Origin: Secundilactobacillus kimchicus JCM 15530
Lineage (GTDB): Bacteria > Bacillota > Bacilli > Lactobacillales > Lactobacillaceae
Assembly (NCBI RefSeq): GCF_001433995.1
Contig: NZ_AZCX01000002.1
Coordinates: 62,001-126,000, forward strand
DNA length: 64,000 nucleotides
Direction of reading: 5' to 3'
Shown: positions 1 to 64,000 of the stretch, piece by piece
Layout of the letters: every line of letters begins with the position of its first letter
Numbering within the stretch: the stretch's first letter is position 1
Position numbers and translations under genes: made by a program
The notes under the pieces: model-generated
Told to the model about the DNA's origin: nothing
What the model saw: the letters and a program-made list of their open reading frames with translations, nothing else
The model's database searches: none

Positions 1-431
1 ACGCCGAGAATAATCAGCGGGAGTGAGGCGGACGATCCGATGTTGGCCAATGGGACAATGGCGGTTCGCAGACGCATCGGCCAGTAGTTCTTGGCGTCTT
101 GAACGGCATGGCCGCATTCGTGCGCGGCCACCCCAATGGCTGCGACGGATTGAGACTGGGCGGTGGCTTGTGACAGACTTAAAACCTTCGTCTGGCCGTT
201 ATAGTTATCGGTTAAATTGCCGGCAATTTCTTGAACGGCTACGTCGGTGATCCCGGATTGCTGGAGGATATACTGAGCAGCTTGCGTTCCGGTTACCCCA
301 CTCTGAGAGCGGTAGCGGTTGTATTTTGAGAACGTGGAATTCACGTACCCCGATGCAGCCATTGAGATCACTAAACCAATGATCACGAGGAAGTAAGTCG
401 GGTCAAACAGGGCAAAAATGGGTGAAGTCAA
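1..431 (-). CDS. Membrane zinc metallopeptidase, YugP family (3' part cut off by window edge)
   Basis: Reading the minus strand from a TTG start preceded by an AAAGGAG ribosome site gives about 143 residues before the window ends. The protein begins with a hydrophobic segment (residues about 10-28), then a soluble stretch, and reaches the zinc-binding sequence AAHECGHAVQD near residue 105, followed by a second hydrophobic run. HExxH-type His-Glu-Cys-Gly-His plus an N-terminal membrane anchor is the pattern of the YugP-like zinc-dependent peptidases of Firmicutes, about 230 residues long, so roughly the C-terminal third is missing here. Substrate is unknown in the family. It stands alone, divergent from the MFS gene. 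Confidence 0.85.
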   Translation of the reverse strand, partial: MTSPIFALFDPTYFLVIIGLVISMAASGYVNSTFSKYNRYRSQSGVTGTQAAQYILQQSGITDVAVQEIAGNLTDNYNGQTKVLSLSQATAQSQSVAAIGVAAHECGHAVQDAKNYWPMRLRTAIVPLANIGSSASLPLIILG

Positions 432-535
432 GTTATCGTCTCCTTTTTTCTAAATTGTAACAAATCACCAATCAATTCGTCACGTAATGGACCAGCAAGG
501 TGTCATTTTAGAGGGAAAATTAAGAAATTCGCGAT

Positions 536-564
536 TTTACAAAGGTCGCTGCAGGCGCTATGAT
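536..564 (+). promoter_or_regulatory. Promoter of the MFS gene
   Basis: TTTACA (536-541) and TATGAT (559-564) are separated by exactly 17 bp and lie about 50 bp before the GTG start of the transporter. Close match to a sigma-A promoter. Confidence 0.65.
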
Positions 565-614
565 AAATGGGTAGTTGATAATTATTCTAATTTATATCAG
601 AGGGGCGACGAGTT

Positions 615-1976
615 GTGAGTGAACCAGCAGTTTTGAAGGGCAGTCAGCGGCGGTGGTTCGTCTTCACGCTGTTAATGGGGACGTTTACCATGTCCATCAG
701 TCAATCGGCGTTGTCGACGGCCTATCCAACACTAATGAGGTATTTTCAGATTCCAGCCTCAACGGTCCAGTGGTTAACCACCGGGTTTATGTTAATTATG
801 TGTGTCATGATGCCGGTCAGTCCGTGGCTGCTTAGCAACATTGGCTTTAAGTCGCTATTTTTAGCCGTCTTAGCGATTTTTGACTTGGGAACCCTATTAA
901 TTATTGTGGCCCCTACTTTTTGGTTGGTTCTGTTGGGGCGGGCAATGGAAGCCGTTGGCGTCGGTATTCTGTTTCCGTCTTACCAAACCGTTTTGTTAAG
1001 CATCACGCCGCGGACTGAGCGTGGTAGTGTGATGGGGGTTGCTGGATTAGTCATGGGTTCAGCGTTAGCTGTCGGGCCAATTATTTCGGGCCTGGTTTTA
1101 CGCGTTACCACTTGGCAGGGGCTGTTTGTGACCTTTTTGCTGATTATTACGGCGGTGCTGTTGGTCGGTTTTGGGACCATTAAAAACGTGCTACCCAGTT
1201 CACAATCGGCCCTTGATTGGCTTTCGGTCGTGAGCTTAGTCGGCTTTATCGGGATTTTATACGTGGTCAATTTGATTGGACAGCCAGCCGTTAATTGGGG
1301 CACGGCAGCTGTGCTTTTGGCCGTTAGCCTTGTAGCGGTCGTTGGTTTTGCAGTGCGGCAGTTCCGCCTGACGACGCCGCTTTTGGACTTGCGGGTGTTC
1401 GCTGTTCGGCAGTTCAATGTGGGGGCTTGGTTGACCAGTTTTTCCTATATTGCGCTCATTGTTGTCACAATTATTTGGCCCCTTTATTACCAAGAAGCGC
1501 TGGGGGTGAGTCCGTTCATCTCGGGGATGGCGTTAGTGCCAGGCGCAGTGGCGTTGAGTTTATTAAACCCTGTGACGGGACGGTTAGCTGACCGCTTGGG
1601 CTTTAAAACCGTCCTACTTATCGGTATGTTGATGATTTTGCTTGGCTGGGGCATGGTTGCCTTGATACCGGGGCGGCTGCCGCTCTGGGCCATGATGGGC
1701 GTTGCGATGTTGATTGAGGGCGGTAATGCCTTTGTGATGATGCCGGCGGTAACCCTTGGAGCAGATGCGCTACCTGACCACTTGGTTGCGCATGGCACAG
1801 CCGTTATCACGACAATGCGACAGTTACTCGGTTCTACCGGGGTTGCTGTGGCGACGTTAGTCCTAGCAGCTGGCGGTTTTCGGCTAGTTTTTTGGTCCTT
1901 TTTCGTCCTTGAACTCGTCGGATTGGGATTAGCCCTAACGTTAAAGGAGCGTCGTCAGGAAAAACCGAATAATTAG
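615..1976 (+). CDS. MFS drug exporter, DHA2 (EmrB/QacA) type
   Basis: A 453-residue polytopic membrane protein with a GTG start behind an AGGGG ribosome site. The N-terminal segment carries the usual DHA2 arrangement: a first helix ending in SALSTAYPTLMRYF, then STVQWLTTGFML, the second helix region, and GRAMEAVGVGILFP around residue 98-110. Repeated hydrophobic segments continue to the C-terminus (about 12-14 helices). The family exports drugs or toxic compounds by proton antiport in the cytoplasmic membrane; the substrate cannot be told from sequence. It is monocistronic with its own promoter. A second DHA2 exporter lies near 26 kb. Confidence 0.85.
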   Translation: MSEPAVLKGSQRRWFVFTLLMGTFTMSISQSALSTAYPTLMRYFQIPASTVQWLTTGFMLIMCVMMPVSPWLLSNIGFKSLFLAVLAIFDLGTLLIIVAPTFWLVLLGRAMEAVGVGILFPSYQTVLLSITPRTERGSVMGVAGLVMGSALAVGPIISGLVLRVTTWQGLFVTFLLIITAVLLVGFGTIKNVLPSSQSALDWLSVVSLVGFIGILYVVNLIGQPAVNWGTAAVLLAVSLVAVVGFAVRQFRLTTPLLDLRVFAVRQFNVGAWLTSFSYIALIVVTIIWPLYYQEALGVSPFISGMALVPGAVALSLLNPVTGRLADRLGFKTVLLIGMLMILLGWGMVALIPGRLPLWAMMGVAMLIEGGNAFVMMPAVTLGADALPDHLVAHGTAVITTMRQLLGSTGVAVATLVLAAGGFRLVFWSFFVLELVGLGLALTLKERRQEKPNN

Positions 1977-2104
1977 AGAGTGCATATTATCGGTATTAAT
2001 TTTCAAACACCGATTAAAGTCAATGGTGCCTTACTATAGCGGGAGCGAGCGCTCTTTTATTGTTTCTCTTTTTTTAATAAATTTATTTTTATCTAATTTT
2101 TCGG

Positions 2105-2133
2105 TTTTACCCGGTTGTTAAATGGGCTACAAT
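2105..2133 (+). promoter_or_regulatory. Promoter of the PEPCK-like gene
   Basis: TTTTAC (2105-2110), 17 bp, TACAAT (2128-2133). An ATG overlaps the -10 box, so the real start must be the later ATG at 2174 that follows AGGAG at 2161-2165. Confidence 0.6.
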
Positions 2134-2173
2134 GCTAATATGGTGGTTAACGGAATTGGAAGGAGCCTGTTTT

Positions 2174-3868
2174 ATGACGGAGTCAAAAAATGTTGAAACG
2201 TCAGCACTTTACATGAACCCAAACCGGTCCGTGGCGGTGTTGAACTACAGTAACAAGTATATTTCTGATATTTTCACCCTGATGAATAGTCCAGAGTTAC
2301 GTGAGGTCGTTCGACTGTTTTTAGCTGAACGCGGCCACGAAGCCAATGGCAACAGCTTTGAAGATACAAATGCAGAAACATACCTTGAAACCATTAAATC
2401 GGTTTTACTCGATCGCGGTGATGCTTATGAGCACTTTACGCGTGAAGAAATGTTGCAAAGCATTGAAGACCTCTATTCATTTTACCGGTCATACTTGCGA
2501 ATTGCGGTGTTGAACATGCACCGGTCTGATGTGATGGCCAATAACTTTATGGAAATCGATAATCAGTTCAATGATTTGGTTATTCGGTTATACCGGACCG
2601 TTGAAGAAAAACTGCAGGGCTTTTCCAACAAGACTTACCGGCAAGTGAGTGCGGGCTCATCAGCCTGCATTTTGACCCAATCGCAAGACTGGCCAATGCC
2701 GAAGGGTTACGAGGCACTGAAACCTATCCGGTTCATCGATACGTTGATGTTGCGACCACCAATGATGATGACAACGCCCAGCAACAAGCGGGAAGGGACG
2801 TTTAGTGCGGTTCCCGATAACCCGATTGCAAAATTTCATGGTGATCGGGATGAATGGTACTGCTTCCCAGCAAAAATTGGCGAAAGTTTAGCTTACATTT
2901 ATTTCCACCGGGACTATTTTGTGAGCGGAATTTCTCTAGCCAATTTGTTTGAAGTTGCGAGTGCTAAAGACGTTGCGGGTCACAAACCGGATGAAATCTT
3001 GCTGTTTGGCCTGGCCGAGACCGAGGGCGATGTTTCTCATTATTACCACGATGAAGAAAACGACATCTGGGTCGGGGAAGTGCCATACAATGACAAGACA
3101 ACTTACTTCGGTTATATGAAAAAGATGTGCTTGACGCTTCATAACTTGCACATGATTTATGAAAACCGGTTGCCCATTCACGGTTCAATGGTTCGAATTA
3201 AATTCTCAAATGGTAAAAAGAAAAACGTGGTCTTCTTTGGCGATTCAGGTGCCGGGAAGTCAGAATCGCTCGAAGCGTTACAAGAAATCGCCGATGATAA
3301 AATCATCAGTCTTGAGACTATCTTTGATGATATGGGCAGTTTTACCTTTGATAATCAGGGTAACATGTATGCACAGGGAACTGAAATTGGGGCCTTTGTC
3401 CGGCTCGATGATTTGAGCTCTGCCGTGGCCTTTAATAACATGGACCGCGGTGTGTATCTGAACCCTGACCGGAAAAACGCTCGGGTCATTATCCCGGCCG
3501 ATTCATATAGTCGGGTGGTCAAGCATCATAAAGTCGATATGTGGGTCTATGCTAACAACTACGACAAAGAAATCGGCATTCACCGATTCGATAACAAAGA
3601 AGCCGCCAAGGAAACCTTTATTACAGGTAAGCGGTTTGCGCTTGGCACGACCGATGAAGTTGGCATGAGCACCACGTTCTTTGCCAACCCATTCGGCCCA
3701 GTTCAAGAGGAAGCTAAGACCCGTCCAATCATTGATAAGGCCTTTGACTACTTCTTTGACAACGATATCTATGTGGGTGAAATCTATACCCACTTAGGCA
3801 CCGACAAATCGTCCGAAAGTCTGAACGAGTCGGCTCGTGAGCTGTTAGAAGTCTTAATGAATTCATAG
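2174..3868 (+). CDS. P-loop protein related to PEP carboxykinase / HPr kinase fold
   Basis: A 564-residue soluble protein. I start it at 2174 because AGGAG sits 9 nt upstream and the more upstream ATG overlaps the promoter. The key motif is a phosphate-binding loop, GDSGAGKSES, at about residues 356-365, followed by an acidic DD pair (ETIFDDMG, about residue 380). This loop type is shared by ATP-dependent PEP carboxykinases and HPr kinases. Lactobacillus homologues are commonly annotated as PEP carboxykinase, but I do not see other classical PEPCK motifs, and the roughly 350-residue N-terminal half is unlike that enzyme. A nucleotide-dependent kinase role is likely; the exact reaction is uncertain. 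Monocistronic, closed by a terminator. Confidence 0.55.
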   Translation: MTESKNVETSALYMNPNRSVAVLNYSNKYISDIFTLMNSPELREVVRLFLAERGHEANGNSFEDTNAETYLETIKSVLLDRGDAYEHFTREEMLQSIEDLYSFYRSYLRIAVLNMHRSDVMANNFMEIDNQFNDLVIRLYRTVEEKLQGFSNKTYRQVSAGSSACILTQSQDWPMPKGYEALKPIRFIDTLMLRPPMMMTTPSNKREGTFSAVPDNPIAKFHGDRDEWYCFPAKIGESLAYIYFHRDYFVSGISLANLFEVASAKDVAGHKPDEILLFGLAETEGDVSHYYHDEENDIWVGEVPYNDKTTYFGYMKKMCLTLHNLHMIYENRLPIHGSMVRIKFSNGKKKNVVFFGDSGAGKSESLEALQEIADDKIISLETIFDDMGSFTFDNQGNMYAQGTEIGAFVRLDDLSSAVAFNNMDRGVYLNPDRKNARVIIPADSYSRVVKHHKVDMWVYANNYDKEIGIHRFDNKEAAKETFITGKRFALGTTDEVGMSTTFFANPFGPVQEEAKTRPIIDKAFDYFFDNDIYVGEIYTHLGTDKSSESLNESARELLEVLMNS

Positions 3869-3876
3869 CGTCAATC

Positions 3877-3915
3877 AAAACCGCCTTAAGCGTCTCGTGC
3901 TTAGAGCGGTTTTTG
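3877..3915 (+). terminator. Rho-independent terminator of the PEPCK-like gene
   Basis: AAAACCGC (3877-3884) pairs with GCGGTTTT (3906-3913), with further pairing of TAAGC and GCTTA inside, and is followed by a short T run. Confidence 0.8.
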
Positions 3916-3934
3916 TGTTGTAGCGGTGGTGGCC

Positions 3935-4095
3935 ATGCTGGTTCGGCGCTGGGGCTTATTTCCAGTAGTGGCGCAATGGAGAAGCTAACCGCGGGCTTCG
4001 ACCGAAGTGGATCTCCTCCATCACGCGTGTTTCTAAGCGGTGCCCGCTAAGAAACACCGACACTACAGGAAACCGCCCCAGCGCCGAACCAGCAT
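3935..4095. repeat. 161-bp imperfect palindromic element with nested hairpins
   Basis: The outermost 21 bp (3935-3955) recur as a perfect reverse complement at 4075-4095. Pairing continues inward (3956-3970 against 4061-4074) with few mismatches. The interior folds into two more hairpins: ATGGAG/CTCCAT (3976-3981 with 4016-4021) and GTGTTTCT with AGAAACAC (4027-4034 with 4050-4057) extended by AGCGG/CCGCT. There is no coding capacity. This looks like a MITE-like or structured repeat element rather than a terminator, since no T tract follows. Confidence 0.7.
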
Positions 4096-4300
4096 TACAT
4101 AGTGTTTGTGGCTCCACTCAACCGGTTATCGGCTAGGATTTCGGTGCCTCATGACTTGTGGGCCGACTTGACAATGAATCGCATCATCACAGAGGCAGTG
4201 CCAAACCAGCGTTACGGCAGTGTTTGTGGCCTCGTTCAACCGTTTCTAGGATTCCAGTACCTCATGACTCGTGGACTAATTTGACAATGAATTGGATGGC
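4086..4300. repeat. Two degenerate direct repeats of about 120 bp
   Basis: AACCAGC-AGTGTTTGTGGC starts a unit near 4088 and again near 4206; the units also share CTCATGACT and TTGACAATGAAT in the same order, with small indels. They abut the palindromic element at 3935-4095, whose right end supplies the first AACCAGC. No open reading frame with a ribosome site is present. Probably decayed repeated DNA of unknown origin. Confidence 0.55.
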
Positions 4301-4596
4301 GCTCGGTGTGCTGTGACAATGCAAAGGACGGCCGCAGAAGGTAGCTCAACTGATTGTCAAACCACTGGCTGAGTCTCGGCACCAGTAACAGCATCAGCCA
4401 ATCAACCGACCCACGGGCGAAGCATAACCACTACTCTGAACCACTATTTTCAACAAGCTTTGCAACCCACTTAACTCGGCATTGAAATTCAAATGAACAA
4501 ATCGAGTTAATTTTCTAAAGAAACAAAGAAAAAAACGATTCTTTAGCTTAATTTCAGGCAGACCCAGTATAATGAAAGGGTAACCAATTATGATTT
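4300..4596. other. Non-coding region before phosphoglucomutase
   Basis: No supported gene. It contains two inverted repeats: TTAACTCG/CGAGTTAA (4471-4478 with 4503-4510) and CTAAAGAA/TTCTTTAG (4515-4522 with 4539-4546), and a possible -10 box TATAAT at 4568-4573 with no good -35 partner. Confidence 0.5.
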
Positions 4597-4635
4597 TAGT
4601 AAAACTTTTACTACAACGGGGTTCTGCGTTATACT
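4597..4635 (+). promoter_or_regulatory. pgm promoter overlapped by a 17-bp palindromic operator
   Basis: TTTACT (4607-4612), 17 bp, TATACT (4630-4635) form a promoter. A perfect palindrome, TAGTAAAA-C-TTTTACTA (4597-4613), covers the -35 box. A near copy (AGTAAAACTTTTAGT) precedes galK, and a LacI-type regulator gene closes the gal cluster, so this is probably a GalR operator. Confidence 0.65.
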
Positions 4636-4674
4636 GAACCTGTTAATAATTGAGACTTAAGGAGCTGACAAGAA

Positions 4675-6411
4675 ATGACCTGGCAAGACACTTATCAATT
4701 GTGGAAAAATAACCAAAATTTAGACCCAAAGATTGCAGCGGAACTGCGTGACTTGGAAACGGACCAAGACGCCCTAGAGGCGGCCTTTGCGCAACCAATG
4801 TCGTTTGGGACTGCCGGAATGCGGGGATTAATTGGTCCGGGGATTGGCCGGATGAACTTGTACACGGTTGGCGCAGCAACTGAGGGGTTAGCCAGTTTTA
4901 TGGATACCCTGGATGAGGCGACTAAGCGGCGCGGAGTTGCCATTAGTTTTGATTCTCGTTACCAATCACGCGAGTTTGCCCACCATGCAGCTGAAGTGCT
5001 GGGTGCCCACAACATTCCAAGCTTTGTATTCGATGATATTCGGCCAACACCGGAGCTTTCGTTTGCGGTACGCCATTTAAATACGTATGCCGGGATTATG
5101 ATTACAGCCAGTCATAACCCAAAGCAGTACAACGGGTTCAAAATTTATGGTCCAGATGGTGGGCAAATGCCACCAGTAGAATCGGACAAAATTACGGCCT
5201 ACGTTCGAGCAGTCAAGGACATGTTCGCTGTGGTGACGGTTCCCGAAACTAAATTACGTGACCAAAATCTCGTGACCATTATTGGGGAAGACGTTGACGA
5301 AGCTTATCTAAGTCAGGTTAAGTCGGTCGCCATTGATACCGACCTCATTGATGAAATTGGTTCCGATATGACGTTGATTTACACACCTCTTCACGGAACA
5401 GGACGAGTTATCGGGTATCGCGCACTTAAGGAGGCCGGGTACGCCCACTTTACGATGGTGGCGAAACAAGCTGTTGCTGATCCTGAATTTCCGACGGTTG
5501 AACACCCGAACCCTGAGTTCCCGGAAGCCTTTGATATGGCGGTGAAAATGGGTAAGGATCAGGGGGCTGACCTTTTGATTGCGACTGATCCGGATGCTGA
5601 CCGGTTAGGGGCTGCTGTTCGGATGCCAAACGGCGATTATCAGTTGATGACGGGTAACCAGATTGCCTCGGTTCTGCTGAATTACATTTTGAAGGCGAAG
5701 CAAGCGGCGAACGATTTACCAAAGGATGGGTTGGTCGTAAAATCGATTGTTTCGACGGAATTGGCGACTAAGATTGCTGCCCACTACGGGGTCACAATGA
5801 AAAACGTGCTGACCGGATTTAAGTACATTGCCGAACAGATTAAGTTAGCAGAAGAACACCATGATCATACCTTCCTATTTGGTTTTGAAGAGAGTTTCGG
5901 TTATTTGATCAAGCCGTTTGTTCGGGATAAGGACGCGATTCAGTCCACGATTTTACTAGCTGAAGTTGCCGCTTACTATAAGAAACAGGGAATGACGCTT
6001 TACGATGGGATTCAGGCGCTATACCAAGAATATGGTTACTTCGCTGAAAAGACGACTGCCAAGACCTTTGATGGATTAGATGGTGCGACACAGATGGCTA
6101 ATATCATGAAATCGTTGCGGGAGAAACGGCCAGCGGCATTTGCGGGAACGCCGGTTGAGACCGTCGACGACTATCAGACACAAACAGCAACGCACGCTGA
6201 TGGAACAACTGATTCAATCAGTCTTCCTGTTTCGAACGTGTTGAAATACTGGTTGGCAGATGGGACTTGGATCGCGGTCCGCCCATCGGGAACAGAACCG
6301 AAAATTAAATTTTACATTGGCACAAATGGTGAGACTCAAAACGCTGCTGATGCTCATTTAACGGATTACGAGCAAGCTTTAACGGCCTGGGTGAATCAGT
6401 TAAACGGGTAA
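4675..6411 (+). CDS. pgm: Phosphoglucomutase / phosphomannomutase (alpha-D-phosphohexomutase)
   Basis: A 578-residue cytoplasmic enzyme interconverting glucose-1-phosphate and glucose-6-phosphate. All four family signatures are visible: the phosphoserine loop TASHNPKQYNGFKIYG (near residue 143), the metal loop DPDADR (near 304), the sugar loop GFEESFGY (near 403) and the phosphate loop RPSGTEPKIKFY (near 540). Start ATG follows AAGGAG. It sits directly upstream of galKETR, where it passes Leloir-pathway glucose-1-phosphate into glycolysis, and shares an operator-like palindrome with galK, which suggests joint control. Confidence 0.93.
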   Translation: MTWQDTYQLWKNNQNLDPKIAAELRDLETDQDALEAAFAQPMSFGTAGMRGLIGPGIGRMNLYTVGAATEGLASFMDTLDEATKRRGVAISFDSRYQSREFAHHAAEVLGAHNIPSFVFDDIRPTPELSFAVRHLNTYAGIMITASHNPKQYNGFKIYGPDGGQMPPVESDKITAYVRAVKDMFAVVTVPETKLRDQNLVTIIGEDVDEAYLSQVKSVAIDTDLIDEIGSDMTLIYTPLHGTGRVIGYRALKEAGYAHFTMVAKQAVADPEFPTVEHPNPEFPEAFDMAVKMGKDQGADLLIATDPDADRLGAAVRMPNGDYQLMTGNQIASVLLNYILKAKQAANDLPKDGLVVKSIVSTELATKIAAHYGVTMKNVLTGFKYIAEQIKLAEEHHDHTFLFGFEESFGYLIKPFVRDKDAIQSTILLAEVAAYYKKQGMTLYDGIQALYQEYGYFAEKTTAKTFDGLDGATQMANIMKSLREKRPAAFAGTPVETVDDYQTQTATHADGTTDSISLPVSNVLKYWLADGTWIAVRPSGTEPKIKFYIGTNGETQNAADAHLTDYEQALTAWVNQLNG

Positions 6412-6417
6412 AAAATA

Positions 6418-6431
6418 AGAAACCGCTTTCA
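6418..6431 (+). promoter_or_regulatory. cre site upstream of galK
   Basis: AGAAACCGCTTTCA fits the CcpA consensus TGWAANCGNTNWCA at 13 of 14 positions and ends 1 nt before the galK -35 box, so catabolite repression of the gal operon is expected. Confidence 0.6.
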
Positions 6432-6432
6432 G

Positions 6433-6482
6433 TTGACAATTACTACCGTTCGGCGTAAATTAAAAGCAGTAAAACTTTTAGT
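6433..6482 (+). promoter_or_regulatory. galK promoter and downstream operator
   Basis: TTGACA (6433-6438), 17 bp, TAAATT (6456-6461). The sequence AGTAAAACTTTTAGT (6468-6482) just downstream repeats the pgm palindrome with one half-site changed. Both carry the core TTTTAGTAAAA. Position over the transcription start fits a repressor site. Confidence 0.65.
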
Positions 6483-6505
6483 AAAAATAACGGAGGCGCA
6501 ATCTA

Positions 6506-7678
6506 ATGGACACTCAAGGGTTAAAACAATCATTCAACGATGCATTTGGCTACACGGCTGAACGGGTCTACTTCTCCCCAGGTCGGATCAACTTGATTGG
6601 TGAACATACTGATTACAATGGCGGGAACGTTTTTCCCTGTGCCATTAGCATGGGGACTTACGGCGCATATGCCAACCGTGAGGACGACACCATTCGGGTC
6701 CAATCGGCGAACATTCCAGATGCCGGCCTGATTGAGTTTAAGACGACCGATATTGCATTTGACCAGTCTGTGAGCTGGGATAAATTTGTTCGGGGCGTCA
6801 TGTTTGAGTTGGGTAAGCTCGGTCACACGGTTGACCATGGGTTTGACTTGTTTGTCCATGGGGACTTACCTGATGCGTCAGGGTTATCAAGTTCCGCCTC
6901 TATCGAGTTGCTGATTGGCAATATTTTGAACGAAGAATTTAACTTTGGTCTCGATCAACTGAGCTTGGTTAAAAATGGTCAGGCCGTTGAAAACGACTAC
7001 CTTGGCTTGAACACGGGGATTATGGACCAATTCGCAATCGGAATGGGTAAAAAAGACCACGCTGTGTTGCTGGATACCAATACCTTGAAATACGAGTACG
7101 TTCCGGTTGAACTTGGGGATAACGTGGTTGTGATCATGAATACCAACAAGCGACGTGAGTTGGTGGATTCAAAGTATAACGAACGGCGTAGTGAATGTGA
7201 GACTGCCCTGGCTCGAATCCAAGCAGGGGGCGAAGGTTTTAGTACGCTAGGTGATATGACTCAGGAGGACTTTGATAAGGACACGTATTTGATTGATGAC
7301 GATACGTTGATCCGACGAGCCCGGCACGCAGTCATTGAAAACCAACGGACATTGCGGGCAAAAAAGGCGCTGACAGCCGGGGATTTAACGGAATTCGGAA
7401 AGCTGGTTAACGCGTCTGGTGTGTCGCTTCGTTATGATTATGAGGTGACTGGTGCTGAACTTGATTGTTTGGTTCAAACCGCGCTGAAACAGCCTGGCGT
7501 CTTAGGGGCTCGGATGACGGGAGCCGGCTTTGGTGGCTGTGCCATCGCCATTGTGAACCAGGCCAATGTCGCCAGTTTCACTAAGGCCGTAGGTGATGTT
7601 TATAAACAAGAAATTGGCTATGACGCCAGCTTCTATGTGGCTAACATTGCTGACGGTCCACGGGTTTTAGAGGGATAG
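6506..7678 (+). CDS. galK: Galactokinase
   Basis: 390 residues, GHMP kinase family; phosphorylates alpha-D-galactose to galactose-1-phosphate in the cytoplasm. Motif 1 GRINLIGEHTDYNGGNVFP lies near residue 26, the phosphate loop GLSSSAS near 128, and motif 3 GAGFGGCAIA near 345. Start ATG follows CGGAGGCG. First gene of the galKETR cluster; a cre site and a palindromic operator flank its promoter. Confidence 0.97.
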   Translation: MDTQGLKQSFNDAFGYTAERVYFSPGRINLIGEHTDYNGGNVFPCAISMGTYGAYANREDDTIRVQSANIPDAGLIEFKTTDIAFDQSVSWDKFVRGVMFELGKLGHTVDHGFDLFVHGDLPDASGLSSSASIELLIGNILNEEFNFGLDQLSLVKNGQAVENDYLGLNTGIMDQFAIGMGKKDHAVLLDTNTLKYEYVPVELGDNVVVIMNTNKRRELVDSKYNERRSECETALARIQAGGEGFSTLGDMTQEDFDKDTYLIDDDTLIRRARHAVIENQRTLRAKKALTAGDLTEFGKLVNASGVSLRYDYEVTGAELDCLVQTALKQPGVLGARMTGAGFGGCAIAIVNQANVASFTKAVGDVYKQEIGYDASFYVANIADGPRVLEG

Positions 7679-7708
7679 TTTTGAGAAAAAATTAGGAGGG
7701 TATCTTAC

Positions 7709-8710
7709 ATGACAGTAGTTGTATTAGGAGGAGCCGGTTATATCGGTTCTCATGCCGTCGATCAATTGGTTCAAAAGGGCTATGATGTTGCAGTAATCGA
7801 TAACTTGATTACTGGCCACCGAAATGCCGTTAACCCGAAAGCACGGTTTTACCAAGGGGATATCCGGGATCGCGCCTTTTTAGACGAAGTCTTTGGTCAA
7901 GAACAAGATATCGAAGGAATTATTCATTTTGCTGCCTTTTCGGTAGTTCCAGAATCAATGGCTAATCCGCTTAAATACTTTGATAACAACACGGGTGGCA
8001 TGATTACCCTGTTAAAGGCGATGAAGGATCACGATATCAAGAGAATCGTATTCAGTTCAACCGCTGCAACGTATGGTGAACCTAAGCAGGTGCCAATTAA
8101 GGAAACGGATCCGCAAGTTCCAACTAACGCCTATGGTGAAAGTAAGTTAGCCATGGAAAAAATTATGCATTGGTCAGACGTTGCGTACGGCATCAAATTT
8201 GTGGCCCTTCGGTACTTTAACGTCGCTGGTGCAAAAGCCGATGGTTCAATTGGGGAAGACCATTCTCCTGAGACTCACTTGGTTCCGATTATTTTGCAAG
8301 TGGCAGCAGGCGAACGCGATGGTCTCAAAATTTTTGGCACGGATTATCCAACTAAAGATGGGACCAACGTCCGCGACTATGTTCACGTGGTCGACTTAGC
8401 GGATGCCCATATTTTAGCCTTAGAATACCTGAAGGCAGGCCATGATAGTGACGCCTTCAATTTGGGGTCATCTAACGGTTTTTCTAACCGGGAAATTTTA
8501 GCCGCTGCAAGAGAAGTTACGGGTCAACCAATTCCAGCAGAGGACGCGCCACGTCGGGCGGGTGATCCAAGTACCTTGATTGCGGCAAGTGATAAGGCAC
8601 GATCAATTTTACACTGGGAACCAAAGTATGATGATGTTAAGGAAATTATCAAAACGGCGTGGAACTGGAAACAATCCCATCCACACGGTTACGGTGATCG
8701 GGGGCAATAA
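7709..8710 (+). CDS. galE: UDP-glucose 4-epimerase
   Basis: 333 residues, short-chain dehydrogenase superfamily. The NAD-binding GGAGYIGSH is at residues 6-14, the catalytic region [10 protein letters not shown] near 116 and the active-site YGESK near 141. It regenerates UDP-glucose from UDP-galactose for GalT. AGGAGGG precedes the ATG by about 8 nt; 30 nt separate it from galK, and the stop lies 1 nt before the galT start, so the genes are co-transcribed and probably translationally coupled. Confidence 0.96.
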
Positions 8711-8711
8711 G

Positions 8712-10172
8712 ATGACGGATACAGTAAAGGCGTTTGTGAACGTGATTATCAACAGCGGGACCTACGAACCACTAGATCGGATCTATGTGACCAACAAAGT
8801 GTTGGGGTTTGTCGGTGACCAGCCAGCTGTTGAACCCGTTTCACTGGATATCTTAGATTTGTTAAGTGCGTTAATTTCAACGGCGATTGAAAACGGCAAA
8901 ATCGAAGATACGCCTAGTGACCGCGATATTTTGGAGGCCCAACTCACTGATTTGATGACCCCGACACCAGCGACGGTCAACGCTTCTTTTTGGAATCGTT
9001 ACGCGGATGATCCTAAGGTAGCCACTGACTACTTTTACAAACTCAGTCGGGAAAATAACTACATTAAGACGCGGGCCATCGCTAAGAATGTGAGTTTTAA
9101 GACCCCAACAGATTATGGTGATTTAGAAATTACGATTAACCTGTCGAAACCGGAAAAAGATCCAAAGGCGATTGCAGCGGCTCGAAATCAAACGAGTCAT
9201 ACGTATCCACTTAGCCAGTTGGCGATTGAAAACGAAGGTTACCGCGGTCGGCTTGGATTCCCAGCTCGGAGTAACCATCGGATTATTCGACTCACACTGG
9301 GTGGCGAAACCTGGGGATTTCAGTATTCGCCTTATGCGTACTTTAACGAGCACGCCATTTTCTTAGCGGCCGCCCACAAGCCAATGGTCATTAACCAGCA
9401 TACGTTCACTAATTTATTGAGTATCGTGCGGTTGTTGCCACACTACTTTGTTGGAAGTAACGCTGATTTACCAATCGTTGGCGGCTCTATGCTGGCTCAG
9501 GACCATTATCAAGGAGGCCGGCACGAATTTCCGATGATGAAGGCCCCGGTTGAACGCGTCGTAACATTACCAGGATTTGCCGACGTATCAGCAGGAATCG
9601 TGAAATGGCCAATGTCAACGATTCGACTGAAGGCGGCCAATCAAGAATCATTGATTAATGCGGCCAACCAGATTGCTGAAAGTTGGCAGCATTACAGTGA
9701 TGAAAGTGTGGACGTTCGGGCGTATACTGGTGAGGTTCGGCACCACACCGTGACGCCGATTGCTTACCGTCAAAGTGACCAGTACGTCTTAGACATTGTG
9801 TTGCGAGACAATCAAACGTCGGCGGAATTTCCGGACGGCATTTTCCATCCGCATCCTGATGTTCAGCACATTAAAAAAGAAAATATCGGGTTGATTGAAG
9901 TGATGGGACGGGCAATTTTACCAGCTCGACTCAAAACCGAGATGCAGGAAGTGAAAAAGTATTTGTTAGGTCAGACCAATGAAATGGCCGATTATCACCG
10001 TGAGTGGGCGGATGCACTGAAGGCTACGACGCCAATTACGGCTGATAACGTTGATGATGTGATCAACCAGGCATTGGGTGACGTGTTTGCCCGCGTGCTG
10101 ACGGATGCTGGTGTCTTCAAGCGAGATGCACAAGGTCAGCACGCCTTTGATCGGTTTATTGACCAACTTTAA
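8712..10172 (+). CDS. galT: UDP-glucose--hexose-1-phosphate uridylyltransferase, class II
   Basis: 486 residues, the length of the class II GalT enzymes found in Firmicutes (class I enzymes are about 350). It transfers UMP from UDP-glucose to galactose-1-phosphate. I choose the ATG at 8712, 1 nt after the galE stop; a longer reading frame extends upstream but only inside galE. No strong ribosome site is seen, consistent with coupling to galE. The internal GGSMLAQDHYQGGRHEFPM (about residue 257) contains the His-rich segment expected for the active-site region. Confidence 0.93.
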   Translation: MTDTVKAFVNVIINSGTYEPLDRIYVTNKVLGFVGDQPAVEPVSLDILDLLSALISTAIENGKIEDTPSDRDILEAQLTDLMTPTPATVNASFWNRYADDPKVATDYFYKLSRENNYIKTRAIAKNVSFKTPTDYGDLEITINLSKPEKDPKAIAAARNQTSHTYPLSQLAIENEGYRGRLGFPARSNHRIIRLTLGGETWGFQYSPYAYFNEHAIFLAAAHKPMVINQHTFTNLLSIVRLLPHYFVGSNADLPIVGGSMLAQDHYQGGRHEFPMMKAPVERVVTLPGFADVSAGIVKWPMSTIRLKAANQESLINAANQIAESWQHYSDESVDVRAYTGEVRHHTVTPIAYRQSDQYVLDIVLRDNQTSAEFPDGIFHPHPDVQHIKKENIGLIEVMGRAILPARLKTEMQEVKKYLLGQTNEMADYHREWADALKATTPITADNVDDVINQALGDVFARVLTDAGVFKRDAQGQHAFDRFIDQL

Positions 10173-10193
10173 GTGAAACTGAGGTGTTCAGGG

Positions 10194-11180
10194 ATGAAGA
10201 CAACTTTAAAAGACATTGCCGAACGAGCGGGGGTTTCTCTGTCGACGGTGTCGCGGGTGCTCAATTATGACACCACCCTTTCCGTGAGTGATACCACCCG
10301 TCAAAAAATTTTCGAAGTTGCCGAAGCCCTAAACTACTCTAAGTTTAAGCGCCCGGCAGCGGGCCCGGGTGGGCGACGGATTGCGGTTGTTCAGTGGTAT
10401 TCCGAGAATAAGGAAATGGATGATTTGTATTACATGGCCATCCGAATGGGAATTGAAAAACGAAGCCAGGAATTACAAATCCAAACAACGCCGGTCTTTC
10501 AAAATCAGGTCTCAGAAATTACGCCAGATATGGATGGCATTATTGCCGTCGGAAAATACAGTGACGCTCAGGTTGCGGAGCTCGGTAAGTTAACCGACAA
10601 TCTGGTGTTTGTGGACTGGAACGAACTTGATAAGGGTTACGACAGTGTTGTCACTGAATTCAAACGGCCGGTTGCTGAGGTGGTTAACGAACTCAATGGT
10701 GATCGCGAACCCGTTGGGATTATTTCCGGATCTGAACTCACGACCGACAAAAAAATGCGGATTCCAGATCCAAGATTGCGGGCCTTTAAAGCCGCTATGG
10801 GGGATCAATTTGATGACCGATTGGCCTTCGAAGGGGATTACACCAACCAGTCGGGTTATGATGAGATGATGAAGGCCGTAACAACTTTGGGAGACCAGCT
10901 TCCCCGGGCCTTTTTTATCAGCAACGACCCCATGGCGATTGGCGCATTAAAAGCCTTGGGGGAGGCCGGAATTGCGGTGCCACAACGGGTGAAACTGATT
11001 AGCTTCAACGACACTTCGGTGGCCAAGTACGTCTATCCTGAATTAAGCGCAGTCCACGTGTATACAGATCAGATGGGCGTTACAGCGGTTGATATGATGA
11101 AGAGCCGCTTAGATGGTGGCCGGATCGCCCCAATGAAGGTTAAGGTTGGGACGAAGTTGGTGAAGCGGGCAAGTAGTTAA
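10194..11180 (+). CDS. galR: LacI-family transcriptional regulator, GalR
   Basis: 328 residues. The N-terminal LacI helix-turn-helix, LKDIAERAGVSLSTVSRVL, is at residues 4-22, followed by a periplasmic-binding-like sensor domain. I use the ATG at 10194 because GAGGTG lies 7 nt upstream and the protein then begins right at the DNA-binding domain. Its place at the end of galKET, and the palindromes before pgm and galK, support the role of galactose repressor. Confidence 0.88.
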   Translation: MKTTLKDIAERAGVSLSTVSRVLNYDTTLSVSDTTRQKIFEVAEALNYSKFKRPAAGPGGRRIAVVQWYSENKEMDDLYYMAIRMGIEKRSQELQIQTTPVFQNQVSEITPDMDGIIAVGKYSDAQVAELGKLTDNLVFVDWNELDKGYDSVVTEFKRPVAEVVNELNGDREPVGIISGSELTTDKKMRIPDPRLRAFKAAMGDQFDDRLAFEGDYTNQSGYDEMMKAVTTLGDQLPRAFFISNDPMAIGALKALGEAGIAVPQRVKLISFNDTSVAKYVYPELSAVHVYTDQMGVTAVDMMKSRLDGGRIAPMKVKVGTKLVKRASS

Positions 11181-11210
11181 ACAGATGATGAACGTTTAGT
11201 TCTTGGCGAA

Positions 11211-11254
11211 TCAACCTAAAAAAGCCGACTTTGAAGTCGGCTTTTTTAGGTTGA
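11211..11254. terminator. Bidirectional terminator between galR and pepO
   Basis: A perfect 21-bp stem (11211-11231 with 11234-11254) containing AAAAAAGCCGACTT and its complement gives T runs on both strands, serving the convergent galR and pepO genes. Confidence 0.92.
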
Positions 11255-11266
11255 TTTTTTAATTAG

Positions 11267-13186
11267 CTACCAGATTTTCACCCGGTCGGTTTCTGCTTTA
11301 AACATGCCGTCGCCATCATGGATATCAAAGGTTTGAAAGAAATCCTCGAGGTTTTGGACCTGAACGTTAGCCCGGAGTTTTGCTGGGGCGTGGACGTCGA
11401 TTGAAAGGAGGAGCTGTTCGCGTTCTGTCGTGGCTTTTTGCCGCCAAATTGTTGCCCAATTAATGAAAAAGGCGCGTAGGTCAACGTCCGGTTCGCCTTT
11501 GGCCGCCTCTAAGGCGCAACTCAAACCGCCGGCGTCAGCGATATTTTCTGAGACCGTTAGCTTACCATTCACCTTTTGACCAGCAAATGGAAGACCATCA
11601 AACTCTTTGACCATATCGTCAGCCAAAGCCTGGAAGTGCTTGTTATCGTCGGCGGTCCACCAGTTATTCAGGGTGCCGTATTCGTCAAATAACGACCCGT
11701 TGTTGTCGAAAGCGTGAGAGATTTCGTGGGCAATCACCGCACCAATGCCGCCAAAGTTTTGGCTTGAGGTTTGGTCCAAACTGTAGAATGGGGCCTGTAA
11801 AATGGCTGCTGGGAACACGATGATGTTGTGGAACGGATGAAAATAGGCGTTGACTGTGTTAGCACTCATTTCCCATTTTGTCCGATCGACAGGTTGATTC
11901 CATTTGGCAAACGAATCTGCGGTCGCAATCCGATCAAAGGCCAAGACGTTGCTTAAAAGTGTGCCACCTTGGGCCGCTGAAGTCACCTTAAACTTCGAAA
12001 AAAGTGGGTCGATTTTGTCGGGATAACCAACTTGAATGCCCAACTTATCAAGTTTGAGGACCGCTTTATCGCGGGTAGCCTGACTTAGCCAGTCATTGTT
12101 GGCAAGCCGCTTTTTATAAACGTTGACCATTTTAACCACCATGTCATGGACGTCATTTTTCGCTGCTTCGCCGAAGTATTGGCGACCGTAATAGTCACCA
12201 ACGACTTGATCAAAGGTGTTGATGGCGAGGTAATAGGCTGCCTTTTTTTGGCTTCGCGGTTCTTTTTGGCCCGACAATGCCCGACCGAACAAACCACCGG
12301 TTACCCGAAAGTCCTCAGTCAAATAAGCCGAAAGGGCATTCACCGTTTTAACAATCATCCAACTCTTCATCAAGTCGAAGTGGTCAGGCGTGAGAATGGT
12401 GTTGAGCGCTTCAAAATAAGCGGGTTCTTGCGTAATAATTTTTTCTGGCGTTGCGCCGACTAGCGTGATGATCGCTTGTTTCAGATCTAGCTGGTTAGTG
12501 CTGTCTGCGATTTCTTGAAGGGATCGCGGATTATACATTTTACTGTAGTCTGCGGACTCTTCAGCCGACTTAACGTGGGGCGCAATCAACTGGTCAAACT
12601 GTTTAGCTTGATCAACAATTTCCTTGGCTGAGTCAGCTGGGTAGTTTGCCAATTGAAGGAGTCGTTCACTCATGTCTGTGAAAATGGGCATCAGTTGGGC
12701 GGCCGCTTGGTTACCCTCGCTGTAGTAGGTTTTATCTGGCAAGAATAGGCGTGGGCCACTTGCAAATAATGCGTAAATCTTAGAGTTTTTCATGTCCGAG
12801 TCAATGTCTAACGAAAAGGGCGTTGGTAGGCCACTTAGTATCCAATCAGCCAATTGATCGGACAGATCGGCATAGGATTTTAGACCCTCAATCCGTTGTA
12901 AAATTGGTTGAAGAGGGCTGGCGCCATCTTTTTCGCGTTTGTCAAAGTTTGAGACCAGTGTGTAGAAGTTCTTAAATTCGGCCATTTCAGGATTTTGTGG
13001 GGCCATCTTACCTGCTAATAGGTCGGCAAAGTCACTCATTAATGTTTCTTCGATGTTATCTGCCAAGTCCATAAAACCACCGGTACTTGAATGGTCTGAT
13101 GGAATGGTCGCCTGGGCGATCCAATCGCCGTTGACCGCTTCGTACAAATCGGTTTTAATTGCGGCGTTATCAATGTGTTCGGCCAT
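11267..13186 (-). CDS. pepO: M13-family endopeptidase PepO
   Basis: 639 residues, neprilysin-like zinc metallopeptidase that cleaves oligopeptides in the cytoplasm; lactic acid bacteria use it in peptide utilisation. The catalytic HEISH is at residues 487-491, with the distal ligand motif ENIADAGG further on and NAYFHPFHNIIVFPAAILQ preceding, all in family order. No signal peptide is present. GGAGGG precedes the ATG, and a good promoter lies 33 bp upstream. Confidence 0.95.
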   Translation of the reverse strand: MAEHIDNAAIKTDLYEAVNGDWIAQATIPSDHSSTGGFMDLADNIEETLMSDFADLLAGKMAPQNPEMAEFKNFYTLVSNFDKREKDGASPLQPILQRIEGLKSYADLSDQLADWILSGLPTPFSLDIDSDMKNSKIYALFASGPRLFLPDKTYYSEGNQAAAQLMPIFTDMSERLLQLANYPADSAKEIVDQAKQFDQLIAPHVKSAEESADYSKMYNPRSLQEIADSTNQLDLKQAIITLVGATPEKIITQEPAYFEALNTILTPDHFDLMKSWMIVKTVNALSAYLTEDFRVTGGLFGRALSGQKEPRSQKKAAYYLAINTFDQVVGDYYGRQYFGEAAKNDVHDMVVKMVNVYKKRLANNDWLSQATRDKAVLKLDKLGIQVGYPDKIDPLFSKFKVTSAAQGGTLLSNVLAFDRIATADSFAKWNQPVDRTKWEMSANTVNAYFHPFHNIIVFPAAILQAPFYSLDQTSSQNFGGIGAVIAHEISHAFDNNGSLFDEYGTLNNWWTADDNKHFQALADDMVKEFDGLPFAGQKVNGKLTVSENIADAGGLSCALEAAKGEPDVDLRAFFINWATIWRQKATTEREQLLLSIDVHAPAKLRANVQVQNLEDFFQTFDIHDGDGMFKAETDRVKIW

Positions 13187-13218
13187 TAAAATCCCTCCAA
13201 ATAAACTAGAATAATGCC

Positions 13219-13246
13219 ATTATACACCGTGTTTAGGTCCTGTTAA
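13219..13246 (-). promoter_or_regulatory. pepO promoter
   Basis: On the minus strand: TTAACA (13241-13246), 16 bp, TATAAT (13219-13224) with an extended -10 TG. Confidence 0.7.
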
Positions 13247-13284
13247 AAAAGAAAACCCGGACTATGGCGTTCTGCCCTAGTTCG
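13243..13284 (-). terminator. Terminator of the lysozyme gene
   Basis: On the minus strand ACTAGGGC pairs imperfectly with GCCATAGT around a 5-nt loop, followed by GGGTTTTCTTTTTT. It abuts the pepO promoter. Confidence 0.6.
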
Positions 13285-13300
13285 AGTCGTCGTTATTATT

Positions 13301-14401
13301 CTATTTTAAGTAACCGCGCCAGATCCAGCCGCCATGTTGGCCATCAGTGCTCTTGACGTGATAGTAAATAATGTAGTCATGAGTGGCTTTGCGGTATAGT
13401 TTTTCGTGTTTATCCGTCACCCAGGTCACATCGGGTAAGTCACTGTTGTACCCGTAGCGTGTGCCGAGGTGGGCAGAGTACCGGGCGCCCTTAGTGGTTG
13501 TATAAGTGTGGTGGCCCATGTTACCCCGCCAGACTAACTTCACGCTGTATAATCGGCTCTTGGAATACTGACTCCCGACCTGCTTGGGAGCTGGTAACTT
13601 CACCATTGTGGGGTCTTCTTGCCCCGATTGTGGCGTCGTCGTTGGTGTTGTTGACGTTGTTTGATTTGTTGGGGTCGTGCTAGTTGTCGCACCACCTAAA
13701 TAATAGCTGTTATTCAACTGACTCACATCAAGGTTTTGATGTTCGCCGTTGAAGACGTAATCACTAGCCCACTGCCATGCGTTGGCACTAGTATAGTTTT
13801 CGCCAGTGGGATTGGCCGGCCAATTGGCGATCCAGCCCTTGTTGGCGTCATTGGTATCAATATGGTTGCCTACCCAACTCGACATGGTGTAAAGGTCGGT
13901 TTTATTATAACCAGCTTGGTTTAATACGCTATCAAACGTCGCTAGGTTAGCGTTGTTAGCGGTTTTGGAAAGGCCAGCTAACTCGGATGATTCAAAGTCG
14001 ACGACCATCACAATATTGGTGCTACTGGTGACGGACTTGACTGCGTTGATAAAAGCCTGGGCCTCGGCCGTGGCTTCGCTGGCAGAGGTGAAGTGAGCGA
14101 AGTGGTAGAAGTTGACAGATAAACCCGCGTTTTGAGCGTATTGGACTTGTTGGCTCAGATAAGGATTGACATAGCTTGTCCCCTCGGTTGCTTTGACTGT
14201 AACGGCTTTGACACCTTGCTGAGCCAGGTTATCGAAGTCGCTCTGGCCCAAATTTCCCTGATAACTTGCCAGATCTACCATGTCAGTCCGCGGTAGTGTC
14301 GATGACGGTGTTAAGCTCGCATGAGCTGGACGGGTTGATAACATCAAACCAACGGCAAGACCCGACAACATCAGGCCAGTTAAACGTGTTGTTTTCTTCA
14401 T
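13301..14401 (-). CDS. Secreted GH25 lysozyme with C-terminal SH3-like wall-binding domain
   Basis: 366 residues. A signal peptide (KKTTRLTGLMLSGLAVGLML then PAHA, cleavage near residue 28) is followed by a glycoside hydrolase 25 domain (about 38-235) with the family's VDLASYQG start and an acidic VDFESSE. A Thr/Pro-rich linker (about 238-262) leads to a C-terminal 80-residue basic, aromatic-rich module ending WIWRGYLK, which resembles SH3/surface-layer type wall-anchoring repeats. It should hydrolyse peptidoglycan outside the cell. Monocistronic. Confidence 0.88.
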   Translation of the reverse strand: MKKTTRLTGLMLSGLAVGLMLSTRPAHASLTPSSTLPRTDMVDLASYQGNLGQSDFDNLAQQGVKAVTVKATEGTSYVNPYLSQQVQYAQNAGLSVNFYHFAHFTSASEATAEAQAFINAVKSVTSSTNIVMVVDFESSELAGLSKTANNANLATFDSVLNQAGYNKTDLYTMSSWVGNHIDTNDANKGWIANWPANPTGENYTSANAWQWASDYVFNGEHQNLDVSQLNNSYYLGGATTSTTPTNQTTSTTPTTTPQSGQEDPTMVKLPAPKQVGSQYSKSRLYSVKLVWRGNMGHHTYTTTKGARYSAHLGTRYGYNSDLPDVTWVTDKHEKLYRKATHDYIIYYHVKSTDGQHGGWIWRGYLK

Positions 14402-14578
14402 TTTTAATTGCTCCCCTAAAGTTGATTCGTCTCGTGAGATGACTACGTTTAGGGTACCATCTTTGACCGGTGTGATAAATGGTGCGGGGACGATTCCGAC
14501 AAACTGTAATATTTCTGTGTTGATTTTGCAACCTTAATGGGACCCAGCCCCTTCCGAGTGCCAGAAATTCACTGACAA

Positions 14579-15049
14579 TTAACAGTTGCGAGACCGTTTT
14601 GAAATCAGTTGATTAATTTGTTGAACCTGTGCTTTGATAGACTGACTGAAAATGATCCAGAAGAAGACGTAAATCAAGACGAAAATGAGGGTGTAAAGCA
14701 ACAGCCAAAGTGAGTTAACTGGAAACCAACCCGCCCAAATAGCTAGCGGCGTGAAAAGTAAGTAGCTGATTAGAAAGTGAACAATGGTCTGCTTGAGACT
14801 ACTCCAAAATTCAATCTCGAATATCAGCGCCGTACCAGAGAATAGGAGCCCAATAGTGGCCCAAATGAAGGTCGATGCCCAAATGGCTTGTAAGTGAGTA
14901 GCAAAGTGAGACACAAACTGTGGGGCGGATGGTAAGAAGTTAGCGGCCTTAAACACCGTTGAAAAGGTGAGTGCCGTCAAAAAACCGATGCCAATACCAC
15001 TAAAGGCACCAAAGGTGAGTTGCAGTAAGCGCCGTTTAAAGTTTTTCAT
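14579..15049 (-). CDS. DUF3021-type membrane protein
   Basis: 156 residues with four hydrophobic segments (about 14-34, 48-70, 82-104, 112-134) and a basic C-terminus. It starts within an ATGA overlap with the upstream LytTR gene, an arrangement typical of LytTR/DUF3021 pairs in Firmicutes, where the membrane protein is thought to control the cognate regulator. Function not established. Confidence 0.75.
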   Translation of the reverse strand: MKNFKRRLLQLTFGAFSGIGIGFLTALTFSTVFKAANFLPSAPQFVSHFATHLQAIWASTFIWATIGLLFSGTALIFEIEFWSSLKQTIVHFLISYLLFTPLAIWAGWFPVNSLWLLLYTLIFVLIYVFFWIIFSQSIKAQVQQINQLISKRSRNC

Positions 15050-15489
15050 TTTAGAAGCTCCTTTCGAAGTTTGGTCATGAAGCGTCGAGAAATGTATGAG
15101 TGTTTGCCCGTTGTGAAGTTCACCTGATACACACCGGATGGGCTAGCACTTAAGTTGGCTAAAAAGTTTAAATTAATAATTTCTGAACTCGATATTTGAA
15201 TAAAGTCGTCCTTTTCCAAGAGCTTGGCCAGTTCGTAAATCCGATATTTGACCCTATAAGTTGCCTCAATCGTCTCGCAGACAACATGTTTTTCAGCCGT
15301 TTGAAACCGGATGATTTGATAAAGCGGGATTGGGACGGTCTTAGCCCCAGATTGACCCACAATCAGCCGTTTTGAAATCAGTCGCTCAATGTTGCGACCA
15401 AGCTGGAGGAGATCAGCCGATTCGGTCTTGGTGTTAATTGAAATAAACGGAATCGAAAATCGGGGCGATATGTTGAACTTAACATGCAT
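15046..15489 (-). CDS. LytTR-domain transcriptional regulator without receiver domain
   Basis: 147 residues. The C-terminal two thirds (about 45-147) is a LytTR DNA-binding domain: IPLYQIIRFQTAEKHVVCET, then YELAKLLEKDDFIQISSSEIINL and SYISRRFMTKLRKELLK. No phosphoacceptor domain is present, so it is not a classical response regulator. GGTGGTGA serves as ribosome site. It overlaps the downstream DUF3021 gene by 4 nt. Confidence 0.82.
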   Translation of the reverse strand: MHVKFNISPRFSIPFISINTKTESADLLQLGRNIERLISKRLIVGQSGAKTVPIPLYQIIRFQTAEKHVVCETIEATYRVKYRIYELAKLLEKDDFIQISSSEIINLNFLANLSASPSGVYQVNFTTGKHSYISRRFMTKLRKELLK

Positions 15490-15597
15490 GACGGCTCACC
15501 ACCTTTCAAAGCTAACTATAAAGTAAGTGACTGCCGAAAAGCGACCCAATCCCGATAATTGGTCAAATTTAGGTGGTCGGTGGTCGACTAAGCCATC

Positions 15598-15632
15598 AAA
15601 AAAAGACCTGCTCGGTTCATGAGCAGGTCTTT
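15598..15632 (-). terminator. Terminator of the betaine/choline ABC operon
   Basis: AAAGACCTGCTC (15602-15613) pairs perfectly with GAGCAGGTCTTT (15621-15632) around 7 nt; the minus strand continues into a T7 run. Confidence 0.9.
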
Positions 15633-15638
15633 GTAGCG

Positions 15639-16544
15639 TTACTTTGTCATTAAATCATCAATTGAGTTAATGTTTTTCATATAAGTTGGGACAGCCAGAC
15701 CGGTTTTAGCGCCCTTTAAGTTAATGCGAACATCAACAAACTGGCCCTTATACTGCTTGGCATAGATGCCTGAAGTAGTGGGGAGCCAGGCGGAGACGGA
15801 AGCATCAGCTGCGTTGGTTGCAATTGACGCCCACATCGGCTGGGCTTCCATTGGTTGAATCGTCGTTTCATACCCCTTGGTATCTAGTAATTGCTTAACC
15901 ACGTTGGTTGAAGCAATTTCTGAATCCCATGCAACATAGGTCATTTTGACGGCTTTGCCGTGACCATCTGGCACACCGGCTAGCCATTGTTTGACCTGGT
16001 CGGGATGCTGTTTGATGTAGGTCTTGGCAGCCTTGGCTGGATCAACCCCATTGTTGACCTGCAGCATCACACTTGAACTTTCAGCCGGTGTCCAGTTGAA
16101 ATTCTGGAGTAATTTATAGGCACCTGGATTGTCTTTTTTTAGACCAACCCGGGCAATGGTGTGAATGCTTTCGGCTTTCCCATAGACGTTTTTCGGATCC
16201 TTCAGAAACTTTAAAGGATACTTCGTAAACATCCAGTGCGGTTGCCAGCCGGTCACAACGATAGGTTGATGGTACTTAATTGCCTTGTCCAAGGTACTCG
16301 TCATCGCTGCTGTTGAGCTGGTCTGAAGTTGCCAGTTGTGGGCCTTTAAACCGTATGCCGACAAGGCCTTTTGCGTACTGGCCATGATTCCAGCCCCAGC
16401 ATCGATCCCGGTGATCGTATAGTTGATTTGAGGGCCAAGCTTTTTAGCAGGGTCGTAGGCTGCAGGTTTACTATTGCAAGCTGCCAGCACAACCGTTAAT
16501 GCGAGGATGGACAGGCCGCTTAACACTTGTTTTAGTCGTTTCAC
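15639..16544 (-). CDS. Glycine betaine/choline-type ABC transporter binding lipoprotein
   Basis: 301 residues. Lipoprotein signal peptide with lipobox LAAC (Cys at about residue 23). The mature part is an OpuAC-type binding protein: it includes TGIDAGAGIMASTQKAL, a WQPHWMF aromatic segment and a second WDSEIAST/WLPTTSG segment typical of quaternary-ammonium binding folds. Third gene of an ATPase-permease-receptor operon that imports compatible solutes for osmoprotection. Confidence 0.9.
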   Translation of the reverse strand: MKRLKQVLSGLSILALTVVLAACNSKPAAYDPAKKLGPQINYTITGIDAGAGIMASTQKALSAYGLKAHNWQLQTSSTAAMTSTLDKAIKYHQPIVVTGWQPHWMFTKYPLKFLKDPKNVYGKAESIHTIARVGLKKDNPGAYKLLQNFNWTPAESSSVMLQVNNGVDPAKAAKTYIKQHPDQVKQWLAGVPDGHGKAVKMTYVAWDSEIASTNVVKQLLDTKGYETTIQPMEAQPMWASIATNAADASVSAWLPTTSGIYAKQYKGQFVDVRINLKGAKTGLAVPTYMKNINSIDDLMTK

Positions 16545-16555
16545 GGAATCCCTCC

Positions 16556-17407
16556 TTAGCTGTGTTGTTGACCCTTATTCAGGGCTTGGGTAATGCGGTC
16601 CAAGATGATGGCCAAAATAACAATCGCAATTCCGGCAGTGAATCCGGAACCGGCGTCGTTTCGACCGACGGCAAAGTAGACTTGAGTTCCCAAACCGAGC
16701 GCCCCAATCATTGAGGCAATGACGACCATGGATAGGGACAGCATCATGCTTTGATTGACCCCAGCCATTAACGTGGATTTAGCAAGTGGTAGCTGAACTT
16801 TGATCAGCTTTTGCCAGCTTGTTGAGCCGTAAGAATCGGCGGCTTCAATTAAGTCCGCTGGTACTTGGCGAATCCCTAGATTGGTCATCCGAACGGTCGG
16901 TGGCATGGCGAAAATGACGGACGCCAGGACGCCGGGAACCATACCGATTCCGAAGAACGCAACAGCCGGAATTAGATAAACGAAGGCTGGCATGGTCTGC
17001 ATGAGATCCAATACTGGCTTCATGATCAATTCCACAATGTCACTTTTAGCCATCCAGATTCCCAGCGGAATCCCGATAACTAAGGCAATTAGACTTGACG
17101 TGAGCACCAGTGTCAACGTTTGGGTCATATCACGCCAGTAACCAAGGTTCCAGATTAGCAGTAACCCGAGTAATTCAAATGTCAGCAAGGACCACTTCTT
17201 GCCCCTTCGCGTTGCCCAGAAGGTGAGGGCGAGAATCAGGACAATGAATAGCCACTGGGGAATTAGGTCGAAGACCCATTGAAAAGCGTTAACGATCGCA
17301 CCAATGAAGTTTGTAATGGCGTTAAAGAAACCAGTAAACTGTGTCAGCCATTTAACCAGTGCGTTAATCCAGTCGGCTAACGGCAATTGGCCCATTAAAA
17401 TTGGCAT
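16556..17407 (-). CDS. Glycine betaine/choline-type ABC transporter permease
   Basis: 283 residues with about six to seven membrane helices and the cytoplasmic EAA-type loop EAADSYGSTSWQKLIKVQLP (about 190-209), as in ProW/OpuAB permeases. Its ATG overlaps the TAA of the ATPase by 1 nt (TAATG), so translation is coupled. Forms the membrane channel of the importer. Confidence 0.92.
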   Translation of the reverse strand: MPILMGQLPLADWINALVKWLTQFTGFFNAITNFIGAIVNAFQWVFDLIPQWLFIVLILALTFWATRRGKKWSLLTFELLGLLLIWNLGYWRDMTQTLTLVLTSSLIALVIGIPLGIWMAKSDIVELIMKPVLDLMQTMPAFVYLIPAVAFFGIGMVPGVLASVIFAMPPTVRMTNLGIRQVPADLIEAADSYGSTSWQKLIKVQLPLAKSTLMAGVNQSMMLSLSMVVIASMIGALGLGTQVYFAVGRNDAGSGFTAGIAIVILAIILDRITQALNKGQQHS

Positions 17408-18603
17408 TATTCAGTCACCTCATTTCCTGCAATGGCGCCTAATACGGCACCTCGAACAATGATACCAACCAAGTGTTTTTGATCGTCCAGCACGGCGAAT
17501 GGAACTGGCGTGCTAGAAATTTGATCCATCAAATCACGAACTGGCGTGTCCGGTGACGTGATTGGAACTTCCCGTTTTGTGACAACCGATGATAGGTCCC
17601 GATTCCCTTGTTGAATAAGGGCTGCCACGTCATCGGCATCCGCAAAGCCGACGAACCGACGCTCGTTATCAACGACGTAAATGGAAGAAATATCGTTATC
17701 CCGCATCCGCCGTAGCGCAATCCGAGGACCGTCCTTATCAATGTTGACGGTGTTTGGCCGAATCATGACGTTGGCAACGGTCAGGACCTTTGTCCGGTCA
17801 ACGTCTTCAATGAAGCGTTCAACGTAGTCATCGGCGGGATTGGTCAAGATGTCTTCTGGCGTCCCGGTTTGAACGATCACCCCGTCTTTCATGATCATAA
17901 TCCGATCACCAATTCTGAGCGCTTCGTTTAAATCGTGACTGATAAAGATAATGGTTTTGTGCATCTTTTCTTGTAATTCCAGCAGCTCGTCTTGCATGTC
18001 CTTTCGGTTCAAAGGATCTAAGGCTGAAAATGCTTCGTCCATTAGGAGCACCTCAGCATCATTGGCCAGGGCCCGAGCCAGTCCGACCCGTTGCTGCATC
18101 CCACCAGATAACTGTTGCGGATACTGGTCATCGTAACCATGCAACCCAACTAACTCTAAGGAATCATGAGCCTTTTTGTCACGGGTGTCTTGGTCAACGC
18201 CCTGAACTTCAAGGCCATATCCAACGTTTTGGAGAATGGTTCGATTCGGGAAAAGGGCAAAGTTTTGGAACACCATGCTCATCTTTTTGCGGCGAACCTC
18301 ACGGAGTCCGTTTTTATCGAGTGTCATGAGGTCTTCGCCGTCAATGGCAATTTCGCCTTCGGTGGGTTCAATCAACCGGTTAATCATTCGGATCAACGTT
18401 GATTTCCCGCTACCTGAAAGTCCCATGATCACGAAGATTTCGCCATCTTGAACCGAGAAATTTGCCCGGCTGACCCCAACGGTCGCACCGGTTTCTTCGA
18501 GAATCTCGGCTTTACTCTTACCTTCACTCAAAAGTTGTTGTGCGCGTGGAATTCGACGCCCAAAAATTTTGGTTAGGTTTTTCACTTCGACTTTTGCTGT
18601 CAT
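17407..18603 (-). CDS. Glycine betaine/choline-type ABC transporter ATPase with CBS domains
   Basis: 398 residues. Walker A GLSGSGKST near residue 58, signature LSGGMQQRVGLARAL near 164, Walker B LLMDEAFSALDP near 186. The C-terminal about 120 residues are a tandem CBS pair, the osmosensing module of OpuA-type importers. AAAGGGGG is the ribosome site. Promoter and palindrome lie upstream. Confidence 0.94.
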   Translation of the reverse strand: MTAKVEVKNLTKIFGRRIPRAQQLLSEGKSKAEILEETGATVGVSRANFSVQDGEIFVIMGLSGSGKSTLIRMINRLIEPTEGEIAIDGEDLMTLDKNGLREVRRKKMSMVFQNFALFPNRTILQNVGYGLEVQGVDQDTRDKKAHDSLELVGLHGYDDQYPQQLSGGMQQRVGLARALANDAEVLLMDEAFSALDPLNRKDMQDELLELQEKMHKTIIFISHDLNEALRIGDRIMIMKDGVIVQTGTPEDILTNPADDYVERFIEDVDRTKVLTVANVMIRPNTVNIDKDGPRIALRRMRDNDISSIYVVDNERRFVGFADADDVAALIQQGNRDLSSVVTKREVPITSPDTPVRDLMDQISSTPVPFAVLDDQKHLVGIIVRGAVLGAIAGNEVTE

Positions 18604-18667
18604 GTAATACCCCCTTTGGTATATCGTTACCGCCGTTTTTCTGACGCAAATAAGTTGTCGATATTGT

Positions 18668-18721
18668 TTGTTTTAAAAACAATAGATACAAGTATAACAA
18701 AAGATGACCGGGGTAAGTCAA
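18668..18721 (-). promoter_or_regulatory. Promoter and palindrome upstream of the betaine/choline operon
   Basis: On the minus strand TTGACT (18716-18721) and an extended -10 TGTTATACT (box 18691-18696) are 19 bp apart. A 15-bp perfect palindrome, TTGTTTT-A-AAAACAA (18668-18682), lies at the expected transcription start and could be a repressor site. Confidence 0.55.
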
Positions 18722-18790
18722 ATGATTGCCTTGACTTTTGGCCAGGACGGTAACGGTTTACGTGGTGGTTTAATAGGCTTTTGAGCGGAC

Positions 18791-18828
18791 AAAAAAAGTC
18801 GTATTGAAAGTGACTTCAAGACGACTTT
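18791..18828 (-). terminator. Terminator of the 76-codon gene
   Basis: AAAGTCGT-TTGAA (18795-18808) pairs with TTCAA-ACGACTTT (18815-18828); a T7 run follows on the minus strand. Confidence 0.85.
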
Positions 18829-18830
18829 GA

Positions 18831-19061
18831 TTAAGATTCGGCAGCTGTTTGCCACCATTTTTCGCTCAATACTTTAACGGTTTCGAGGTCGGCCAAGCTA
18901 AATTGCTCAATATCACCTTCGTGAGTTAAGTAGAAGTGACCGTCACTAAAGTAGGTATTCACCATTCCAGTCACTTGGGTTTGCCGTTTAAGCTTTAATT
19001 CGATCACCCAATTATGATGATAGGCATCCTTAATCGTGGCTAATAAGTTTGTGGTTTCCAT
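18831..19061 (-). CDS. Small conserved-looking protein of unknown function
   Basis: 76 residues with a predicted beta-rich pattern (VIELKLKRQTQVTGMVNTYF, then HFYLTHEGDIEQFSLADLETVKVL), loosely like YolD-type small proteins, but I cannot assign it. It is clearly a gene: GGGGGAGG ribosome site, a promoter TTGAAT-17-TATAAT upstream and a terminator directly after the stop. Cytoplasmic by composition. Confidence 0.7.
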   Translation of the reverse strand: METTNLLATIKDAYHHNWVIELKLKRQTQVTGMVNTYFSDGHFYLTHEGDIEQFSLADLETVKVLSEKWWQTAAES

Positions 19062-19097
19062 GCATATTCCTCCCCCGAAATCGACTGACTGAATTCC

Positions 19098-19126
19098 ATT
19101 ATAGGAACTGAAAAAGTGATATTCAA
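19098..19126 (-). promoter_or_regulatory. Promoter of the 76-codon gene
   Basis: Minus strand: TTGAAT (19121-19126), 17 bp, TATAAT (19098-19103). Confidence 0.7.
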
Positions 19127-19180
19127 TCTTGACTTTTGGGGCACCTAGGCAATCCCAACAGGGGCGTGGGTTTAATAATG

Positions 19181-19209
19181 TTGCTCATTTTTAACCCGTT
19201 GGGTACAAT
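19181..19209 (+). promoter_or_regulatory. Promoter of the amidohydrolase gene
   Basis: TTGCTC (19181-19186), 17 bp, TACAAT (19204-19209); implies a leader of about 95 nt. Confidence 0.5.
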
Positions 19210-19310
19210 GAACCTAAGGAGTCGAAATGCCCGTCACATCAACGTTTATCCTATCTTGGTTAACTGTTAGTGCGGTGGGCACCACGTAAAATGAAGTGAG
19301 GGATGATCCT

Positions 19311-20888
19311 ATGACGGTATTTCGAAACGGTAAAATTTTCACGGCGGAAACGCAAACGACGACGGTGTCGGCCATGCAAATTATTGATGGGCAAGTCGTT
19401 TGGACGGGAACCGCTGAAAAGGCGCCTGATGATTCTGAGGTGGTGGACTTGGCAGGCAAAACGGTCTTGCCAGGACTCTTAGATATTCATACTCACCCTA
19501 AGTACATTGCTGACGCTTTGCACGGGGTTGCTTGTACGCCACCCGATGTGATGAGTATTCAAGACATGCAGGCGGCTTTGCGCTTATCACCGGCGTATGG
19601 GCAGGGCGCTAATGTTTGGATTGAAGGCTGGGGTTTTGATGAAAGTAAGTTGGCAGAGCACCGGACCCCAACAGTCACCGATTTGGACGAGGTTTCAACA
19701 ACCCAACCCATTTTTATTTACCGTTCTGATTGCCATTCTTCGGTCGGCAATTCCAAGGCGCTCGCTCTAGCGGGAATCACCGCGGGAACGCCGGATCCAG
19801 TTGGCGGTGAAATCGGGCACTTTAAATCCGGTGAGCCCAATGGGTACATGAAAGAAGTGGCGGCAACCCAACTGTTAATTCAAGCAAAATCCGCTCAAAA
19901 TTTTGAGACGGACGTGACCAACATGACTCAAACCTCGAGGCACTACCTAGAAAACGGACTGGTGGCAATTGGCGAATTAATGGGACGCAAATTACCTTAC
20001 GATACCCTTCAGTTATATGAGGCGGCTTATCAAAAGGGCTTTCAACCGCGGACGGCCATCTACTATGTTTGGAACGAACTTAAGGGTCTGAGCGAACCGT
20101 TACAACACCCGAACCATCGCGACCTGACGATTGCGGGGGTCAAGGTTTTCATGGATGGCAGTATTTCTGGCGAGACCGCGTGGAATAAGGTCCCATACCC
20201 TAGCGGCAAGACCGGCGTCTCACTGACTTCTACGGACGAATTATTGGCAGCGGCGACGTTTGCTCGTGAGCATCAGATGCAATTAGCTGTTCATGCGATG
20301 GGGGATGCTGCGATTCAACGGGTGTTAGACGCAACCGCGTCGCTGACTCCCTGGCTAGGGGTGGTACCATCGGTTCGAATTGAGCACGCCACGCTGTTAA
20401 GTGACGCTATGTTGGCCGAGATTAAAGCAGCTCCCATGAACTATGGGTTAGTCACCCAGCCGATTTTCTTGTTTGCTGAAGATGAGTCCTATCGCCAGTT
20501 TTTGAGTGACGAGCAGTTTAAAACCGCTTATCGAATTAAGTCAATGAATCAAGCCGCTTTGACGGCGCTAAGTTCGGATGCACCATGTACGCCGTGGGCA
20601 AAGCCGGATGATCCGTTTATTGCGATGCAAGCGGCTGTGACCCGAACGGCTGCCAATGGTGACGTGGTGAACGCGAACGAGGCCATTTCGGTGACTCAAG
20701 CGGTGCTGGGGTATACGGCTTGGGCCGCTCAGGTTGCAGGGTTGGCGGATAGTGGTCAACTTAAACCAGGTTATCGTGGTGATTTTGTCGTGTTGTCACA
20801 AGACGTTTTGACGGTTGCTCCCGACCAGATTGGCCAAACCAACGTGACTCAGACGTGGTTGGGCGGCCAGTTAGTGTACGAGCGTTAG
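19311..20888 (+). CDS. Amidohydrolase family protein (YtcJ-like)
   Basis: 525 residues, start ATG 19311 after GTGAGGGA. An N-terminal composite beta domain, then the metal motif DIHTHPKY (about residue 60), HAMGDAAI (about 326) and LSSDAPCTPW (about 420), in the order of the amidohydrolase-3/YtcJ group. These enzymes hydrolyse amide or related bonds with metal help; physiological substrates are mostly unknown. Cytoplasmic, no signal peptide. The downstream stress protein lies 53 bp away. Confidence 0.85.
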   Translation: MTVFRNGKIFTAETQTTTVSAMQIIDGQVVWTGTAEKAPDDSEVVDLAGKTVLPGLLDIHTHPKYIADALHGVACTPPDVMSIQDMQAALRLSPAYGQGANVWIEGWGFDESKLAEHRTPTVTDLDEVSTTQPIFIYRSDCHSSVGNSKALALAGITAGTPDPVGGEIGHFKSGEPNGYMKEVAATQLLIQAKSAQNFETDVTNMTQTSRHYLENGLVAIGELMGRKLPYDTLQLYEAAYQKGFQPRTAIYYVWNELKGLSEPLQHPNHRDLTIAGVKVFMDGSISGETAWNKVPYPSGKTGVSLTSTDELLAAATFAREHQMQLAVHAMGDAAIQRVLDATASLTPWLGVVPSVRIEHATLLSDAMLAEIKAAPMNYGLVTQPIFLFAEDESYRQFLSDEQFKTAYRIKSMNQAALTALSSDAPCTPWAKPDDPFIAMQAAVTRTAANGDVVNANEAISVTQAVLGYTAWAAQVAGLADSGQLKPGYRGDFVVLSQDVLTVAPDQIGQTNVTQTWLGGQLVYER

Positions 20889-20941
20889 CGCACCATTTGT
20901 GGTAGCATAATGATAAGTTAATGAGATGGAGGTGGCAGCGG

Positions 20942-21364
20942 ATGTTTGAAAAAATTCTCGTTCCGTTGGATGGTAGTGAAAATGCGTTTGAAGCACTTCG
21001 GGCGGCGTTTGATGTTGCTAAGCATTATCAATCAGAACTCGTGGCAGTTGTGGTGGCTAGTGACCAGAGTTACTCCCAATATGGGGCGGTCTTTGGTGGT
21101 GACATCATGGAGCATTTAAAACAACAGTCAGAGTTGACGCTGAAAAAGGCCAGTGACGAGGCTGAAAGGGCGGGTGTCAAACTGGCGACTAACTTTGAGA
21201 TTGGGGTTCCAAAACAAGCAATTTCAGTGAGTCTACCCGAAACCTATCATACTGGGCTAACCGTTATCGGAAAAACTGGGGTTCACGGATTAAGCCGGGC
21301 GGTTCTTGGTTCCACCACCGGATACGTTGTCAGACACTCGACGACTCCCGTCTTAGTCGTTTAG
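20942..21364 (+). CDS. Universal stress protein, UspA family
   Basis: 140 residues. Start at 20942 is fixed by GGAGGTG 7 nt upstream. Typical N-terminus KILVPLDGSENA and C-terminal nucleotide loop GKTGVHGLSRAVLGSTT followed by HSTTPVLVV. The G-x2-G-x9-G-S pattern suggests an ATP-binding member. Role in stress tolerance by family; no specific partner visible. Confidence 0.92.
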   Translation: MFEKILVPLDGSENAFEALRAAFDVAKHYQSELVAVVVASDQSYSQYGAVFGGDIMEHLKQQSELTLKKASDEAERAGVKLATNFEIGVPKQAISVSLPETYHTGLTVIGKTGVHGLSRAVLGSTTGYVVRHSTTPVLVV

Positions 21365-21393
21365 TTACCGGATAACCAATAAGTGACAAACGC

Positions 21394-21422
21394 GCGTAGC
21401 CGGGAACGGTTACGCCTTTTTT
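21394..21422 (+). terminator. Terminator after the universal stress gene
   Basis: GCGTAGCCG (21394-21402), GGAA loop, CGGTTACGC (21407-21415), then T6. Confidence 0.85.
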
Positions 21423-21490
21423 GATGGTGAAACCGGTGCTAGATGTGACCGCTTAACGGTTAGTCTGCTTGGTCAGGCTTTCCGACCGGG

Positions 21491-21519
21491 TTCTGGCAAA
21501 AGTTGCGGTAAACTATGAT
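21491..21519 (+). promoter_or_regulatory. Possible promoter of the ABC exporter pair
   Basis: TTCTGG (21491-21496), 17 bp, TATGAT (21514-21519). The -35 is weak. Confidence 0.4.
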
Positions 21520-21547
21520 TAAAAGGACTAAGGAACGGGGGGGTTAT

Positions 21548-23293
21548 ATGATCCGGACATTACTTAAATCGGTGCGCGAGTACCGGAAACAGACCATCAC
21601 AACGCCAATCTTAGTTGTGATTGAGGCTGCGATTGAAACGTTAATTCCGTTTTTAATGGCGATGATTATTGATCGGGGGATCAATGCCGGAAACATGACA
21701 ATTGTGATTCGAGTGGGTGTTTTGCTCTTAATTATGGCAGTTTTATCATTAATGATGGGGGCGGGGGCCAGCTGGATCTCAAGTATTGCGGCGGCAGGAT
21801 TCGCTAAAAATCTGCGGCAGGATTTGTTTTATCATATCCAAACATTTTCTTTTCAAAATCTGGACCAGTTTCCAACATCAAGTTTGGTAACCCGGTTGAC
21901 CACTGATATTACAAACCTTCAAACCGCATTTCAGATGGCTATTCGAATTGCCTTTCGGGCGCCGTCCATGCTTATTTTTTCAATTATTATGGCGTTTACG
22001 GTCAGCTCGGAAATGGCGAGTCTCTTCGTCGTTGCCATTCCAATTTTAGCAATCGGTCTCTGGCTGATTGTGCGCTACTCGCGGCCATTGTTTCGCCAGG
22101 TATTTCAACGCTATGATCAGTTGAACCGGGTCGTGCGTGAAAACTTACGGGGCATTCGGGTCGTTAAAACGTACGGGCAACAGGCAGCTGAAATTAGTAA
22201 GTTTAAGGCGGCTTCAGGTAGTATTTTTAAGACCTTCTCAAAGGCTCAACGGATAGTGGCCTTGAACATGCCCGTGATGCAATTTGTGATCAACACAACG
22301 ATGTTGCTCCTTTCCTGGTATGGCGCGCATCTGATCGTAGGCAATCAGCTTCAAGTCGGCCAACTCGTTAGTTTGTTCTCATACAGCATGTCGATCCTGT
22401 TCAGTTTAAACATGTTATCCATGATTTTTTCACAGTTGTCCGTCGCTCAAGCGTCGGCCGAACGGGTGATTGCAGTGATGCAAACAAAGCCGTCAATCAC
22501 TGATGACGACCAGGCGTTGACCACCGTCACTAATGGAGAGGTCGTTTTTGAACATGTTTCGATGCAGTATCCGGGGACTCATACGCCACAGTTAAAAGAT
22601 GTGAATCTTCGCATCAAATCGGGCAGTATGGTTGGCATTATTGGCGAGACTGGATCGGCCAAAAGTACGTTAGTTGAACTCATCCCACGTTTGTATGATG
22701 TCAGTGAAGGGCGTGTTCTCGTGGCAGGCCACGATGTTCGAGACTATGACCTCAAGGCACTTCGGGATAACGTGGCGATGGTGCTGCAAAACACCATGCT
22801 GTTTTCCGGAACGATTGCGGAGAACTTGCGGTGGGGGAATGCTGACGCGACCGATGAGCAGCTTCAAACAGCGGCTAAAATGGCGCAAGCTGATGAGTTT
22901 GTCCAATCATTGCCGCAGAAATATGACACCTACATTGAACAAAACGGTCAAAACATCTCGGGAGGCCAACGTCAGCGGCTCACAATTGCCAGGGCACTCT
23001 TAAAGCAACCTCAAATCTTGATTTTAGATGATTCTACGAGTGCCACGGATACCCGCACTGACGCGGCCATTCGAGCGGCTTTTAAGACACAATTGCCAAA
23101 CGTGACAAAGCTCATGATTACACAACGGGTCACGAGTGTTCAAGAGGCCGACGAGATTATCGTCATGCAGGCTGGTCAGGTTGCCGCGGTGGGAACCCAT
23201 GCCGAATTGCTGGCGACGAATGGCTGGTATAAACAGTTGGCTGACTCACAAGAAAAACAGGGAGGTGACGCCCATGCAGGTCTCACGCAATAA
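21548..23293 (+). CDS. Heterodimeric ABC exporter, subunit with degenerate ATP site
   Basis: 581 residues; start ATG 21548 just after a G-rich ribosome site. Six-helix exporter membrane domain (about 1-300) and an ATPase domain. The nucleotide-binding motifs are altered: Walker A is GETGSAKST (Ala for the usual Gly), Walker B ends LILDDSTSATD (Asp in place of the catalytic Glu), and the switch His is Gln (ITQRVTS). The signature ISGGQRQRL is intact. That is the pattern of the non-catalytic half of heterodimeric multidrug-type exporters. Overlaps its partner gene by 20 nt. Confidence 0.9.
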   Translation: MIRTLLKSVREYRKQTITTPILVVIEAAIETLIPFLMAMIIDRGINAGNMTIVIRVGVLLLIMAVLSLMMGAGASWISSIAAAGFAKNLRQDLFYHIQTFSFQNLDQFPTSSLVTRLTTDITNLQTAFQMAIRIAFRAPSMLIFSIIMAFTVSSEMASLFVVAIPILAIGLWLIVRYSRPLFRQVFQRYDQLNRVVRENLRGIRVVKTYGQQAAEISKFKAASGSIFKTFSKAQRIVALNMPVMQFVINTTMLLLSWYGAHLIVGNQLQVGQLVSLFSYSMSILFSLNMLSMIFSQLSVAQASAERVIAVMQTKPSITDDDQALTTVTNGEVVFEHVSMQYPGTHTPQLKDVNLRIKSGSMVGIIGETGSAKSTLVELIPRLYDVSEGRVLVAGHDVRDYDLKALRDNVAMVLQNTMLFSGTIAENLRWGNADATDEQLQTAAKMAQADEFVQSLPQKYDTYIEQNGQNISGGQRQRLTIARALLKQPQILILDDSTSATDTRTDAAIRAAFKTQLPNVTKLMITQRVTSVQEADEIIVMQAGQVAAVGTHAELLATNGWYKQLADSQEKQGGDAHAGLTQ

Positions 23294-25133
23294 GCAAGTG
23301 TTAACGGTCTCGAAAGCCAAACGGATTGAAACGTTTCGCCGGTTGCTTCGCCTGATTTTTTCTCAGTACCCGGCCTGGCTAGTTGTTAGTTTTGTGGCGA
23401 TTGTCATCAGCGCCCTAGCTTCGGTAGCGGGGTCCCTGTTTATTCAACGGTTGATTGACCACTACATCATGCCGCTGATGCGGGCGAGCCATCCTAATTT
23501 TCAACCGTTATTGCTGGCGATTTTAGTAATGGCTGCCATTTTTTATGCCGGGGTCTTAGCCACCATTTTATATACGCAAATTATGGCCACAATGGGTCAA
23601 CGGATTCAAAAGTCCATTCGAGACCAAATGTTTACGAGAATGGAATCGCTCCGGCTTCAATATTTTGATCAAAACGACTACGGCAATGTTATGAGTCGTT
23701 ACACTAACGATATTGACACCCTAACGCAATTGATCACCCAAAGTTTGCCCCAGTTCATCGTTGCATTATTTAATGTTACATTTGCGCTAGTCGCCATGGT
23801 GTCACTGAGTCCCATTCTAACGATTGTGTCGCTCTTGATTTTTGCGACTAGCATTACCGTTGTTCGCTGGCTGACAAGCCGCTCATCAAAGTATTTTCGG
23901 GCTCAGCAAGCGTCGTTGGGAACCTTGAACGCGTTTATTGAAGAAATGTTAAACGGTCAAAAAGTAATCAAGGTGTTTTCCCACGAACGGGAGGTCAAGG
24001 ACCAATTTGATGGTGTGAACGGTGCGTTACGTCAAGATGCACAGTATGCGAATGGCTATGCCACCATGTTATTTCCAATCATGGGAAACCTTGGGAACCT
24101 TCTCTACGTTTTGATTGCCATTATTGGTGGTGCTATCGCTGTGGGGCATTCTAGCCTGCTGACGCTTGGGACGATTGCAGCTTTTCTACAGCTGAGCCGT
24201 TCTTTTAGTCAACCGATTGCCCAGATCTCGCAACAGTTAAATGCCATTATTCAAGCGATGGCCGGGGCCGGTCGGATCTTTCAGTTGTTAGACGAACAGC
24301 CAGAAGAGGATGATGGAACGGTGACGCTGGTTAAGAAGGGACCTCAGCAAGCCGAGTGGTACTGGCGGGTTGACGATGATCCGACGCACGATATTGCGGT
24401 CAAGGGCCATATTCAGTTCAATCACGTTAACTTCACTTATCCCGGCTCCGACGCTGGACTTCATGATATTACGTTCGAAGCCGATGCCGGTGCGAAAGTG
24501 GCACTGGTTGGGCAAACGGGAGCTGGTAAGACCACGATTACAAATATGTTGAACCGCTTTTACGATATCGATAGTGGCGAGATTTTATATGATGGTTTAA
24601 ACATTCAGACCATAAAAAAAGCGGACTTAAGACGGTCGTTAGCCATTGTGTTGCAAGACAATCACTTGTTTAGTGGTAGCATTGCGGATAATATCCGTTA
24701 TGGCAAACCTGAAGCGACGGATGCAGAGGTCCATGGGGCTGCTCGGTTGGCTAATGCGGATCACTTTATTGATGATTTACCCGATGGCTACGAAACGCAG
24801 GTGACCGGGGACGGGTCCGACCTATCTTCAGGCCAACGGCAAATGTTGGCGATTGCGCGGGCGGCCATTGTTGATCCGCCAGTCATGATTTTGGACGAGG
24901 CAACCTCTAATATTGATACCCGGACTGAACAGCTTGTTCAAGCTGGGATGGATAATTTGATGGCAAATCGGACGACGTTAGCGATTGCCCACCGCCTCTC
25001 TACAATTTTTAACGCTGACTTAATACTGGTCGTTGGCGGCGGCCGGATCATCGAGCAAGGGACCCACGATGAACTGTTGGCTAAGCGGGGCACGTACTAC
25101 GAACTTTACACGGGTCAAAAAGGTGACGATTAG
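23274..25133 (+). CDS. Heterodimeric ABC exporter, subunit with consensus ATP site
   Basis: 619 residues; start ATG 23274 after GGAGGTGA, inside the end of the upstream gene. Six membrane helices, then an ATPase domain with canonical Walker A GQTGAGKTT, signature LSSGQRQMLAIARA, Walker B VMILDEATSNID and switch AHRLST. It supplies the catalytic Glu and His missing in the partner, so the two should work as one exporter. Substrate (drug, lipid or peptide) unknown. Confidence 0.92.
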   Translation: MQVSRNKQVLTVSKAKRIETFRRLLRLIFSQYPAWLVVSFVAIVISALASVAGSLFIQRLIDHYIMPLMRASHPNFQPLLLAILVMAAIFYAGVLATILYTQIMATMGQRIQKSIRDQMFTRMESLRLQYFDQNDYGNVMSRYTNDIDTLTQLITQSLPQFIVALFNVTFALVAMVSLSPILTIVSLLIFATSITVVRWLTSRSSKYFRAQQASLGTLNAFIEEMLNGQKVIKVFSHEREVKDQFDGVNGALRQDAQYANGYATMLFPIMGNLGNLLYVLIAIIGGAIAVGHSSLLTLGTIAAFLQLSRSFSQPIAQISQQLNAIIQAMAGAGRIFQLLDEQPEEDDGTVTLVKKGPQQAEWYWRVDDDPTHDIAVKGHIQFNHVNFTYPGSDAGLHDITFEADAGAKVALVGQTGAGKTTITNMLNRFYDIDSGEILYDGLNIQTIKKADLRRSLAIVLQDNHLFSGSIADNIRYGKPEATDAEVHGAARLANADHFIDDLPDGYETQVTGDGSDLSSGQRQMLAIARAAIVDPPVMILDEATSNIDTRTEQLVQAGMDNLMANRTTLAIAHRLSTIFNADLILVVGGGRIIEQGTHDELLAKRGTYYELYTGQKGDD

Positions 25134-25182
25134 TGATGAAGACTGAGCGTCCGTTCTATCTGTACGGCTTTTTGCGTTAAAC

Positions 25183-25238
25183 AAAAACAGGTTGTGACTA
25201 ACGCTGACAAGTGTCAGGGACAGTCACAACCTGTTTTT
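25183..25238 (+). terminator. Terminator of the ABC exporter operon
   Basis: AAAAACAGGTTGTGACT (25183-25199) pairs perfectly with 25222-25238; a nested CTGACA/TGTCAG hairpin (25204-25217) sits in the loop. T5 follows from the stem itself. Confidence 0.88.
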
Positions 25239-25252
25239 GATTTTAAAGCGAC

Positions 25253-25293
25253 AAAAAAGCGACCCTGTAAAACAGCTGCTTTACGTGTCGCTT
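25253..25293 (-). terminator. Terminator of the 38-codon gene
   Basis: On the minus strand AAGCGAC (from 25287-25293) pairs with GTCGCTT (25257-25263), with inner GTAAA/TTTAC pairing, and runs into T6. Confidence 0.75.
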
Positions 25294-25298
25294 CTTGC

Positions 25299-25415
25299 TT
25301 ACTTCTTGTTTTTAAGCCATTGTTGCAAGTCGGCAATTTCTTTTTGGCGTTTTTCGCCCTTTTTGGCGTTAATTGGACGACGTCCTTGCACGCCATTTGG
25401 ATGTGCTTTTCTCAT
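25299..25415 (-). CDS. Very small basic protein (38 residues), unknown function
   Basis: ATG at 25415 follows GTGAGGG by 7-8 nt; the frame ends at TAA 25299-25301. The product begins MRKAHPNGVQGRRPINAKKG and ends with a predicted amphipathic helix (EKRQKEIADLQQWLKNKK); 13 of 38 residues are Lys or Arg. It has a plausible promoter (TTGATT-17-TAAACT, 25467-25495) and its own terminator, so it is likely expressed. I do not recognise the family; nucleic-acid or ribosome binding is possible by charge only. Confidence 0.65.
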   Translation of the reverse strand: MRKAHPNGVQGRRPINAKKGEKRQKEIADLQQWLKNKK

Positions 25416-25466
25416 TGTCTAACCCTCACTTCGTCAAAATGTTTGTAGTAAACCAATCGTTTAAAC

Positions 25467-25495
25467 AGTTTACACATTATTGGTCAAAAAATCAA
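25467..25495 (-). promoter_or_regulatory. Promoter of the 38-codon gene
   Basis: Minus strand: TTGATT (25490-25495), 17 bp, TAAACT (25467-25472) with an extended TG. It overlaps the last codons of the upstream MFS gene. Confidence 0.5.
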
Positions 25496-26886
25496 GTTTC
25501 ATTTCGTCGTTGACGCCAGTAAAGCCCGCCAACGAGGATTAGGGCGAAGAAAATTAACCCGACGGCGTACCAGTATGAGTAACGCATCCCGGCTAAAAAC
25601 CAATCGGGATGCCCCTGAGGGTAGTGGGTCACCGGCCGCCCCACTTGCCGCTGCATGCCCCAGTACAAGGTCGTGGTGGCTAAAGATAAGCCAACAGCCA
25701 TTCCCAGATTTCTGAAGAGGGCGGCAATGCTGCCGGCAACACCTTGAGCTTCAGGAGGGGCCGCATCCATAATCATGGGGTTATTTTGAAAGGTACCGTT
25801 GCCAACTCCTAAGGCCAGTAAAACCAAGACGAGTTGCCAGAAAATAGGCGGGTTAGGCAACCAAGTTAAGTACAAAACCGGTACCGCGTATATGATGAGG
25901 CCAATGACCGAAACTGAGACCGGGTTAAAGCGATCAACAAATTGGCCGCTTACTGGAGCTGCTATCATATTGGCAATCGGGATCAACATTAATATCAAGC
26001 CAGCCCTGGTGGCTGAAAATGCCAGGGTCTCTTGGAAGTAGAACGGTAGTGCGACGTTTGCAAAATACCCGACGGCGTATACCATCAGGGCACTGATTAG
26101 ACCGAGGCTGAACCTCGGAGCCTTAAACAGACTCAGGCGAATCATTGGCTGAGCAACTCGATGCTCAATTGCGATAAAACCAATTAGGAAACCAAGGGCA
26201 ATCGCCATTAATATCAAAACTCCGGGGGTGGCAAAACCAGCTGCCTGACCCCAATAAATGGCAATAAAGAAACTAGCAGTTGTCACAGCATAGCTTGCAA
26301 ATCCTAGCCAGTCAATACTTGGCGTCAGATACTGCCGGTCATTTGGTAATACATGGCGACCATATAGGTAAATGATGAGGCCGACGGGGAGGTTGATCAA
26401 AAATAGCCAGTGCCAAGATAAGTGCCCCAGTAAAAGCCCCCCAAGACCGGGACCGCTGATGTTTCCTAATTGAGCGATAACGCTATTAAGACCGAAGGCC
26501 CGACCATGTTCTGTCATCGGGAATAACTTTGCGATAAGGCCAAAGTTCGTGGACATGGTCATACTAGCGCCAATTGCCTGAACGATTCGACCGGTGAATA
26601 ACAGCCAAAAGTTGGGGCTGAGCGCACACATTAGCGACCCAGCTAAAAAGTAGAGTGAGCCGGCCTGAAACAGCCGAACGCTACCAATCTGATCGGAAAG
26701 GCGCCCCCAAAAGAGCAGCAGAATACAGATTAACACTAGATAGACGGATACCAGCCACTCAGCCTGATTCATTGGGACGTGAAGTTGTCTTGATAGCTGG
26801 GGCATTGCAACGTTGACGATACTAGCGTCTAACGTATTCATGAACGTGATCATGCTGATTGCAAGCAGGGTGAACCAGTGTTTCAT
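25492..26886 (-). CDS. MFS drug exporter, DHA2 (EmrB/QacA) type
   Basis: 464 residues. A TTG 15 nt upstream is in frame but lies in the ribosome site TTTGGAGG, so ATG 26886 is the start. N-terminus LLAISMITFMNTLDASIVNVAMPQL carries the DHA2 motif D1 (LDxxIVNVALP); GRLSDQIGSVRLF is motif A. Around 14 helices. Drug:H+ antiporter of the cytoplasmic membrane, substrate unknown. Divergent from the YibE/F pair. Confidence 0.9.
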   Translation of the reverse strand: MKHWFTLLAISMITFMNTLDASIVNVAMPQLSRQLHVPMNQAEWLVSVYLVLICILLLFWGRLSDQIGSVRLFQAGSLYFLAGSLMCALSPNFWLLFTGRIVQAIGASMTMSTNFGLIAKLFPMTEHGRAFGLNSVIAQLGNISGPGLGGLLLGHLSWHWLFLINLPVGLIIYLYGRHVLPNDRQYLTPSIDWLGFASYAVTTASFFIAIYWGQAAGFATPGVLILMAIALGFLIGFIAIEHRVAQPMIRLSLFKAPRFSLGLISALMVYAVGYFANVALPFYFQETLAFSATRAGLILMLIPIANMIAAPVSGQFVDRFNPVSVSVIGLIIYAVPVLYLTWLPNPPIFWQLVLVLLALGVGNGTFQNNPMIMDAAPPEAQGVAGSIAALFRNLGMAVGLSLATTTLYWGMQRQVGRPVTHYPQGHPDWFLAGMRYSYWYAVGLIFFALILVGGLYWRQRRNET

Positions 26887-26936
26887 TTTAAAAACCTCCA
26901 AAGGTTAACGGTTTTCTAAAACTAGTCGCACGGCCG

Positions 26937-26964
26937 TTGGCGTTGCGAACGCCTGTGATATGAT
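26937..26964 (+). promoter_or_regulatory. Promoter of the YibE/F pair
   Basis: TTGGCG (26937-26942), 16 bp, TATGAT (26959-26964), 33 bp before the ATG. Confidence 0.5.
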
Positions 26965-26997
26965 GAAACTTGAATTCATAAGGAGAGAGGCGCAGCT

Positions 26998-28122
26998 ATG
27001 AAAACCAAGCGGCTTCGGTGGCCGGGATGGTTGACGGTTCTTATCATTGCCGTCGGTGGGTTAATCGTGCTAGGCGTGGCCCATGATGATGGGCTCTATA
27101 AGAACCCTATCATGAAAATCACGGCAGTCAAAACAATTTCCTCGGATAAGTTAACGGATCAGTACCAAAATGCCGATCGTGCGGTGACGCAGCAGTTAAC
27201 CGGGGTTATTACAAATGGCCAATACCGGGGAAAACGGGTGAGCGTGACTAATACGTACAATGTGTCACAGGCTAATAGTCAACAGTATCGGCGTTCACAG
27301 CGCGTTTTTTTAACGGTCCACAGTACCAATCATAAATTTGTCGCGACCATTTCTGATTTAAAACGGGATACGAGTATGGCTATGACCGTGTGGCTTGTGT
27401 TGAGCTTGTTAGTCGGGTTGATGCAGTTTGGCGGGTTAATGGCATTTACCAGCGTATTGGCCAACGGCGCCTTGTTTTGGGTGGCGGTTAGGTGGAATGC
27501 CCACACCCAGGGTGCCCTCGTGTTGACCATTTTCGGTGGTTTAGCCATTTTATTTACCGCCATGACGTTAAGCATTGTCATTGGTCTCAACAAACAAATG
27601 TTGATGACGTTTTTGACGACGGTGGTGGGGACGGCCTTAGCCGTTCTAATTGCGGTCGTCGTCTTTCAGTTGACTAACCGAAAAGGGGTTTACTTTGAGT
27701 CAATGCAGTACGTGACGCAATTACCACTCCCCTTATTTTTAGCTGAAGCTATGCTGGGATCGCTAGGCGCTGTTATGGACGAAGCAACAGACATTATTGC
27801 GTCGCTAATGGCGTTGAAGGAAGAGCGTCCGGATATTAGCGCCCACCAAATTTTTCGGTCGGGTCGCGAAATTGGCGGTGAGATTATGGGACCACTCGTT
27901 AACGTCTTGTTCTTCATCTTTGTGGCCGATACATTACCCATGGCGATCTTGTTTTTAAAAAATGCCAATTCGTGGGGCTACACCTTCAACATGACCATGT
28001 CGTTGGGGGTCATTCAAAGCCTGATTAGTGGCATTGGAATCGTGTTAACGGTGCCCATTGCTTGCTGGATTACGAGTAGTTTGATGGGAGGGTTGCCGCG
28101 ATGGATACAATTTCGGCGTTAG
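26998..28122 (+). CDS. YibE/F-family membrane protein
   Basis: 374 residues. One N-terminal helix (13-30), an extracellular beta-rich segment (about 45-120), then seven to eight helices containing the family segment EAMLGSLGAVMDEATDIIASL (near 250). AAGGAGAG is the ribosome site. Function of the family is not known. It overlaps the next gene, a second YibE/F protein, by 22 nt. Confidence 0.85.
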   Translation: MKTKRLRWPGWLTVLIIAVGGLIVLGVAHDDGLYKNPIMKITAVKTISSDKLTDQYQNADRAVTQQLTGVITNGQYRGKRVSVTNTYNVSQANSQQYRRSQRVFLTVHSTNHKFVATISDLKRDTSMAMTVWLVLSLLVGLMQFGGLMAFTSVLANGALFWVAVRWNAHTQGALVLTIFGGLAILFTAMTLSIVIGLNKQMLMTFLTTVVGTALAVLIAVVVFQLTNRKGVYFESMQYVTQLPLPLFLAEAMLGSLGAVMDEATDIIASLMALKEERPDISAHQIFRSGREIGGEIMGPLVNVLFFIFVADTLPMAILFLKNANSWGYTFNMTMSLGVIQSLISGIGIVLTVPIACWITSSLMGGLPRWIQFRR

Positions 28123-28865
28123 GTTTAATCCTACTGATTGCGATGGTTTTAGTCGGCGGCCAGCAGGGATTTCAGGCTTTTTTGAGCCTATTATTTAACT
28201 TTGGGGCGCTATTTTTTGCGGTGGTTCTCATAGCTTTTCATTTTCCACCCCTGGTTGTCACATTGATTACCGGGGTCATCGTGTTGGCTCTAACCGTCTT
28301 TTTGGGTGGGAAAGATAATGCAAGCACTCAAATTGCGTTTTTTGCCTCAGCTGCGGTATTACTGATTCTGGTGCTGGTTATTGTCCCAATTGAGCACTGG
28401 GCTGTCGTTCCCGGCTTTGGCCCCGAGGACAGTGACGATTTAGAGCAAATGTCACTGGTGCTCGGGATTAACTTTTTAGAGGTGGCCATGGCGACGGCCA
28501 TTTTAAGCACGTTAGGGGCTATTGCGGAAGCGGCGATGGCCATTTCAGCAGGACTGGCAGAAATCCTTGACCAGCACCCTAAAATTACGCTGTCTCGGCT
28601 TCGAGGAGCAGGGTTGAAGGTTGGCACCCAGATTATCGGAACGACGTTTAATACGTTATTTTTTGGGTTCTTTGGTGGGTTCTTAGCACTCTTTATTTGG
28701 TTTGCTGGTGTTCACTATTCGCTGGGGCAAATTATTAACGACAAAATCTTTGTGGCCGAGTTGTTGATGGTCCTATTCTCAATGGTTGGGGTTATTTTAA
28801 CCATCCCATTAACAACTTGGTTAATGACGATGCAGGAAGCTAAAAAAAGAAAAATGAACAACTAA
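28101..28865 (+). CDS. YibE/F-family membrane protein, second subunit
   Basis: 254 residues, about seven helices, with the matching internal segment EVAMATAILSTLGAIAEAAMAIS (about 130-152). It lacks the extracellular N-terminal part of its partner, so the pair probably forms one complex. GGGAGGG precedes the ATG inside the upstream gene. Confidence 0.85.
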   Translation: MDTISALGLILLIAMVLVGGQQGFQAFLSLLFNFGALFFAVVLIAFHFPPLVVTLITGVIVLALTVFLGGKDNASTQIAFFASAAVLLILVLVIVPIEHWAVVPGFGPEDSDDLEQMSLVLGINFLEVAMATAILSTLGAIAEAAMAISAGLAEILDQHPKITLSRLRGAGLKVGTQIIGTTFNTLFFGFFGGFLALFIWFAGVHYSLGQIINDKIFVAELLMVLFSMVGVILTIPLTTWLMTMQEAKKRKMNN

Positions 28866-28900
28866 AAACCACCGTTGCTGTGAAAAGCAACGGTGGTTTT
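28865..28900. terminator. Bidirectional terminator
   Basis: AAAACCACCGTTGCT (28865-28879) pairs perfectly with 28886-28900 around GTGAAA; serves the convergent YibE/F and amidase genes. Confidence 0.92.
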
Positions 28901-28926
28901 GTTCGTTTAAGTGAGATTGCTGTGGC

Positions 28927-29904
28927 TTACAGGTCTAAAGCTGGACCGTAAACCCAGTAGTTTTTAGCGGAGCTTGAGTTACTGAATGTAATTCGGTACC
29001 AAGTAGTGCCTTGCTTGTCCTTAACACCTTTTTTGTTGACGTAAACGGTTTGACCAACTTTGGCGCCAACTGAAGACCATGAGTAACTCTTCATGTTAGC
29101 GTAGGCGTTTTTAACATGGTTGTACAATTTGTACTTGCTGTAAGAACCTGACAACATCGAAGTGGTGTTAACGTCAGAATACGTCACAGCGTCCAGCGAA
29201 GAAGCAGCCGGTTCAGTGTCGCTTGAACCGTTGTTGTAGTACTGCTTAACCAATGTGTAGAACTGCGCCATAGTGTATGTTTGGCCGAACCAGTTACGGC
29301 CAGAAGCGGCGTAGTAGGAAACTGGGTCTGTATGGTCAGAACCACCGAGGTACTTGGCAACGGCGCGGTGAGACCAAACCGTTCCCTTTCCGTCATAATC
29401 AGCACGGTTTGGCGTTAACCCGTATTGGTGCAACAACTGAGCGGTATACCAAGCGGCGTTTGCCACTTCATGGGCGAATGCTGACTTACTGTGAACCCGG
29501 ACTTGTTCGAATTGGATGAAGCGCGAGTTCCCTGGGTAGCCAACACCCCAAGAAAGATAGTTGGTGTTGGCAATGTTAATAATGCGACTTGCATCAACGA
29601 AGGAGTGCACAAAGGCGTTTTGGTAGTTCGACTTCATGTAGGCAATTTCGTTATAGATGGTCGAACTGTTGTTGGCCGTTTCGTGAATGACAATCCCCTC
29701 TGGCTTGCCAACCCCATTTCGGTACTTATACTTGGGGAAACCGCTCCAAACACTTGATGTGACCTGTGCAGGTGTGATGTTTTCACTTTCGATATAGTCG
29801 TTAACGGCTGAGGCCGCATTGGCGTGGATTGAAGTTGCGGTACCCATAGCAAGGAAGGCTACGAGCCCGGCAAGTACTGTTGAAATTTTTTTCACGTTAG
29901 TCAT
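28927..29904 (-). CDS. Secreted N-acetylmuramoyl-L-alanine amidase with GW-type domain
   Basis: 325 residues. Signal peptide (about 1-31, ending HANAASA), an amidase_2 catalytic domain (about 60-215) with zinc-ligand motifs IVIHETANN, WSHRAV and DHTDP, and a C-terminal GW/SH3-like wall-binding module (about 245-325) ending WVYGPALDL. It should cleave the lactyl-peptide bond of peptidoglycan outside the cell (autolysin). Promoter with an inverted repeat lies upstream. Confidence 0.9.
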   Translation of the reverse strand: MTNVKKISTVLAGLVAFLAMGTATSIHANAASAVNDYIESENITPAQVTSSVWSGFPKYKYRNGVGKPEGIVIHETANNSSTIYNEIAYMKSNYQNAFVHSFVDASRIINIANTNYLSWGVGYPGNSRFIQFEQVRVHSKSAFAHEVANAAWYTAQLLHQYGLTPNRADYDGKGTVWSHRAVAKYLGGSDHTDPVSYYAASGRNWFGQTYTMAQFYTLVKQYYNNGSSDTEPAASSLDAVTYSDVNTTSMLSGSYSKYKLYNHVKNAYANMKSYSWSSVGAKVGQTVYVNKKGVKDKQGTTWYRITFSNSSSAKNYWVYGPALDL

Positions 29905-29932
29905 CTCTCACTTACTGTTTAGTATTTTCTTC

Positions 29933-29985
29933 ACGGTATGAATCATTTCTGCGATTATCATACCGACAATAGGACCAAAATACAA
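29933..29985 (-). promoter_or_regulatory. Amidase promoter with inverted repeat over the -10 box
   Basis: Minus strand: TTGTAT (29980-29985), 17 bp, TATGAT (29957-29962). The arms CGGTATGA (29933-29940) and TCATACCG (29958-29965) are perfect complements 17 bp apart, one containing the -10 box, as expected for a repressor or a folded leader. Confidence 0.55.
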
Positions 29986-30080
29986 CCGTCCCACCGGTTC
30001 CCACTAATTATGTGACAGCCTAACCATGCGTGGTAACAGGGTTTTGAGCAATGTTTTCAATCATGTTAAAACTAAGTAAC

Positions 30081-30126
30081 AAAAACAGCCAACCCGTGAA
30101 CAACTGATAGTTCAATGGGGTGGCTG
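30081..30126 (-). terminator. Terminator of perR
   Basis: Minus strand: CAGCCACCCC region pairs with GGGTTGGCTG, with inner TGAAC/GTTCA pairing, followed by T5. Confidence 0.75.
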
Positions 30127-30142
30127 GTCTAACTCGATAAAT

Positions 30143-30595
30143 TTAGTGGTCGGCTAGTCGTCGCTGGCAATCGGCGCAGAGGCCATAAACAGTGACGTGA
30201 CTGCTGTCGATCTTGTAGTCCGTGAGCCGTTCTGCCTCTGATTTTAAGCTAGCTTCAATCTGGGGGAACAGTGGCGAGTAGATGTCAGTTACCTTGCCAC
30301 AATTCTCACAGATTGCATGGTAGTGGGGCTTGCCAAAATAATCGTACCGAATCCCACCATTTTCATTGGGAATCTCAATCACCAAGCCTAGTTCGACGAA
30401 TAGGTTAAGGGTATTGTAAACGGTCGCTAGGCTCAGTGTCGGCATTTCTGGTGCTAGTTCTTGGTAAATCGTTTCAACGGGCGGATGGTTTTCATGGGTC
30501 AACAAATAGTTGAGGATGAGCTTCCGCTGCGGCGTGACCCGAATATGATATTTGCGCAGTTCACCGACTGCTTCATCGATTGTTGTTTCAGCCAT
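30143..30595 (-). CDS. perR: Fur-family peroxide regulator PerR
   Basis: 150 residues. Winged-helix N-terminus (TPQRKLILNYL, LATVYNTLNLFVELGLV) and metal-binding C-terminus. The regulatory-metal residues known from Bacillus subtilis PerR occur at the same numbers: His37, Asp85, His91, His93 and Asp104; Asp104 distinguishes PerR from Fur (Glu). The structural zinc cysteines are Cys96/99 and Cys140/143. It should repress oxidative-stress genes with Mn or Fe and be inactivated by peroxide. Promoter TTGGAA-17-TTTAAT (30630-30658). Confidence 0.9.
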   Translation of the reverse strand: MAETTIDEAVGELRKYHIRVTPQRKLILNYLLTHENHPPVETIYQELAPEMPTLSLATVYNTLNLFVELGLVIEIPNENGGIRYDYFGKPHYHAICENCGKVTDIYSPLFPQIEASLKSEAERLTDYKIDSSHVTVYGLCADCQRRLADH

Positions 30596-30629
30596 GTTGA
30601 TTCCTCCCTTCCGATAAACGCTTACCCCT

Positions 30630-30658
30630 ATTAAACCACTTTTTTAGAACAATTCCAA
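30630..30658 (-). promoter_or_regulatory. perR promoter
   Basis: Minus strand: TTGGAA (30653-30658), 17 bp, TTTAAT (30630-30635). No clear PerR box was recognised. Confidence 0.5.
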
Positions 30659-30668
30659 TATAGTAGTA

Positions 30669-31142
30669 TTAGGCAAGTCGGCAGGCTAATACACCAGCCT
30701 CTGGGGTGGTCGCAAAGCCCATGGCAGCCCAATCATCTAAATGTGATGACGCGGCTACGGTAAGCGTTTTTAAGTGAAGTTCCTCATTGGCAAATGCCAT
30801 CATATGGGGAAGAAGTTCAGTGAAAATAAAGTCGCCGGCTGATTGGCTTTTATCGCTGAGTTCTAGGACAATCTCGCCCGTTTGATTAGTCAGATCAATG
30901 GGGTGAAAGCCGAAGAGGCCGAGAAAGTCGTCAGACTCGCGATCACCGATCCCCCAAACAAGCGCGTTAGCCTTCATAATTTGGCTCATTTGGCGGTTAA
31001 CAAAATCGGCCGTTTCCACAATTCCTTCGTGGTGACCGTTCTTAATTCGCAACTCATTGATAGCATTAACCCGAAATTGGGTCAGCCAGTCGAGCTGGAA
31101 ATGGGCGGTTAAAATGGGATGGTACTTTTCAAACTGCGCCAT
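30669..31142 (-). CDS. GNAT-family acetyltransferase
   Basis: 157 residues; begins MAQFEKYHPILTAHFQLDWL and has the RimJ/RimL-like arrangement of N-acetyltransferases: WGIGDRESDDFLGLFGFHPID (beta strands 2-4), then a helix and LKTLTVAAS (strand 5). The acetyl-CoA loop is not strongly conserved. Acceptor unknown. AAGGGGG is the ribosome site. Between perR and the divergent propeller protein. Confidence 0.65.
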   Translation of the reverse strand: MAQFEKYHPILTAHFQLDWLTQFRVNAINELRIKNGHHEGIVETADFVNRQMSQIMKANALVWGIGDRESDDFLGLFGFHPIDLTNQTGEIVLELSDKSQSAGDFIFTELLPHMMAFANEELHLKTLTVAASSHLDDWAAMGFATTPEAGVLACRLA

Positions 31143-31242
31143 GCTGGTGCCCCCTTATTAAAAGTTACTCGGTTAGTTTACCACACGTGTCAAAAATGAC
31201 CGTCCCAGCAGGTTTAATCTTCGTGAAATTTCGCTCATGTGC

Positions 31243-31248
31243 TATAAT
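31243..31248 (+). promoter_or_regulatory. Extended -10 promoter of the lactonase gene
   Basis: TGC-TATAAT (box 31243-31248) with a weak -35 TTCGTG 17 bp upstream. Confidence 0.55.
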
Positions 31249-31281
31249 TAGTTACATTAAACGTGGATTAGGAGGGGTTTC

Positions 31282-32322
31282 ATGATTGAAAAAATCCTGG
31301 TAGGAACGTACACCAAAAAGCACAGTGAGGGGATTTACGAACTTTCACTTGATACGGAAAAGCGTGAGTTAAGTGAGGTAACGCTGGTTGGTAAGGCCGG
31401 CAACCCGACCTATCTGGCTAAATCAAAGGCTAACCGGGTATATGCCATTGATGCGGAGTCTGACAATGGTGAAAAGGTTGGCGGATTAAAGATTTTCGAT
31501 GCTAGCAACCGGCCCTTTGATGAAATTGGCAAGACGTTGGCTCCTGGCTCATCACCGGCCTATGTGACGGTAGACGAAGGCCGCCAACTGGTTTATACGG
31601 CCAACTATCATATGGGGACTGTCACAGTTTATAAGATTGAGGCTGATGGTACTTTGACGCAGGTTGATCAAGTGAAGCATACTGGCGCCGGTCCTCGACC
31701 TGAACAAGCCGATGGTCCGCACCCGCACTTTGCTGACCTAACACCTGATGGACGGTTAGTGGTCTGTGACCTGGGTAATGACACGGTTTATATTTACAAT
31801 ATTTCTGATGATGGTCACCTAGAAGAAAATCACCGGTTTAACTGCGCGCGTGGCTTTGGTCCCCGCCACATTATCTTTAACCCGGATACGAATATGGCTT
31901 ACATGGTGGGCGAGCTGGCTAGCAAAGTGGCCGTCTTAGCTTATGACCCAGCTGCTGGGACACTAGCGTTACAACAGGGGATTTCAACAATTCCGCGTGA
32001 TTGGACAGCTCACAACGGGGCTGCGGCCGTCCGAATGAGTGCTGATCACAAGTTTCTCTATGTATCTAATCGCGGGTACAACTCAATTGCGGTTTTTGAA
32101 ATTGCTGAGGATGGCACTCTGACCCTGATTGATAACACCCCAAGTGAAGGCGATTTTCCACGGGATTTCAATCTAAATCATGATGATCAGTTTTTGGTTG
32201 TGGTCCATCAAAACAGTGATAACGCGACGCTGTTTGCTCGAGACGCAGTCACTGGAAAATTGACAAAGATTCAACAAGACGTTACCGTACCAGAAGGCGT
32301 CGCCGTTTTATTCGAAGATTAA
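31282..32322 (+). CDS. 6-phosphogluconolactonase-type seven-bladed beta-propeller (Pgl/YkgB family)
   Basis: 346 residues. Propeller repeats with the family segments DGPHPHFADLTPDGRLVVCDLG (about 145-166) and FGPRHIIFNPD (about 192), and late repeats FLYVSNRGYNSIAVF. Enzymes of this family hydrolyse 6-phosphogluconolactone in the oxidative pentose phosphate route. GGAGGGG is the ribosome site. Monocistronic. Confidence 0.88.
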   Translation: MIEKILVGTYTKKHSEGIYELSLDTEKRELSEVTLVGKAGNPTYLAKSKANRVYAIDAESDNGEKVGGLKIFDASNRPFDEIGKTLAPGSSPAYVTVDEGRQLVYTANYHMGTVTVYKIEADGTLTQVDQVKHTGAGPRPEQADGPHPHFADLTPDGRLVVCDLGNDTVYIYNISDDGHLEENHRFNCARGFGPRHIIFNPDTNMAYMVGELASKVAVLAYDPAAGTLALQQGISTIPRDWTAHNGAAAVRMSADHKFLYVSNRGYNSIAVFEIAEDGTLTLIDNTPSEGDFPRDFNLNHDDQFLVVVHQNSDNATLFARDAVTGKLTKIQQDVTVPEGVAVLFED

Positions 32323-32330
32323 ATTAACAT

Positions 32331-32402
32331 CCCCACAACTTACGAGTTTGAGACCTCCCCCTGAAGTGATGTCACTTTAGGGGGAGGTCTCGGTTTGTGG
32401 GG
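32331..32402. other. Long hairpin between lactonase and AlkD genes
   Basis: GAGACCTCCCCCT (32350-32362) pairs with its complement 32379-32391, with an inner AAGTGA/TCACTT helix; an outer CCCCACAA/TTGTGGGG pair (32331-32338 with 32395-32402) extends it. No T tract follows, so it is not a standard terminator on either strand. Confidence 0.6.
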
Positions 32403-32426
32403 GATTTTGGGCGAGGAGACGGTTAA

Positions 32427-33068
32427 ATGATTCCTGAATTTCAATTTGAAGGTAACCCAGAAAACGCAACCGCGATGGCGGCCTATATGCGGCAGCGTTA
32501 TCAGTTTGTCGGCGTAAAGACACCAACTAGAAGGCAGCAGTCAAAGGCGCTTATCAAACTCACCAAAAAGACCGATCCGGCAACGGTTTTAACCTGGATC
32601 GCTCATTTTTATGCCCGTCAGGAACGCGAGTACCAGTACCTGGCGATTGACCTTGGGGTAGCCATTGTGCCCCAGTTAACACTGTCCCAGTTACATCAAC
32701 TCGTCGCTTACATTCCGCAAAAGGCCTGGTGGGATTCAGTCGACGCCTGGCGCAAGGTCTATGATGGCTATTTGAAACGCCATCCAGCGGATAAAAGTCA
32801 GATATTTGGTTGGTTTTACGGGCAGCCCAATTTCTGGTTACGTCGGATTGCTATTACGCTGCAGCTATTAGAAAAAGACACGTTGGACACGACCTTGTTA
32901 ACCCAAGCGATTGAAGCAGACCTGGAAACAGATGAGTTTTTTATCCAAAAAGCCATTGGTTGGGCGCTTCGAAACTATAGTAAGTTCAACCCGCAATGGG
33001 TGCGTCAGTTTATGGCTACTCATCAGCTACAACCGCTGGCACGTCGGGAGGGTGGCAGGTATTTGTAA
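32427..33068 (+). CDS. DNA alkylation repair protein, AlkD-like
   Basis: 213 residues, all helical HEAT-like repeat protein. Family residues include WWDSVD (about 95-100, in the position of the AlkD lesion-binding Trp and Asp), FWLRRIAI (about 132) and KAIGWALRNYS (about 174). AlkD-type glycosylases remove bulky or cationic alkylated purines. No transmembrane segments. Confidence 0.9.
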   Translation: MIPEFQFEGNPENATAMAAYMRQRYQFVGVKTPTRRQQSKALIKLTKKTDPATVLTWIAHFYARQEREYQYLAIDLGVAIVPQLTLSQLHQLVAYIPQKAWWDSVDAWRKVYDGYLKRHPADKSQIFGWFYGQPNFWLRRIAITLQLLEKDTLDTTLLTQAIEADLETDEFFIQKAIGWALRNYSKFNPQWVRQFMATHQLQPLARREGGRYL

Positions 33069-33079
33069 ATAGAGGTATC

Positions 33080-33129
33080 AAAAAACGCCGCACAACAGTG
33101 AAGTGACAAACTGTTGTGCGACGTTTTTT
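33080..33129. terminator. Bidirectional terminator between alkD and the sugar permease
   Basis: AAAAAACGCCGCACAACAGT (33080-33099) pairs with the sequence up to 33129 with one mismatch; T runs exist on both strands. Confidence 0.9.
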
Positions 33130-33135
33130 GGTAAA

Positions 33136-34494
33136 TTAGTGTTCTTGCATCGTTTCTGGGTGCTTCTTTTCAAAACGGTACTCACTAAAGAAGTAAAGGG
33201 TAATGTAAAGGTAGCAAAGGGCAGGAACGACAAATGATAATTGCATTGAGCCAGTCAAGTCTGAAACGAGACCTTGGATAGCGGGAATAATCGCACCACC
33301 GATTAAAGCCATTACGATAATTGCGCCACCAGTTTCGGTGTATTTCTTTTCTTGAATATGATCCAACGTATGCGTGTAAATGGTAGGCCACTCTGGACCA
33401 AAGAAGAAGCTGGTTGCGATGGCGGCGTAAACGGCCGTCATGTTTGGTACCGTAAAGGTAATGACAAGGGCCACGACCCCGAGTAATGAAAAGCCGGTTA
33501 ACGTACCAGTAATTGAGAAACGGGCCATGAAGAAGTTGGCCACCAGTTTTCCAACGAACCATGCAATGTAGCTGTAAATCATGAAAGTTGAAGCCGCACT
33601 ATCGGTGATACTGTGGTTTAAGTTCAGGGCTAACCGAATGGTGAATGACCAAACAGTTGTCTGAAGACCGGCATAGATAAATTGAGTGAAGACACCCTTT
33701 TTAAAACCGGTGTTGTGCCAGAGGTACTTGATTGTTTCTCCCAAGCTTGGGCGTTCTTCTTCAGCAACTGAACCGTCAGCATTAGTAGCCGTCGCTTTAG
33801 CACGAGGCATTGGTACCAATGCGAAGATGATGAGCATTGCGATAAGAACAATCAAAATGTACTTGTAAGGACGAAGGGTGAGTTGGAGCATTTGTTCACC
33901 ATAAGCAATTCGTTCGGCACCGTGCATGTGAGACATTTTTTCGGCAAGGTTACCAACGGAACCAAAAATCAGATATTTACCTAACAAGATTCCTGTAATG
34001 TCACCAAGCGGTACCAAGGTCTGTGAGAAGTTGAGTCGTAATGTCGCATATTTTTTCGGTCCGAGCATTGAACTATAAGTATCACAAGAAGTCTCAAGGA
34101 AACTCAAGCCAATGGCAATCGCAAAAATAGCGACAAGGAACATACTGTAAGTTGCAACACGAGAAGCAGGGAAGAAAATAGCACATCCAATAATGTAAAA
34201 AATAAGCCCTGTCATGATTGCAAATTTATAACTGGCCTTTTTGATGACCAATGAGGCAGGAATAGCGATTAAGAAGTAACCACCATAAAAGGCGCTTTGA
34301 ACGAAAGCAGTGGCAGCATCATTTAACATGAAAACTGTCTTAAACTGTGTGATTAAGATATCGTTTAAACTAGCGGCGGCTCCCCAAAGTGGAAAAATTA
34401 GAGATACCATTAAAAATTGAAAGATTGGGGTCTTACTTAAATAACCGTCAGATAGTTGCACCCAACCATGTTTTTTCTCAGCAGTTTGTTGCAT
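33136..34494 (-). CDS. Sugar:H+ symporter, FucP-like MFS permease
   Basis: 452 residues, 12 helices. It resembles L-fucose permease: FPLWGAAASLNDILITQFK (about 34-52) and LSFLETSCDTYSSMLG (about 130-145). No fucose catabolic genes are present; instead it follows rbsD with 59 nt between them, so ribose or another sugar that needs pyranose/furanose interconversion is the more likely cargo. AAAGGAG ribosome site. Confidence 0.82.
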   Translation of the reverse strand: MQQTAEKKHGWVQLSDGYLSKTPIFQFLMVSLIFPLWGAAASLNDILITQFKTVFMLNDAATAFVQSAFYGGYFLIAIPASLVIKKASYKFAIMTGLIFYIIGCAIFFPASRVATYSMFLVAIFAIAIGLSFLETSCDTYSSMLGPKKYATLRLNFSQTLVPLGDITGILLGKYLIFGSVGNLAEKMSHMHGAERIAYGEQMLQLTLRPYKYILIVLIAMLIIFALVPMPRAKATATNADGSVAEEERPSLGETIKYLWHNTGFKKGVFTQFIYAGLQTTVWSFTIRLALNLNHSITDSAASTFMIYSYIAWFVGKLVANFFMARFSITGTLTGFSLLGVVALVITFTVPNMTAVYAAIATSFFFGPEWPTIYTHTLDHIQEKKYTETGGAIIVMALIGGAIIPAIQGLVSDLTGSMQLSFVVPALCYLYITLYFFSEYRFEKKHPETMQEH

Positions 34495-34553
34495 GGAAGA
34501 TCTCTCCTTTACGTATGAGCGTTTTCATAAAACCTTTTACCTAAAATGGAATT

Positions 34554-34952
34554 TTAGAATGTTACGCCAGATTCTAAGATAATATTTGAGAAGGGTGTCA
34601 TTTCACCAGTTCGAACAAAAGCGTGGGTTTTGGATAAATCCTTCTTTAACTGACTGTGAGGCATGAATTCGATTTCAACGTCTGGCAGCAATTCTTTGAT
34701 AGCGGTGAGTTGCTTAGGGTTTTGTGTTTTGATTTCATCCGCTAAGTAAATTTTTTGCACTTCCAGTTCGGCCAAAATATTTTTCAAAACGTCGATAAAA
34801 CTTGGCAATTGCTTGGTTAAGGCAAGGTCAATCTTCTTAGTGTCCATAGGCACTGGCATACCGGCGTCACCGATGCTTAGCCAGTCCATGTGGCCCATTC
34901 CGGCAATAACGGTTGAGAGTTCTGAATTAATTACAGTTGTTTTTTTCAACAA
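34554..34952 (-). CDS. rbsD: D-ribose pyranase (RbsD/FucU family)
   Basis: 132 residues. Interconverts pyranose and furanose forms of ribose. Typical sequence [20 protein letters not shown] (with the catalytic His of GMGH), [17 protein letters not shown] and [11 protein letters not shown]. Starts at one of two consecutive TTG codons after AAAGGATG. First gene of an operon with the permease; no ribokinase gene accompanies it here. Confidence 0.88.
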
Positions 34953-34994
34953 ATATCATCCTTTCAATTTTGTTTGAGAAACAAATCGCAGATA

Positions 34995-35160
34995 TGTAAA
35001 CCGTTTTACTAAGTACATCACAACCGCTACTTAAGTTTCTCTTAAACGTTAAACACCATAGCACATGATGAAAACGATTGCAACGGCATAATTACGCGAT
35101 AAATAACTGAACGGTTTGAAAGGATCCGATGAAAGCTTGTAGTTAAAAGGTTTTACTAAG
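34995..35160 (-). promoter_or_regulatory. rbsD control region: promoter, cre and two spaced operators
   Basis: Minus-strand promoter TTGCAA (35078-35083), 17 bp, TATGGT (35055-35060). A cre site TGAAAACGATTGCA (35069-35082, 13 of 14 matches) overlaps the -35. Two LacI-type operator-like sequences share TAAA-nn-GTTTTACTAAG: 34995-35013 downstream and 35142-35160 upstream, 147 bp apart. Confidence 0.65.
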
Positions 35161-35240
35161 GGCTTCACAAATCAAAAAAAGTTAACGGGGAATGAATGCT
35201 TGTTAAGCGATATTGGCCCACAAAGGAGATTTTGCAGAAG
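35161..35240. other. Remaining non-coding stretch upstream of rbsD
   Basis: No gene or further clear signal seen between the upstream operator-like site and the terminator of the nuclease operon. Confidence 0.4.
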
Positions 35241-35280
35241 AAAAGACAGCCAGACTCAGGATACCAATCAGCTAGCTGTC
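35241..35280 (-). terminator. Terminator of the helicase/nuclease operon
   Basis: Minus strand: GACAGC (35275-35280) pairs with GCTGTC (35245-35250), followed by TTTTCTT. Confidence 0.6.
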
Positions 35281-35284
35281 ATTG

Positions 35285-36181
35285 TTAATAGTTCAAATAA
35301 CGATTCATCATCGTGAGGTGGTGCGTCAAAGTCAGGGCTTTAATGATGCCCATACCAGGAAAATGGTGCTCATTGGCGAGGGTTAATAATTGATCCGTAG
35401 CAGGGGTCTGATTGATAGTCGGGGCTTGGTTAATCCACATCACGGCCTTGGTAAGAGCTTGAAAGAACTTTTCGCGTTGGTGACGAAAGTCCGCGTGATC
35501 GTCAGACTGAAAGTGTCGAATTCGAACCCGGCCGTCTTTTAGGTAGGTGAGGTGGAGGGTGACCGCCTTTGTGGGAAAACCATGTTCGCTGTATGGTTGG
35601 CCGACGGTTAAGAAGTCACTGAAGCCAATTTCACCAAAGGTCGCCGCAAATGACCGGTCGTCGCTAAAAAAACTGTCCATGAGCTGAGCAGTATCTGTTG
35701 CGTATTCGCCAGGAACGAAGTGGTCCACAAGATGGCCAAACGGTCGGTCCCGAAGCTGGCGACGAATTCGGGCTTCGGGTGGCACCAAGAGAGTCAGGGT
35801 TTCGGGCAGCCAATCGCGAGCCAAGAATAAGGCGAGATCGTCGAAGTGTTGCACGATCACGATGGCAGTAGGATGGGCTTCTAGTTGTTCAGGAGGTAAA
35901 AGCGGTGAGAGGATAAAGGCCGGCGTGACAGCGCCCGTCGCTAAAACAGACTGGATTGGATGCTTCGCTGGCGCATCAAAGTGGTAGTGCCCTACTCGGG
36001 GATTTAATACCAATGCAATGGGCTGGTCAGCCTGAATAAAATCAGTTAGGGTCTGGGGAAGCGCTGGGATATCTCGCACGGGTTCAATAATTGGCGTTAT
36101 GTTATTAAACGGGGTCTGAGCAAAGGCTTGCAGTGCTCGAAGGTCGTATTGGCGACCTCGAAAGTAGGGAAAATACCTCAT
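35285..36181 (-). CDS. sce7725-family protein
   Basis: 298 residues. The opening MRYFPYFRGRQYDLRAL and ITPIIEPVR are hallmarks of the sce7725 family, proteins of unknown function usually encoded next to a small nuclease-like partner. No transmembrane segment. It overlaps the preceding nuclease gene by 4 nt (ATGA) and is the last gene of a three-gene unit with a helicase. A role in DNA processing or defence is inferred from context only. Confidence 0.75.
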   Translation of the reverse strand: MRYFPYFRGRQYDLRALQAFAQTPFNNITPIIEPVRDIPALPQTLTDFIQADQPIALVLNPRVGHYHFDAPAKHPIQSVLATGAVTPAFILSPLLPPEQLEAHPTAIVIVQHFDDLALFLARDWLPETLTLLVPPEARIRRQLRDRPFGHLVDHFVPGEYATDTAQLMDSFFSDDRSFAATFGEIGFSDFLTVGQPYSEHGFPTKAVTLHLTYLKDGRVRIRHFQSDDHADFRHQREKFFQALTKAVMWINQAPTINQTPATDQLLTLANEHHFPGMGIIKALTLTHHLTMMNRYLNY

Positions 36182-36870
36182 GATGGATTCCCCCTTAATT
36201 GGGCTTGTAACTCGGCCAGTTCGTGGTTCAAAGCATCGACTTCTTCTTGGAGTGCTAAAACAGCGCTGGATTGGGTATCTTCGATGAATTGATCGTAGAA
36301 ATTGGTTTCTGGGGTGCTAATGTCATAGTGCTGGTACCGCTTCTTGAGTTCCTTGTACAACCGGTGGGAGCTAAACTGTCCAAGTCCCTGTTCGGCCTGC
36401 TTGGCTTTATAAACTTCGCGGTTCAACGAGTGGATGAAGTGGTTCGTCAATAGATCCTCTGCGACGCCAAGGTCTTGATAACGGGCCTTTTTTTCCACTG
36501 TTAAATAACCCGGGGTCGTCACCGGATCGGTTGCTTGAGCCAATCGGATTGCATCGTAGGGTTGGTAGCTGAGGACCCCAATTTCAGTCGGAATTTCGGT
36601 TGCCACCGTGACATAAAGGTCATAGGGGAGCACGAAGTAATTGTAATGACCGATGAAAGAAAGCTGAGCCTTGGAGTGAAAATCGGTTTTGGTCACCTTA
36701 AGTTCATAGCACCGCCACTCGGTTTGACCGTCGGGTAATTGCTGGTAACTGAGTGTGTCCACAATACCGCGGTTGTCGGGCATGGTCACTTCCTCAACAG
36801 GAACGGCGCCATTTTCCATACAATAAGCGTATAACGTTTCCTCAAGTTGTTTAGTGAGTTTCGTTTTCAT
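36178..36870 (-). CDS. PD-(D/E)XK-type nuclease-like protein
   Basis: 230 residues. N-terminal domain has the nuclease pattern: Asp38 in RGIVDTL, then a strand with Glu56-x-Lys58 in CYELKVTKTDFH, followed by QLSFIGHYNYFVLP. The C-terminal 35 residues form a likely coiled coil (ALQEEVDALNHELAELQAQL). Partner of the sce7725 gene, so possibly of the sce7726 type. Overlaps the helicase stop by 20 nt and the next gene by 4 nt. Confidence 0.65.
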   Translation of the reverse strand: MKTKLTKQLEETLYAYCMENGAVPVEEVTMPDNRGIVDTLSYQQLPDGQTEWRCYELKVTKTDFHSKAQLSFIGHYNYFVLPYDLYVTVATEIPTEIGVLSYQPYDAIRLAQATDPVTTPGYLTVEKKARYQDLGVAEDLLTNHFIHSLNREVYKAKQAEQGLGQFSSHRLYKELKKRYQHYDISTPETNFYDQFIEDTQSSAVLALQEEVDALNHELAELQAQLRGNPS

Positions 36871-39253
36871 GAGGGCTTCCCTTCTGGTTTAATTGCCAAA
36901 ATTGATCGAGCGTCGGAGCGAGTTCTTCGGGTGTGGCAAGCAGTCTAAAGTATTGCCAATGTGGGGGAAAGTAGCGGGTGTAACGACGCTCACTAAAGCG
37001 GCGATCCATCAGTAAGACGACGCCTTGATCAGCCACCGTTCGAATGAGCCGGCCCGCTGCTTGAAAGACGTGGTTGAGGCCAGGCAGTTGGTAGGCGTAG
37101 TCAAAGCCTGGTTCACCCTGACTATCAAAATAGTCGCGTAGGAGGTCATTTTCCTCGCTAATGCCAGGTAGTCCTACCCCAACGATGCCAACTCCGATTA
37201 GCCGGTCGCCTGTTAAGTCGATCCCCTCAGAAAAAATGCCCCCAAGAATGGCAAAGCCAACAACGGGTTCCTGCGGGTTCGGCTGGAAAGCGGCAAGAAA
37301 GGCGGCCCGTTTAGCTTCATCCATGTCACTAGACTGGATAATCGTGTCCACGTCGGGATAGGCCAAATGAAAGGCCTCATAAACGGTTTGGAGGTAGTGA
37401 TAGGAAGGAAGAAAAATCAAGTAATTACCGGGTTTTGCGGAAATGAGCGTTTTGATACTTGTAATGGTTGCCGCTAAGTTGGCTTCGCGCTTACGATAAG
37501 TTGTCTCAATGTAGTTGGCGAGTAAAATAGCCTGGTGTTTGGGCGGGAAAGGGGAGGGAAGTTGGTAACAGAGCGAATCCGTGGCCCCACCCAACATCCG
37601 TTGGTAGTAGGAAAGGGGGGAAAAGGTCGCGGAAAAAAGAACCGCACCACGCCCTTTGAGCAGCGAGTCGTGCAGAAAAGCGCTGGGATCTAGACAGAGT
37701 TGTTTAAACGTGATTTCACGGTCCTGGTTCGGGCCAACAGAAATCTTGGTGCGAAAGGTTTCGTCGTAGAAATCGGCAATTTTTAAGTAGCTTAAACAAG
37801 CAAAATAATAGTCAAGGACGGCTTGGGTAAACGGGGTTTGTGGTTGTTGTTGAGCCAACCAATCGCTAATTTTTTCCGTTAGTTCGGTTACTGCCTTATT
37901 AAACCCGCTGACGCTGTCGTTAAAAATACTGTCTGCTTTGCCGCTTTCCATGACGGGACCGCTGTACTGATAAAAGGCTTTCCGCAATTTTCGGAAAGCT
38001 GATACAAGGGGCGGGTGAGTCTCGAAGGTTTCCTTAGCCAATGAAATGAGATCGGTTAAAGGGGCCACGGTGAGTTCAGCTGAATACATAGATCGAGCGC
38101 GGCTGACGAGGTTGTGGGCTTCGTCAACAAGAAAGAAGTTATCGTCATCGTGGTCGATAGCAAAGAACCGCTGAAGGTAAACTTGCGGATCGAAAAGGTA
38201 GTTGTAGTCGCAGATAATGACATCACAAAATAAGCTCAGATCTAATGAAAATTCAAAGGGATCGACCTGATGCCGACGTGCGTAAGTTTCGATGACGGCC
38301 CGTGTCAGCTGCGTTTCATTTTCTAAAACATCCTTTAGTGCGGGCTTTAACCGGTCGTAATAACCAACCATGTAGGGGTTTTCCTCCGGTGGTAAATCGG
38401 CTTCCTCAGGGAAGGTGATGGTATCCTTTGCCGTCAGCGTCACACTCCTCAACACCAGACCGTTTTGGGCTAACAGGGTCATCGCCTCTTCGGCTACGTG
38501 GCGCGTGCTTTGTTTGGCAGTTAGGTAAAATAGCCGTTGGATTTCATTTTCACCCATGGCTTTGATGCACGGAAAAACGGTGGAGATGGTTTTGCCAGTG
38601 CCAGTTGGCGCTTCGATGAAGAGTTGTTTCTTTAGCCGAATGGTTTTGTAGACGGAAACGGCGAATTCTCGCTGGCCCGCTCGGTAATGATCGAACGGGA
38701 ATGGGAGGGTTGCAATACTGGCATTCCGGCTCGTCCGTAACTCACTACGAAGTAGTAACCAACTTTCATATTCTGAAGTGACTTGTTCAAAAAAAGCAGT
38801 TGCTTCTTGCTGGGTATAGTGATGCGTCGTTTGGGTGACGGTTTCAGTTGGTCGCTGAAAGTAGGTCAATTGAAGCGTGACCGCGTCAAGGTCTTCATCG
38901 GTCATGAGGATGTAGGCGTAGATTTGAGCTTGCGCCCAGTAAAGGGTCAGTGTGTTTTCGGACAGTTCTTCAAACGGTGCGTCGGATGTTTTAATCTCTT
39001 CAATCAAAGGATTATCGGTGTCTAGAATCACCCCGTCTGCGCGGCCATGAATCAGGAAAGGCCGGTCGGCTAAGGTAAGTTCTCGTTCTAAATAGTATTC
39101 TTTTTGGTAGTTCGCGCCCCGTTGCTTTTGTAGCCGTCGGTGAATAATGGCCCCTTCTAACGCTGTGTTGTTACTGTTAGCACGCGCATTAAGATCACCG
39201 GTTCGCAGTGTAAATTCGACGAGTTCACGAACGCCTATTTTTTGAGTTTCCAT
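36851..39253 (-). CDS. XPD/DinG-like DNA helicase fused to an N-terminal RecB/Cas4-like nuclease domain
   Basis: 800 residues. Residues 1-170 form a PD-(D/E)XK domain (GRADGVI with Asp73; EEIK with Glu86 and Lys88). The superfamily 2 helicase follows: Walker A APTGTGKT (215-222), DEAHN (377-381), and motif VI QAAGRLIR near the end. XPD-like relatives carry four cysteines for a 4Fe-4S cluster between Walker A and DEAH. Here the equivalent places read TITF, ADLPPEENPY and VDPFEF (278-335) with no cysteine, so the cluster is lost. GAGGAG ribosome site. First gene of the operon. Confidence 0.85.
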   Translation of the reverse strand: METQKIGVRELVEFTLRTGDLNARANSNNTALEGAIIHRRLQKQRGANYQKEYYLERELTLADRPFLIHGRADGVILDTDNPLIEEIKTSDAPFEELSENTLTLYWAQAQIYAYILMTDEDLDAVTLQLTYFQRPTETVTQTTHHYTQQEATAFFEQVTSEYESWLLLRSELRTSRNASIATLPFPFDHYRAGQREFAVSVYKTIRLKKQLFIEAPTGTGKTISTVFPCIKAMGENEIQRLFYLTAKQSTRHVAEEAMTLLAQNGLVLRSVTLTAKDTITFPEEADLPPEENPYMVGYYDRLKPALKDVLENETQLTRAVIETYARRHQVDPFEFSLDLSLFCDVIICDYNYLFDPQVYLQRFFAIDHDDDNFFLVDEAHNLVSRARSMYSAELTVAPLTDLISLAKETFETHPPLVSAFRKLRKAFYQYSGPVMESGKADSIFNDSVSGFNKAVTELTEKISDWLAQQQPQTPFTQAVLDYYFACLSYLKIADFYDETFRTKISVGPNQDREITFKQLCLDPSAFLHDSLLKGRGAVLFSATFSPLSYYQRMLGGATDSLCYQLPSPFPPKHQAILLANYIETTYRKREANLAATITSIKTLISAKPGNYLIFLPSYHYLQTVYEAFHLAYPDVDTIIQSSDMDEAKRAAFLAAFQPNPQEPVVGFAILGGIFSEGIDLTGDRLIGVGIVGVGLPGISEENDLLRDYFDSQGEPGFDYAYQLPGLNHVFQAAGRLIRTVADQGVVLLMDRRFSERRYTRYFPPHWQYFRLLATPEELAPTLDQFWQLNQKGSPHENETH

Positions 39254-39315
39254 GCTGTCTCCTCACAATTCTCTTGATGATTATACCATCTCAATAGCCA
39301 GGATGGTAAAGACGT

Positions 39316-39344
39316 TGCGGAAAGCTGTGAAATCGCTTACAATA
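39316..39344 (+). promoter_or_regulatory. Promoter of the HPr-like gene
   Basis: TTGCGG (39316-39321), 17 bp, TACAAT (39339-39344). Confidence 0.6.
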
Positions 39345-39375
39345 TTAATTACAAGACTACGACGAGGTGATGATA

Positions 39376-39645
39376 ATGAAATCAATCGGTGTTCCGTTAC
39401 TGGTTAACCCCAGCCTACCAGAAGATGAAGCAACTGTTCTTCAAAAAATCCTGGCCAGTTACCAATCGACTGCGTATTTACGAGTGGGAGATCAGGTCTT
39501 GGATCTCGCGGTCCAACAGGATGTTGACCAACTCCGAGATGCAGACGGTCAGATGGTTCAGATCGTCGCGGATGGTGGTGCTGACGCTGGCGAATTATTG
39601 ACCGCAGTTCATTCTGAATTGGTGAAACGGAAGTGTTGTTATTAG
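39376..39645 (+). CDS. Small HPr-like-fold protein without the catalytic histidine
   Basis: 89 residues; ATG 39376 follows GAGGTGA. The pattern resembles HPr: an N-terminal helix ATVLQKILASYQST, a strand AYLRVGDQVLDL, and the ending VQIVADGGADAGELLTAVHSEL, which matches the HPr G-x-A-x-G-x-D/E-x2-x-A segment. The phosphorylatable His of HPr is replaced by NPSLPEDEA, so it cannot act as a phosphocarrier. Likely regulatory; assignment is by pattern and moderate. Confidence 0.5.
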   Translation: MKSIGVPLLVNPSLPEDEATVLQKILASYQSTAYLRVGDQVLDLAVQQDVDQLRDADGQMVQIVADGGADAGELLTAVHSELVKRKCCY

Positions 39646-39677
39646 CCCAAATTTAAATCGCAGATTGGGCTTGTTAT
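39644..39677 (+). terminator. Terminator of the HPr-like gene
   Basis: AGCCCAA (39644-39650, overlapping the stop) pairs with TTGGGCT (39665-39671) and is followed by a T-rich run that is also the pyr -35 region. Confidence 0.6.
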
Positions 39678-39699
39678 TTAGGATTCAATAAAGTATAGT
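39671..39699 (+). promoter_or_regulatory. pyrBC promoter
   Basis: TTGTTA (39671-39676), 17 bp, TATAGT (39694-39699). Confidence 0.6.
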
Positions 39700-39720
39700 A
39701 ATACCAATCAAACCTTTAAC

Positions 39721-39810
39721 ATTAGTCCTGTGAGGCTAAGAAGGGTCGGTGCATTTTGCGAACAAATTTGTTCACAACCCCTCTGTCCACAGGCGACGGA
39801 GGGGTTTTTG
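39721..39810 (+). promoter_or_regulatory. PyrR-dependent transcription attenuator
   Basis: AGTCCTGTGAGGCT (39724-39737) matches the PyrR RNA consensus ARUCCNGNGAGGYU in full and sits in a hairpin closed by TTAG/CTAA. AACCCCTC (39776-39783) pairs with GAGGGGTT (39799-39806) and runs into T5, the terminator. UMP-bound PyrR should promote termination. Confidence 0.85.
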
Positions 39811-39821
39811 ATTATGGCGAT

Positions 39822-39910
39822 TTAATTGTCTCCCGTGAGAGCAAAACGTCCTTAGGTATGAAACTCGACCTAACTACGCGCTTTGCGAACACGGCAAGGC
39901 GCGTTTATTC
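39822..39910 (+). promoter_or_regulatory. Second, tandem PyrR-type attenuator
   Basis: TCCCGTGAGAG (39831-39841) matches UCCNGNGAG of the PyrR consensus in a TTG-CTC/GAG-CAA hairpin. Downstream ACGCGC-TTGC (39876-39885) pairs with GCAA-GCGCGT (39894-39904), then TTTATT. The T tract and the last consensus positions are weaker than in the first copy. Confidence 0.55.
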
Positions 39911-39927
39911 ATTAGGAGGACGAGTTA

Positions 39928-40875
39928 ATGTTAGAAACCACCAAGCCGTTAAGTTACGCAAATGTTTTGTCAATGAGTGACCTCAGTGCTGCTGAAGTCT
40001 TGCAATTTATTAAGGAAGCCCAACAGTTTAAGGCTGGCAAGCAGGTTGAATTTAAGCGGCCGGTTTACGCGGCCAATTTATTTTTTGAGAGCAGTACCCG
40101 GACCCATAGTAGCTTTGAAATGGCTGAACGAAAATTAGGCCTGCAAGTGATTAACTTTGATCCTAAAGCAAGCTCCTTGAACAAGGGTGAAAGTATGGCC
40201 GATACGGTCAAAACGTTCCAAGCTTTAGGCGTTGATATGGTCGCCATTCGTGATTCGCAAACCCGGTATTACGAGACGTTAATCAACGATCCAGCCATCC
40301 ATTTGGGAATTGCTAACGGTGGTGATGGTTCGGGTGAACACCCGTCCCAGTCGTTGTTGGACATGATGACCATTTATGAGGAATTTGGTCACTTCAACGG
40401 GCTCCACGTGGGCATTGTTGGTGACTTGGTTCACTCCCGGGTGGCTCGATCAAACATGGAAATTCTGACCAAACTCGGCGCTCAAGTTAGTTTTAGTGGG
40501 CCTCAAGAATGGTATGATGACAGTTTTGCGGCCTACGGCGACTGGCAACCCTTGGACGACTTGGTGGCCACGACCGATGTTTTGATGTTTTTGCGGGTAC
40601 AACACGAACGGTTGGCAGATTCTGAAAACACCGGGTTCTCAAAAGCGGCTTATAACGCCCAATTCGGGTTGACGCCAGCACGAGAATCACGAATGAAACC
40701 GGCTGCTATTATTATGCATCCGGCGCCAGTGAACCGGGGAGTTGAAATTGCTGACACCCTTGTGGAGTGTGACCGGTCACGAATCTTTCAACAAATGAGC
40801 AACGGTGTTTTTATCCGGATGGCGATTGTCACCAGCTTGTTGCGGTATCGCGGCCTGGTTGAGGAGGGCTATTAA
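39928..40875 (+). CDS. pyrB: Aspartate carbamoyltransferase, catalytic subunit
   Basis: 315 residues. Condenses carbamoyl phosphate with aspartate in pyrimidine synthesis. Carbamoyl-phosphate motif FFESSTRTHSSFEMAERKLG (about 52-71), HPSQSLLDMMTI (about 135) and the Asp-binding HPAPVNRG near 270. AGGAGGA ribosome site. Stop overlaps pyrC (TAATG). Under the two attenuators. Confidence 0.97.
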   Translation: MLETTKPLSYANVLSMSDLSAAEVLQFIKEAQQFKAGKQVEFKRPVYAANLFFESSTRTHSSFEMAERKLGLQVINFDPKASSLNKGESMADTVKTFQALGVDMVAIRDSQTRYYETLINDPAIHLGIANGGDGSGEHPSQSLLDMMTIYEEFGHFNGLHVGIVGDLVHSRVARSNMEILTKLGAQVSFSGPQEWYDDSFAAYGDWQPLDDLVATTDVLMFLRVQHERLADSENTGFSKAAYNAQFGLTPARESRMKPAAIIMHPAPVNRGVEIADTLVECDRSRIFQQMSNGVFIRMAIVTSLLRYRGLVEEGY

Positions 40876-42158
40876 TGATGGAACGGTTGGTTTTAAGTCA
40901 CGGTCAGCGACTCATCGGGGATCAGCTTGTTGCTTGTGACGTTGTGATAACGGCTGGAAAAATTAGCCAAATCTCCGATGCCGGTTCCGCGGATACCGGC
41001 GATAGTGACGTCATTGACTTGCAAGGGGCCTTTGTCAGTCCAGGATTAGTGGATGTCCACGAACATTTTCGAGACCCTGGTGAGACTGAAAAAGAAACCA
41101 TCAAAACCGGGACTCAGGCAGCCGCTCATGGTGGATTTACGACCGTAGCGGCCATGCCTAACGTGTTGCCAGTCCCAGATACACCGGAACGGTTTGCCGC
41201 TCAGCTGCAACGAAACGCTGACCAAGCGGTTGTTCATGTTCAGCAATACGCCCCAATTACTCAAGGGCGAACAGGTGACCAGCTGGTGGCCTTTGACCAA
41301 ATGGCCGCGTTAGGAGCCATGGCCTTTACTAACGACGGTAATGGTGTTCAAACGGCGGATACGATGTACTTAGCGATGCAACAGGCCGCCGTATTGGGGG
41401 TACCGATCGTTGCTCACGCGGAAGCGGACAGCCTGGTTCACGGTGGGGTGATGCACGAGGGCGAAATTTCGCGAAAGCTAGGCTTACCGGGAATTCCGAG
41501 TGTGAGTGAAACCGCCCAAGTCGCTCGAGACGTGACTTTAGCCGCTGCAACGGGTGCCCATTATCACGTCTGTCATGTTAGCGCTGCGGGAACTGTTGCC
41601 GTGCTTCGGGCAGCCAAGCAAAATGGCGTCGCCGTCACAGCGGAAGTGTCACCGCACCACCTGTTGTTAAACGACCATGATATTATCCGCGACGACGCTC
41701 AGTTTAAGATGAATCCACCGTTGGGCGCACCTACTGATCAGCAGGCGTTACTGGCGGGATTACTTGATGGAACGATTGATATGATTGCCACCGATCATGC
41801 TCCCCATACGGCCGCCCAAAAGGCCCAGTCGATGCGGCAGGCGCCCTTTGGAATTGTTGGCAATGAAACGGCGTTTAGCCTACTTTATACCAAGCTAGTT
41901 CGGCCCGGAGTGGTGAGCTTGGCACAACTGATTGACTGGCTGGCAAGCCGACCTGCGGAAGTCTTTGGCTTATCCGGGGCTGGTCGTTTAACCGTTGGTC
42001 AACCCGCTGACATCGCGGTCTTTGACTTGGCCACTACGGAGACGGTAACCCCTGAATACTTCCAATCAAAAGGGCATAACAGTCCGTTCATGGGTGAGAC
42101 TGTAGCCGGACAGACAGTTTTGACAATGGTCGGTGGAACTGTCGTCTATCAGCGTTAG
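40875..42158 (+). CDS. pyrC: Dihydroorotase, class I
   Basis: 427 residues. Zinc motifs DVHEHFRDPG (about 59-68), CHVSAAG and the late ATDHAPHT (about 305) of bacterial class I dihydroorotases. Two adjacent ATG codons (40875 and 40878) fit the GAGGAGG site; the first overlaps pyrB's stop by 1 nt. The rest of the pyrimidine pathway is not adjacent. Confidence 0.95.
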   Translation: MMERLVLSHGQRLIGDQLVACDVVITAGKISQISDAGSADTGDSDVIDLQGAFVSPGLVDVHEHFRDPGETEKETIKTGTQAAAHGGFTTVAAMPNVLPVPDTPERFAAQLQRNADQAVVHVQQYAPITQGRTGDQLVAFDQMAALGAMAFTNDGNGVQTADTMYLAMQQAAVLGVPIVAHAEADSLVHGGVMHEGEISRKLGLPGIPSVSETAQVARDVTLAAATGAHYHVCHVSAAGTVAVLRAAKQNGVAVTAEVSPHHLLLNDHDIIRDDAQFKMNPPLGAPTDQQALLAGLLDGTIDMIATDHAPHTAAQKAQSMRQAPFGIVGNETAFSLLYTKLVRPGVVSLAQLIDWLASRPAEVFGLSGAGRLTVGQPADIAVFDLATTETVTPEYFQSKGHNSPFMGETVAGQTVLTMVGGTVVYQR

Positions 42159-42160
42159 GC

Positions 42161-42189
42161 TTTCCTGAAAGTCCCTCATCCGCTACAAT
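42161..42189 (+). promoter_or_regulatory. Possible promoter of the 69-codon gene
   Basis: TTTCCT (42161-42166), 17 bp, TACAAT (42184-42189), just after pyrC. Confidence 0.5.
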
Positions 42190-42211
42190 GGGTGAGAAAG
42201 GGAGTGGCACC

Positions 42212-42421
42212 ATGACAGTTGAACAGTTGCGTCGCCTAAAACCGTTGCTGGCCCGTTACCAAATTAAGCTAGAAACGTCAGCCACGAAAATTTTGCGGGT
42301 CAATGGTCACGCCGCAACGTTAGATGCTAAGGATTACATGCCTGATCAATTGATTTCACTGTGTTTAGAGATTGTCGGGGCGGATTTGAGACGGGCCTTT
42401 TTCGAAGCCGACCACGCGTAA
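42212..42421 (+). CDS. Small hypothetical protein (69 residues)
   Basis: Start ATG 42212 after GGGAGTGG. The product is soluble, mixed helix and strand (VEQLRRLKPLLARYQIKLE, then PDQLISLCLEIVGADLRRAFF). I do not recognise a family. It has its own likely promoter, so it need not belong to the pyr operon. Confidence 0.55.
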   Translation: MTVEQLRRLKPLLARYQIKLETSATKILRVNGHAATLDAKDYMPDQLISLCLEIVGADLRRAFFEADHA

Positions 42422-42500
42422 TGTGTCAGTTATGTGACAAATATGTCAATTACGGTTGAAAGGTTAACCTAGTTGAGACTTTATCGTAACGTTAATTTTC

Positions 42501-42546
42501 TATAATGACAGGGTTGTGTTAACTCGGCGGGTGATGATTGTCACCC
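42501..42546 (+). promoter_or_regulatory. -10 box and leader hairpin of the secreted small protein
   Basis: TATAAT at 42501-42506 with no convincing -35; a GGGTGA/TCACCC hairpin (42529-42534 with 42541-42546) in the leader. Upstream, TGTCA/TGACA elements at 42424-42448 form a possible operator. Confidence 0.4.
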
Positions 42547-42574
42547 ATAAACGTCTAAATGAGGAGAATCGACC

Positions 42575-42976
42575 TTGTCTTTAAAGAAAATTTCGTTGGT
42601 TATTGTGTTATTTGTTGCCCTAATTGGTGGGACATCGTTTCTGTTCGGCCGTCAAGCCGAAACCCATGTTGATGCAAAGTCCCAGTATAATCCGGCCACC
42701 GATGCTGTGATGACGGTTAAAGCGTTCAAACGGATGGGGCGGGTTCATTACCACAAGCGGGTGTTTACCTACTATTCACCAAACGGTTCCAGAGCACTTG
42801 GAATGGGTGCTTACACGTCTGATGGGACGTTCACATTGAATGGTAAGGATAAAAACGGTTACTTGATTCTGGCAAATAGCAAAAAATTTGGAACAAAAAT
42901 CAAGACGCCCCTCGGCGTTGGGGTGGTTCACGATCGCGGGACGCGTGGTAACCACTATGATATCGTTGTTAAATAA
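42575..42976 (+). CDS. Secreted or anchored small protein with a 3D-like (double-psi barrel) C-terminus
   Basis: 133 residues, TTG start after GAGGAG. N-terminal hydrophobic signal/anchor (about 4-24). The C-terminal half, from TFTLNGKDKNGYLILANSKK to GVVHDRGTRGNHYDIVVK, resembles the 3D domain (G-T-x, then D-x-G and GN-x-x-D) seen in resuscitation-factor-like wall enzymes. The resemblance is modest. Monocistronic with a strong terminator. Confidence 0.5.
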   Translation: MSLKKISLVIVLFVALIGGTSFLFGRQAETHVDAKSQYNPATDAVMTVKAFKRMGRVHYHKRVFTYYSPNGSRALGMGAYTSDGTFTLNGKDKNGYLILANSKKFGTKIKTPLGVGVVHDRGTRGNHYDIVVK

Positions 42977-42981
42977 ACGAC

Positions 42982-43014
42982 AAAAGCGGGTGCTTTCAAG
43001 CACCCGCTTTTTTT
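42982..43014 (+). terminator. Terminator of the secreted small protein
   Basis: AAAAGCGGGTGCTT (42982-42995) and its perfect complement (42998-43011), followed by T. Confidence 0.93.
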
Positions 43015-43026
43015 GTTTAATGGCGG

Positions 43027-43055
43027 TTGACAACTCATTGTTGTCTCGCTATAAT
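43027..43055 (+). promoter_or_regulatory. Promoter of the T-box leader
   Basis: TTGACA (43027-43032), 17 bp, TATAAT (43050-43055): a perfect consensus promoter. Confidence 0.88.
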
Positions 43056-43085
43056 CTAAATTAAATTTAATGTTAATCTAATCAA

Positions 43086-43337
43086 GCGTTGAAGAGAAGA
43101 GTAGTTGGTGGCCGCGTTAAAGTGAGCTGGGATAGTGTAAACCGGTACGCGTCAAGCTAATGAAGATGAGCTCTGAGCTGAAGTCGAGTTAACGCTGGGC
43201 TTCCGGGTGCCACCGATAGCTGGCCGGGTATCAATAGGTACCTTGAGATGTGGTCTGTGAGGGTCACATGAACTAGGGTGGTAACGCGAGCTTTCGCCCC
43301 TAAAACGAGTGGATCGTTTTGGGGCGGAAGCTTTTTG
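43086..43337 (+). ncRNA. T-box riboswitch, probably methionine-specific
   Basis: The leader opens with GTTGAAGAGAAGAGTAG (stem I base) and contains the T-box sequence AGGGTGGTAACGCG (43275-43288). A terminator follows: AGCTTTCGCCCC (from 43289) pairs with GGGGCGGAAGCT and runs into T5 (to about 43336). The stem I specifier area has ATG (43160-43162; another at 43166-43168), a Met codon either way. UGGU in the T-box bulge pairs with ACCA of a tRNA with discriminator A. It controls a MetE-like gene, so uncharged tRNA-Met should induce it. Confidence 0.9.
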
Positions 43338-43461
43338 TTTTGCCGCAAAGGGGGTCTCGCAATGAGTGGCCAATGGTTAAGTACAGGCGGCCGTGCATTG
43401 ATGCGGGAAACGAAACAGATGGATGACTGAAAATAAGGCACCAAGGAAAGGAAGAGTTAAC

Positions 43462-44613
43462 ATGAGTGAACAAGTATCAACCCACTATTCAAAACGGACA
43501 ACGTCACCATTTCGGTACGACGTTGTCGGCAGTTTTTTACGACCAGATTCATTGAAATTGGCTCGGCAGCAGTTTGCGGAAGGTGCCATTAACCGTGAAG
43601 AATTAACGGCGGTGGAAGATCAGTCGATTATCGAATTGATTCATCGTGAAGAAAAGGCTGGTCTAAAATGCGTGACCGACGGTGAATTTCGGCGTAGTTG
43701 GTGGCATCTGGATTTCTTTTGGGGCCTACAAGGCGTGGCCAAAACGCAGGCTGCTGCGGGTTACGCGTTCCACGACGAAGTGACTCGAGCAGAAAGCGCT
43801 CAGTTGACCGGACAGATTGGCGGTGGTCAACACCCATTTGTTGACCACTTCAAGTTTACCCGATCCCACGCAAGTCAAAACGTGGAAGTTAAGCAAACGA
43901 TTCCAGCCCCCGCCCAATTTTTGGCCGAACTGCAACGTCCGGAAAACAGAGCGACGACTCAGGCCATTTATGCGACGGATGATGAGTTGATTGAGGCGAT
44001 TGCGACGGCTTACCGTCAAGTTATCCTGGACCTGTATGCGGTGGGTTGTCGTAGCATCCAATTCGACGACTGTACGTGGGGGATGTTGGTTAGTGCTCAT
44101 GATGGTGCACAGCCTGATTTTGCGCCAAGTGATGAGCAGCTCGCCATTTTAAAACAGCAATACGTCACGGTAAATAATTTAGCCTTGGCCGAGTTACCAA
44201 CTGATTTAACGGTGAACACGCACATTTGTCGCGGCAATTACCATTCGACTTGGGCGTCAGCTGGTGGGTATGATAATGTTGCAGACCCATTATTTTCACA
44301 GGAAAACGTCTCGGCTTACTTTTTAGAATACGATAGTGAACGGGCCGGGGGATTTGAACCCTTGAAGAAAGTGACAACTGACAAGTTGGTAGTTTTGGGC
44401 TTGATCACGTCAAAGGACGGGCAGCTTGAGGATCCAGAAACCATCATTGATCGAATTCATGAAGCGGGCAAGTATGTGCCACTTGATCGGTTGTGTTTAA
44501 GTACGCAGTGCGGTTTCGCTTCCACCGAAGAAGGCAATGTGCTAACGGCACAACAACAATGGGATAAAATTGCCTTGGTTAAAAAGATTGCCACGATTGT
44601 GTGGGGAGACTAA
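43462..44613 (+). CDS. MetE-type methionine synthase domain protein (YxjG/YxjH-like)
   Basis: 383 residues; ATG 43462 follows GGAAGAG. A single barrel homologous to the C-terminal half of cobalamin-independent methionine synthase: DVVGSFLRPDSLKLARQQF (about 17-35), CVTDGEFRRSWWHLDFFWG, and zinc-ligand motifs NTHICRGNYHS (about 252) and CLSTQCGFAS (about 347). It should methylate homocysteine using a small methyl donor. Control by a Met-type T-box agrees with this. Confidence 0.9.
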   Translation: MSEQVSTHYSKRTTSPFRYDVVGSFLRPDSLKLARQQFAEGAINREELTAVEDQSIIELIHREEKAGLKCVTDGEFRRSWWHLDFFWGLQGVAKTQAAAGYAFHDEVTRAESAQLTGQIGGGQHPFVDHFKFTRSHASQNVEVKQTIPAPAQFLAELQRPENRATTQAIYATDDELIEAIATAYRQVILDLYAVGCRSIQFDDCTWGMLVSAHDGAQPDFAPSDEQLAILKQQYVTVNNLALAELPTDLTVNTHICRGNYHSTWASAGGYDNVADPLFSQENVSAYFLEYDSERAGGFEPLKKVTTDKLVVLGLITSKDGQLEDPETIIDRIHEAGKYVPLDRLCLSTQCGFASTEEGNVLTAQQQWDKIALVKKIATIVWGD

Positions 44614-44616
44614 AAT

Positions 44617-44655
44617 AAAAAAAGGATTGGCCATATTTTTGGTCAATCCTTTTTT
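44617..44655. terminator. Bidirectional terminator
   Basis: AAAAAAAGGATTGgCC pairs with GGtCAATCCTTTTTT; serves the MetE-like gene and the convergent 113-codon gene. Confidence 0.88.
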
Positions 44656-44666
44656 GACGAAGGAGC

Positions 44667-45008
44667 CTAATTATTTTTCCAGCGATCAAAGTCGCTGAGG
44701 TGACTACCAAGGTAAGCCATCGCTTCGACAGCCATTTTATCGGCGGCCTGCTTGGCCTGTGCCTGGTCTAAAGCCGGTTGGTCGTCTGAAATGAAACCTT
44801 CAGCAACGGCAGTGTAGACGTGTTCTCGGGCTTCACCTTGGTCGTTGAAAAGGGTGTCGAGTCCTTTCAAATCGTTCTTAGCCGCGTTGTATACCGTTTC
44901 GGCTAGGTCATTTTTATTCCCCAAACGGCGGGCAGCGTACTCTAAAATAAAATCGTTCATGTCGATGATGACATTATGACGGGTTTTGCTTTCGTTTTGT
45001 TTTGTCAT
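44667..45008 (-). CDS. Hypothetical protein (113 residues)
   Basis: Start ATG 45008 is chosen for GAGGTGAA 6 nt upstream; the frame extends further without a ribosome site. Helical, acidic cytoplasmic protein (NDFILEYAARRLGNKNDLAE, QAKQAADKMAVEAMAYLGSH). Family not recognised. It is downstream of potD but separated by 66 nt and has its own ribosome site; it could be read from the pot operon. Confidence 0.6.
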   Translation of the reverse strand: MTKQNESKTRHNVIIDMNDFILEYAARRLGNKNDLAETVYNAAKNDLKGLDTLFNDQGEAREHVYTAVAEGFISDDQPALDQAQAKQAADKMAVEAMAYLGSHLSDFDRWKNN

Positions 45009-45074
45009 ATGATTCACCTCTACAATTATTCTAGTGCAAACCAGTGGTGGCATGCAATGGTTCTGCGTTTGAAG

Positions 45075-46148
45075 TTAGTGGTGCATTTTGAATTCCAAGT
45101 ATAAATCATTGTACAACCCGACCATATTTGGTGAGAGGTTCTTGTAAACCTGTAGGTGCTTCATGGTTTGGGTATCCGGGTAGAATTGACGGTCGTTTCG
45201 CACCCGCTTAGGCAGCCGCTTTTTGGCCGCCATGTTGGGGGTGGCGTAGCCAACGTAAGTCGCATTTTGCGCGGCGTTTTCGGGTTTTAACATAAAATTC
45301 AAGAATTGGTAGATGGCGTCAAAGTGTTTGGCCGTTTTCGGGATGACTAGGTTGTCGAACCAGAGGTTGCTACCTTCTGATGGCACGACATAGTGCAAGT
45401 GAGCGTTGTTACTAATCATTTCAGAGGCATCCCCGGACCAATCAACGGCTAGGGCTGCCGAATTTTGGGCCATATACATCTTGATCTCATCGCCGACGAT
45501 GGCTAAAACATTGGGGGATAACCGCTCAAGTTTGCGCTGAGCCGCCCGTAAAGTAGCGGGATCAGTCGTGTTCATACTAGCGTGATTCGAGGCTAAGGCA
45601 AACCCCATGACATCACGTGCAGAATCAACTAACATCACTTGATTCCGGTATTTTTTAGCCCAGAGATCATTCCAGTGTTGAACGGCACCGGGTTTCACCA
45701 TTTTATCGTTATAGACGATGCCCAGTGTGCCCCAGAAGTAGGGGATCGAATAACGATTGTTTCGGTCAAAAGGTTGATTCAAAAAGGCGTGGCCGATGTT
45801 TGAAAGGCCATGAACCCGCGATTGGTTTAAGGGTAATAGCAGGTGGGCCGACCGGAGCTTTTCAATCATATAATCACTAGGGACGGCTAAGTCATAGCTT
45901 GTTCCCCCCTGTTGAATTTTGGTGAACATGGCTTCGTTACTGTCGAAGGTTTCAAGGTTGACGTGGACGCCGGTTTGACGCTCAAACTTTTGGATGAGTG
46001 CCGGGTCAATGTAGTCCCCCCAATTGTATAAATTGAGCACTTTTTTGCCACCATCCGGCGCGTCATTTTGCTGGAGCTGATTGGCCGAAAAACCAAGCAG
46101 CCCACAAACAGCTAAAATGACGATGACAAGCGACATGAGTCGTTTCAC
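45075..46148 (-). CDS. potD: Spermidine/putrescine ABC transporter binding protein
   Basis: 357 residues. I take the GTG at 46148, which has GGGAGG 9 nt upstream and lies 1 nt after the potC stop. N-terminal hydrophobic anchor (about 5-22, no canonical lipobox), then a PotD fold: LNLYNWGDYIDPALIQKFE, VPSDYMIEKL, IPYFWGTLGIVYN, WSGDASEM and NLWFDNLVIPK are all family segments for polyamine binding. Last gene of potABCD. Confidence 0.93.
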   Translation of the reverse strand: MKRLMSLVIVILAVCGLLGFSANQLQQNDAPDGGKKVLNLYNWGDYIDPALIQKFERQTGVHVNLETFDSNEAMFTKIQQGGTSYDLAVPSDYMIEKLRSAHLLLPLNQSRVHGLSNIGHAFLNQPFDRNNRYSIPYFWGTLGIVYNDKMVKPGAVQHWNDLWAKKYRNQVMLVDSARDVMGFALASNHASMNTTDPATLRAAQRKLERLSPNVLAIVGDEIKMYMAQNSAALAVDWSGDASEMISNNAHLHYVVPSEGSNLWFDNLVIPKTAKHFDAIYQFLNFMLKPENAAQNATYVGYATPNMAAKKRLPKRVRNDRQFYPDTQTMKHLQVYKNLSPNMVGLYNDLYLEFKMHH

Positions 46149-46149
46149 G

Positions 46150-46953
46150 TTAACGCGCCTCCCTTCGACGCCGTCGGCTAGCTGATTGTTGAACAAAGTA
46201 GTAACCGACAATCATGATTAAAGTCACGATAAACATGAGGGCCGATAACGCGTTAATTTCAAGGCTAATTCCCTGCCGAGCGCGTGAGTAGATTTCAACA
46301 GATAGCGTTGAAAAACCGTTACCGGTAACAAAGAATGTCACTGCAAAGTCGTCTAACGAGTACGTTAAGGCCATGAAGAAACCGGAAAAAATGCCAGGTG
46401 TGATGAAGGGCAAGATAACAGAACTGAAAATCTGACGCCGATTGGCGCCCAAATCGGCCGCCGCATCCAACATACTCCGGTTCATTTCCCGTAGTCTAGG
46501 CAACACCATTAAGACCACAATCGGAATGGAAAAAGCGATGTGACTCAGCAACACCGATGAGAAGCCCAACGGCACGTGCAACATCGTGAAAAAAATCAGA
46601 AAACTAGCCCCGATGATAACGTCTGGCGACACAATCAAGATATTGTTGAGTGATAACACCGTGTTTTTAAAGAAGGGCCGGCTTAGGCGGTCAATCCATA
46701 AAGCGCCCATAGTCCCAATGGTTGTTGCTAATAAGGCTGACAATAAGGCAATCAAAAGGGTATTTAACACGATAGCAATCAGCCGGCTATCTGCCAGGAG
46801 TTCGCCATAGTGTTGTAGGGTAAACCCGTCAAAGTGGTCCATGGTGGTGCCACTATTAAACGAATAGAAAATCAAAAAGGCGATGGGTGCGTATAGGATC
46901 AAGAAAACAATCAGCAGATACACATTAGACCATCTAAATCGGAACTTACTCAT
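46150..46953 (-). CDS. potC: Spermidine/putrescine ABC transporter permease PotC
   Basis: 267 residues, six helices, with the EAA-type loop DAAADLGANRRQIFSSVILP (about 162-181). Its ATG overlaps the potB stop by 4 nt. Forms the channel with PotB. Confidence 0.94.
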   Translation of the reverse strand: MSKFRFRWSNVYLLIVFLILYAPIAFLIFYSFNSGTTMDHFDGFTLQHYGELLADSRLIAIVLNTLLIALLSALLATTIGTMGALWIDRLSRPFFKNTVLSLNNILIVSPDVIIGASFLIFFTMLHVPLGFSSVLLSHIAFSIPIVVLMVLPRLREMNRSMLDAAADLGANRRQIFSSVILPFITPGIFSGFFMALTYSLDDFAVTFFVTGNGFSTLSVEIYSRARQGISLEINALSALMFIVTLIMIVGYYFVQQSASRRRRREAR

Positions 46954-47774
46954 CGCGTTAGCCTCCCTTCGGATGACTTGCGATCGCCAGTTAGAATCAT
47001 GATAATCACCATTGCAATGATTAAAATCACCCCAATCGTTGATCCCATGCCCCAGTTCATGGTTGTGAGGAAGTGTTCCTCAATCGCCGTCCCAAGGGTG
47101 ATGACTTTGTTACCACCGATTAGCCGGGTCAACATGAATAGGGAAAGCGACGGGATAAAGACCGATTGAATACCGGCTTTAACCCCTGGCAGCGTCAGTG
47201 GCCAAGTCACCTTGGAGAAAGTTTGCCAATTTGTTGCGCCCAGATCACGACTCGCATTAATAAATGAAGGATTTAGATCATCTAGAGCGTTATAGATGGG
47301 CAAAATCATAAACGGAATTTGGATGTACGTGGCGACAAATAAGAAACTGGCGTTCGTGAACAAAAACTGCTCGGGACCAATCCCGAATAGGCCCAGAAAT
47401 TGGTTAATAATGCCAGATTGACTAAAGATACCAATGAAAGCATAGGCCTTGAGCAAGATATTGATCCACGTTGGCATAATCACCAGCAGCAGCCAAAGCT
47501 GAGCGTGTTTCAACTGGTGAATGAAATAGGCTGTTGGATAACTAATCAATAGGGTGAAAATAGTGATTAAAAAGGCCCACCAGACCGAATTAACCGTCAT
47601 CATCAAGTAGGTTGATGACTTAAAAAAAGTGGCGTAGTTTTCGAGACTAAAGTGGTGGTCGAGGTTTAAAAAAGACTGGTAGATAATGAGTGCAACCGGT
47701 GCAATCACAAACAACCCAATCCACAAACCGTATGGAACGTAAAACGCCCAGTTAGAAAAACGCCGGTTACTCAT
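46950..47774 (-). CDS. potB: Spermidine/putrescine ABC transporter permease PotB
   Basis: 274 residues from ATG 47774, which lies inside the end of potA (8-nt overlap); the reading frame extends upstream but only within potA. Six helices and EAA-type loop [20 protein letters not shown] (about 178-197). Confidence 0.93.
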
Positions 47775-48888
47775 GACTGGCCGCCCCCTCGTCTTCAGGG
47801 GTCTCTTCGGTATAGGTCTCAATTCGCGCATCAAACTCTGCTTCGGATTCGTGTAAACGCATGACGTGAATATCGTAAGGCTCAAAGGTCAAGCCAACGG
47901 TTTCGCCGTCCGTTGCTGGGTTGGTCGAATGAATTAGCCACTCGTTATGGTCACCGTCATAGGCGATAATTTCGTAGTAGTCGCCACGAAATAGCTGGCT
48001 GTCGATGGTGACGGTTAATTTTCCGTCGTCAACCGTGGTAATGTCGAGGTCTTCGGGCCGCAGAACCACTTCGACGGGTTCGTTAGGGGCCATCCCCCCA
48101 TCGGCGCACTCAAACCGTTTGCCGACAAATTCCACTTCATAATCGCGAATCATTTTGCCGGTTAAAATGTTGCTCTCACCGATGAAGTCGGCGACAAAAT
48201 GGTTAATCGGTTCATCGTAAATATCAACGGGAGAACCACTTTGTAAGACTTGTCCCACATTCATGACGAAAATTTCATCGCTCATCGCTAGGGCTTCTTC
48301 CTGGTCGTGGGTGACAAATAAGAACGTGATCCCAAGGCGTTCTTGCAAGTCGCGGAGTTCATATTGCATGTCCCGACGCAGCTTAGCGTCCAGTGCCGAT
48401 AACGGTTCATCCAGAAGTAGCATTTTGGGTTGCATGACAATGGCCCGAGCAATCGCAACCCGTTGCTTTTGACCACCCGATAGCTCACTAATTTCGCGGT
48501 TGCCATAATCAGCTAACCGAACGGATGTCAGGGCCTGTTGGACCCGGTCGTCAATTTCGTTTTTGGCGGTTTTTTGAAGGTTTAACCCGTACGCCACATT
48601 ATCGTGCACGTTCATGTGTGGAAACAGGGCGTAGTCTTGAAAAACGGTGTTAACTTTGCGTTTATTGGCTGGTAAATCATTAATCCGGTCGCCGTTAAAA
48701 TAGACATCACCTTCCGTGGCGTCAGAAAAACCGGCGATGATTCTTAAAATGGTGGTTTTACCACATCCCGAGGGGCCCAGCAGAGTGTAAAATTTACCCT
48801 GCTCGAGGTCGATGGTGATGCCCTTTAAAACTTCGGCATCACCATAGCGCTTGTGAACGTTTTTCAAGGAAACGATAGGTTCTACCAT
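47767..48888 (-). CDS. potA: Spermidine/putrescine ABC transporter ATPase
   Basis: 373 residues. Start ATG 48888 after GGAGGGG. Walker [10 protein letters not shown] (about 40), signature [14 protein letters not shown] (about 136), DEPLSALD (about 160); the C-terminal about 120 residues form a TOBE-type regulatory domain. First gene of potABCD. Confidence 0.95.
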
Positions 48889-48941
48889 TATTCCCCTCCT
48901 AATTATGTTAAAGTTTAAGTTCGCGTTGATTCGCAACTTTT

Positions 48942-48970
48942 ATTATACGGTTAAGCAGCGGCAAAACCAA
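48942..48970 (-). promoter_or_regulatory. potABCD promoter
   Basis: Minus strand: TTGGTT (48965-48970), 17 bp, TATAAT (48942-48947). Confidence 0.72.
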
Positions 48971-49116
48971 CTTATTGCGTTTAATTACTAAGGTTGATTA
49001 GAGGCGGAATAGTGGACGATTAGCGCTGCTAAGGCACCGTGATGATGTGAAATAACGGTTAGTTAGGCGCTAACTTCTCCTTGCTGACACTCTTTCAGCC
49101 AAGTGGTTATATGCGG

Positions 49117-49122
49117 TATAAT
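49117..49122 (+). promoter_or_regulatory. -10 box of the Crp/Fnr regulator gene
   Basis: TATAAT at 49117-49122 with a weak TTCAGC 17 bp upstream (49094-49099). Confidence 0.45.
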
Positions 49123-49159
49123 GACGGTAATCAAGCCAAATAAGGGGAGGGGTTTAGTG

Positions 49160-49834
49160 ATGCATCATGATGCAGAGGCCTGTGTGCGACTAGTGCCAAT
49201 TTTTACGGGGCTGTCGGATGCCGCGATTCAAGCGGTTGCCGGGTTGGTTAAAGAGCGGCATATTGAAAAGGACGGGTTTATTTTTATGGCCGGTTCGGCT
49301 GCTGATACGTTGATCATTGTGGCTTCAGGGCAGGCGAAGGTTGTGCAAGAAACGGCGTCTGGCCGTGAACAGTTGATCCGAGTATTGAACAGTGGCGATT
49401 TCGACGGCCAAGCTGGTCTTTTTACTGCAGGCACCCGCGAAACTACTGCTCAGGCCTTAACGGATACCGATGTTTGTGTCATTGAGCGGGCGGATTTCCA
49501 ACAACTTCTGGTTGAGGCGCCCGCTGTTGCGCGTAATATGTTAAATGTCTTGGGCCAACGTGTTGTCCAATTGGAAAACCAGTCTGCGCAAACACTCACG
49601 GCGAGTGTTGCTGAACGACTGGCGAATTATCTGATTGAAACCAGTGCGGAACTTTCGAGTCGCGCCTTTAAGCTACCGTTAGCCAAAAAGGACCTGGCCG
49701 CGTATTTAGGGACGTCACCTGAGTCCATTAGCCGCAAGTTAACCGCGTTTTCAAAGGCGGGGCTAATCAACCAATCCGGTCGTAACCATATTGAACTGGT
49801 TGACGTTGATGGGTTAATGTTGGTTAAAAATTAA
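49160..49834 (+). CDS. Crp/Fnr-family transcriptional regulator
   Basis: 224 residues. Start ATG 49160 (GTG 49157 also fits GGGGAGGGG). Cyclic-nucleotide-type sensor barrel (about 10-125; LIIVASGQAKVVQET, GDFDGQAGLF) and a Crp helix-turn-helix (LAKKDLAAYLGTSPESISRKL, about 170-190). Only one N-terminal Cys (EACVRLVPIF), so no FNR-type iron-sulfur cluster. Signal and targets unknown. Divergent from potABCD. Confidence 0.88.
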   Translation: MHHDAEACVRLVPIFTGLSDAAIQAVAGLVKERHIEKDGFIFMAGSAADTLIIVASGQAKVVQETASGREQLIRVLNSGDFDGQAGLFTAGTRETTAQALTDTDVCVIERADFQQLLVEAPAVARNMLNVLGQRVVQLENQSAQTLTASVAERLANYLIETSAELSSRAFKLPLAKKDLAAYLGTSPESISRKLTAFSKAGLINQSGRNHIELVDVDGLMLVKN

Positions 49835-49852
49835 CGTTTAGAAATTCTTTAC

Positions 49853-49881
49853 TTGCATATTGAAACCTGGCGATATATAGT
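49853..49881 (+). promoter_or_regulatory. Promoter of the YxeA-family gene
   Basis: TTGCAT (49853-49858), 17 bp, TATAGT (49876-49881). Confidence 0.6.
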
Positions 49882-49923
49882 TAGCTAGTCAAGTAACTAA
49901 CCTATTGTTTGGAGGACAAACGG

Positions 49924-50286
49924 ATGAAAAAACTTTGGATTGGCCTAGCCGTGGTTGCCATTTTGATTGCCGCACCATTTGTTGTTGGAAAAGTCTACGA
50001 TGGTTGGGGGACCAGTTATTACGGTCAGGTCGGCGAAGCAAGTAGCCGCCAGCCATCAAAGGACGATCAGGGCACCATACAAGGCTACTACTATGTCTAC
50101 CACATTAAGGGGTATGATAAGGACGGAAAGTCCCGGATGCTGACAGTGAATACAATGGGTGACAAGAAGTTTACTAAGGGTCACTACATTAAGATTTTAT
50201 GGACGGCCGCTAAAGGCGTTAAGAATTATGAAGGCGTTAAATGGGCAGCGGTGCCACAAAAGGCCCAGAACCATTTGCGTCATTAA
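49924..50286 (+). CDS. YxeA-family (DUF1093) secreted/anchored protein
   Basis: 120 residues; ATG 49924 after TTTGGAGGA. Short basic start, one hydrophobic helix (about 4-24), then a beta-rich extracellular domain containing GYYYVYHIKGYDKDGKSRML and GHYIKILWTAAKGVKNYEGV, as in YxeA proteins. Function unknown. Own promoter and terminator. Confidence 0.8.
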   Translation: MKKLWIGLAVVAILIAAPFVVGKVYDGWGTSYYGQVGEASSRQPSKDDQGTIQGYYYVYHIKGYDKDGKSRMLTVNTMGDKKFTKGHYIKILWTAAKGVKNYEGVKWAAVPQKAQNHLRH

Positions 50287-50302
50287 ATGATATGGATAGT
50301 GA

Positions 50303-50347
50303 AAAGCCGTGGATTAGGATTCGTCCTAAGATCGACGGTTTTTTTGC
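50303..50347 (+). terminator. Terminator of the YxeA-family gene
   Basis: AAAGCCGT-GAT-AGGA pairs with TCCT-ATC-ACGG and ends in T7. Confidence 0.8.
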
Positions 50348-50355
50348 AATTAAGG

Positions 50356-50383
50356 TTGTTTAGGCCTTGATTGGCGGTACAAT
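50356..50383 (+). promoter_or_regulatory. Possible promoter of the MarR gene
   Basis: TTGTTT (50356-50361), 16 bp, TACAAT (50378-50383). Confidence 0.5.
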
Positions 50384-50442
50384 GAATTGCAGCAGAGTCA
50401 GTCGGCCAAGCCGTTGGCAAGTCGACTAAAGGAGGAAAATAA

Positions 50443-50883
50443 ATGGCCACTGTAAATACGGGCCGGTTGCTAAGGCGCGCATCCAATCAGCTAGTTCACC
50501 AGTTTGATCGCTTTGCAGCAACTTACGGGTTAACCAGCATGCAGATGTCGATTATTGATTTTTTAAGTCGTAACAGCGAAAAACAGTTGATTCAGCGCGA
50601 TATTGAACGCGAGTTTAACGTTCAACGTTCAACAATGACGATGATTCTACAACGAATGGAGAAAAAAGCGTTGATTCAGCGGGTTTCTGTGCCCCAAGAT
50701 GCCAGGCAAAAGCAGGTTATTTTAACGGCTAAGGCCACGAATCTGGCTCACGATATTCGGGTATACATGACCCGCCAAAACGCTGAGGTCGAAGCCCGGT
50801 TTGGAGCGAGCCAAATGCAGGCATTTAACCAAATTCTGGACTACTATACGTCATTAACTAATGAGGATTTTACGACCGACTAA
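50443..50883 (+). CDS. MarR-family transcriptional regulator
   Basis: 146 residues, winged helix: LTSMQMSIIDFLSRN, QRDIEREFNVQRSTMTMIL (recognition helix), MEKKALIQRV and the wing DARQKQVILTAKA. AAAGGAGG ribosome site. Its stop overlaps the convergent TVP38 gene by 4 nt; no operon partner on its own strand, so its target is not evident. Confidence 0.9.
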   Translation: MATVNTGRLLRRASNQLVHQFDRFAATYGLTSMQMSIIDFLSRNSEKQLIQRDIEREFNVQRSTMTMILQRMEKKALIQRVSVPQDARQKQVILTAKATNLAHDIRVYMTRQNAEVEARFGASQMQAFNQILDYYTSLTNEDFTTD

Positions 50884-51554
50884 GCCGGGTCAACGTGGTC
50901 GTGATGAATGAATCGAACGGCCCCGAGTAGTAGAACGGCAATAACGCCGACGGTGATAAGCCGGATTCCGTCACCACGAAGTGAAGCGTCACCCCCCAAA
51001 GCATAGAGGGCGGCAGTCGGCAAACTGCCAAGAAAGCATAGGGTAAATCGTGTCGGACCGGATGAAATCAGACGAGAAGCGGCTAGGTTGACGACCATAC
51101 TAGGGACAAAGGGAATGGCATAGCCAAGCACAAGTCCCAGTCGAGGGTGGCGAACCTTTAACAAATCCCGGTATAACCGACTTGTTGAGGGCGGTTGTTG
51201 GCGCCGTTTTTCGAGGAGCGGCAGCAGGCTAGTGACCGAATAGTTTCCTAGGGTGGCCGCTGTCAGATTTAAGGCAAAGCCAGTCCAATGGCCAAAACAG
51301 ATGCCGGAGACAACGGCCAGGATTGAATAGGGGGCTCCCGGGAGCCAAATCATTAACATCAATAAGAGCGTGTAAAGGGCCAAGTCAATTGGCCTTTTAT
51401 TTTGGAAAGCGTTAATTAAAGTTTGCCGATCGGTTGTGACGTCCGTTAGGTCTTGTAGTTCGGCCTTAAACCGCCAGATAATTAAAATCATGATAAGCGT
51501 TGCAGCAATCATCAAAATAGCTGCAAGCCGTTTGTGACAGCGAATAAAAGTCAT
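50880..51554 (-). CDS. TVP38/TMEM64 (VTT domain) membrane protein
   Basis: 224 residues, about five to six helices. VTT-type central region: PGAPYSILAVVSGICFGHWTGFALNLTAATLGNYSVT, with the re-entrant motif near residue 70-105, then GYAIPFVPSMVVNLAAS. DedA/VTT proteins act in lipid movement or membrane homeostasis. GGGGGGG ribosome site. Confidence 0.85.
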   Translation of the reverse strand: MTFIRCHKRLAAILMIAATLIMILIIWRFKAELQDLTDVTTDRQTLINAFQNKRPIDLALYTLLLMLMIWLPGAPYSILAVVSGICFGHWTGFALNLTAATLGNYSVTSLLPLLEKRRQQPPSTSRLYRDLLKVRHPRLGLVLGYAIPFVPSMVVNLAASRLISSGPTRFTLCFLGSLPTAALYALGGDASLRGDGIRLITVGVIAVLLLGAVRFIHHDHVDPA

Positions 51555-51598
51555 CTCATCCCCCCCTTTTCAAGGTAGTATACCGTCAAATCAGCATT

Positions 51599-51771
51599 AA
51601 AAAAACCACCGTCATTGAGGGGGAATGACGGTGGCGAGGAGTGAAGCGTATGAAGTTTGTTTTGAATCGTTGTGGACTTTTAATGTAGGGGGACATTAAA
51701 AGCTCTAAAAGTGAATTTAATTCTGTTTGTTTGGGGAACAAACGTGAGGAGTGAAGCAGGTTTTAAAACCT
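51599..51771 (-). ncRNA. Putative small RNA with repeated anti-Shine-Dalgarno modules
   Basis: On the minus strand, 5' to 3': palindrome AGGTTTTAAAACCT (51758-51771); GCTTCACTCCTC (51746-51757); hairpin GTTTGTT/AACAAAC with loop CCCCA (51725-51743); a small GAATT/AATTC palindrome; a perfect 10-bp hairpin CTTTTAATGT/ACATTAAAAG with loop CCCCCT (51677-51702); the same 12-mer GCTTCACTCCTC (51636-51647); and an 11-bp terminator hairpin with loop CCCCCTC (51606-51634) running into T7. The repeated 12-mer is the complement of GAGGAGTGAAGC, a ribosome-site-like sequence. The 5' end and promoter are not clear. Confidence 0.55.
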
Positions 51772-52049
51772 ATTTGAGTTCAATCATTGAGTGGTTGGAC
51801 TGCGAATAACTTGTCATTTGCAGGACTTCCTTTCGCTTTCTATGGTCCCTACTTTACGTGGTGGAGCTTAATTCAAGCTTAAAAGCGTGTGACTTTTTTG
51901 TGATGATTGGTCAAGGTGAGTGTCGTGAATAATCGTACAATAATTTTGAAACCGGATAATGGGATTAAATCCGAAATACTAGTTTTCGGAAGCGATTACA
52001 ACGGCGCTTTAGCAACCCTTATAAGTAATATTTATGACTACTGTGGTAT
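51772..52049. other. Rest of the gene-free region upstream of fumC
   Basis: No gene is supported. It contains an AGCTT/AAGCT inverted repeat (about 51865-51879), a TCCGAAA/TTTCGGA repeat (about 51971-51990), and a cre-like CGGAAGCGATTACA (51987-52000, 12 of 14). Confidence 0.45.
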
Positions 52050-52079
52050 TTGACTATGAAATCATCCGGGGCATAAAGT
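52050..52079 (+). promoter_or_regulatory. fumC promoter
   Basis: TTGACT (52050-52055), 18 bp, TAAAGT (52074-52079). Confidence 0.55.
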
Positions 52080-52157
52080 ATAGACATCGTAATGTTGTAC
52101 ACAAACAAGTTAATTTTTTCACATATCTTGAAACCAATTATTGGAGGGTGTATTACT

Positions 52158-53540
52158 ATGGAAAACTACCGTGTTGAAGAAGATACTTTAGGTCCAGTTA
52201 ACATTCCTATTGATGCTTTATGGGGCGCGCAAACGGAACGGAGTCGGCACAATTTTCCGACCGGTGCCAAAATGCCGTTGGAATTGATTCGGGCGTTGTT
52301 ACAAATTAAAAAAGCAGCGGCTCAAGCGAACAAGGAAGTTGCTGCAATTGCTGGCGAAAAAGCTGATTTAATCGTGAAGGCGATTGACGCATTGCTTGCA
52401 CTGAGTGATGAAGAACTCCGTAAAGACTTCCCGCTGGTGGTTTACCAAACCGGCTCAGGTACGCAAACCAACATGAACGTTAACGAAGTTGTGGCCCACA
52501 TGGCGGCCAAGATTGACGGTTCTATTGAAATATTGCCAAACGACGATGTCAATCACGGCCAAAGTTCGAATGACATCTTCCCAACGGCAATGAATATTAC
52601 CGCTGCGGTTGCTGTTGATAAGCTGGAAGCCGCCGCTCAACATCTGCTTGACGAGTTGCAGGAAAAGCAGGAAAAATACTGGCGAACCGTTAAAATCGGC
52701 CGGACCCACTTGCAAGACGCGACGCCGTTAACCTTTGGTCAAGAGGTTAGTGGTTGGGCCAGCATGGTTGAGCACGATCTTGGTTACTTGAAGACTTTGA
52801 ACGCAACTTTGAGTGAGGTGGCCATGGGCGGGACCGCTGTTGGAACCGGCTTAAATGCTGCGCCACACTTTGCTGACACCATTGCCGAAAAAATGAGTGC
52901 CGTTTATGAACATCCGTTTACTGCTGATTCAAACAAGTTTTATGGGTTGGCTGCGCACTCAGGGTTAAACGTGGTTCACGGTGCCATCAAGACGTTAGCC
53001 GCTGACTTGATGAAGATTGCAAACGATGTGCGGTTCCTTGCGAGCGGGCCGCGAGCGGGTTACGGAGAGCTTAACATTCCAGCTAACGAACCCGGATCTT
53101 CCATCATGCCAGGAAAGGTCAACCCAACCCAAGCTGAAGCCATCACCATGGCTGCGGTACGGGTGATGGGAAACGACGTCGTAGTTGATTTAGCTTCAAG
53201 CCAAGGAAACTTCGAAATGAACGTGTACAAACCCGTTTTAATCAGCGCCTTCCTCGAATCTGCTGAATTGTTGACTGGGACTATGACGGGCTTCGCAGAC
53301 AAGATGATTCACGGCTTGACGGTTAATGCTGAACGGATGGAGGAATTAGTCGATCGATCATTGATGACGGTTACGGCTCTCTCACCTCACATTGGGTACC
53401 ACGACAGCGCCAAAATTGCGCAACAGGCTGAAAAGGATGGCGACACCCTAAAGGAAGCAGCTGTTAGATCGGGCCAAGTGACCGCTGAACAGTTTGACGA
53501 GTGGGTTGTCCCAATTGATATGACCAACATTGACAAGTAA
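52158..53540 (+). CDS. fumC: Fumarate hydratase, class II
   Basis: 460 residues from ATG 52158 (GGAGGG upstream). Interconverts malate and fumarate. Family segments: GSGTQTNMNVNEV (about 94), GQSSNDIFPT (about 132), the active-site loop GSSIMPGKVNPTQ (about 312) and the long helical core. Cytoplasmic. Followed after 14 nt by the fumarate reductase gene, so together they convert malate to succinate. Confidence 0.96.
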   Translation: MENYRVEEDTLGPVNIPIDALWGAQTERSRHNFPTGAKMPLELIRALLQIKKAAAQANKEVAAIAGEKADLIVKAIDALLALSDEELRKDFPLVVYQTGSGTQTNMNVNEVVAHMAAKIDGSIEILPNDDVNHGQSSNDIFPTAMNITAAVAVDKLEAAAQHLLDELQEKQEKYWRTVKIGRTHLQDATPLTFGQEVSGWASMVEHDLGYLKTLNATLSEVAMGGTAVGTGLNAAPHFADTIAEKMSAVYEHPFTADSNKFYGLAAHSGLNVVHGAIKTLAADLMKIANDVRFLASGPRAGYGELNIPANEPGSSIMPGKVNPTQAEAITMAAVRVMGNDVVVDLASSQGNFEMNVYKPVLISAFLESAELLTGTMTGFADKMIHGLTVNAERMEELVDRSLMTVTALSPHIGYHDSAKIAQQAEKDGDTLKEAAVRSGQVTAEQFDEWVVPIDMTNIDK

Positions 53541-53554
53541 TAGGAGGCAGTTTA

Positions 53555-54949
53555 ATGGCTGACGGATTTAAATTTACACCAAGCAACCCGAATAACTTAG
53601 CTAACAACTACGATGTCATCATTATTGGATCGGGTGGTGCTGGCTTAACGAGCGCTATTCAAGCGTACGAACTTGGGTTGAATCCGGTGATTTTGGAGAA
53701 AATGGACAAGATTGGTGGCAACACCACGCGGGCATCATCTGGGATGAATGCGGCTGAAACGCTTGTTCAATTGAAACACAAAGTAGTCGACAGCTTCGAA
53801 GACTTTTACGCTGAGACCTATAAGGGCGGGGGCGAACAAAATAATCAGGAACTTTTAAAGTATTTTACGGAACATAGTGCGCTGGCGATTGATTGGCTTA
53901 GCGACCACAACATTGAATTAGACGACCTCACCATTACGGGTGGAATGAGTAAGATGCGGACCCACCGGCCAAGTTCCATGGCTGCCATCGGGGGCTTCTT
54001 GGTAACTGAATTATTGAAACAAGTTGCCCTTGATAACATCCCCTTATTCACTAATGTCAAAGTTGACGCTTTGTTGACTGACGATGATGGTGTCGTTACG
54101 GGCGTTAAGGCGACGGCAAATGATCAAGAAGTTGTCATTAGTGGGAAAGCAGTTGTCTTGGCAACCGGTGGGTTCGGTGCCGGAAAAGATTTGCTGGCAA
54201 AATACCGACCGGATTTAGACGGCCTCAATACCACGAATCAGCCGGGCGCTACGGGTGATGGTATTAAGCTTGCAACCGCCGTTGGCGCAAAGTTGGTGGA
54301 TATGGACCAAGTTCAAGTTCACCCGACAGTTCAGCAGGATACGGATCACGCGTTCTTAATCGGAGAAGCCGTTCGTGGTGAAGGGGCCATTCTGGTCAAT
54401 AACGAAGGGCAACGGTTTGTTAACGAATTGGATACCCGAAAGAACGTAACAGCGGCCATTGATGGGTTAGGCGGCACGGGCGCTTACCTGATTTTTGACC
54501 GTGGTATTCGTAATCGGGCAAAGGCCATTGAATTTTATGATTCGATTGGATTGGTCAAGACGGCCGATTCGCTACCAGAACTCGCAGAAGTGACAGGCCT
54601 GACCGGCCACCATCTGGCTGATACGGTTGCAATCTGGAATCAAGCGGTAGCCGATCACAACGATGCCGACTTTAACCGGACAACAGGGATGGACCGTGAT
54701 ATCGCGAGCGGACCGTTCTATTCAATTCACATTGCCCCGGCCGTTCACTATACCATGGGTGGCGTTGCCATTAACCACAAGACCGAAGTCCAAAACGAAT
54801 CCGGTCAAGCAATTCAAGGCCTATATGCTGCTGGTGAAATTGTTGGTGGCCTGCACGGTAACAATCGAATCGGTGGTAACTCAATTGCTGAAACGATTAT
54901 TTTTGGGCGTCAGGCGGGACAACAGGTGTTTAGTTATATTAACGCTTAA
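53555..54949 (+). CDS. Soluble fumarate reductase flavoprotein
   Basis: 464 residues. FAD-binding N-terminus YDVIIIGSGGAGLTSAIQAYE (about 18-38), GGNTTRASSGMNAAET, the catalytic-domain segment DMDQVQVHPTVQQ and the C-terminal GNNRIGGNSIAETIIFGRQAG. No signal peptide, haem-binding motifs or FMN domain, so it is the cytoplasmic short form. It reduces fumarate to succinate, re-oxidising carriers. AGGAGGC ribosome site. Confidence 0.92.
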   Translation: MADGFKFTPSNPNNLANNYDVIIIGSGGAGLTSAIQAYELGLNPVILEKMDKIGGNTTRASSGMNAAETLVQLKHKVVDSFEDFYAETYKGGGEQNNQELLKYFTEHSALAIDWLSDHNIELDDLTITGGMSKMRTHRPSSMAAIGGFLVTELLKQVALDNIPLFTNVKVDALLTDDDGVVTGVKATANDQEVVISGKAVVLATGGFGAGKDLLAKYRPDLDGLNTTNQPGATGDGIKLATAVGAKLVDMDQVQVHPTVQQDTDHAFLIGEAVRGEGAILVNNEGQRFVNELDTRKNVTAAIDGLGGTGAYLIFDRGIRNRAKAIEFYDSIGLVKTADSLPELAEVTGLTGHHLADTVAIWNQAVADHNDADFNRTTGMDRDIASGPFYSIHIAPAVHYTMGGVAINHKTEVQNESGQAIQGLYAAGEIVGGLHGNNRIGGNSIAETIIFGRQAGQQVFSYINA

Positions 54950-54974
54950 ACGGTAAATAAAGCTTAGGCAATAA

Positions 54975-55030
54975 GGCTCCCAAAGTCGGTGACGGTCAAA
55001 AAACCAGGAACGGACGAGGGAGCTTTTTAC
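54975..55030 (+). terminator. Likely terminator after the fumarate reductase gene
   Basis: GGCTCCC (54975-54981) can pair with GGGAGC (55018-55023) followed by T5, with a long intervening loop. Confidence 0.5.
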
Positions 55031-55049
55031 TATAGTGAGGTGACGAGAG

Positions 55050-55634
55050 TTGAGAAAATTTATTGCGCTGGTAGGAACTAATTCAAGATTATCCACTAAT
55101 CGACAGCTACTGGAATTTATGAAAAAATACTTTGCGAACAACGTGGCAATTGAACTCGTAGAATTAGGAAATCTACCAATGTTTGATAAGCCACTGGGGA
55201 AAGCATTACCCCAAGAAGTTCTGACGATTGCTCAAAAAATTAATGAGGCGGATGGTGTGATCATTAGTACGCCAGAGTATGATCACGCGGTTCCTGCTGT
55301 CTTGATGAACGCCTTAGAATGGCTTTCATTTGGCATTCACCCGTTTCTTGACAAACCGGTTATGATTATTGGCGCTTCTTTTGGGGCACTTGGGACATCA
55401 CGCGCCCAAGCTCATTTGCGACAAATTCTTGATTCACCAGAACTTCAAGCACGGATTATGCCGAGTTCAGAATTTTTAGTTCCAAATTCGCTTCAGGCGT
55501 TTGATCAAGCAGGCGTTTTAATGGACGCAAACACGATTGAAAAGTTAATCAGTCTAGTTGCTGATTTCCAAGAATTTATTGACTTGAACCGGCATTTAAA
55601 ACACGGTTATTTGTTGGATCAGGCCCAGATTTAA
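55050..55634 (+). CDS. NAD(P)H-dependent FMN reductase family protein
   Basis: 194 residues, TTG start after GAGGTGA. Flavodoxin-like fold: FIALVGTNSRLSTNRQLLEF (FMN-phosphate loop), ISTPEYDHAVPAVLMNALEW (about 72-91) and MIIGASFGALGTSRAQ. Members reduce flavins, quinones or azo compounds with NAD(P)H. Located after fumarate reductase, it might supply reduced flavin to it; that is an inference. Confidence 0.85.
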   Translation: MRKFIALVGTNSRLSTNRQLLEFMKKYFANNVAIELVELGNLPMFDKPLGKALPQEVLTIAQKINEADGVIISTPEYDHAVPAVLMNALEWLSFGIHPFLDKPVMIIGASFGALGTSRAQAHLRQILDSPELQARIMPSSEFLVPNSLQAFDQAGVLMDANTIEKLISLVADFQEFIDLNRHLKHGYLLDQAQI

Positions 55635-55790
55635 ATCACGATTGAAAACGCTTTTAATTCTTGATTGAGCAATCAAAGGATTAATAAGGGTCGGTATTTT
55701 AGATTGAAAAATAGGAAAATGAGGGATTTTATCCCGAAAATTAAATGATATTTTTTAAAAAGATAAAAAAATCACCATTATTTTTAAAAA
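55635..55790. other. AT-rich spacer upstream of the LDH-family gene
   Basis: Very AT-rich with several A/T runs (TTTTTTAAAAAG, TTTTTAAAAAA); no gene. May hold binding sites for the citrate regulator. Confidence 0.35.
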
Positions 55791-55792
55791 AG

Positions 55793-55822
55793 TTAACATT
55801 TTTCTTTGAAATGCGGTATACT
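55793..55822 (+). promoter_or_regulatory. Promoter of the LDH-family gene
   Basis: TTAACA (55793-55798), 18 bp, TATACT (55817-55822). The region GCGGTATACT-TGTGAC resembles GCGGTACACT-AGTGAC at the citM promoter. Confidence 0.6.
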
Positions 55823-55897
55823 CAATGTGACATTAATAACAAACCATTTCGCTCTGAAACAACGATGGCTTGTTAGTAAAGAAAGGGGTATCCACAT

Positions 55898-56827
55898 ATG
55901 GAAGATTCAAAGAGAAAAGTTGTTCTTGTCGGTGACGGTGCAGTGGGGTCTTCGTTTGCGTTCTCACTATTACAATCAACTCAGGTTAGCGAGATGGTCA
56001 TCGTCGACCTTCAAGAAGAACATGCACAAGGTGATGTTATTGACCTTCAAGATACGCTACCAGAAACGACACCTGCAAAGTTTTATACTGGGACCTACGA
56101 AGATGCTAGTGATGCAGATATTGTCGTGATAACCGCGGGCGTTCCCAGAAAATCCGGTGAAACTCGGTTAGACCTAGTTAATAAGAATGCCAAAATTTTA
56201 GATAGCATTGTCACACCGGTGGTTAACAGTGGGTTTGATGGTGTATTCCTCATTTCTAGCAACCCAGTTGACGTTTTAACCTCAATCACGCAGCGGTTAT
56301 CCGGATTTCCTAAAAACCGAATTATTGGGACTGGAACCTCATTAGACACTGCTCGTTTAAGGGTATTATTAGCGCAAGAACTGGGGATTGGAACCAAAGG
56401 AGTCAATGCCACTATCTTTGGCGAACATGGGGACTCATCATTTGCAAACTTTGATGAGGCTACTGTCAACGGAAAACCGTTACGTGGACTTCCTGGCATG
56501 ACAAATGATCGTCTGGACGAGATTGAAGAGGCTGTTAAGCGGCGTGGTGGCCAAATAATTTCGAAGAAGGGGGCGACCTTCTACGGGGTGGCAGTTAATC
56601 TAGTTCGAATTTGTCAGGCTATATTAAATGATTCAGACGTTGTTCTACCGGTTTCTGCACCGTTAAGTGGGCAATATGGGTTGTCAGATATTTACATTGG
56701 TACACCAGCCGTCATTAATGCGAATGGTATTCAAAAAGTGATTGAATATCCGTTATCAGAAGCTGAACTTAAGAAAATGCGTTATTCAGCTGAAAAGTTA
56801 AACGAAGTCTTACTCGAAGCCAATTAG
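55898..56827 (+). CDS. LDH/MDH-family 2-hydroxyacid dehydrogenase, probably malate dehydrogenase
   Basis: 309 residues. NAD-binding VLVGDGAVGSSFAF (9-22), GTSLDTARLR (145-154) with the catalytic Asp150 and Arg153, and GEHGDS with catalytic His177. The substrate loop reads GVPRKSGETR (81-90): Arg84 occupies the place where LDHs have Gln (QKPGETR), the residue that decides pyruvate against oxaloacetate. Arg there is the malate dehydrogenase choice. Its neighbours (fumarase, fumarate reductase, citrate lyase) fit oxaloacetate reduction. Lactate activity cannot be excluded. AAAGGGG ribosome site. Confidence 0.85.
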   Translation: MEDSKRKVVLVGDGAVGSSFAFSLLQSTQVSEMVIVDLQEEHAQGDVIDLQDTLPETTPAKFYTGTYEDASDADIVVITAGVPRKSGETRLDLVNKNAKILDSIVTPVVNSGFDGVFLISSNPVDVLTSITQRLSGFPKNRIIGTGTSLDTARLRVLLAQELGIGTKGVNATIFGEHGDSSFANFDEATVNGKPLRGLPGMTNDRLDEIEEAVKRRGGQIISKKGATFYGVAVNLVRICQAILNDSDVVLPVSAPLSGQYGLSDIYIGTPAVINANGIQKVIEYPLSEAELKKMRYSAEKLNEVLLEAN

Positions 56828-56970
56828 GGGTTTCGTTTTACAATCCTTTGTGCAAAACAGAACAATCAAAACGACTAATTATTTGGGGTTGTTTTAGCTT
56901 TTATTCATACCATTCATAAACTTGTTACAGCACACGGGAACTTGAATAGCGAGGAACGTAGGAGGAAGTT

Positions 56971-58389
56971 ATGGAACTCAACAAAATAGAGTATAAAAAA
57001 TTTATTTGGCCAATTATTATTGGTTTAATTATTTGGTTCTGTTCACCGTTTAAGCCAGCGTCGGTTTCGATGGCGGCTTGGCATATTTTAGCTATTTTTG
57101 TAGCAACGATTATTGGCTGTATTACCCAGCCACTCCCAATTGCTGGGGTGGCGCTAATTGGGCTAACTATTACAGTTTTGTTGGGCGTTGTGCCTTTGGA
57201 TACGGCGGTTGAAGGGTTCGGTAATGGAACCGTCTGGATGATTGCAATGGCCTACTTTATGTCTCGGGGATTCATCAACACTGGTCTAGGTCATCGAGTG
57301 GCGTTAATATTTGTCAGACTGTTTGGAAAACGAACGTTAGGGTTGGCCTATTCGTTGATTGGTGTGGATCTCGTTACCTCACCGGCAACGCCAAGTAATA
57401 CGGCCCGTGCTGGTGGAATCGTGTACCCTATCATTCAATCACTGGCCGAAACCTTTGGCTCAAATGCTAAGGATGATTCTCGAAGTAAGATTGGGTCATT
57501 TCTGGTTTTTGCTGAATTTCATGGGGATATTATTACCAGTGCAATGTTTATGACAGCCATGGCGCCTAACTTAGTTGCCGTGACATTAGCCAAATCATTG
57601 CACGTTCAGATTTCTTGGTTTAGTTGGTTTTTAGCGGCGATTGTCCCTGGATTAATTTGTTTAATCGTTGTTCCTTACCTGATTTACAAAATGTATCCAC
57701 CTGAAGTTAAAGACACACCTAATGCTAAAGAGTGGGCAGACGGACAGCTCGAAAAAATGGGTAAAATGTCGCGTCCTGAAAAAATCATGGCAGTCGTTTT
57801 CGTTCTAGCTTTAATCCTATGGATGCTTTCAAGTTTCATTGGGTTGGAGGCTGCGACGGTGGCGTTCTTAGCCGTTTCAATTTTACTTGTTTGTGGCGTT
57901 TTATCTGTTAATGATATATTGCATGAAACGGGTGCTTGGAACACGCTGGTTTGGTTCTCAATTTTGATTTTTATGGCAAATGAGCTGAATACTCTTGGCT
58001 TTATTCCATGGTTGTCTGGTGCAATTGGTGGTGCGCTGCACGGCGTCAGTTGGGGGATCGTTTTACTGATCTTAGTTGTTTTCTACTTCTACAGCCATTA
58101 TTTATTTGCAAGTGGAACGGCTCACGTATCAGCGATGTATGGTGCTCTATTAGGGGTTGCCATTTCAGCTGGTGCACCAGCAACATTATCAGCATTATTG
58201 CTTGGATTTACTGGTTCAATTTTCGCATCTACAACACATTTTGCTAATGGACCAGCCAGTGTCTTGTTTGGTTCAGGCTATGTGCCACAAAGTGACTGGT
58301 GGAAATACAACTTCATTTTAGGGTTGTTCTACCTAGTTGTATTCGGTGGAATTGGGACTCTTTGGATGAAGGTTATCGGAATTTGGTAA
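56971..58389 (+). CDS. citT: DASS-family dicarboxylate/citrate carrier, CitT-like
   Basis: 472 residues, 11-12 helices. Substrate motif TSPATPSNTARAGG (about 132-145, Ser-Asn-Thr) and the second site FASTTHFANGPASVLFG (about 410-426). CitT-type members exchange citrate for succinate; succinate is exactly the end product of the pathway encoded nearby. GGAGGAAG ribosome site, start after 143 nt from the LDH-family gene. Citrate as substrate is inferred from context. Confidence 0.85.
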   Translation: MELNKIEYKKFIWPIIIGLIIWFCSPFKPASVSMAAWHILAIFVATIIGCITQPLPIAGVALIGLTITVLLGVVPLDTAVEGFGNGTVWMIAMAYFMSRGFINTGLGHRVALIFVRLFGKRTLGLAYSLIGVDLVTSPATPSNTARAGGIVYPIIQSLAETFGSNAKDDSRSKIGSFLVFAEFHGDIITSAMFMTAMAPNLVAVTLAKSLHVQISWFSWFLAAIVPGLICLIVVPYLIYKMYPPEVKDTPNAKEWADGQLEKMGKMSRPEKIMAVVFVLALILWMLSSFIGLEAATVAFLAVSILLVCGVLSVNDILHETGAWNTLVWFSILIFMANELNTLGFIPWLSGAIGGALHGVSWGIVLLILVVFYFYSHYLFASGTAHVSAMYGALLGVAISAGAPATLSALLLGFTGSIFASTTHFANGPASVLFGSGYVPQSDWWKYNFILGLFYLVVFGGIGTLWMKVIGIW

Positions 58390-58391
58390 TC

Positions 58392-58417
58392 AAAAAGCAG
58401 CCCTTGGCTGCTTTTTT
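58392..58417 (+). terminator. Terminator of the citT-like gene
   Basis: AAAAAGCAGCC (58392-58402), short loop, GGCTGC then T6. Confidence 0.9.
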
Positions 58418-58450
58418 AATACCGTGATGGTGTTGAAGGGAGGTGGTTAG

Positions 58451-59236
58451 TTGAAATTTAAAACAAGTGATCACGTTCTCATTGACTATTCGGATGTTGG
58501 TGAAGGTCAAGCTGTTGTATTACTTTGTGGGCTTGGTGGTAAGAAAGAAATATGGTACTCACAAGAGCAGTTTTTGTTGGATCAAGGTTATCGAGTCATT
58601 AACTTGGATGCTAGGAATCAAGGTTATTCAGGTAAAACCATTAAAGGGCGCCGAATTTTTCGCCATGCTCAGGATTTGTATGAGCTACTCGGGCATCTCG
58701 ACATTAAACAGTTTATTGCAATTGGAAACTCAATGGGAGCGTCAACGTTTTTCGCCTACATGGCGCAGTATGGATGTGGTTCAATCCTTGGGATGATTGA
58801 TATTGATCAAAGTCCGAAGATGATTGCTGATCATTCTTGGGCGTTTGGGTTTAAGCAACTGACCTGGGAGAATTTTCCGGATTATTTGAAGATTCCCTTT
58901 GGCTCAGCTTCGTATCATCGATTAGATGATTCGGTGTTTATTCACCTTCAATCTATTCAAAAAGCACCCAAATATGATGCTCATCTTAATTATTCTTTTT
59001 TAGTGGATCATGCGTTCCAAGATTGGCGTGATGTTGTCGCGTTGATGCCAGTGCCACTTTTAGTCGTTGCAGGAGAAAACTCCCCGTATTTTGATCCGGC
59101 ATTTGCAGAAGCAACAGCTAGATTAGCAAAGTACGGGGAGTACGAGGTGATTGGTAACGCAGGACACGTTCTAATGGCCGAACAACCCTCGGCGTTTAAC
59201 AATATTTTATTGAAATTTCTATCGAGGTGGAACTGA
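58451..59236 (+). CDS. Alpha/beta hydrolase
   Basis: 261 residues, TTG start after GGGAGGTGG. Nucleophile elbow GNSMGAS (about 97, Ser), oxyanion segment LLCGLGGKKEIW, and late His in NAGHVLMAEQPSAF. No signal peptide. The substrate is unknown; its place between the carrier and the citrate regulator may be incidental. Convergent with the regulator, 2 nt between stops. Confidence 0.85.
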   Translation: MKFKTSDHVLIDYSDVGEGQAVVLLCGLGGKKEIWYSQEQFLLDQGYRVINLDARNQGYSGKTIKGRRIFRHAQDLYELLGHLDIKQFIAIGNSMGASTFFAYMAQYGCGSILGMIDIDQSPKMIADHSWAFGFKQLTWENFPDYLKIPFGSASYHRLDDSVFIHLQSIQKAPKYDAHLNYSFLVDHAFQDWRDVVALMPVPLLVVAGENSPYFDPAFAEATARLAKYGEYEVIGNAGHVLMAEQPSAFNNILLKFLSRWN

Positions 59237-59238
59237 GT

Positions 59239-60192
59239 CTACGAAGTTGTTTCCATTTCCATTAAGACTCGGTTAGCGACTGATTCGTTTGTAACAAAAT
59301 CGGTAATTAACTTTCCACGTAGTGCACCAAGTAAAGGACGGGCTTTAAACTTACTTTTTACAATAGCAATTCGGGTTGGTACGGCTAGTAAGGTATCGAT
59401 AGACGCACCAAATAGTTTATCAGTTGTTGGGTTTAAGATGTTTCCTTGAATGTCAAATGGTCGTCCGTACAACATTCCGACAATTTGAGAAAGATCAACG
59501 CCCTCAAAAATTTCACTCAGGTGTTGTTTCCATACGGGAATGGTATCGACTGAGGCTAGAGTGCCAATACCTGCAAATATCATGTCCATTTTTGACATTG
59601 TTGAAAAGGCTGGTATAAACGCTGGTTCCTTTGCAAGCTCCGTCCTGACGTCGTTATTCAAAATATACAATGGTGCGGGGACTGTTTGATATTGGGCGCT
59701 ATACCTGGCAGCCGCTTTTTGAACTAACGGAGTAGAACCAGAAGCGTAGTTATGTTTTAAGTTATGGCCCATAATTTGATTAAACGTCAGGTCGTCACGA
59801 ACTTCAGCTTGAAAGTGGTTAATGACGTTCATGACGGTTCCCCCCCAAGAGACACCAACTGTTCGACAAGTCCGGATCCGGTCTTGAATGTTTTGAGCAG
59901 CGAAATTAATAATGTTTTCGTAATCGTCATTCGTTGTGTCAGCGTCCTTTATGATGAAAGCATTTCGAAGATCAAAGAGTCGCTTGAAACGGGCTTCTAA
60001 CTCGAAATTTCTATTTATCGGGGTGTTAATGCTAATTTTAACTAAGCCGGAAGCTAATGCTTCATCTAATTGTTTAGTGATTAGGTATCGACTAATATTG
60101 TATTTACTTGAAATTTGAGCAATTGTCAGGTCGGAGAGGTAATAGTCTCTGGCAATGTTTGCAAGCTGTTCTTGGTGTTTCATATTTTCCAA
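59239..60192 (-). CDS. citI: SorC-family citrate regulator, CitI-like
   Basis: 317 residues. I start at TTG 60192, 9 nt after TAGGAGG (an in-frame ATG lies 9 nt later). N-terminal helix-turn-helix (LSDLTIAQISSKYNISRYLITKQLDEA, about 16-42) and a SorC sugar/effector-binding domain (VGVSWGGTVMNVI near 115). CitI of Weissella paramesenteroides, a SorC-type activator of a citMCDEFGX operon, is the obvious relative. Divergent from citM, so it likely senses citrate and activates both sides. Confidence 0.85.
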   Translation of the reverse strand: MENMKHQEQLANIARDYYLSDLTIAQISSKYNISRYLITKQLDEALASGLVKISINTPINRNFELEARFKRLFDLRNAFIIKDADTTNDDYENIINFAAQNIQDRIRTCRTVGVSWGGTVMNVINHFQAEVRDDLTFNQIMGHNLKHNYASGSTPLVQKAAARYSAQYQTVPAPLYILNNDVRTELAKEPAFIPAFSTMSKMDMIFAGIGTLASVDTIPVWKQHLSEIFEGVDLSQIVGMLYGRPFDIQGNILNPTTDKLFGASIDTLLAVPTRIAIVKSKFKARPLLGALRGKLITDFVTNESVANRVLMEMETTS

Positions 60193-60267
60193 TGATTGAG
60201 ACCTCCTAAATATTTTTGTTGGTTTTATCATACCAATTCTTTTTCAAAGTTGCTTGAATTTTTAACA

Positions 60268-60351
60268 GCGATTGAATAAGTTTAATCGCATTTTTAAATT
60301 ATTGAAAATATCTGATAATAATTTGAAAAAATTAAAAAAACGCGGTACACT
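60268..60351 (+). promoter_or_regulatory. citM promoter with two upstream inverted repeats
   Basis: TTGAAA (60323-60328), 17 bp, TACACT (60346-60351). IR1: GCGATT/AATCGC (60268-60273 with 60284-60289), with inner TTGAA/TTTAA. IR2: AATTATT/AATAATT (60297-60303 with 60317-60323), ending at the -35. Both are candidate CitI sites. Confidence 0.65.
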
Positions 60352-60417
60352 ATGAGTGACAAAAGAATTGATAACAATTGCACAATCCGCAGTTGCTTAA
60401 ACTAAGGAGTAATGTGT

Positions 60418-61581
60418 ATGACGGAATCAGAAGATATTTTGAGACTGCATGCCGCTCACACCGGTGTGTTGGATATTAAGTCCGATTTAAGTGTGACATC
60501 TAAGGCAGATCTGGGGAAAGCATATACTCCTGGAGTTGCAATTATTTCTAAAAAGATTGCTGCTGAGCCAGAGCTTAAGAACAAATACACAATGAGTGGA
60601 AAATTAGTCGCACTTGTAACAGATGGTTCTGCCGTATTAGGTCTCGGAAATATTGGCCCTGCTGGTGGGTTGCCTGTTATTGAAGGAAAGGCCTTATTAT
60701 ATAAAGATTTGGCTGGTATTAATGCCATCCCGATTGCAGTTAACCAAGTACCTGCTGATGAGGTAGTCGCGACAATTAAAAATATTTCATTATCGTTTGC
60801 GGGTATTCATCTTGAAGATATTGCGGCACCGCGGTGTTTTGAAATTGAAGAAAAATTAAATCAGGAACTGGATATTCCGGTTTACCATGATGATCAAGAA
60901 GGCACTGCAATTGTCGTGCTGGCGGGTTTAATAAATGCTTGCAAGGTCACTGGACGCGATTTGAAATATGCTCATGTTGTGATTAATGGCGTGGGGGCTT
61001 CAGGATTAGCGACCGCTAAGTTACTCTTTCATGCGGGCGTCAAGAACCTAACCCTTGTTGATGTATACGGGGTTGTGACAGCAGAAGATAGCCGGTATAA
61101 CAAGTATCAGCGGGATTTTGCCCGTCAGTTGGGAACTGCACCTTCACTGAAGAATAAAAAGTTAGCTGATGTTATCAAAAATCAAGATGCTTTTGTAGGA
61201 CTTTCTGATAAAAATGTTTTATCAGCTTCTGAGGTTGAGACCATGAATGCGGACCCCATTGTTTTTGCGCTTGCTAATCCAGATCCTGAGATCAATCCCA
61301 AAGTGGCGATTGGTGCGGGGACTAAAGTGATGGCGACGGGATCTAGTCAGTACCCCAACCAAGTTAATAACATTTTGGCTTTTCCGGGACTATTTAAGGG
61401 CTTGTTAGGTAGCGGTTTGAAAAAGGTCGACTTTGGTTTGCAAGTCGCCATTGCTTCTGCGCTGGCTGATACGGTTGAAAGCGTCACGGCAACGGAAATT
61501 GTGCCAAGTGTTTTCAATGAAAACGTGGTTAAGAAGGTTAATCAGGCCGTTATTGATTATGCAAAGCATCAAAAGAAATAG
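60418..61581 (+). CDS. citM: Malic enzyme-type oxaloacetate decarboxylase
   Basis: 387 residues. Start ATG 60418 (9 nt from AAGGAG; an ATG 6 nt earlier is too close). Malic enzyme signatures: DGSAVLGLGNIGPAGGLPVI (about 61-80), FAGIHLEDIAAPRCFEIE (about 122) and YHDDQEGTAIVVLA (about 157). In related citrate operons CitM is a soluble oxaloacetate decarboxylase giving pyruvate and CO2. First gene of citMCDEF. Confidence 0.9.
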   Translation: MTESEDILRLHAAHTGVLDIKSDLSVTSKADLGKAYTPGVAIISKKIAAEPELKNKYTMSGKLVALVTDGSAVLGLGNIGPAGGLPVIEGKALLYKDLAGINAIPIAVNQVPADEVVATIKNISLSFAGIHLEDIAAPRCFEIEEKLNQELDIPVYHDDQEGTAIVVLAGLINACKVTGRDLKYAHVVINGVGASGLATAKLLFHAGVKNLTLVDVYGVVTAEDSRYNKYQRDFARQLGTAPSLKNKKLADVIKNQDAFVGLSDKNVLSASEVETMNADPIVFALANPDPEINPKVAIGAGTKVMATGSSQYPNQVNNILAFPGLFKGLLGSGLKKVDFGLQVAIASALADTVESVTATEIVPSVFNENVVKKVNQAVIDYAKHQKK

Positions 61582-61600
61582 CAGATTCTGGAGGTGAATT

Positions 61601-62656
61601 ATGGATAGTGAAGTACGTGAGCTTCGCCTAAGAAATCCTAGCGATTACAAAAAATGGCGAACATTTTTAGAGTCGCTTAATATCTTTAATTTCGAAGAAA
61701 GCGAAGTTTCCGGGATTGATTTAACGCTGGGTATTTTTTCTGGCGAGGATCTCGTTGCAACAGGATCTTTAGCAAACAACACGCTAAAATACATCGGTGT
61801 TTGCAATAAAAATGTTGTCACGGGTTCCAGATTTAACGTCATCGTTAGTGCTTTAGTCAATCGGGAATTTCAACGCGGCATTTTTCACATGTTTGTGTTT
61901 ACCAAGAAAAAATATTCGGCTAGTTTTCAACACGTTGGCTTTTCTGAATTAGCCAGTACAGAAGATGCAGCAGTACTTGAAAACGGTAAGCCAGGCATTG
62001 AGGATTATTTGGGTGAAATAGCTGAGTCTAGTGTTAGTCCCAGTGAAAAAATTGCGGGGATTGTGATGAATGCTAACCCGTTCACTAATGGTCACCGCGC
62101 ACTTGTTGAAAAAGCGGCTAGTGAAAACGATTTTGTTTACGTTTTTGTTGTTCAGACAGAAGCCTCTCTATTTCGATTTGATGAGCGACTGAGATTGGTT
62201 CAGGAGGGAACTCAGGATTTAACCAACGTGAAGGTTGTTAGTGGCGGTAATTATATGGTCAGTTACCTCACTTTCCCAGCGTACTTTTTACCATCTTCTG
62301 AAGATACCATCCGATATCAGACGACATTAGACGCCCGAATTTTCAGAAATAAAATTGCACCAAGGCTAGGGATCAACAAACGGTATGTCGGAACCGAGCC
62401 CTTTTCAAGGACGACAGGTGTGTATAATCAGGTTCTAGCCGAAGAATTACCACCCAATGTTGAATTAAGCGTCGTCGATCGAGTTCAGGCTGAAGACAAG
62501 CCGGTGACGGCGACCGCTGTCAGGCAAGCAATAAAGGCGGACAAGCTGAGCGCAATTAAAGCATTAGTCCCAACGTCAACCTATGATTTCATCAATAACA
62601 ATAAAAATGAACTGATTGCTCGTATTCAGAAAGGAATGAACATTAATGGAAATTAA
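61601..62656 (+). CDS. citC: [Citrate (pro-3S)-lyase] ligase
   Basis: 351 residues. Acetylates the citrate lyase prosthetic group using ATP and acetate. N-terminal GNAT-like domain, then the nucleotidyltransferase motif NPFTNGHRALVEKA (about 164-177) with the T-x-G-H signature, and the tail VTATAVRQAIKADK. GGAGGTG ribosome site. Overlaps citD by 11 nt. Confidence 0.95.
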   Translation: MDSEVRELRLRNPSDYKKWRTFLESLNIFNFEESEVSGIDLTLGIFSGEDLVATGSLANNTLKYIGVCNKNVVTGSRFNVIVSALVNREFQRGIFHMFVFTKKKYSASFQHVGFSELASTEDAAVLENGKPGIEDYLGEIAESSVSPSEKIAGIVMNANPFTNGHRALVEKAASENDFVYVFVVQTEASLFRFDERLRLVQEGTQDLTNVKVVSGGNYMVSYLTFPAYFLPSSEDTIRYQTTLDARIFRNKIAPRLGINKRYVGTEPFSRTTGVYNQVLAEELPPNVELSVVDRVQAEDKPVTATAVRQAIKADKLSAIKALVPTSTYDFINNNKNELIARIQKGMNINGN

Positions 62657-62939
62657 AGAAACAGCAATTGCAGGCACCCTTGAATCATCAGATATTCAAA
62701 TCATGTTAGCGAAAGGGGCTAACGGAATTGAAATTGACTTAGAATCAGATGTTAAAAAGCAATTCGGACAACAAATTGAATCAGTAATAACAACGACACT
62801 CAATCAATTGGGGATTGAGTCAGCCAGTGTTAAAGCAGTTGATAAGGGTGCGTTGGACTGTGTTATTAAGGCCAGAACTATTGCCGCGGCTCAGCGGGCA
62901 GGTCAAACGACTGATGAACCAGCATGGGAGGTATTGTAA
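62646..62939 (+). CDS. citD: Citrate lyase acyl carrier protein (gamma subunit)
   Basis: 97 residues. IAGTLESSDIQIML (about 8-21) contains the Ser that carries the phosphoribosyl-dephospho-CoA group; KGANGIEIDLESDV follows, as in CitD. Its stop lies 1 nt before citE. Confidence 0.95.
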   Translation: MEIKETAIAGTLESSDIQIMLAKGANGIEIDLESDVKKQFGQQIESVITTTLNQLGIESASVKAVDKGALDCVIKARTIAAAQRAGQTTDEPAWEVL

Positions 62940-62940
62940 G

Positions 62941-63858
62941 ATGGCACAAAAGAACGAAGAACGATTACGCCGAACAATGATGTTTGTTCCCGGCAACAAT
63001 CCAGCGATGGTTAAAGATGCAGGAATTTATGGGGCAGATTCAATCATGTTTGATCTTGAAGACGCTGTTTCAATGGCAGAAAAAGACGCTGCCCGCGATC
63101 TTGTTTACGAGGCAATTCAGTCTCAAGACTATGGGAATGCAGAATTGGTCGTTCGAGTTAACGGTCAAGATACGCCTTATTATAATAATGACGTTAAGGC
63201 TATGGTTAAAGCGGGCATTGACGTTGTCCGATTACCGAAAGTTGAAGATGCTCAAATGATTCAAACGCTGGAAAAAGATGTCTTAGCAGCCGAAAAACAG
63301 TTTGGTCGTGAAGAAGGTTCGACGCATGTGATGGCAGCGATTGAAAGTGCCAAAGGCGTGTTGAACGTCGCTGAGATTGCAGCAGCTTCGGATCGGATGA
63401 TTGGTGTCGCTCTTTCTGCCGAAGACTATACGACAGATATGAAGACCCATCGTTATCCTGATGGTGCTGAACTTGAATTTGCTCGGAATATGGTTCTGCA
63501 TGCAGCGCGGGCGGCTGGAATTGCAGCCTTTGATACGGTCTTTACTAACATGGATGATACGGAAGGCTTTTACCGTGAAACGCGCTATATTCATCAACTT
63601 GGTTTTGACGGCAAGTCTTTGGTTAACCCCCGTCAGATTTCGATGGTTAATAGCGTTTATGAACCCACCCAAAAAGAAATTAAAAATGCCCAAAATGTCA
63701 TTACCGCAATTGAAGAAGCTCGTATTAAAGGTTCAGGGGTTATTTCAATGAATGGTCAAATGGTTGACCGTCCGGTGGTATTACGAGCTCAACGCGTTAT
63801 GCGACTAGCTAAAGCATCAAACCTAGTTGATGAGGAGGGAAATTACATTGAAAAATAG
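62941..63858 (+). CDS. citE: Citrate lyase beta subunit (citryl-ACP lyase)
   Basis: 305 residues from ATG 62941 with GGGAGG upstream; the frame extends upstream only inside citD. RRTMMFVPGNNPAMVKDAGI (10-29), DSIMFDLEDAVSMAEKDAAR (metal-binding Glu/Asp) and the segment MAAIESAKGVLN. Cleaves citryl-ACP to oxaloacetate and acetyl-ACP. Overlaps citF by 11 nt. Confidence 0.96.
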   Translation: MAQKNEERLRRTMMFVPGNNPAMVKDAGIYGADSIMFDLEDAVSMAEKDAARDLVYEAIQSQDYGNAELVVRVNGQDTPYYNNDVKAMVKAGIDVVRLPKVEDAQMIQTLEKDVLAAEKQFGREEGSTHVMAAIESAKGVLNVAEIAAASDRMIGVALSAEDYTTDMKTHRYPDGAELEFARNMVLHAARAAGIAAFDTVFTNMDDTEGFYRETRYIHQLGFDGKSLVNPRQISMVNSVYEPTQKEIKNAQNVITAIEEARIKGSGVISMNGQMVDRPVVLRAQRVMRLAKASNLVDEEGNYIEK

Positions 63859-64000
63859 TGTAAATCGCGAACTACCAGAAGATATTATGAATGAGTTGGA
63901 CTACAAGGGATTCGAGTCAACCGAAATTGGTAACCCTGAAATTCAACGGGTAGCCCCAAAGGTCCATGTTTCCACTGGAGACAACAAAGTTGTTAGTTCT
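63848..64000 (+). CDS. citF: Citrate lyase alpha subunit (5' end only)
   Basis: A TTG start after GAGGAGGG opens a frame of 51 codons to the window edge (KNSVNRELPEDIMNEL, then NPEIQRVAPKVHVSTGDN). This beginning and the position after citE are those of CitF, the citrate:acetyl-ACP transferase subunit. citG/citX, if present, lie outside. Confidence 0.9.
   Translation, partial: MKNSVNRELPEDIMNELDYKGFESTEIGNPEIQRVAPKVHVSTGDNKVVSS

Follow-up and report, generated by a model that had tools for sequence, protein, structure and literature searches.

A predicted csRNA-like antisense RNA behind a CiaR-type promoter in Secundilactobacillus kimchicus

Small RNAs of the RsaE/RoxS type carry unpaired, C-rich motifs that target ribosome sites, a feature shared with the RNA described here, and the LhrC RNAs of Listeria have C/U-rich binding sites. 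In streptococcal csRNA genes, as presented in PMC3091779, the box NTTAAG-N5-TTTAAG is followed by a -10 element ten bases further on; among the csRNA predictions given there, 32 have two stem-loops, 16 consist of the terminator only and 13 are more complex. The same 2010 paper describes CiaRH as apparently absent outside streptococci (PMC3091779). A 'Cia' orthologue cluster named in 2011 in some Lactobacillaceae, and listed for L. brevis and L. casei, not L. plantarum, is unsupported by the regulator tree (PMC3040137). Our search of the openly licensed literature found no CiaR-dependent small RNA outside streptococci.

Here we describe a locus of Secundilactobacillus kimchicus JCM 15530, a member of a genus of food-associated bacteria, within a 64,000-nt stretch of its genome (the 64-kb window). 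The locus is flanked by a VTT-domain gene, located downstream on the same strand, and by the divergent gene fumC on its other side (Table 1). We read it as the gene of a csRNA-like antisense RNA with a CiaR-type promoter, which would act by blocking translation initiation, and assign this reading a probability of about 0.8. A small RNA of csRNA type with anti-Shine-Dalgarno modules is well supported at the level of sequence. By virtue of its promoter, terminator and anti-initiation sequence it would work like a csRNA; strict membership of the class awaits dependence on the regulator.

Table 1. Features of the locus and its neighbours, in window coordinates.
Feature	Position	Strand	Basis
VTT-domain membrane protein gene, candidate target; Shine-Dalgarno GGGGGGG at 51566-51560	50880..51554	-	Pfam VTT_dom
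Predicted small RNA, ~247 nt	51599..51845	-	start inferred from the -10; end = terminator
Terminator: hairpin 51634-51606 with loop CCCCCTC, then T7	51599..51634	-	sequence and fold
Anti-initiation-region module CAT-N8-CTCCTC, includes 12-mer B	51636..51652	-	first bases of 12-mer B predicted paired
Hairpin 2, loop CCCCCT	51677..51702	-	sequence and fold
Hairpin 1, loop CCCCA	51725..51743	-	sequence and fold; loop C residues unpaired (0.98-1.0)
Anti-Shine-Dalgarno 12-mer A, GCTTCACTCCTC	51746..51757	-	ensemble: mostly unpaired, except first base
Palindrome AGGTTTTAAAACCT, small hairpin	51758..51771	-	sequence and fold
Possible short ORF MTSYSQSNHSMIELK, 15 codons and stop; Shine-Dalgarno AAAGGA at 51833-51828	51770..51817	-	AAAGGA and ATG statistics
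-10 hexamer TAAAGT, exactly 10 nt from the box	51851..51856	-	spacing as in the csRNA gene finder (PMC3091779)
CiaR-type response-regulator box TTTAAG-CTTGA-ATTAAG	51867..51883	-	sequence; published consensus NTTAAG-N5-TTTAAG (PMC3091779)
Direct repeat ATCACA-N5-GTCACA, second-class-like box, wrong distance from any -10	51888..51904	-	unique in the 64-kb window
fumC, divergent neighbour	52158..53540	+	Pfam Lyase_1 and FumaraseC_C

The whole promoter, TTTAAG-N5-ATTAAG-N10-TAAAGT, occupies positions 51883-51851 of the minus strand. It conforms to NTTAAG-N5-WTTAAG, with the G residues of the box kept and the -10 ten nt downstream; the -10 hexamer itself is weak (4/6). By our own terminator rule the terminator stem starts 215 nt past the -10, within the limit of 250 nt used for csRNA genes. 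A gene-finder scan that combined the published promoter rule with this terminator rule, devised for the present analysis, gave one match in the window, namely the present locus; 60 shuffled windows contained a mean of 0.12 promoter-only matches, with 7 of the 60 having one. The sequence-only reading of this DNA had called the promoter unclear and confined the feature to 51599-51771. The elements that it described are indeed there, but the CiaR-type box is now identifiable upstream of that interval on the minus strand, and the predicted RNA is longer, extending to 51845.

The two identical minus-strand 12-mers of that reading, 110 bp apart, were recovered exactly (copy B, also GCTTCACTCCTC, lies at 51647-51636), together with the three hairpins with C-rich loops and the strong terminator ending in T7. 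The folding z-scores of 51599-51771 and of the entire predicted RNA of ~247 nt are -6.0 and -5.4, respectively, and in each case 0 of 200 shuffles was as stable. In the ensemble prediction the C residues of the loops are unpaired (0.98-1.0), as are the majority of the 12-mer bases. Unpaired sequence directed against the Shine-Dalgarno region and start codon, as in csRNAs, is provided by CAT-N8-CTCCTC and the C-rich loops, with the first bases of 12-mer B predicted to be paired; the complement of CAT-N8-CTCCTC, GAGGAG-N8-ATG, is a complete ribosome site including the start codon. Duplication of the 12-mer is by itself only moderately rare, a repeat of at least 12 nt occurring in 14/2000 dinucleotide shuffles of the 247-nt RNA. 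Three C-loop hairpins occur in 1 of 850 overlapping 300-nt stretches of the window, and a hairpin scan found the sole run of three at this locus. A non-functional terminator region, or hairpins formed by chance, would fit a sequence that is not conserved between species; we nevertheless find this highly improbable, given the coincidence of promoter, terminator and three C-loops in 1 of the 850 stretches and the genus-wide statistics of box and C-loop hairpins given below.

Conservation was assessed in a genus sample of 15 Secundilactobacillus genomes and a family sample of 397 genomes, both including that of S. kimchicus. Two of the genus genomes are tied to named species by sequence, G003 being identical to S. 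folii over the stretch fetched and G011 to S. similis. By blastn the locus matched only itself, in its own genome and in 60 genomes (own included). fumC is present in 15/15 genus genomes, and the regions upstream of it in the other 14 are unrelated by inspection and lack CACTCCTC. Outside its own genome, a covariance model of the locus found weak matches alone (best per-genome E 0.0017 in the family sample and 0.15 in the genus). Built from the single sequence, it reached E values up to 1 in 26 of the 397 genomes (own included), mostly in a chance-like manner; two of the matches led to arrays of C-loop RNAs in genus g55. Rfam gave no small-RNA family at gathering score in the window, and a permissive scan of the locus yielded three weak matches to unrelated families. 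A PyrR binding site (RF00515) at 39709-39813 of the plus strand scores above the gathering threshold. The sequence-only reading had proposed a comparison of homologous intergenic regions and had taken hairpins and 12-mers that are lost beside retained flanking genes as evidence against itself. In this respect the outcome is partly against the locus: fumC is kept and no clear sequence relative of the RNA was found in the genomes searched, while the class is kept through its promoter and loop design. Support for the small-RNA reading therefore comes from the class and not from conservation of the locus itself.

Across the 15 genus genomes, the pattern TTAAG-N6-TTAAG-N10-TANNNT has 56 matches, distributed over 10 genomes, compared with 0 for the reversed control in all 15. 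Each of the 56 sites was read individually. Behind 17 of them, the present locus included, there are C-loop hairpins; among 838 background stretches taken at the same loci the figure is 44 (Fisher p 2e-8). The other 39 boxes have no C-loop hairpin downstream. The genome of S. kimchicus contains four strict sites with box and -10 (control 0); without the -10, TTAAG-N6-TTAAG shows no strong enrichment there (14 vs 8 in the control). These four sites precede the window RNA, a second C-loop RNA (C7:35269) and two short or secreted-looking proteins. Further box sites in the genus lie before DltA-like ligases, acyltransferase-like proteins and short peptides, all named by eye.

The second C-loop RNA, which has the same box, aligns with RNAs of five other genus genomes. 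This structural alignment supports covariation weakly: of 28 predicted pairs, 6 change on both sides, the covariation term, at +2.7, is unfavourable, and the consensus fold of the six genomes does not include the C-loop hairpin. In a three-genome alignment of another box RNA, both sides change in 5/69 pairs. Rfam found no small-RNA family at gathering score in six box loci, where its sole match was an M-box riboswitch. In S. kimchicus, this magnesium riboswitch (L160:2201-2367) lies ~670 nt past the point where the second C-loop RNA has its promoter.

Eight proteins of S. kimchicus have an OmpR-type DNA-binding domain. The candidate regulator (C43:3601-4293), whose gene is adjacent to a kinase gene, has the recognition helix VVEVYMSNLRKKI, which is identical to the helix VVEVYVSKVRKKL of streptococcal CiaR (PMC3091779) at 9 of the 13 residues to which the comparison with CiaR is confined; the next best protein reaches 7. 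Orthologues at E <1e-100 are present in 8/15 genus genomes, all eight of which have boxes. No boxes occur in five of the other seven genomes (G007, G008, G009, G012 and G014). Another, G013, lacks the regulator and has two box matches, neither with a C-loop hairpin behind it, and the last, that of S. similis (G011; L274 / L320), has 15 boxes and an interrupted regulator gene, readable only in separate frames of the record. At E up to 1e-50, the CiaR-like regulator has matches in 218 genomes, none of them of genus g55.

In 10/10 Apilactobacillus-named loci and one uncultured Lactobacillus bin (L235-L239, L241-L244, L275, L276) the orthologous regulator gene has a box immediately upstream, which suggests that the Apilactobacillus-type gene may be autoregulated. 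The strict box was not found around the regulator in Secundilactobacillus loci, S. kimchicus included, or in Lentilactobacillus loci. A different regulator, at C4 (L105/L189), was set aside, its upstream TTAAG-N6-TTAAG lacking a correctly spaced -10 and its helix matching at 6/13 positions.

In the mechanism that we propose, the regulator with the CiaR-like recognition helix (G000:C43:3601-4293) would bind TTTAAG-N5-ATTAAG and switch on a free-standing RNA of ~247 nt, transcribed leftwards from the CiaR-type promoter. The RNA would offer several modules complementary to ribosome sites: CUCCUC occurs twice, in one case behind an anti-AUG at the usual distance, and each of three apical loops is rich in C. 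Pairing of these modules with the Shine-Dalgarno sequences of mRNAs would block translation initiation. Likely first targets would be the VTT-domain gene beside the locus and those mRNAs whose ribosome sites carry GAGGAGTGA, for example those of accC and a NupC-like gene. Of this mechanism, the analysis establishes the sequence, fold, terminator, promoter motif with its statistics across the genus, and the joint occurrence of boxes and regulator; transcription, binding by the regulator, pairing, repression and the targets are inferred.

We ranked 57 ribosome sites, chosen heuristically within the window, by duplex energies that take no account of accessibility. The site of the VTT gene (GGGGGGGATGA) ranks first, with -20.1 kcal/mol for pairing to the terminator loop, and that of fumC ranks 34th, which leaves the special link to fumC suggested by the sequence-only reading unsupported. 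An exact complement of the 12-mer occurs in the S. kimchicus genome at the two places of the present locus only. With one mismatch there are 7 matches (5 outside the locus) against 6 for the reversed control, so that the complement is not enriched elsewhere. Two of the one-mismatch matches are ribosome sites, those of accC (NCBIfam) and the NupC-like gene (by eye); their energies, -17.9 and -24.8, belong to sites picked by match and hence are not independent evidence.

The strongest pairing among the 57 sites belongs to a gene on the same strand whose start codon lies ~45 nt beyond the terminator end, an arrangement that would also suit a leader acting in cis. A transcript from the box promoter would then either end at the terminator or read through into the VTT gene, and the C-rich terminator loop would pair with that gene's own ribosome site, GGGGGGGATGA. 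We consider such a leader unlikely, since inspection by eye of the other listed box sites, out to 330 nt, showed no VTT-like ORF, CACTCCTC occurs in 0/9 other VTT-like loci of the genus, and a TATACT hexamer between terminator and VTT gene could serve as the gene's own promoter. A search of genome contigs found no relative of the VTT protein.

Within 51599-51771 there is indeed no credible ORF, as the sequence-only reading stated, but just upstream, at 51817-51770, the same predicted RNA contains an ORF of 15 codons with a good Shine-Dalgarno sequence. Within 170 nt of the -10, 16 of the 56 box transcripts have AAAGGA and then an ATG, compared with 6 of 838 background stretches, which were not matched to gene starts; 13 of the 16 have ORFs below 45 codons, and 4 of the 56 transcripts, the window RNA among them, combine a short ORF with a C-loop hairpin. 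This raises the possibility of a small mRNA or dual-function RNA whose main product is the 15-residue peptide, the C-rich 3' part having a second function or being a mere untranslated region. We think this doubtful, because the unmatched background means that part of the excess merely reflects genes after promoters, and the peptide is very short and, by eye, without resemblance to those of other box transcripts. Part of the Shine-Dalgarno of the peptide is predicted to be paired next to the second anti-ribosome-site module, and peptide synthesis and target pairing could therefore be mutually exclusive.

Among the other box transcripts, five (L176, L288, L293, L294 and L303, the last being the same as L171) encode short hydrophobic peptides of the form MKKxIAVIPALxTVATxxxVTxRxRR, with C-loop hairpins downstream in two of the five (L293, L294). 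A second peptide type, IKIPPVxLQEDPxxR or a close variant, is found at L173, L298 and L305.

A second class of C-loop RNAs is marked by the promoter TTCACA-N5-TTCACA-N9-TATANT-N5-CATAG, which at up to 3 mismatches is found in 149 of the 397 family genomes (reversed control in 14) and has 46 matches in Secundilactobacillus (control 10). C-loop RNAs lie behind it both in the arrays of genus g55 and, in Secundilactobacillus, close to purB, where S. kimchicus has its own copy. The tandem arrays comprise about four genes in L051 and L053 (g55), and the purB-adjacent copies of the window's genus are at L087-L101. A permissive Rfam scan of L051 and L053 gave weak unrelated matches, none at gathering score. 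Among the purB regions, the promoter motif is present in 11/14 of those fetched (G010 left out), with C-loop hairpins scored in 9 of the 11; two of the three without the motif are short stretches (3.0 and 4.5 kb).

The present RNA could belong to this family-wide class with a diverged promoter: the class likewise has C-rich loops and CTCCTC stretches, and ATCACA-N5-GTCACA (51904-51888) is unique in the window. We regard such membership as very unlikely, as the repeat has no -10 at the class distance, whereas the CiaR-type box has a -10 at the correct spacing.

Read as a csRNA-like RNA behind a CiaR-type promoter, the locus offers a direct and testable case of csRNA-type control outside streptococci, for which the genus supplies several RNA genes and a defined box, along with a candidate regulator. 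It suggests that CiaR-like signalling control of small RNAs also operates in food lactobacilli, and that in such RNAs the design of promoter and loops persists as similarity in sequence is lost, as a result of which Rfam and blast searches would miss them. As a tentative and rather less probable extension, Secundilactobacillus and its relatives may possess a CiaR-type regulon in which fast-evolving C-loop antisense RNAs abound, some of them dual-function, with a 5' peptide and 3' loops directed against ribosome sites.

The RsaE/RoxS RNAs differ from the present RNA in architecture, and membership of that family is not supported, the locus having no match at gathering score in Rfam. LhrC of Listeria, controlled by LisRK, is, like the RNA proposed here, a multicopy RNA under two-component control, and is linked to cell-envelope stress (PMC4132741). 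Its regulator and promoter element differ from those proposed here as far as is known, and our locus has no Rfam match. According to the LhrC paper, no LisR consensus had been identified (PMC4132741). The closest likeness is to the streptococcal csRNAs or Ccn RNAs as described in PMC3091779, with a box of the NTTAAG-N5-TTTAAG type ten nt before the -10, a nearby terminator, and unpaired anti-Shine-Dalgarno and anti-AUG sequence. At a predicted 247 nt, the RNA lies outside the 51-202 nt of the published csRNA predictions, a range that is descriptive and not defining (PMC3091779). Compared with the streptococcal csRNAs, its own peculiarities are the three C-rich apical loops, the possible short ORF and its Secundilactobacillus host.
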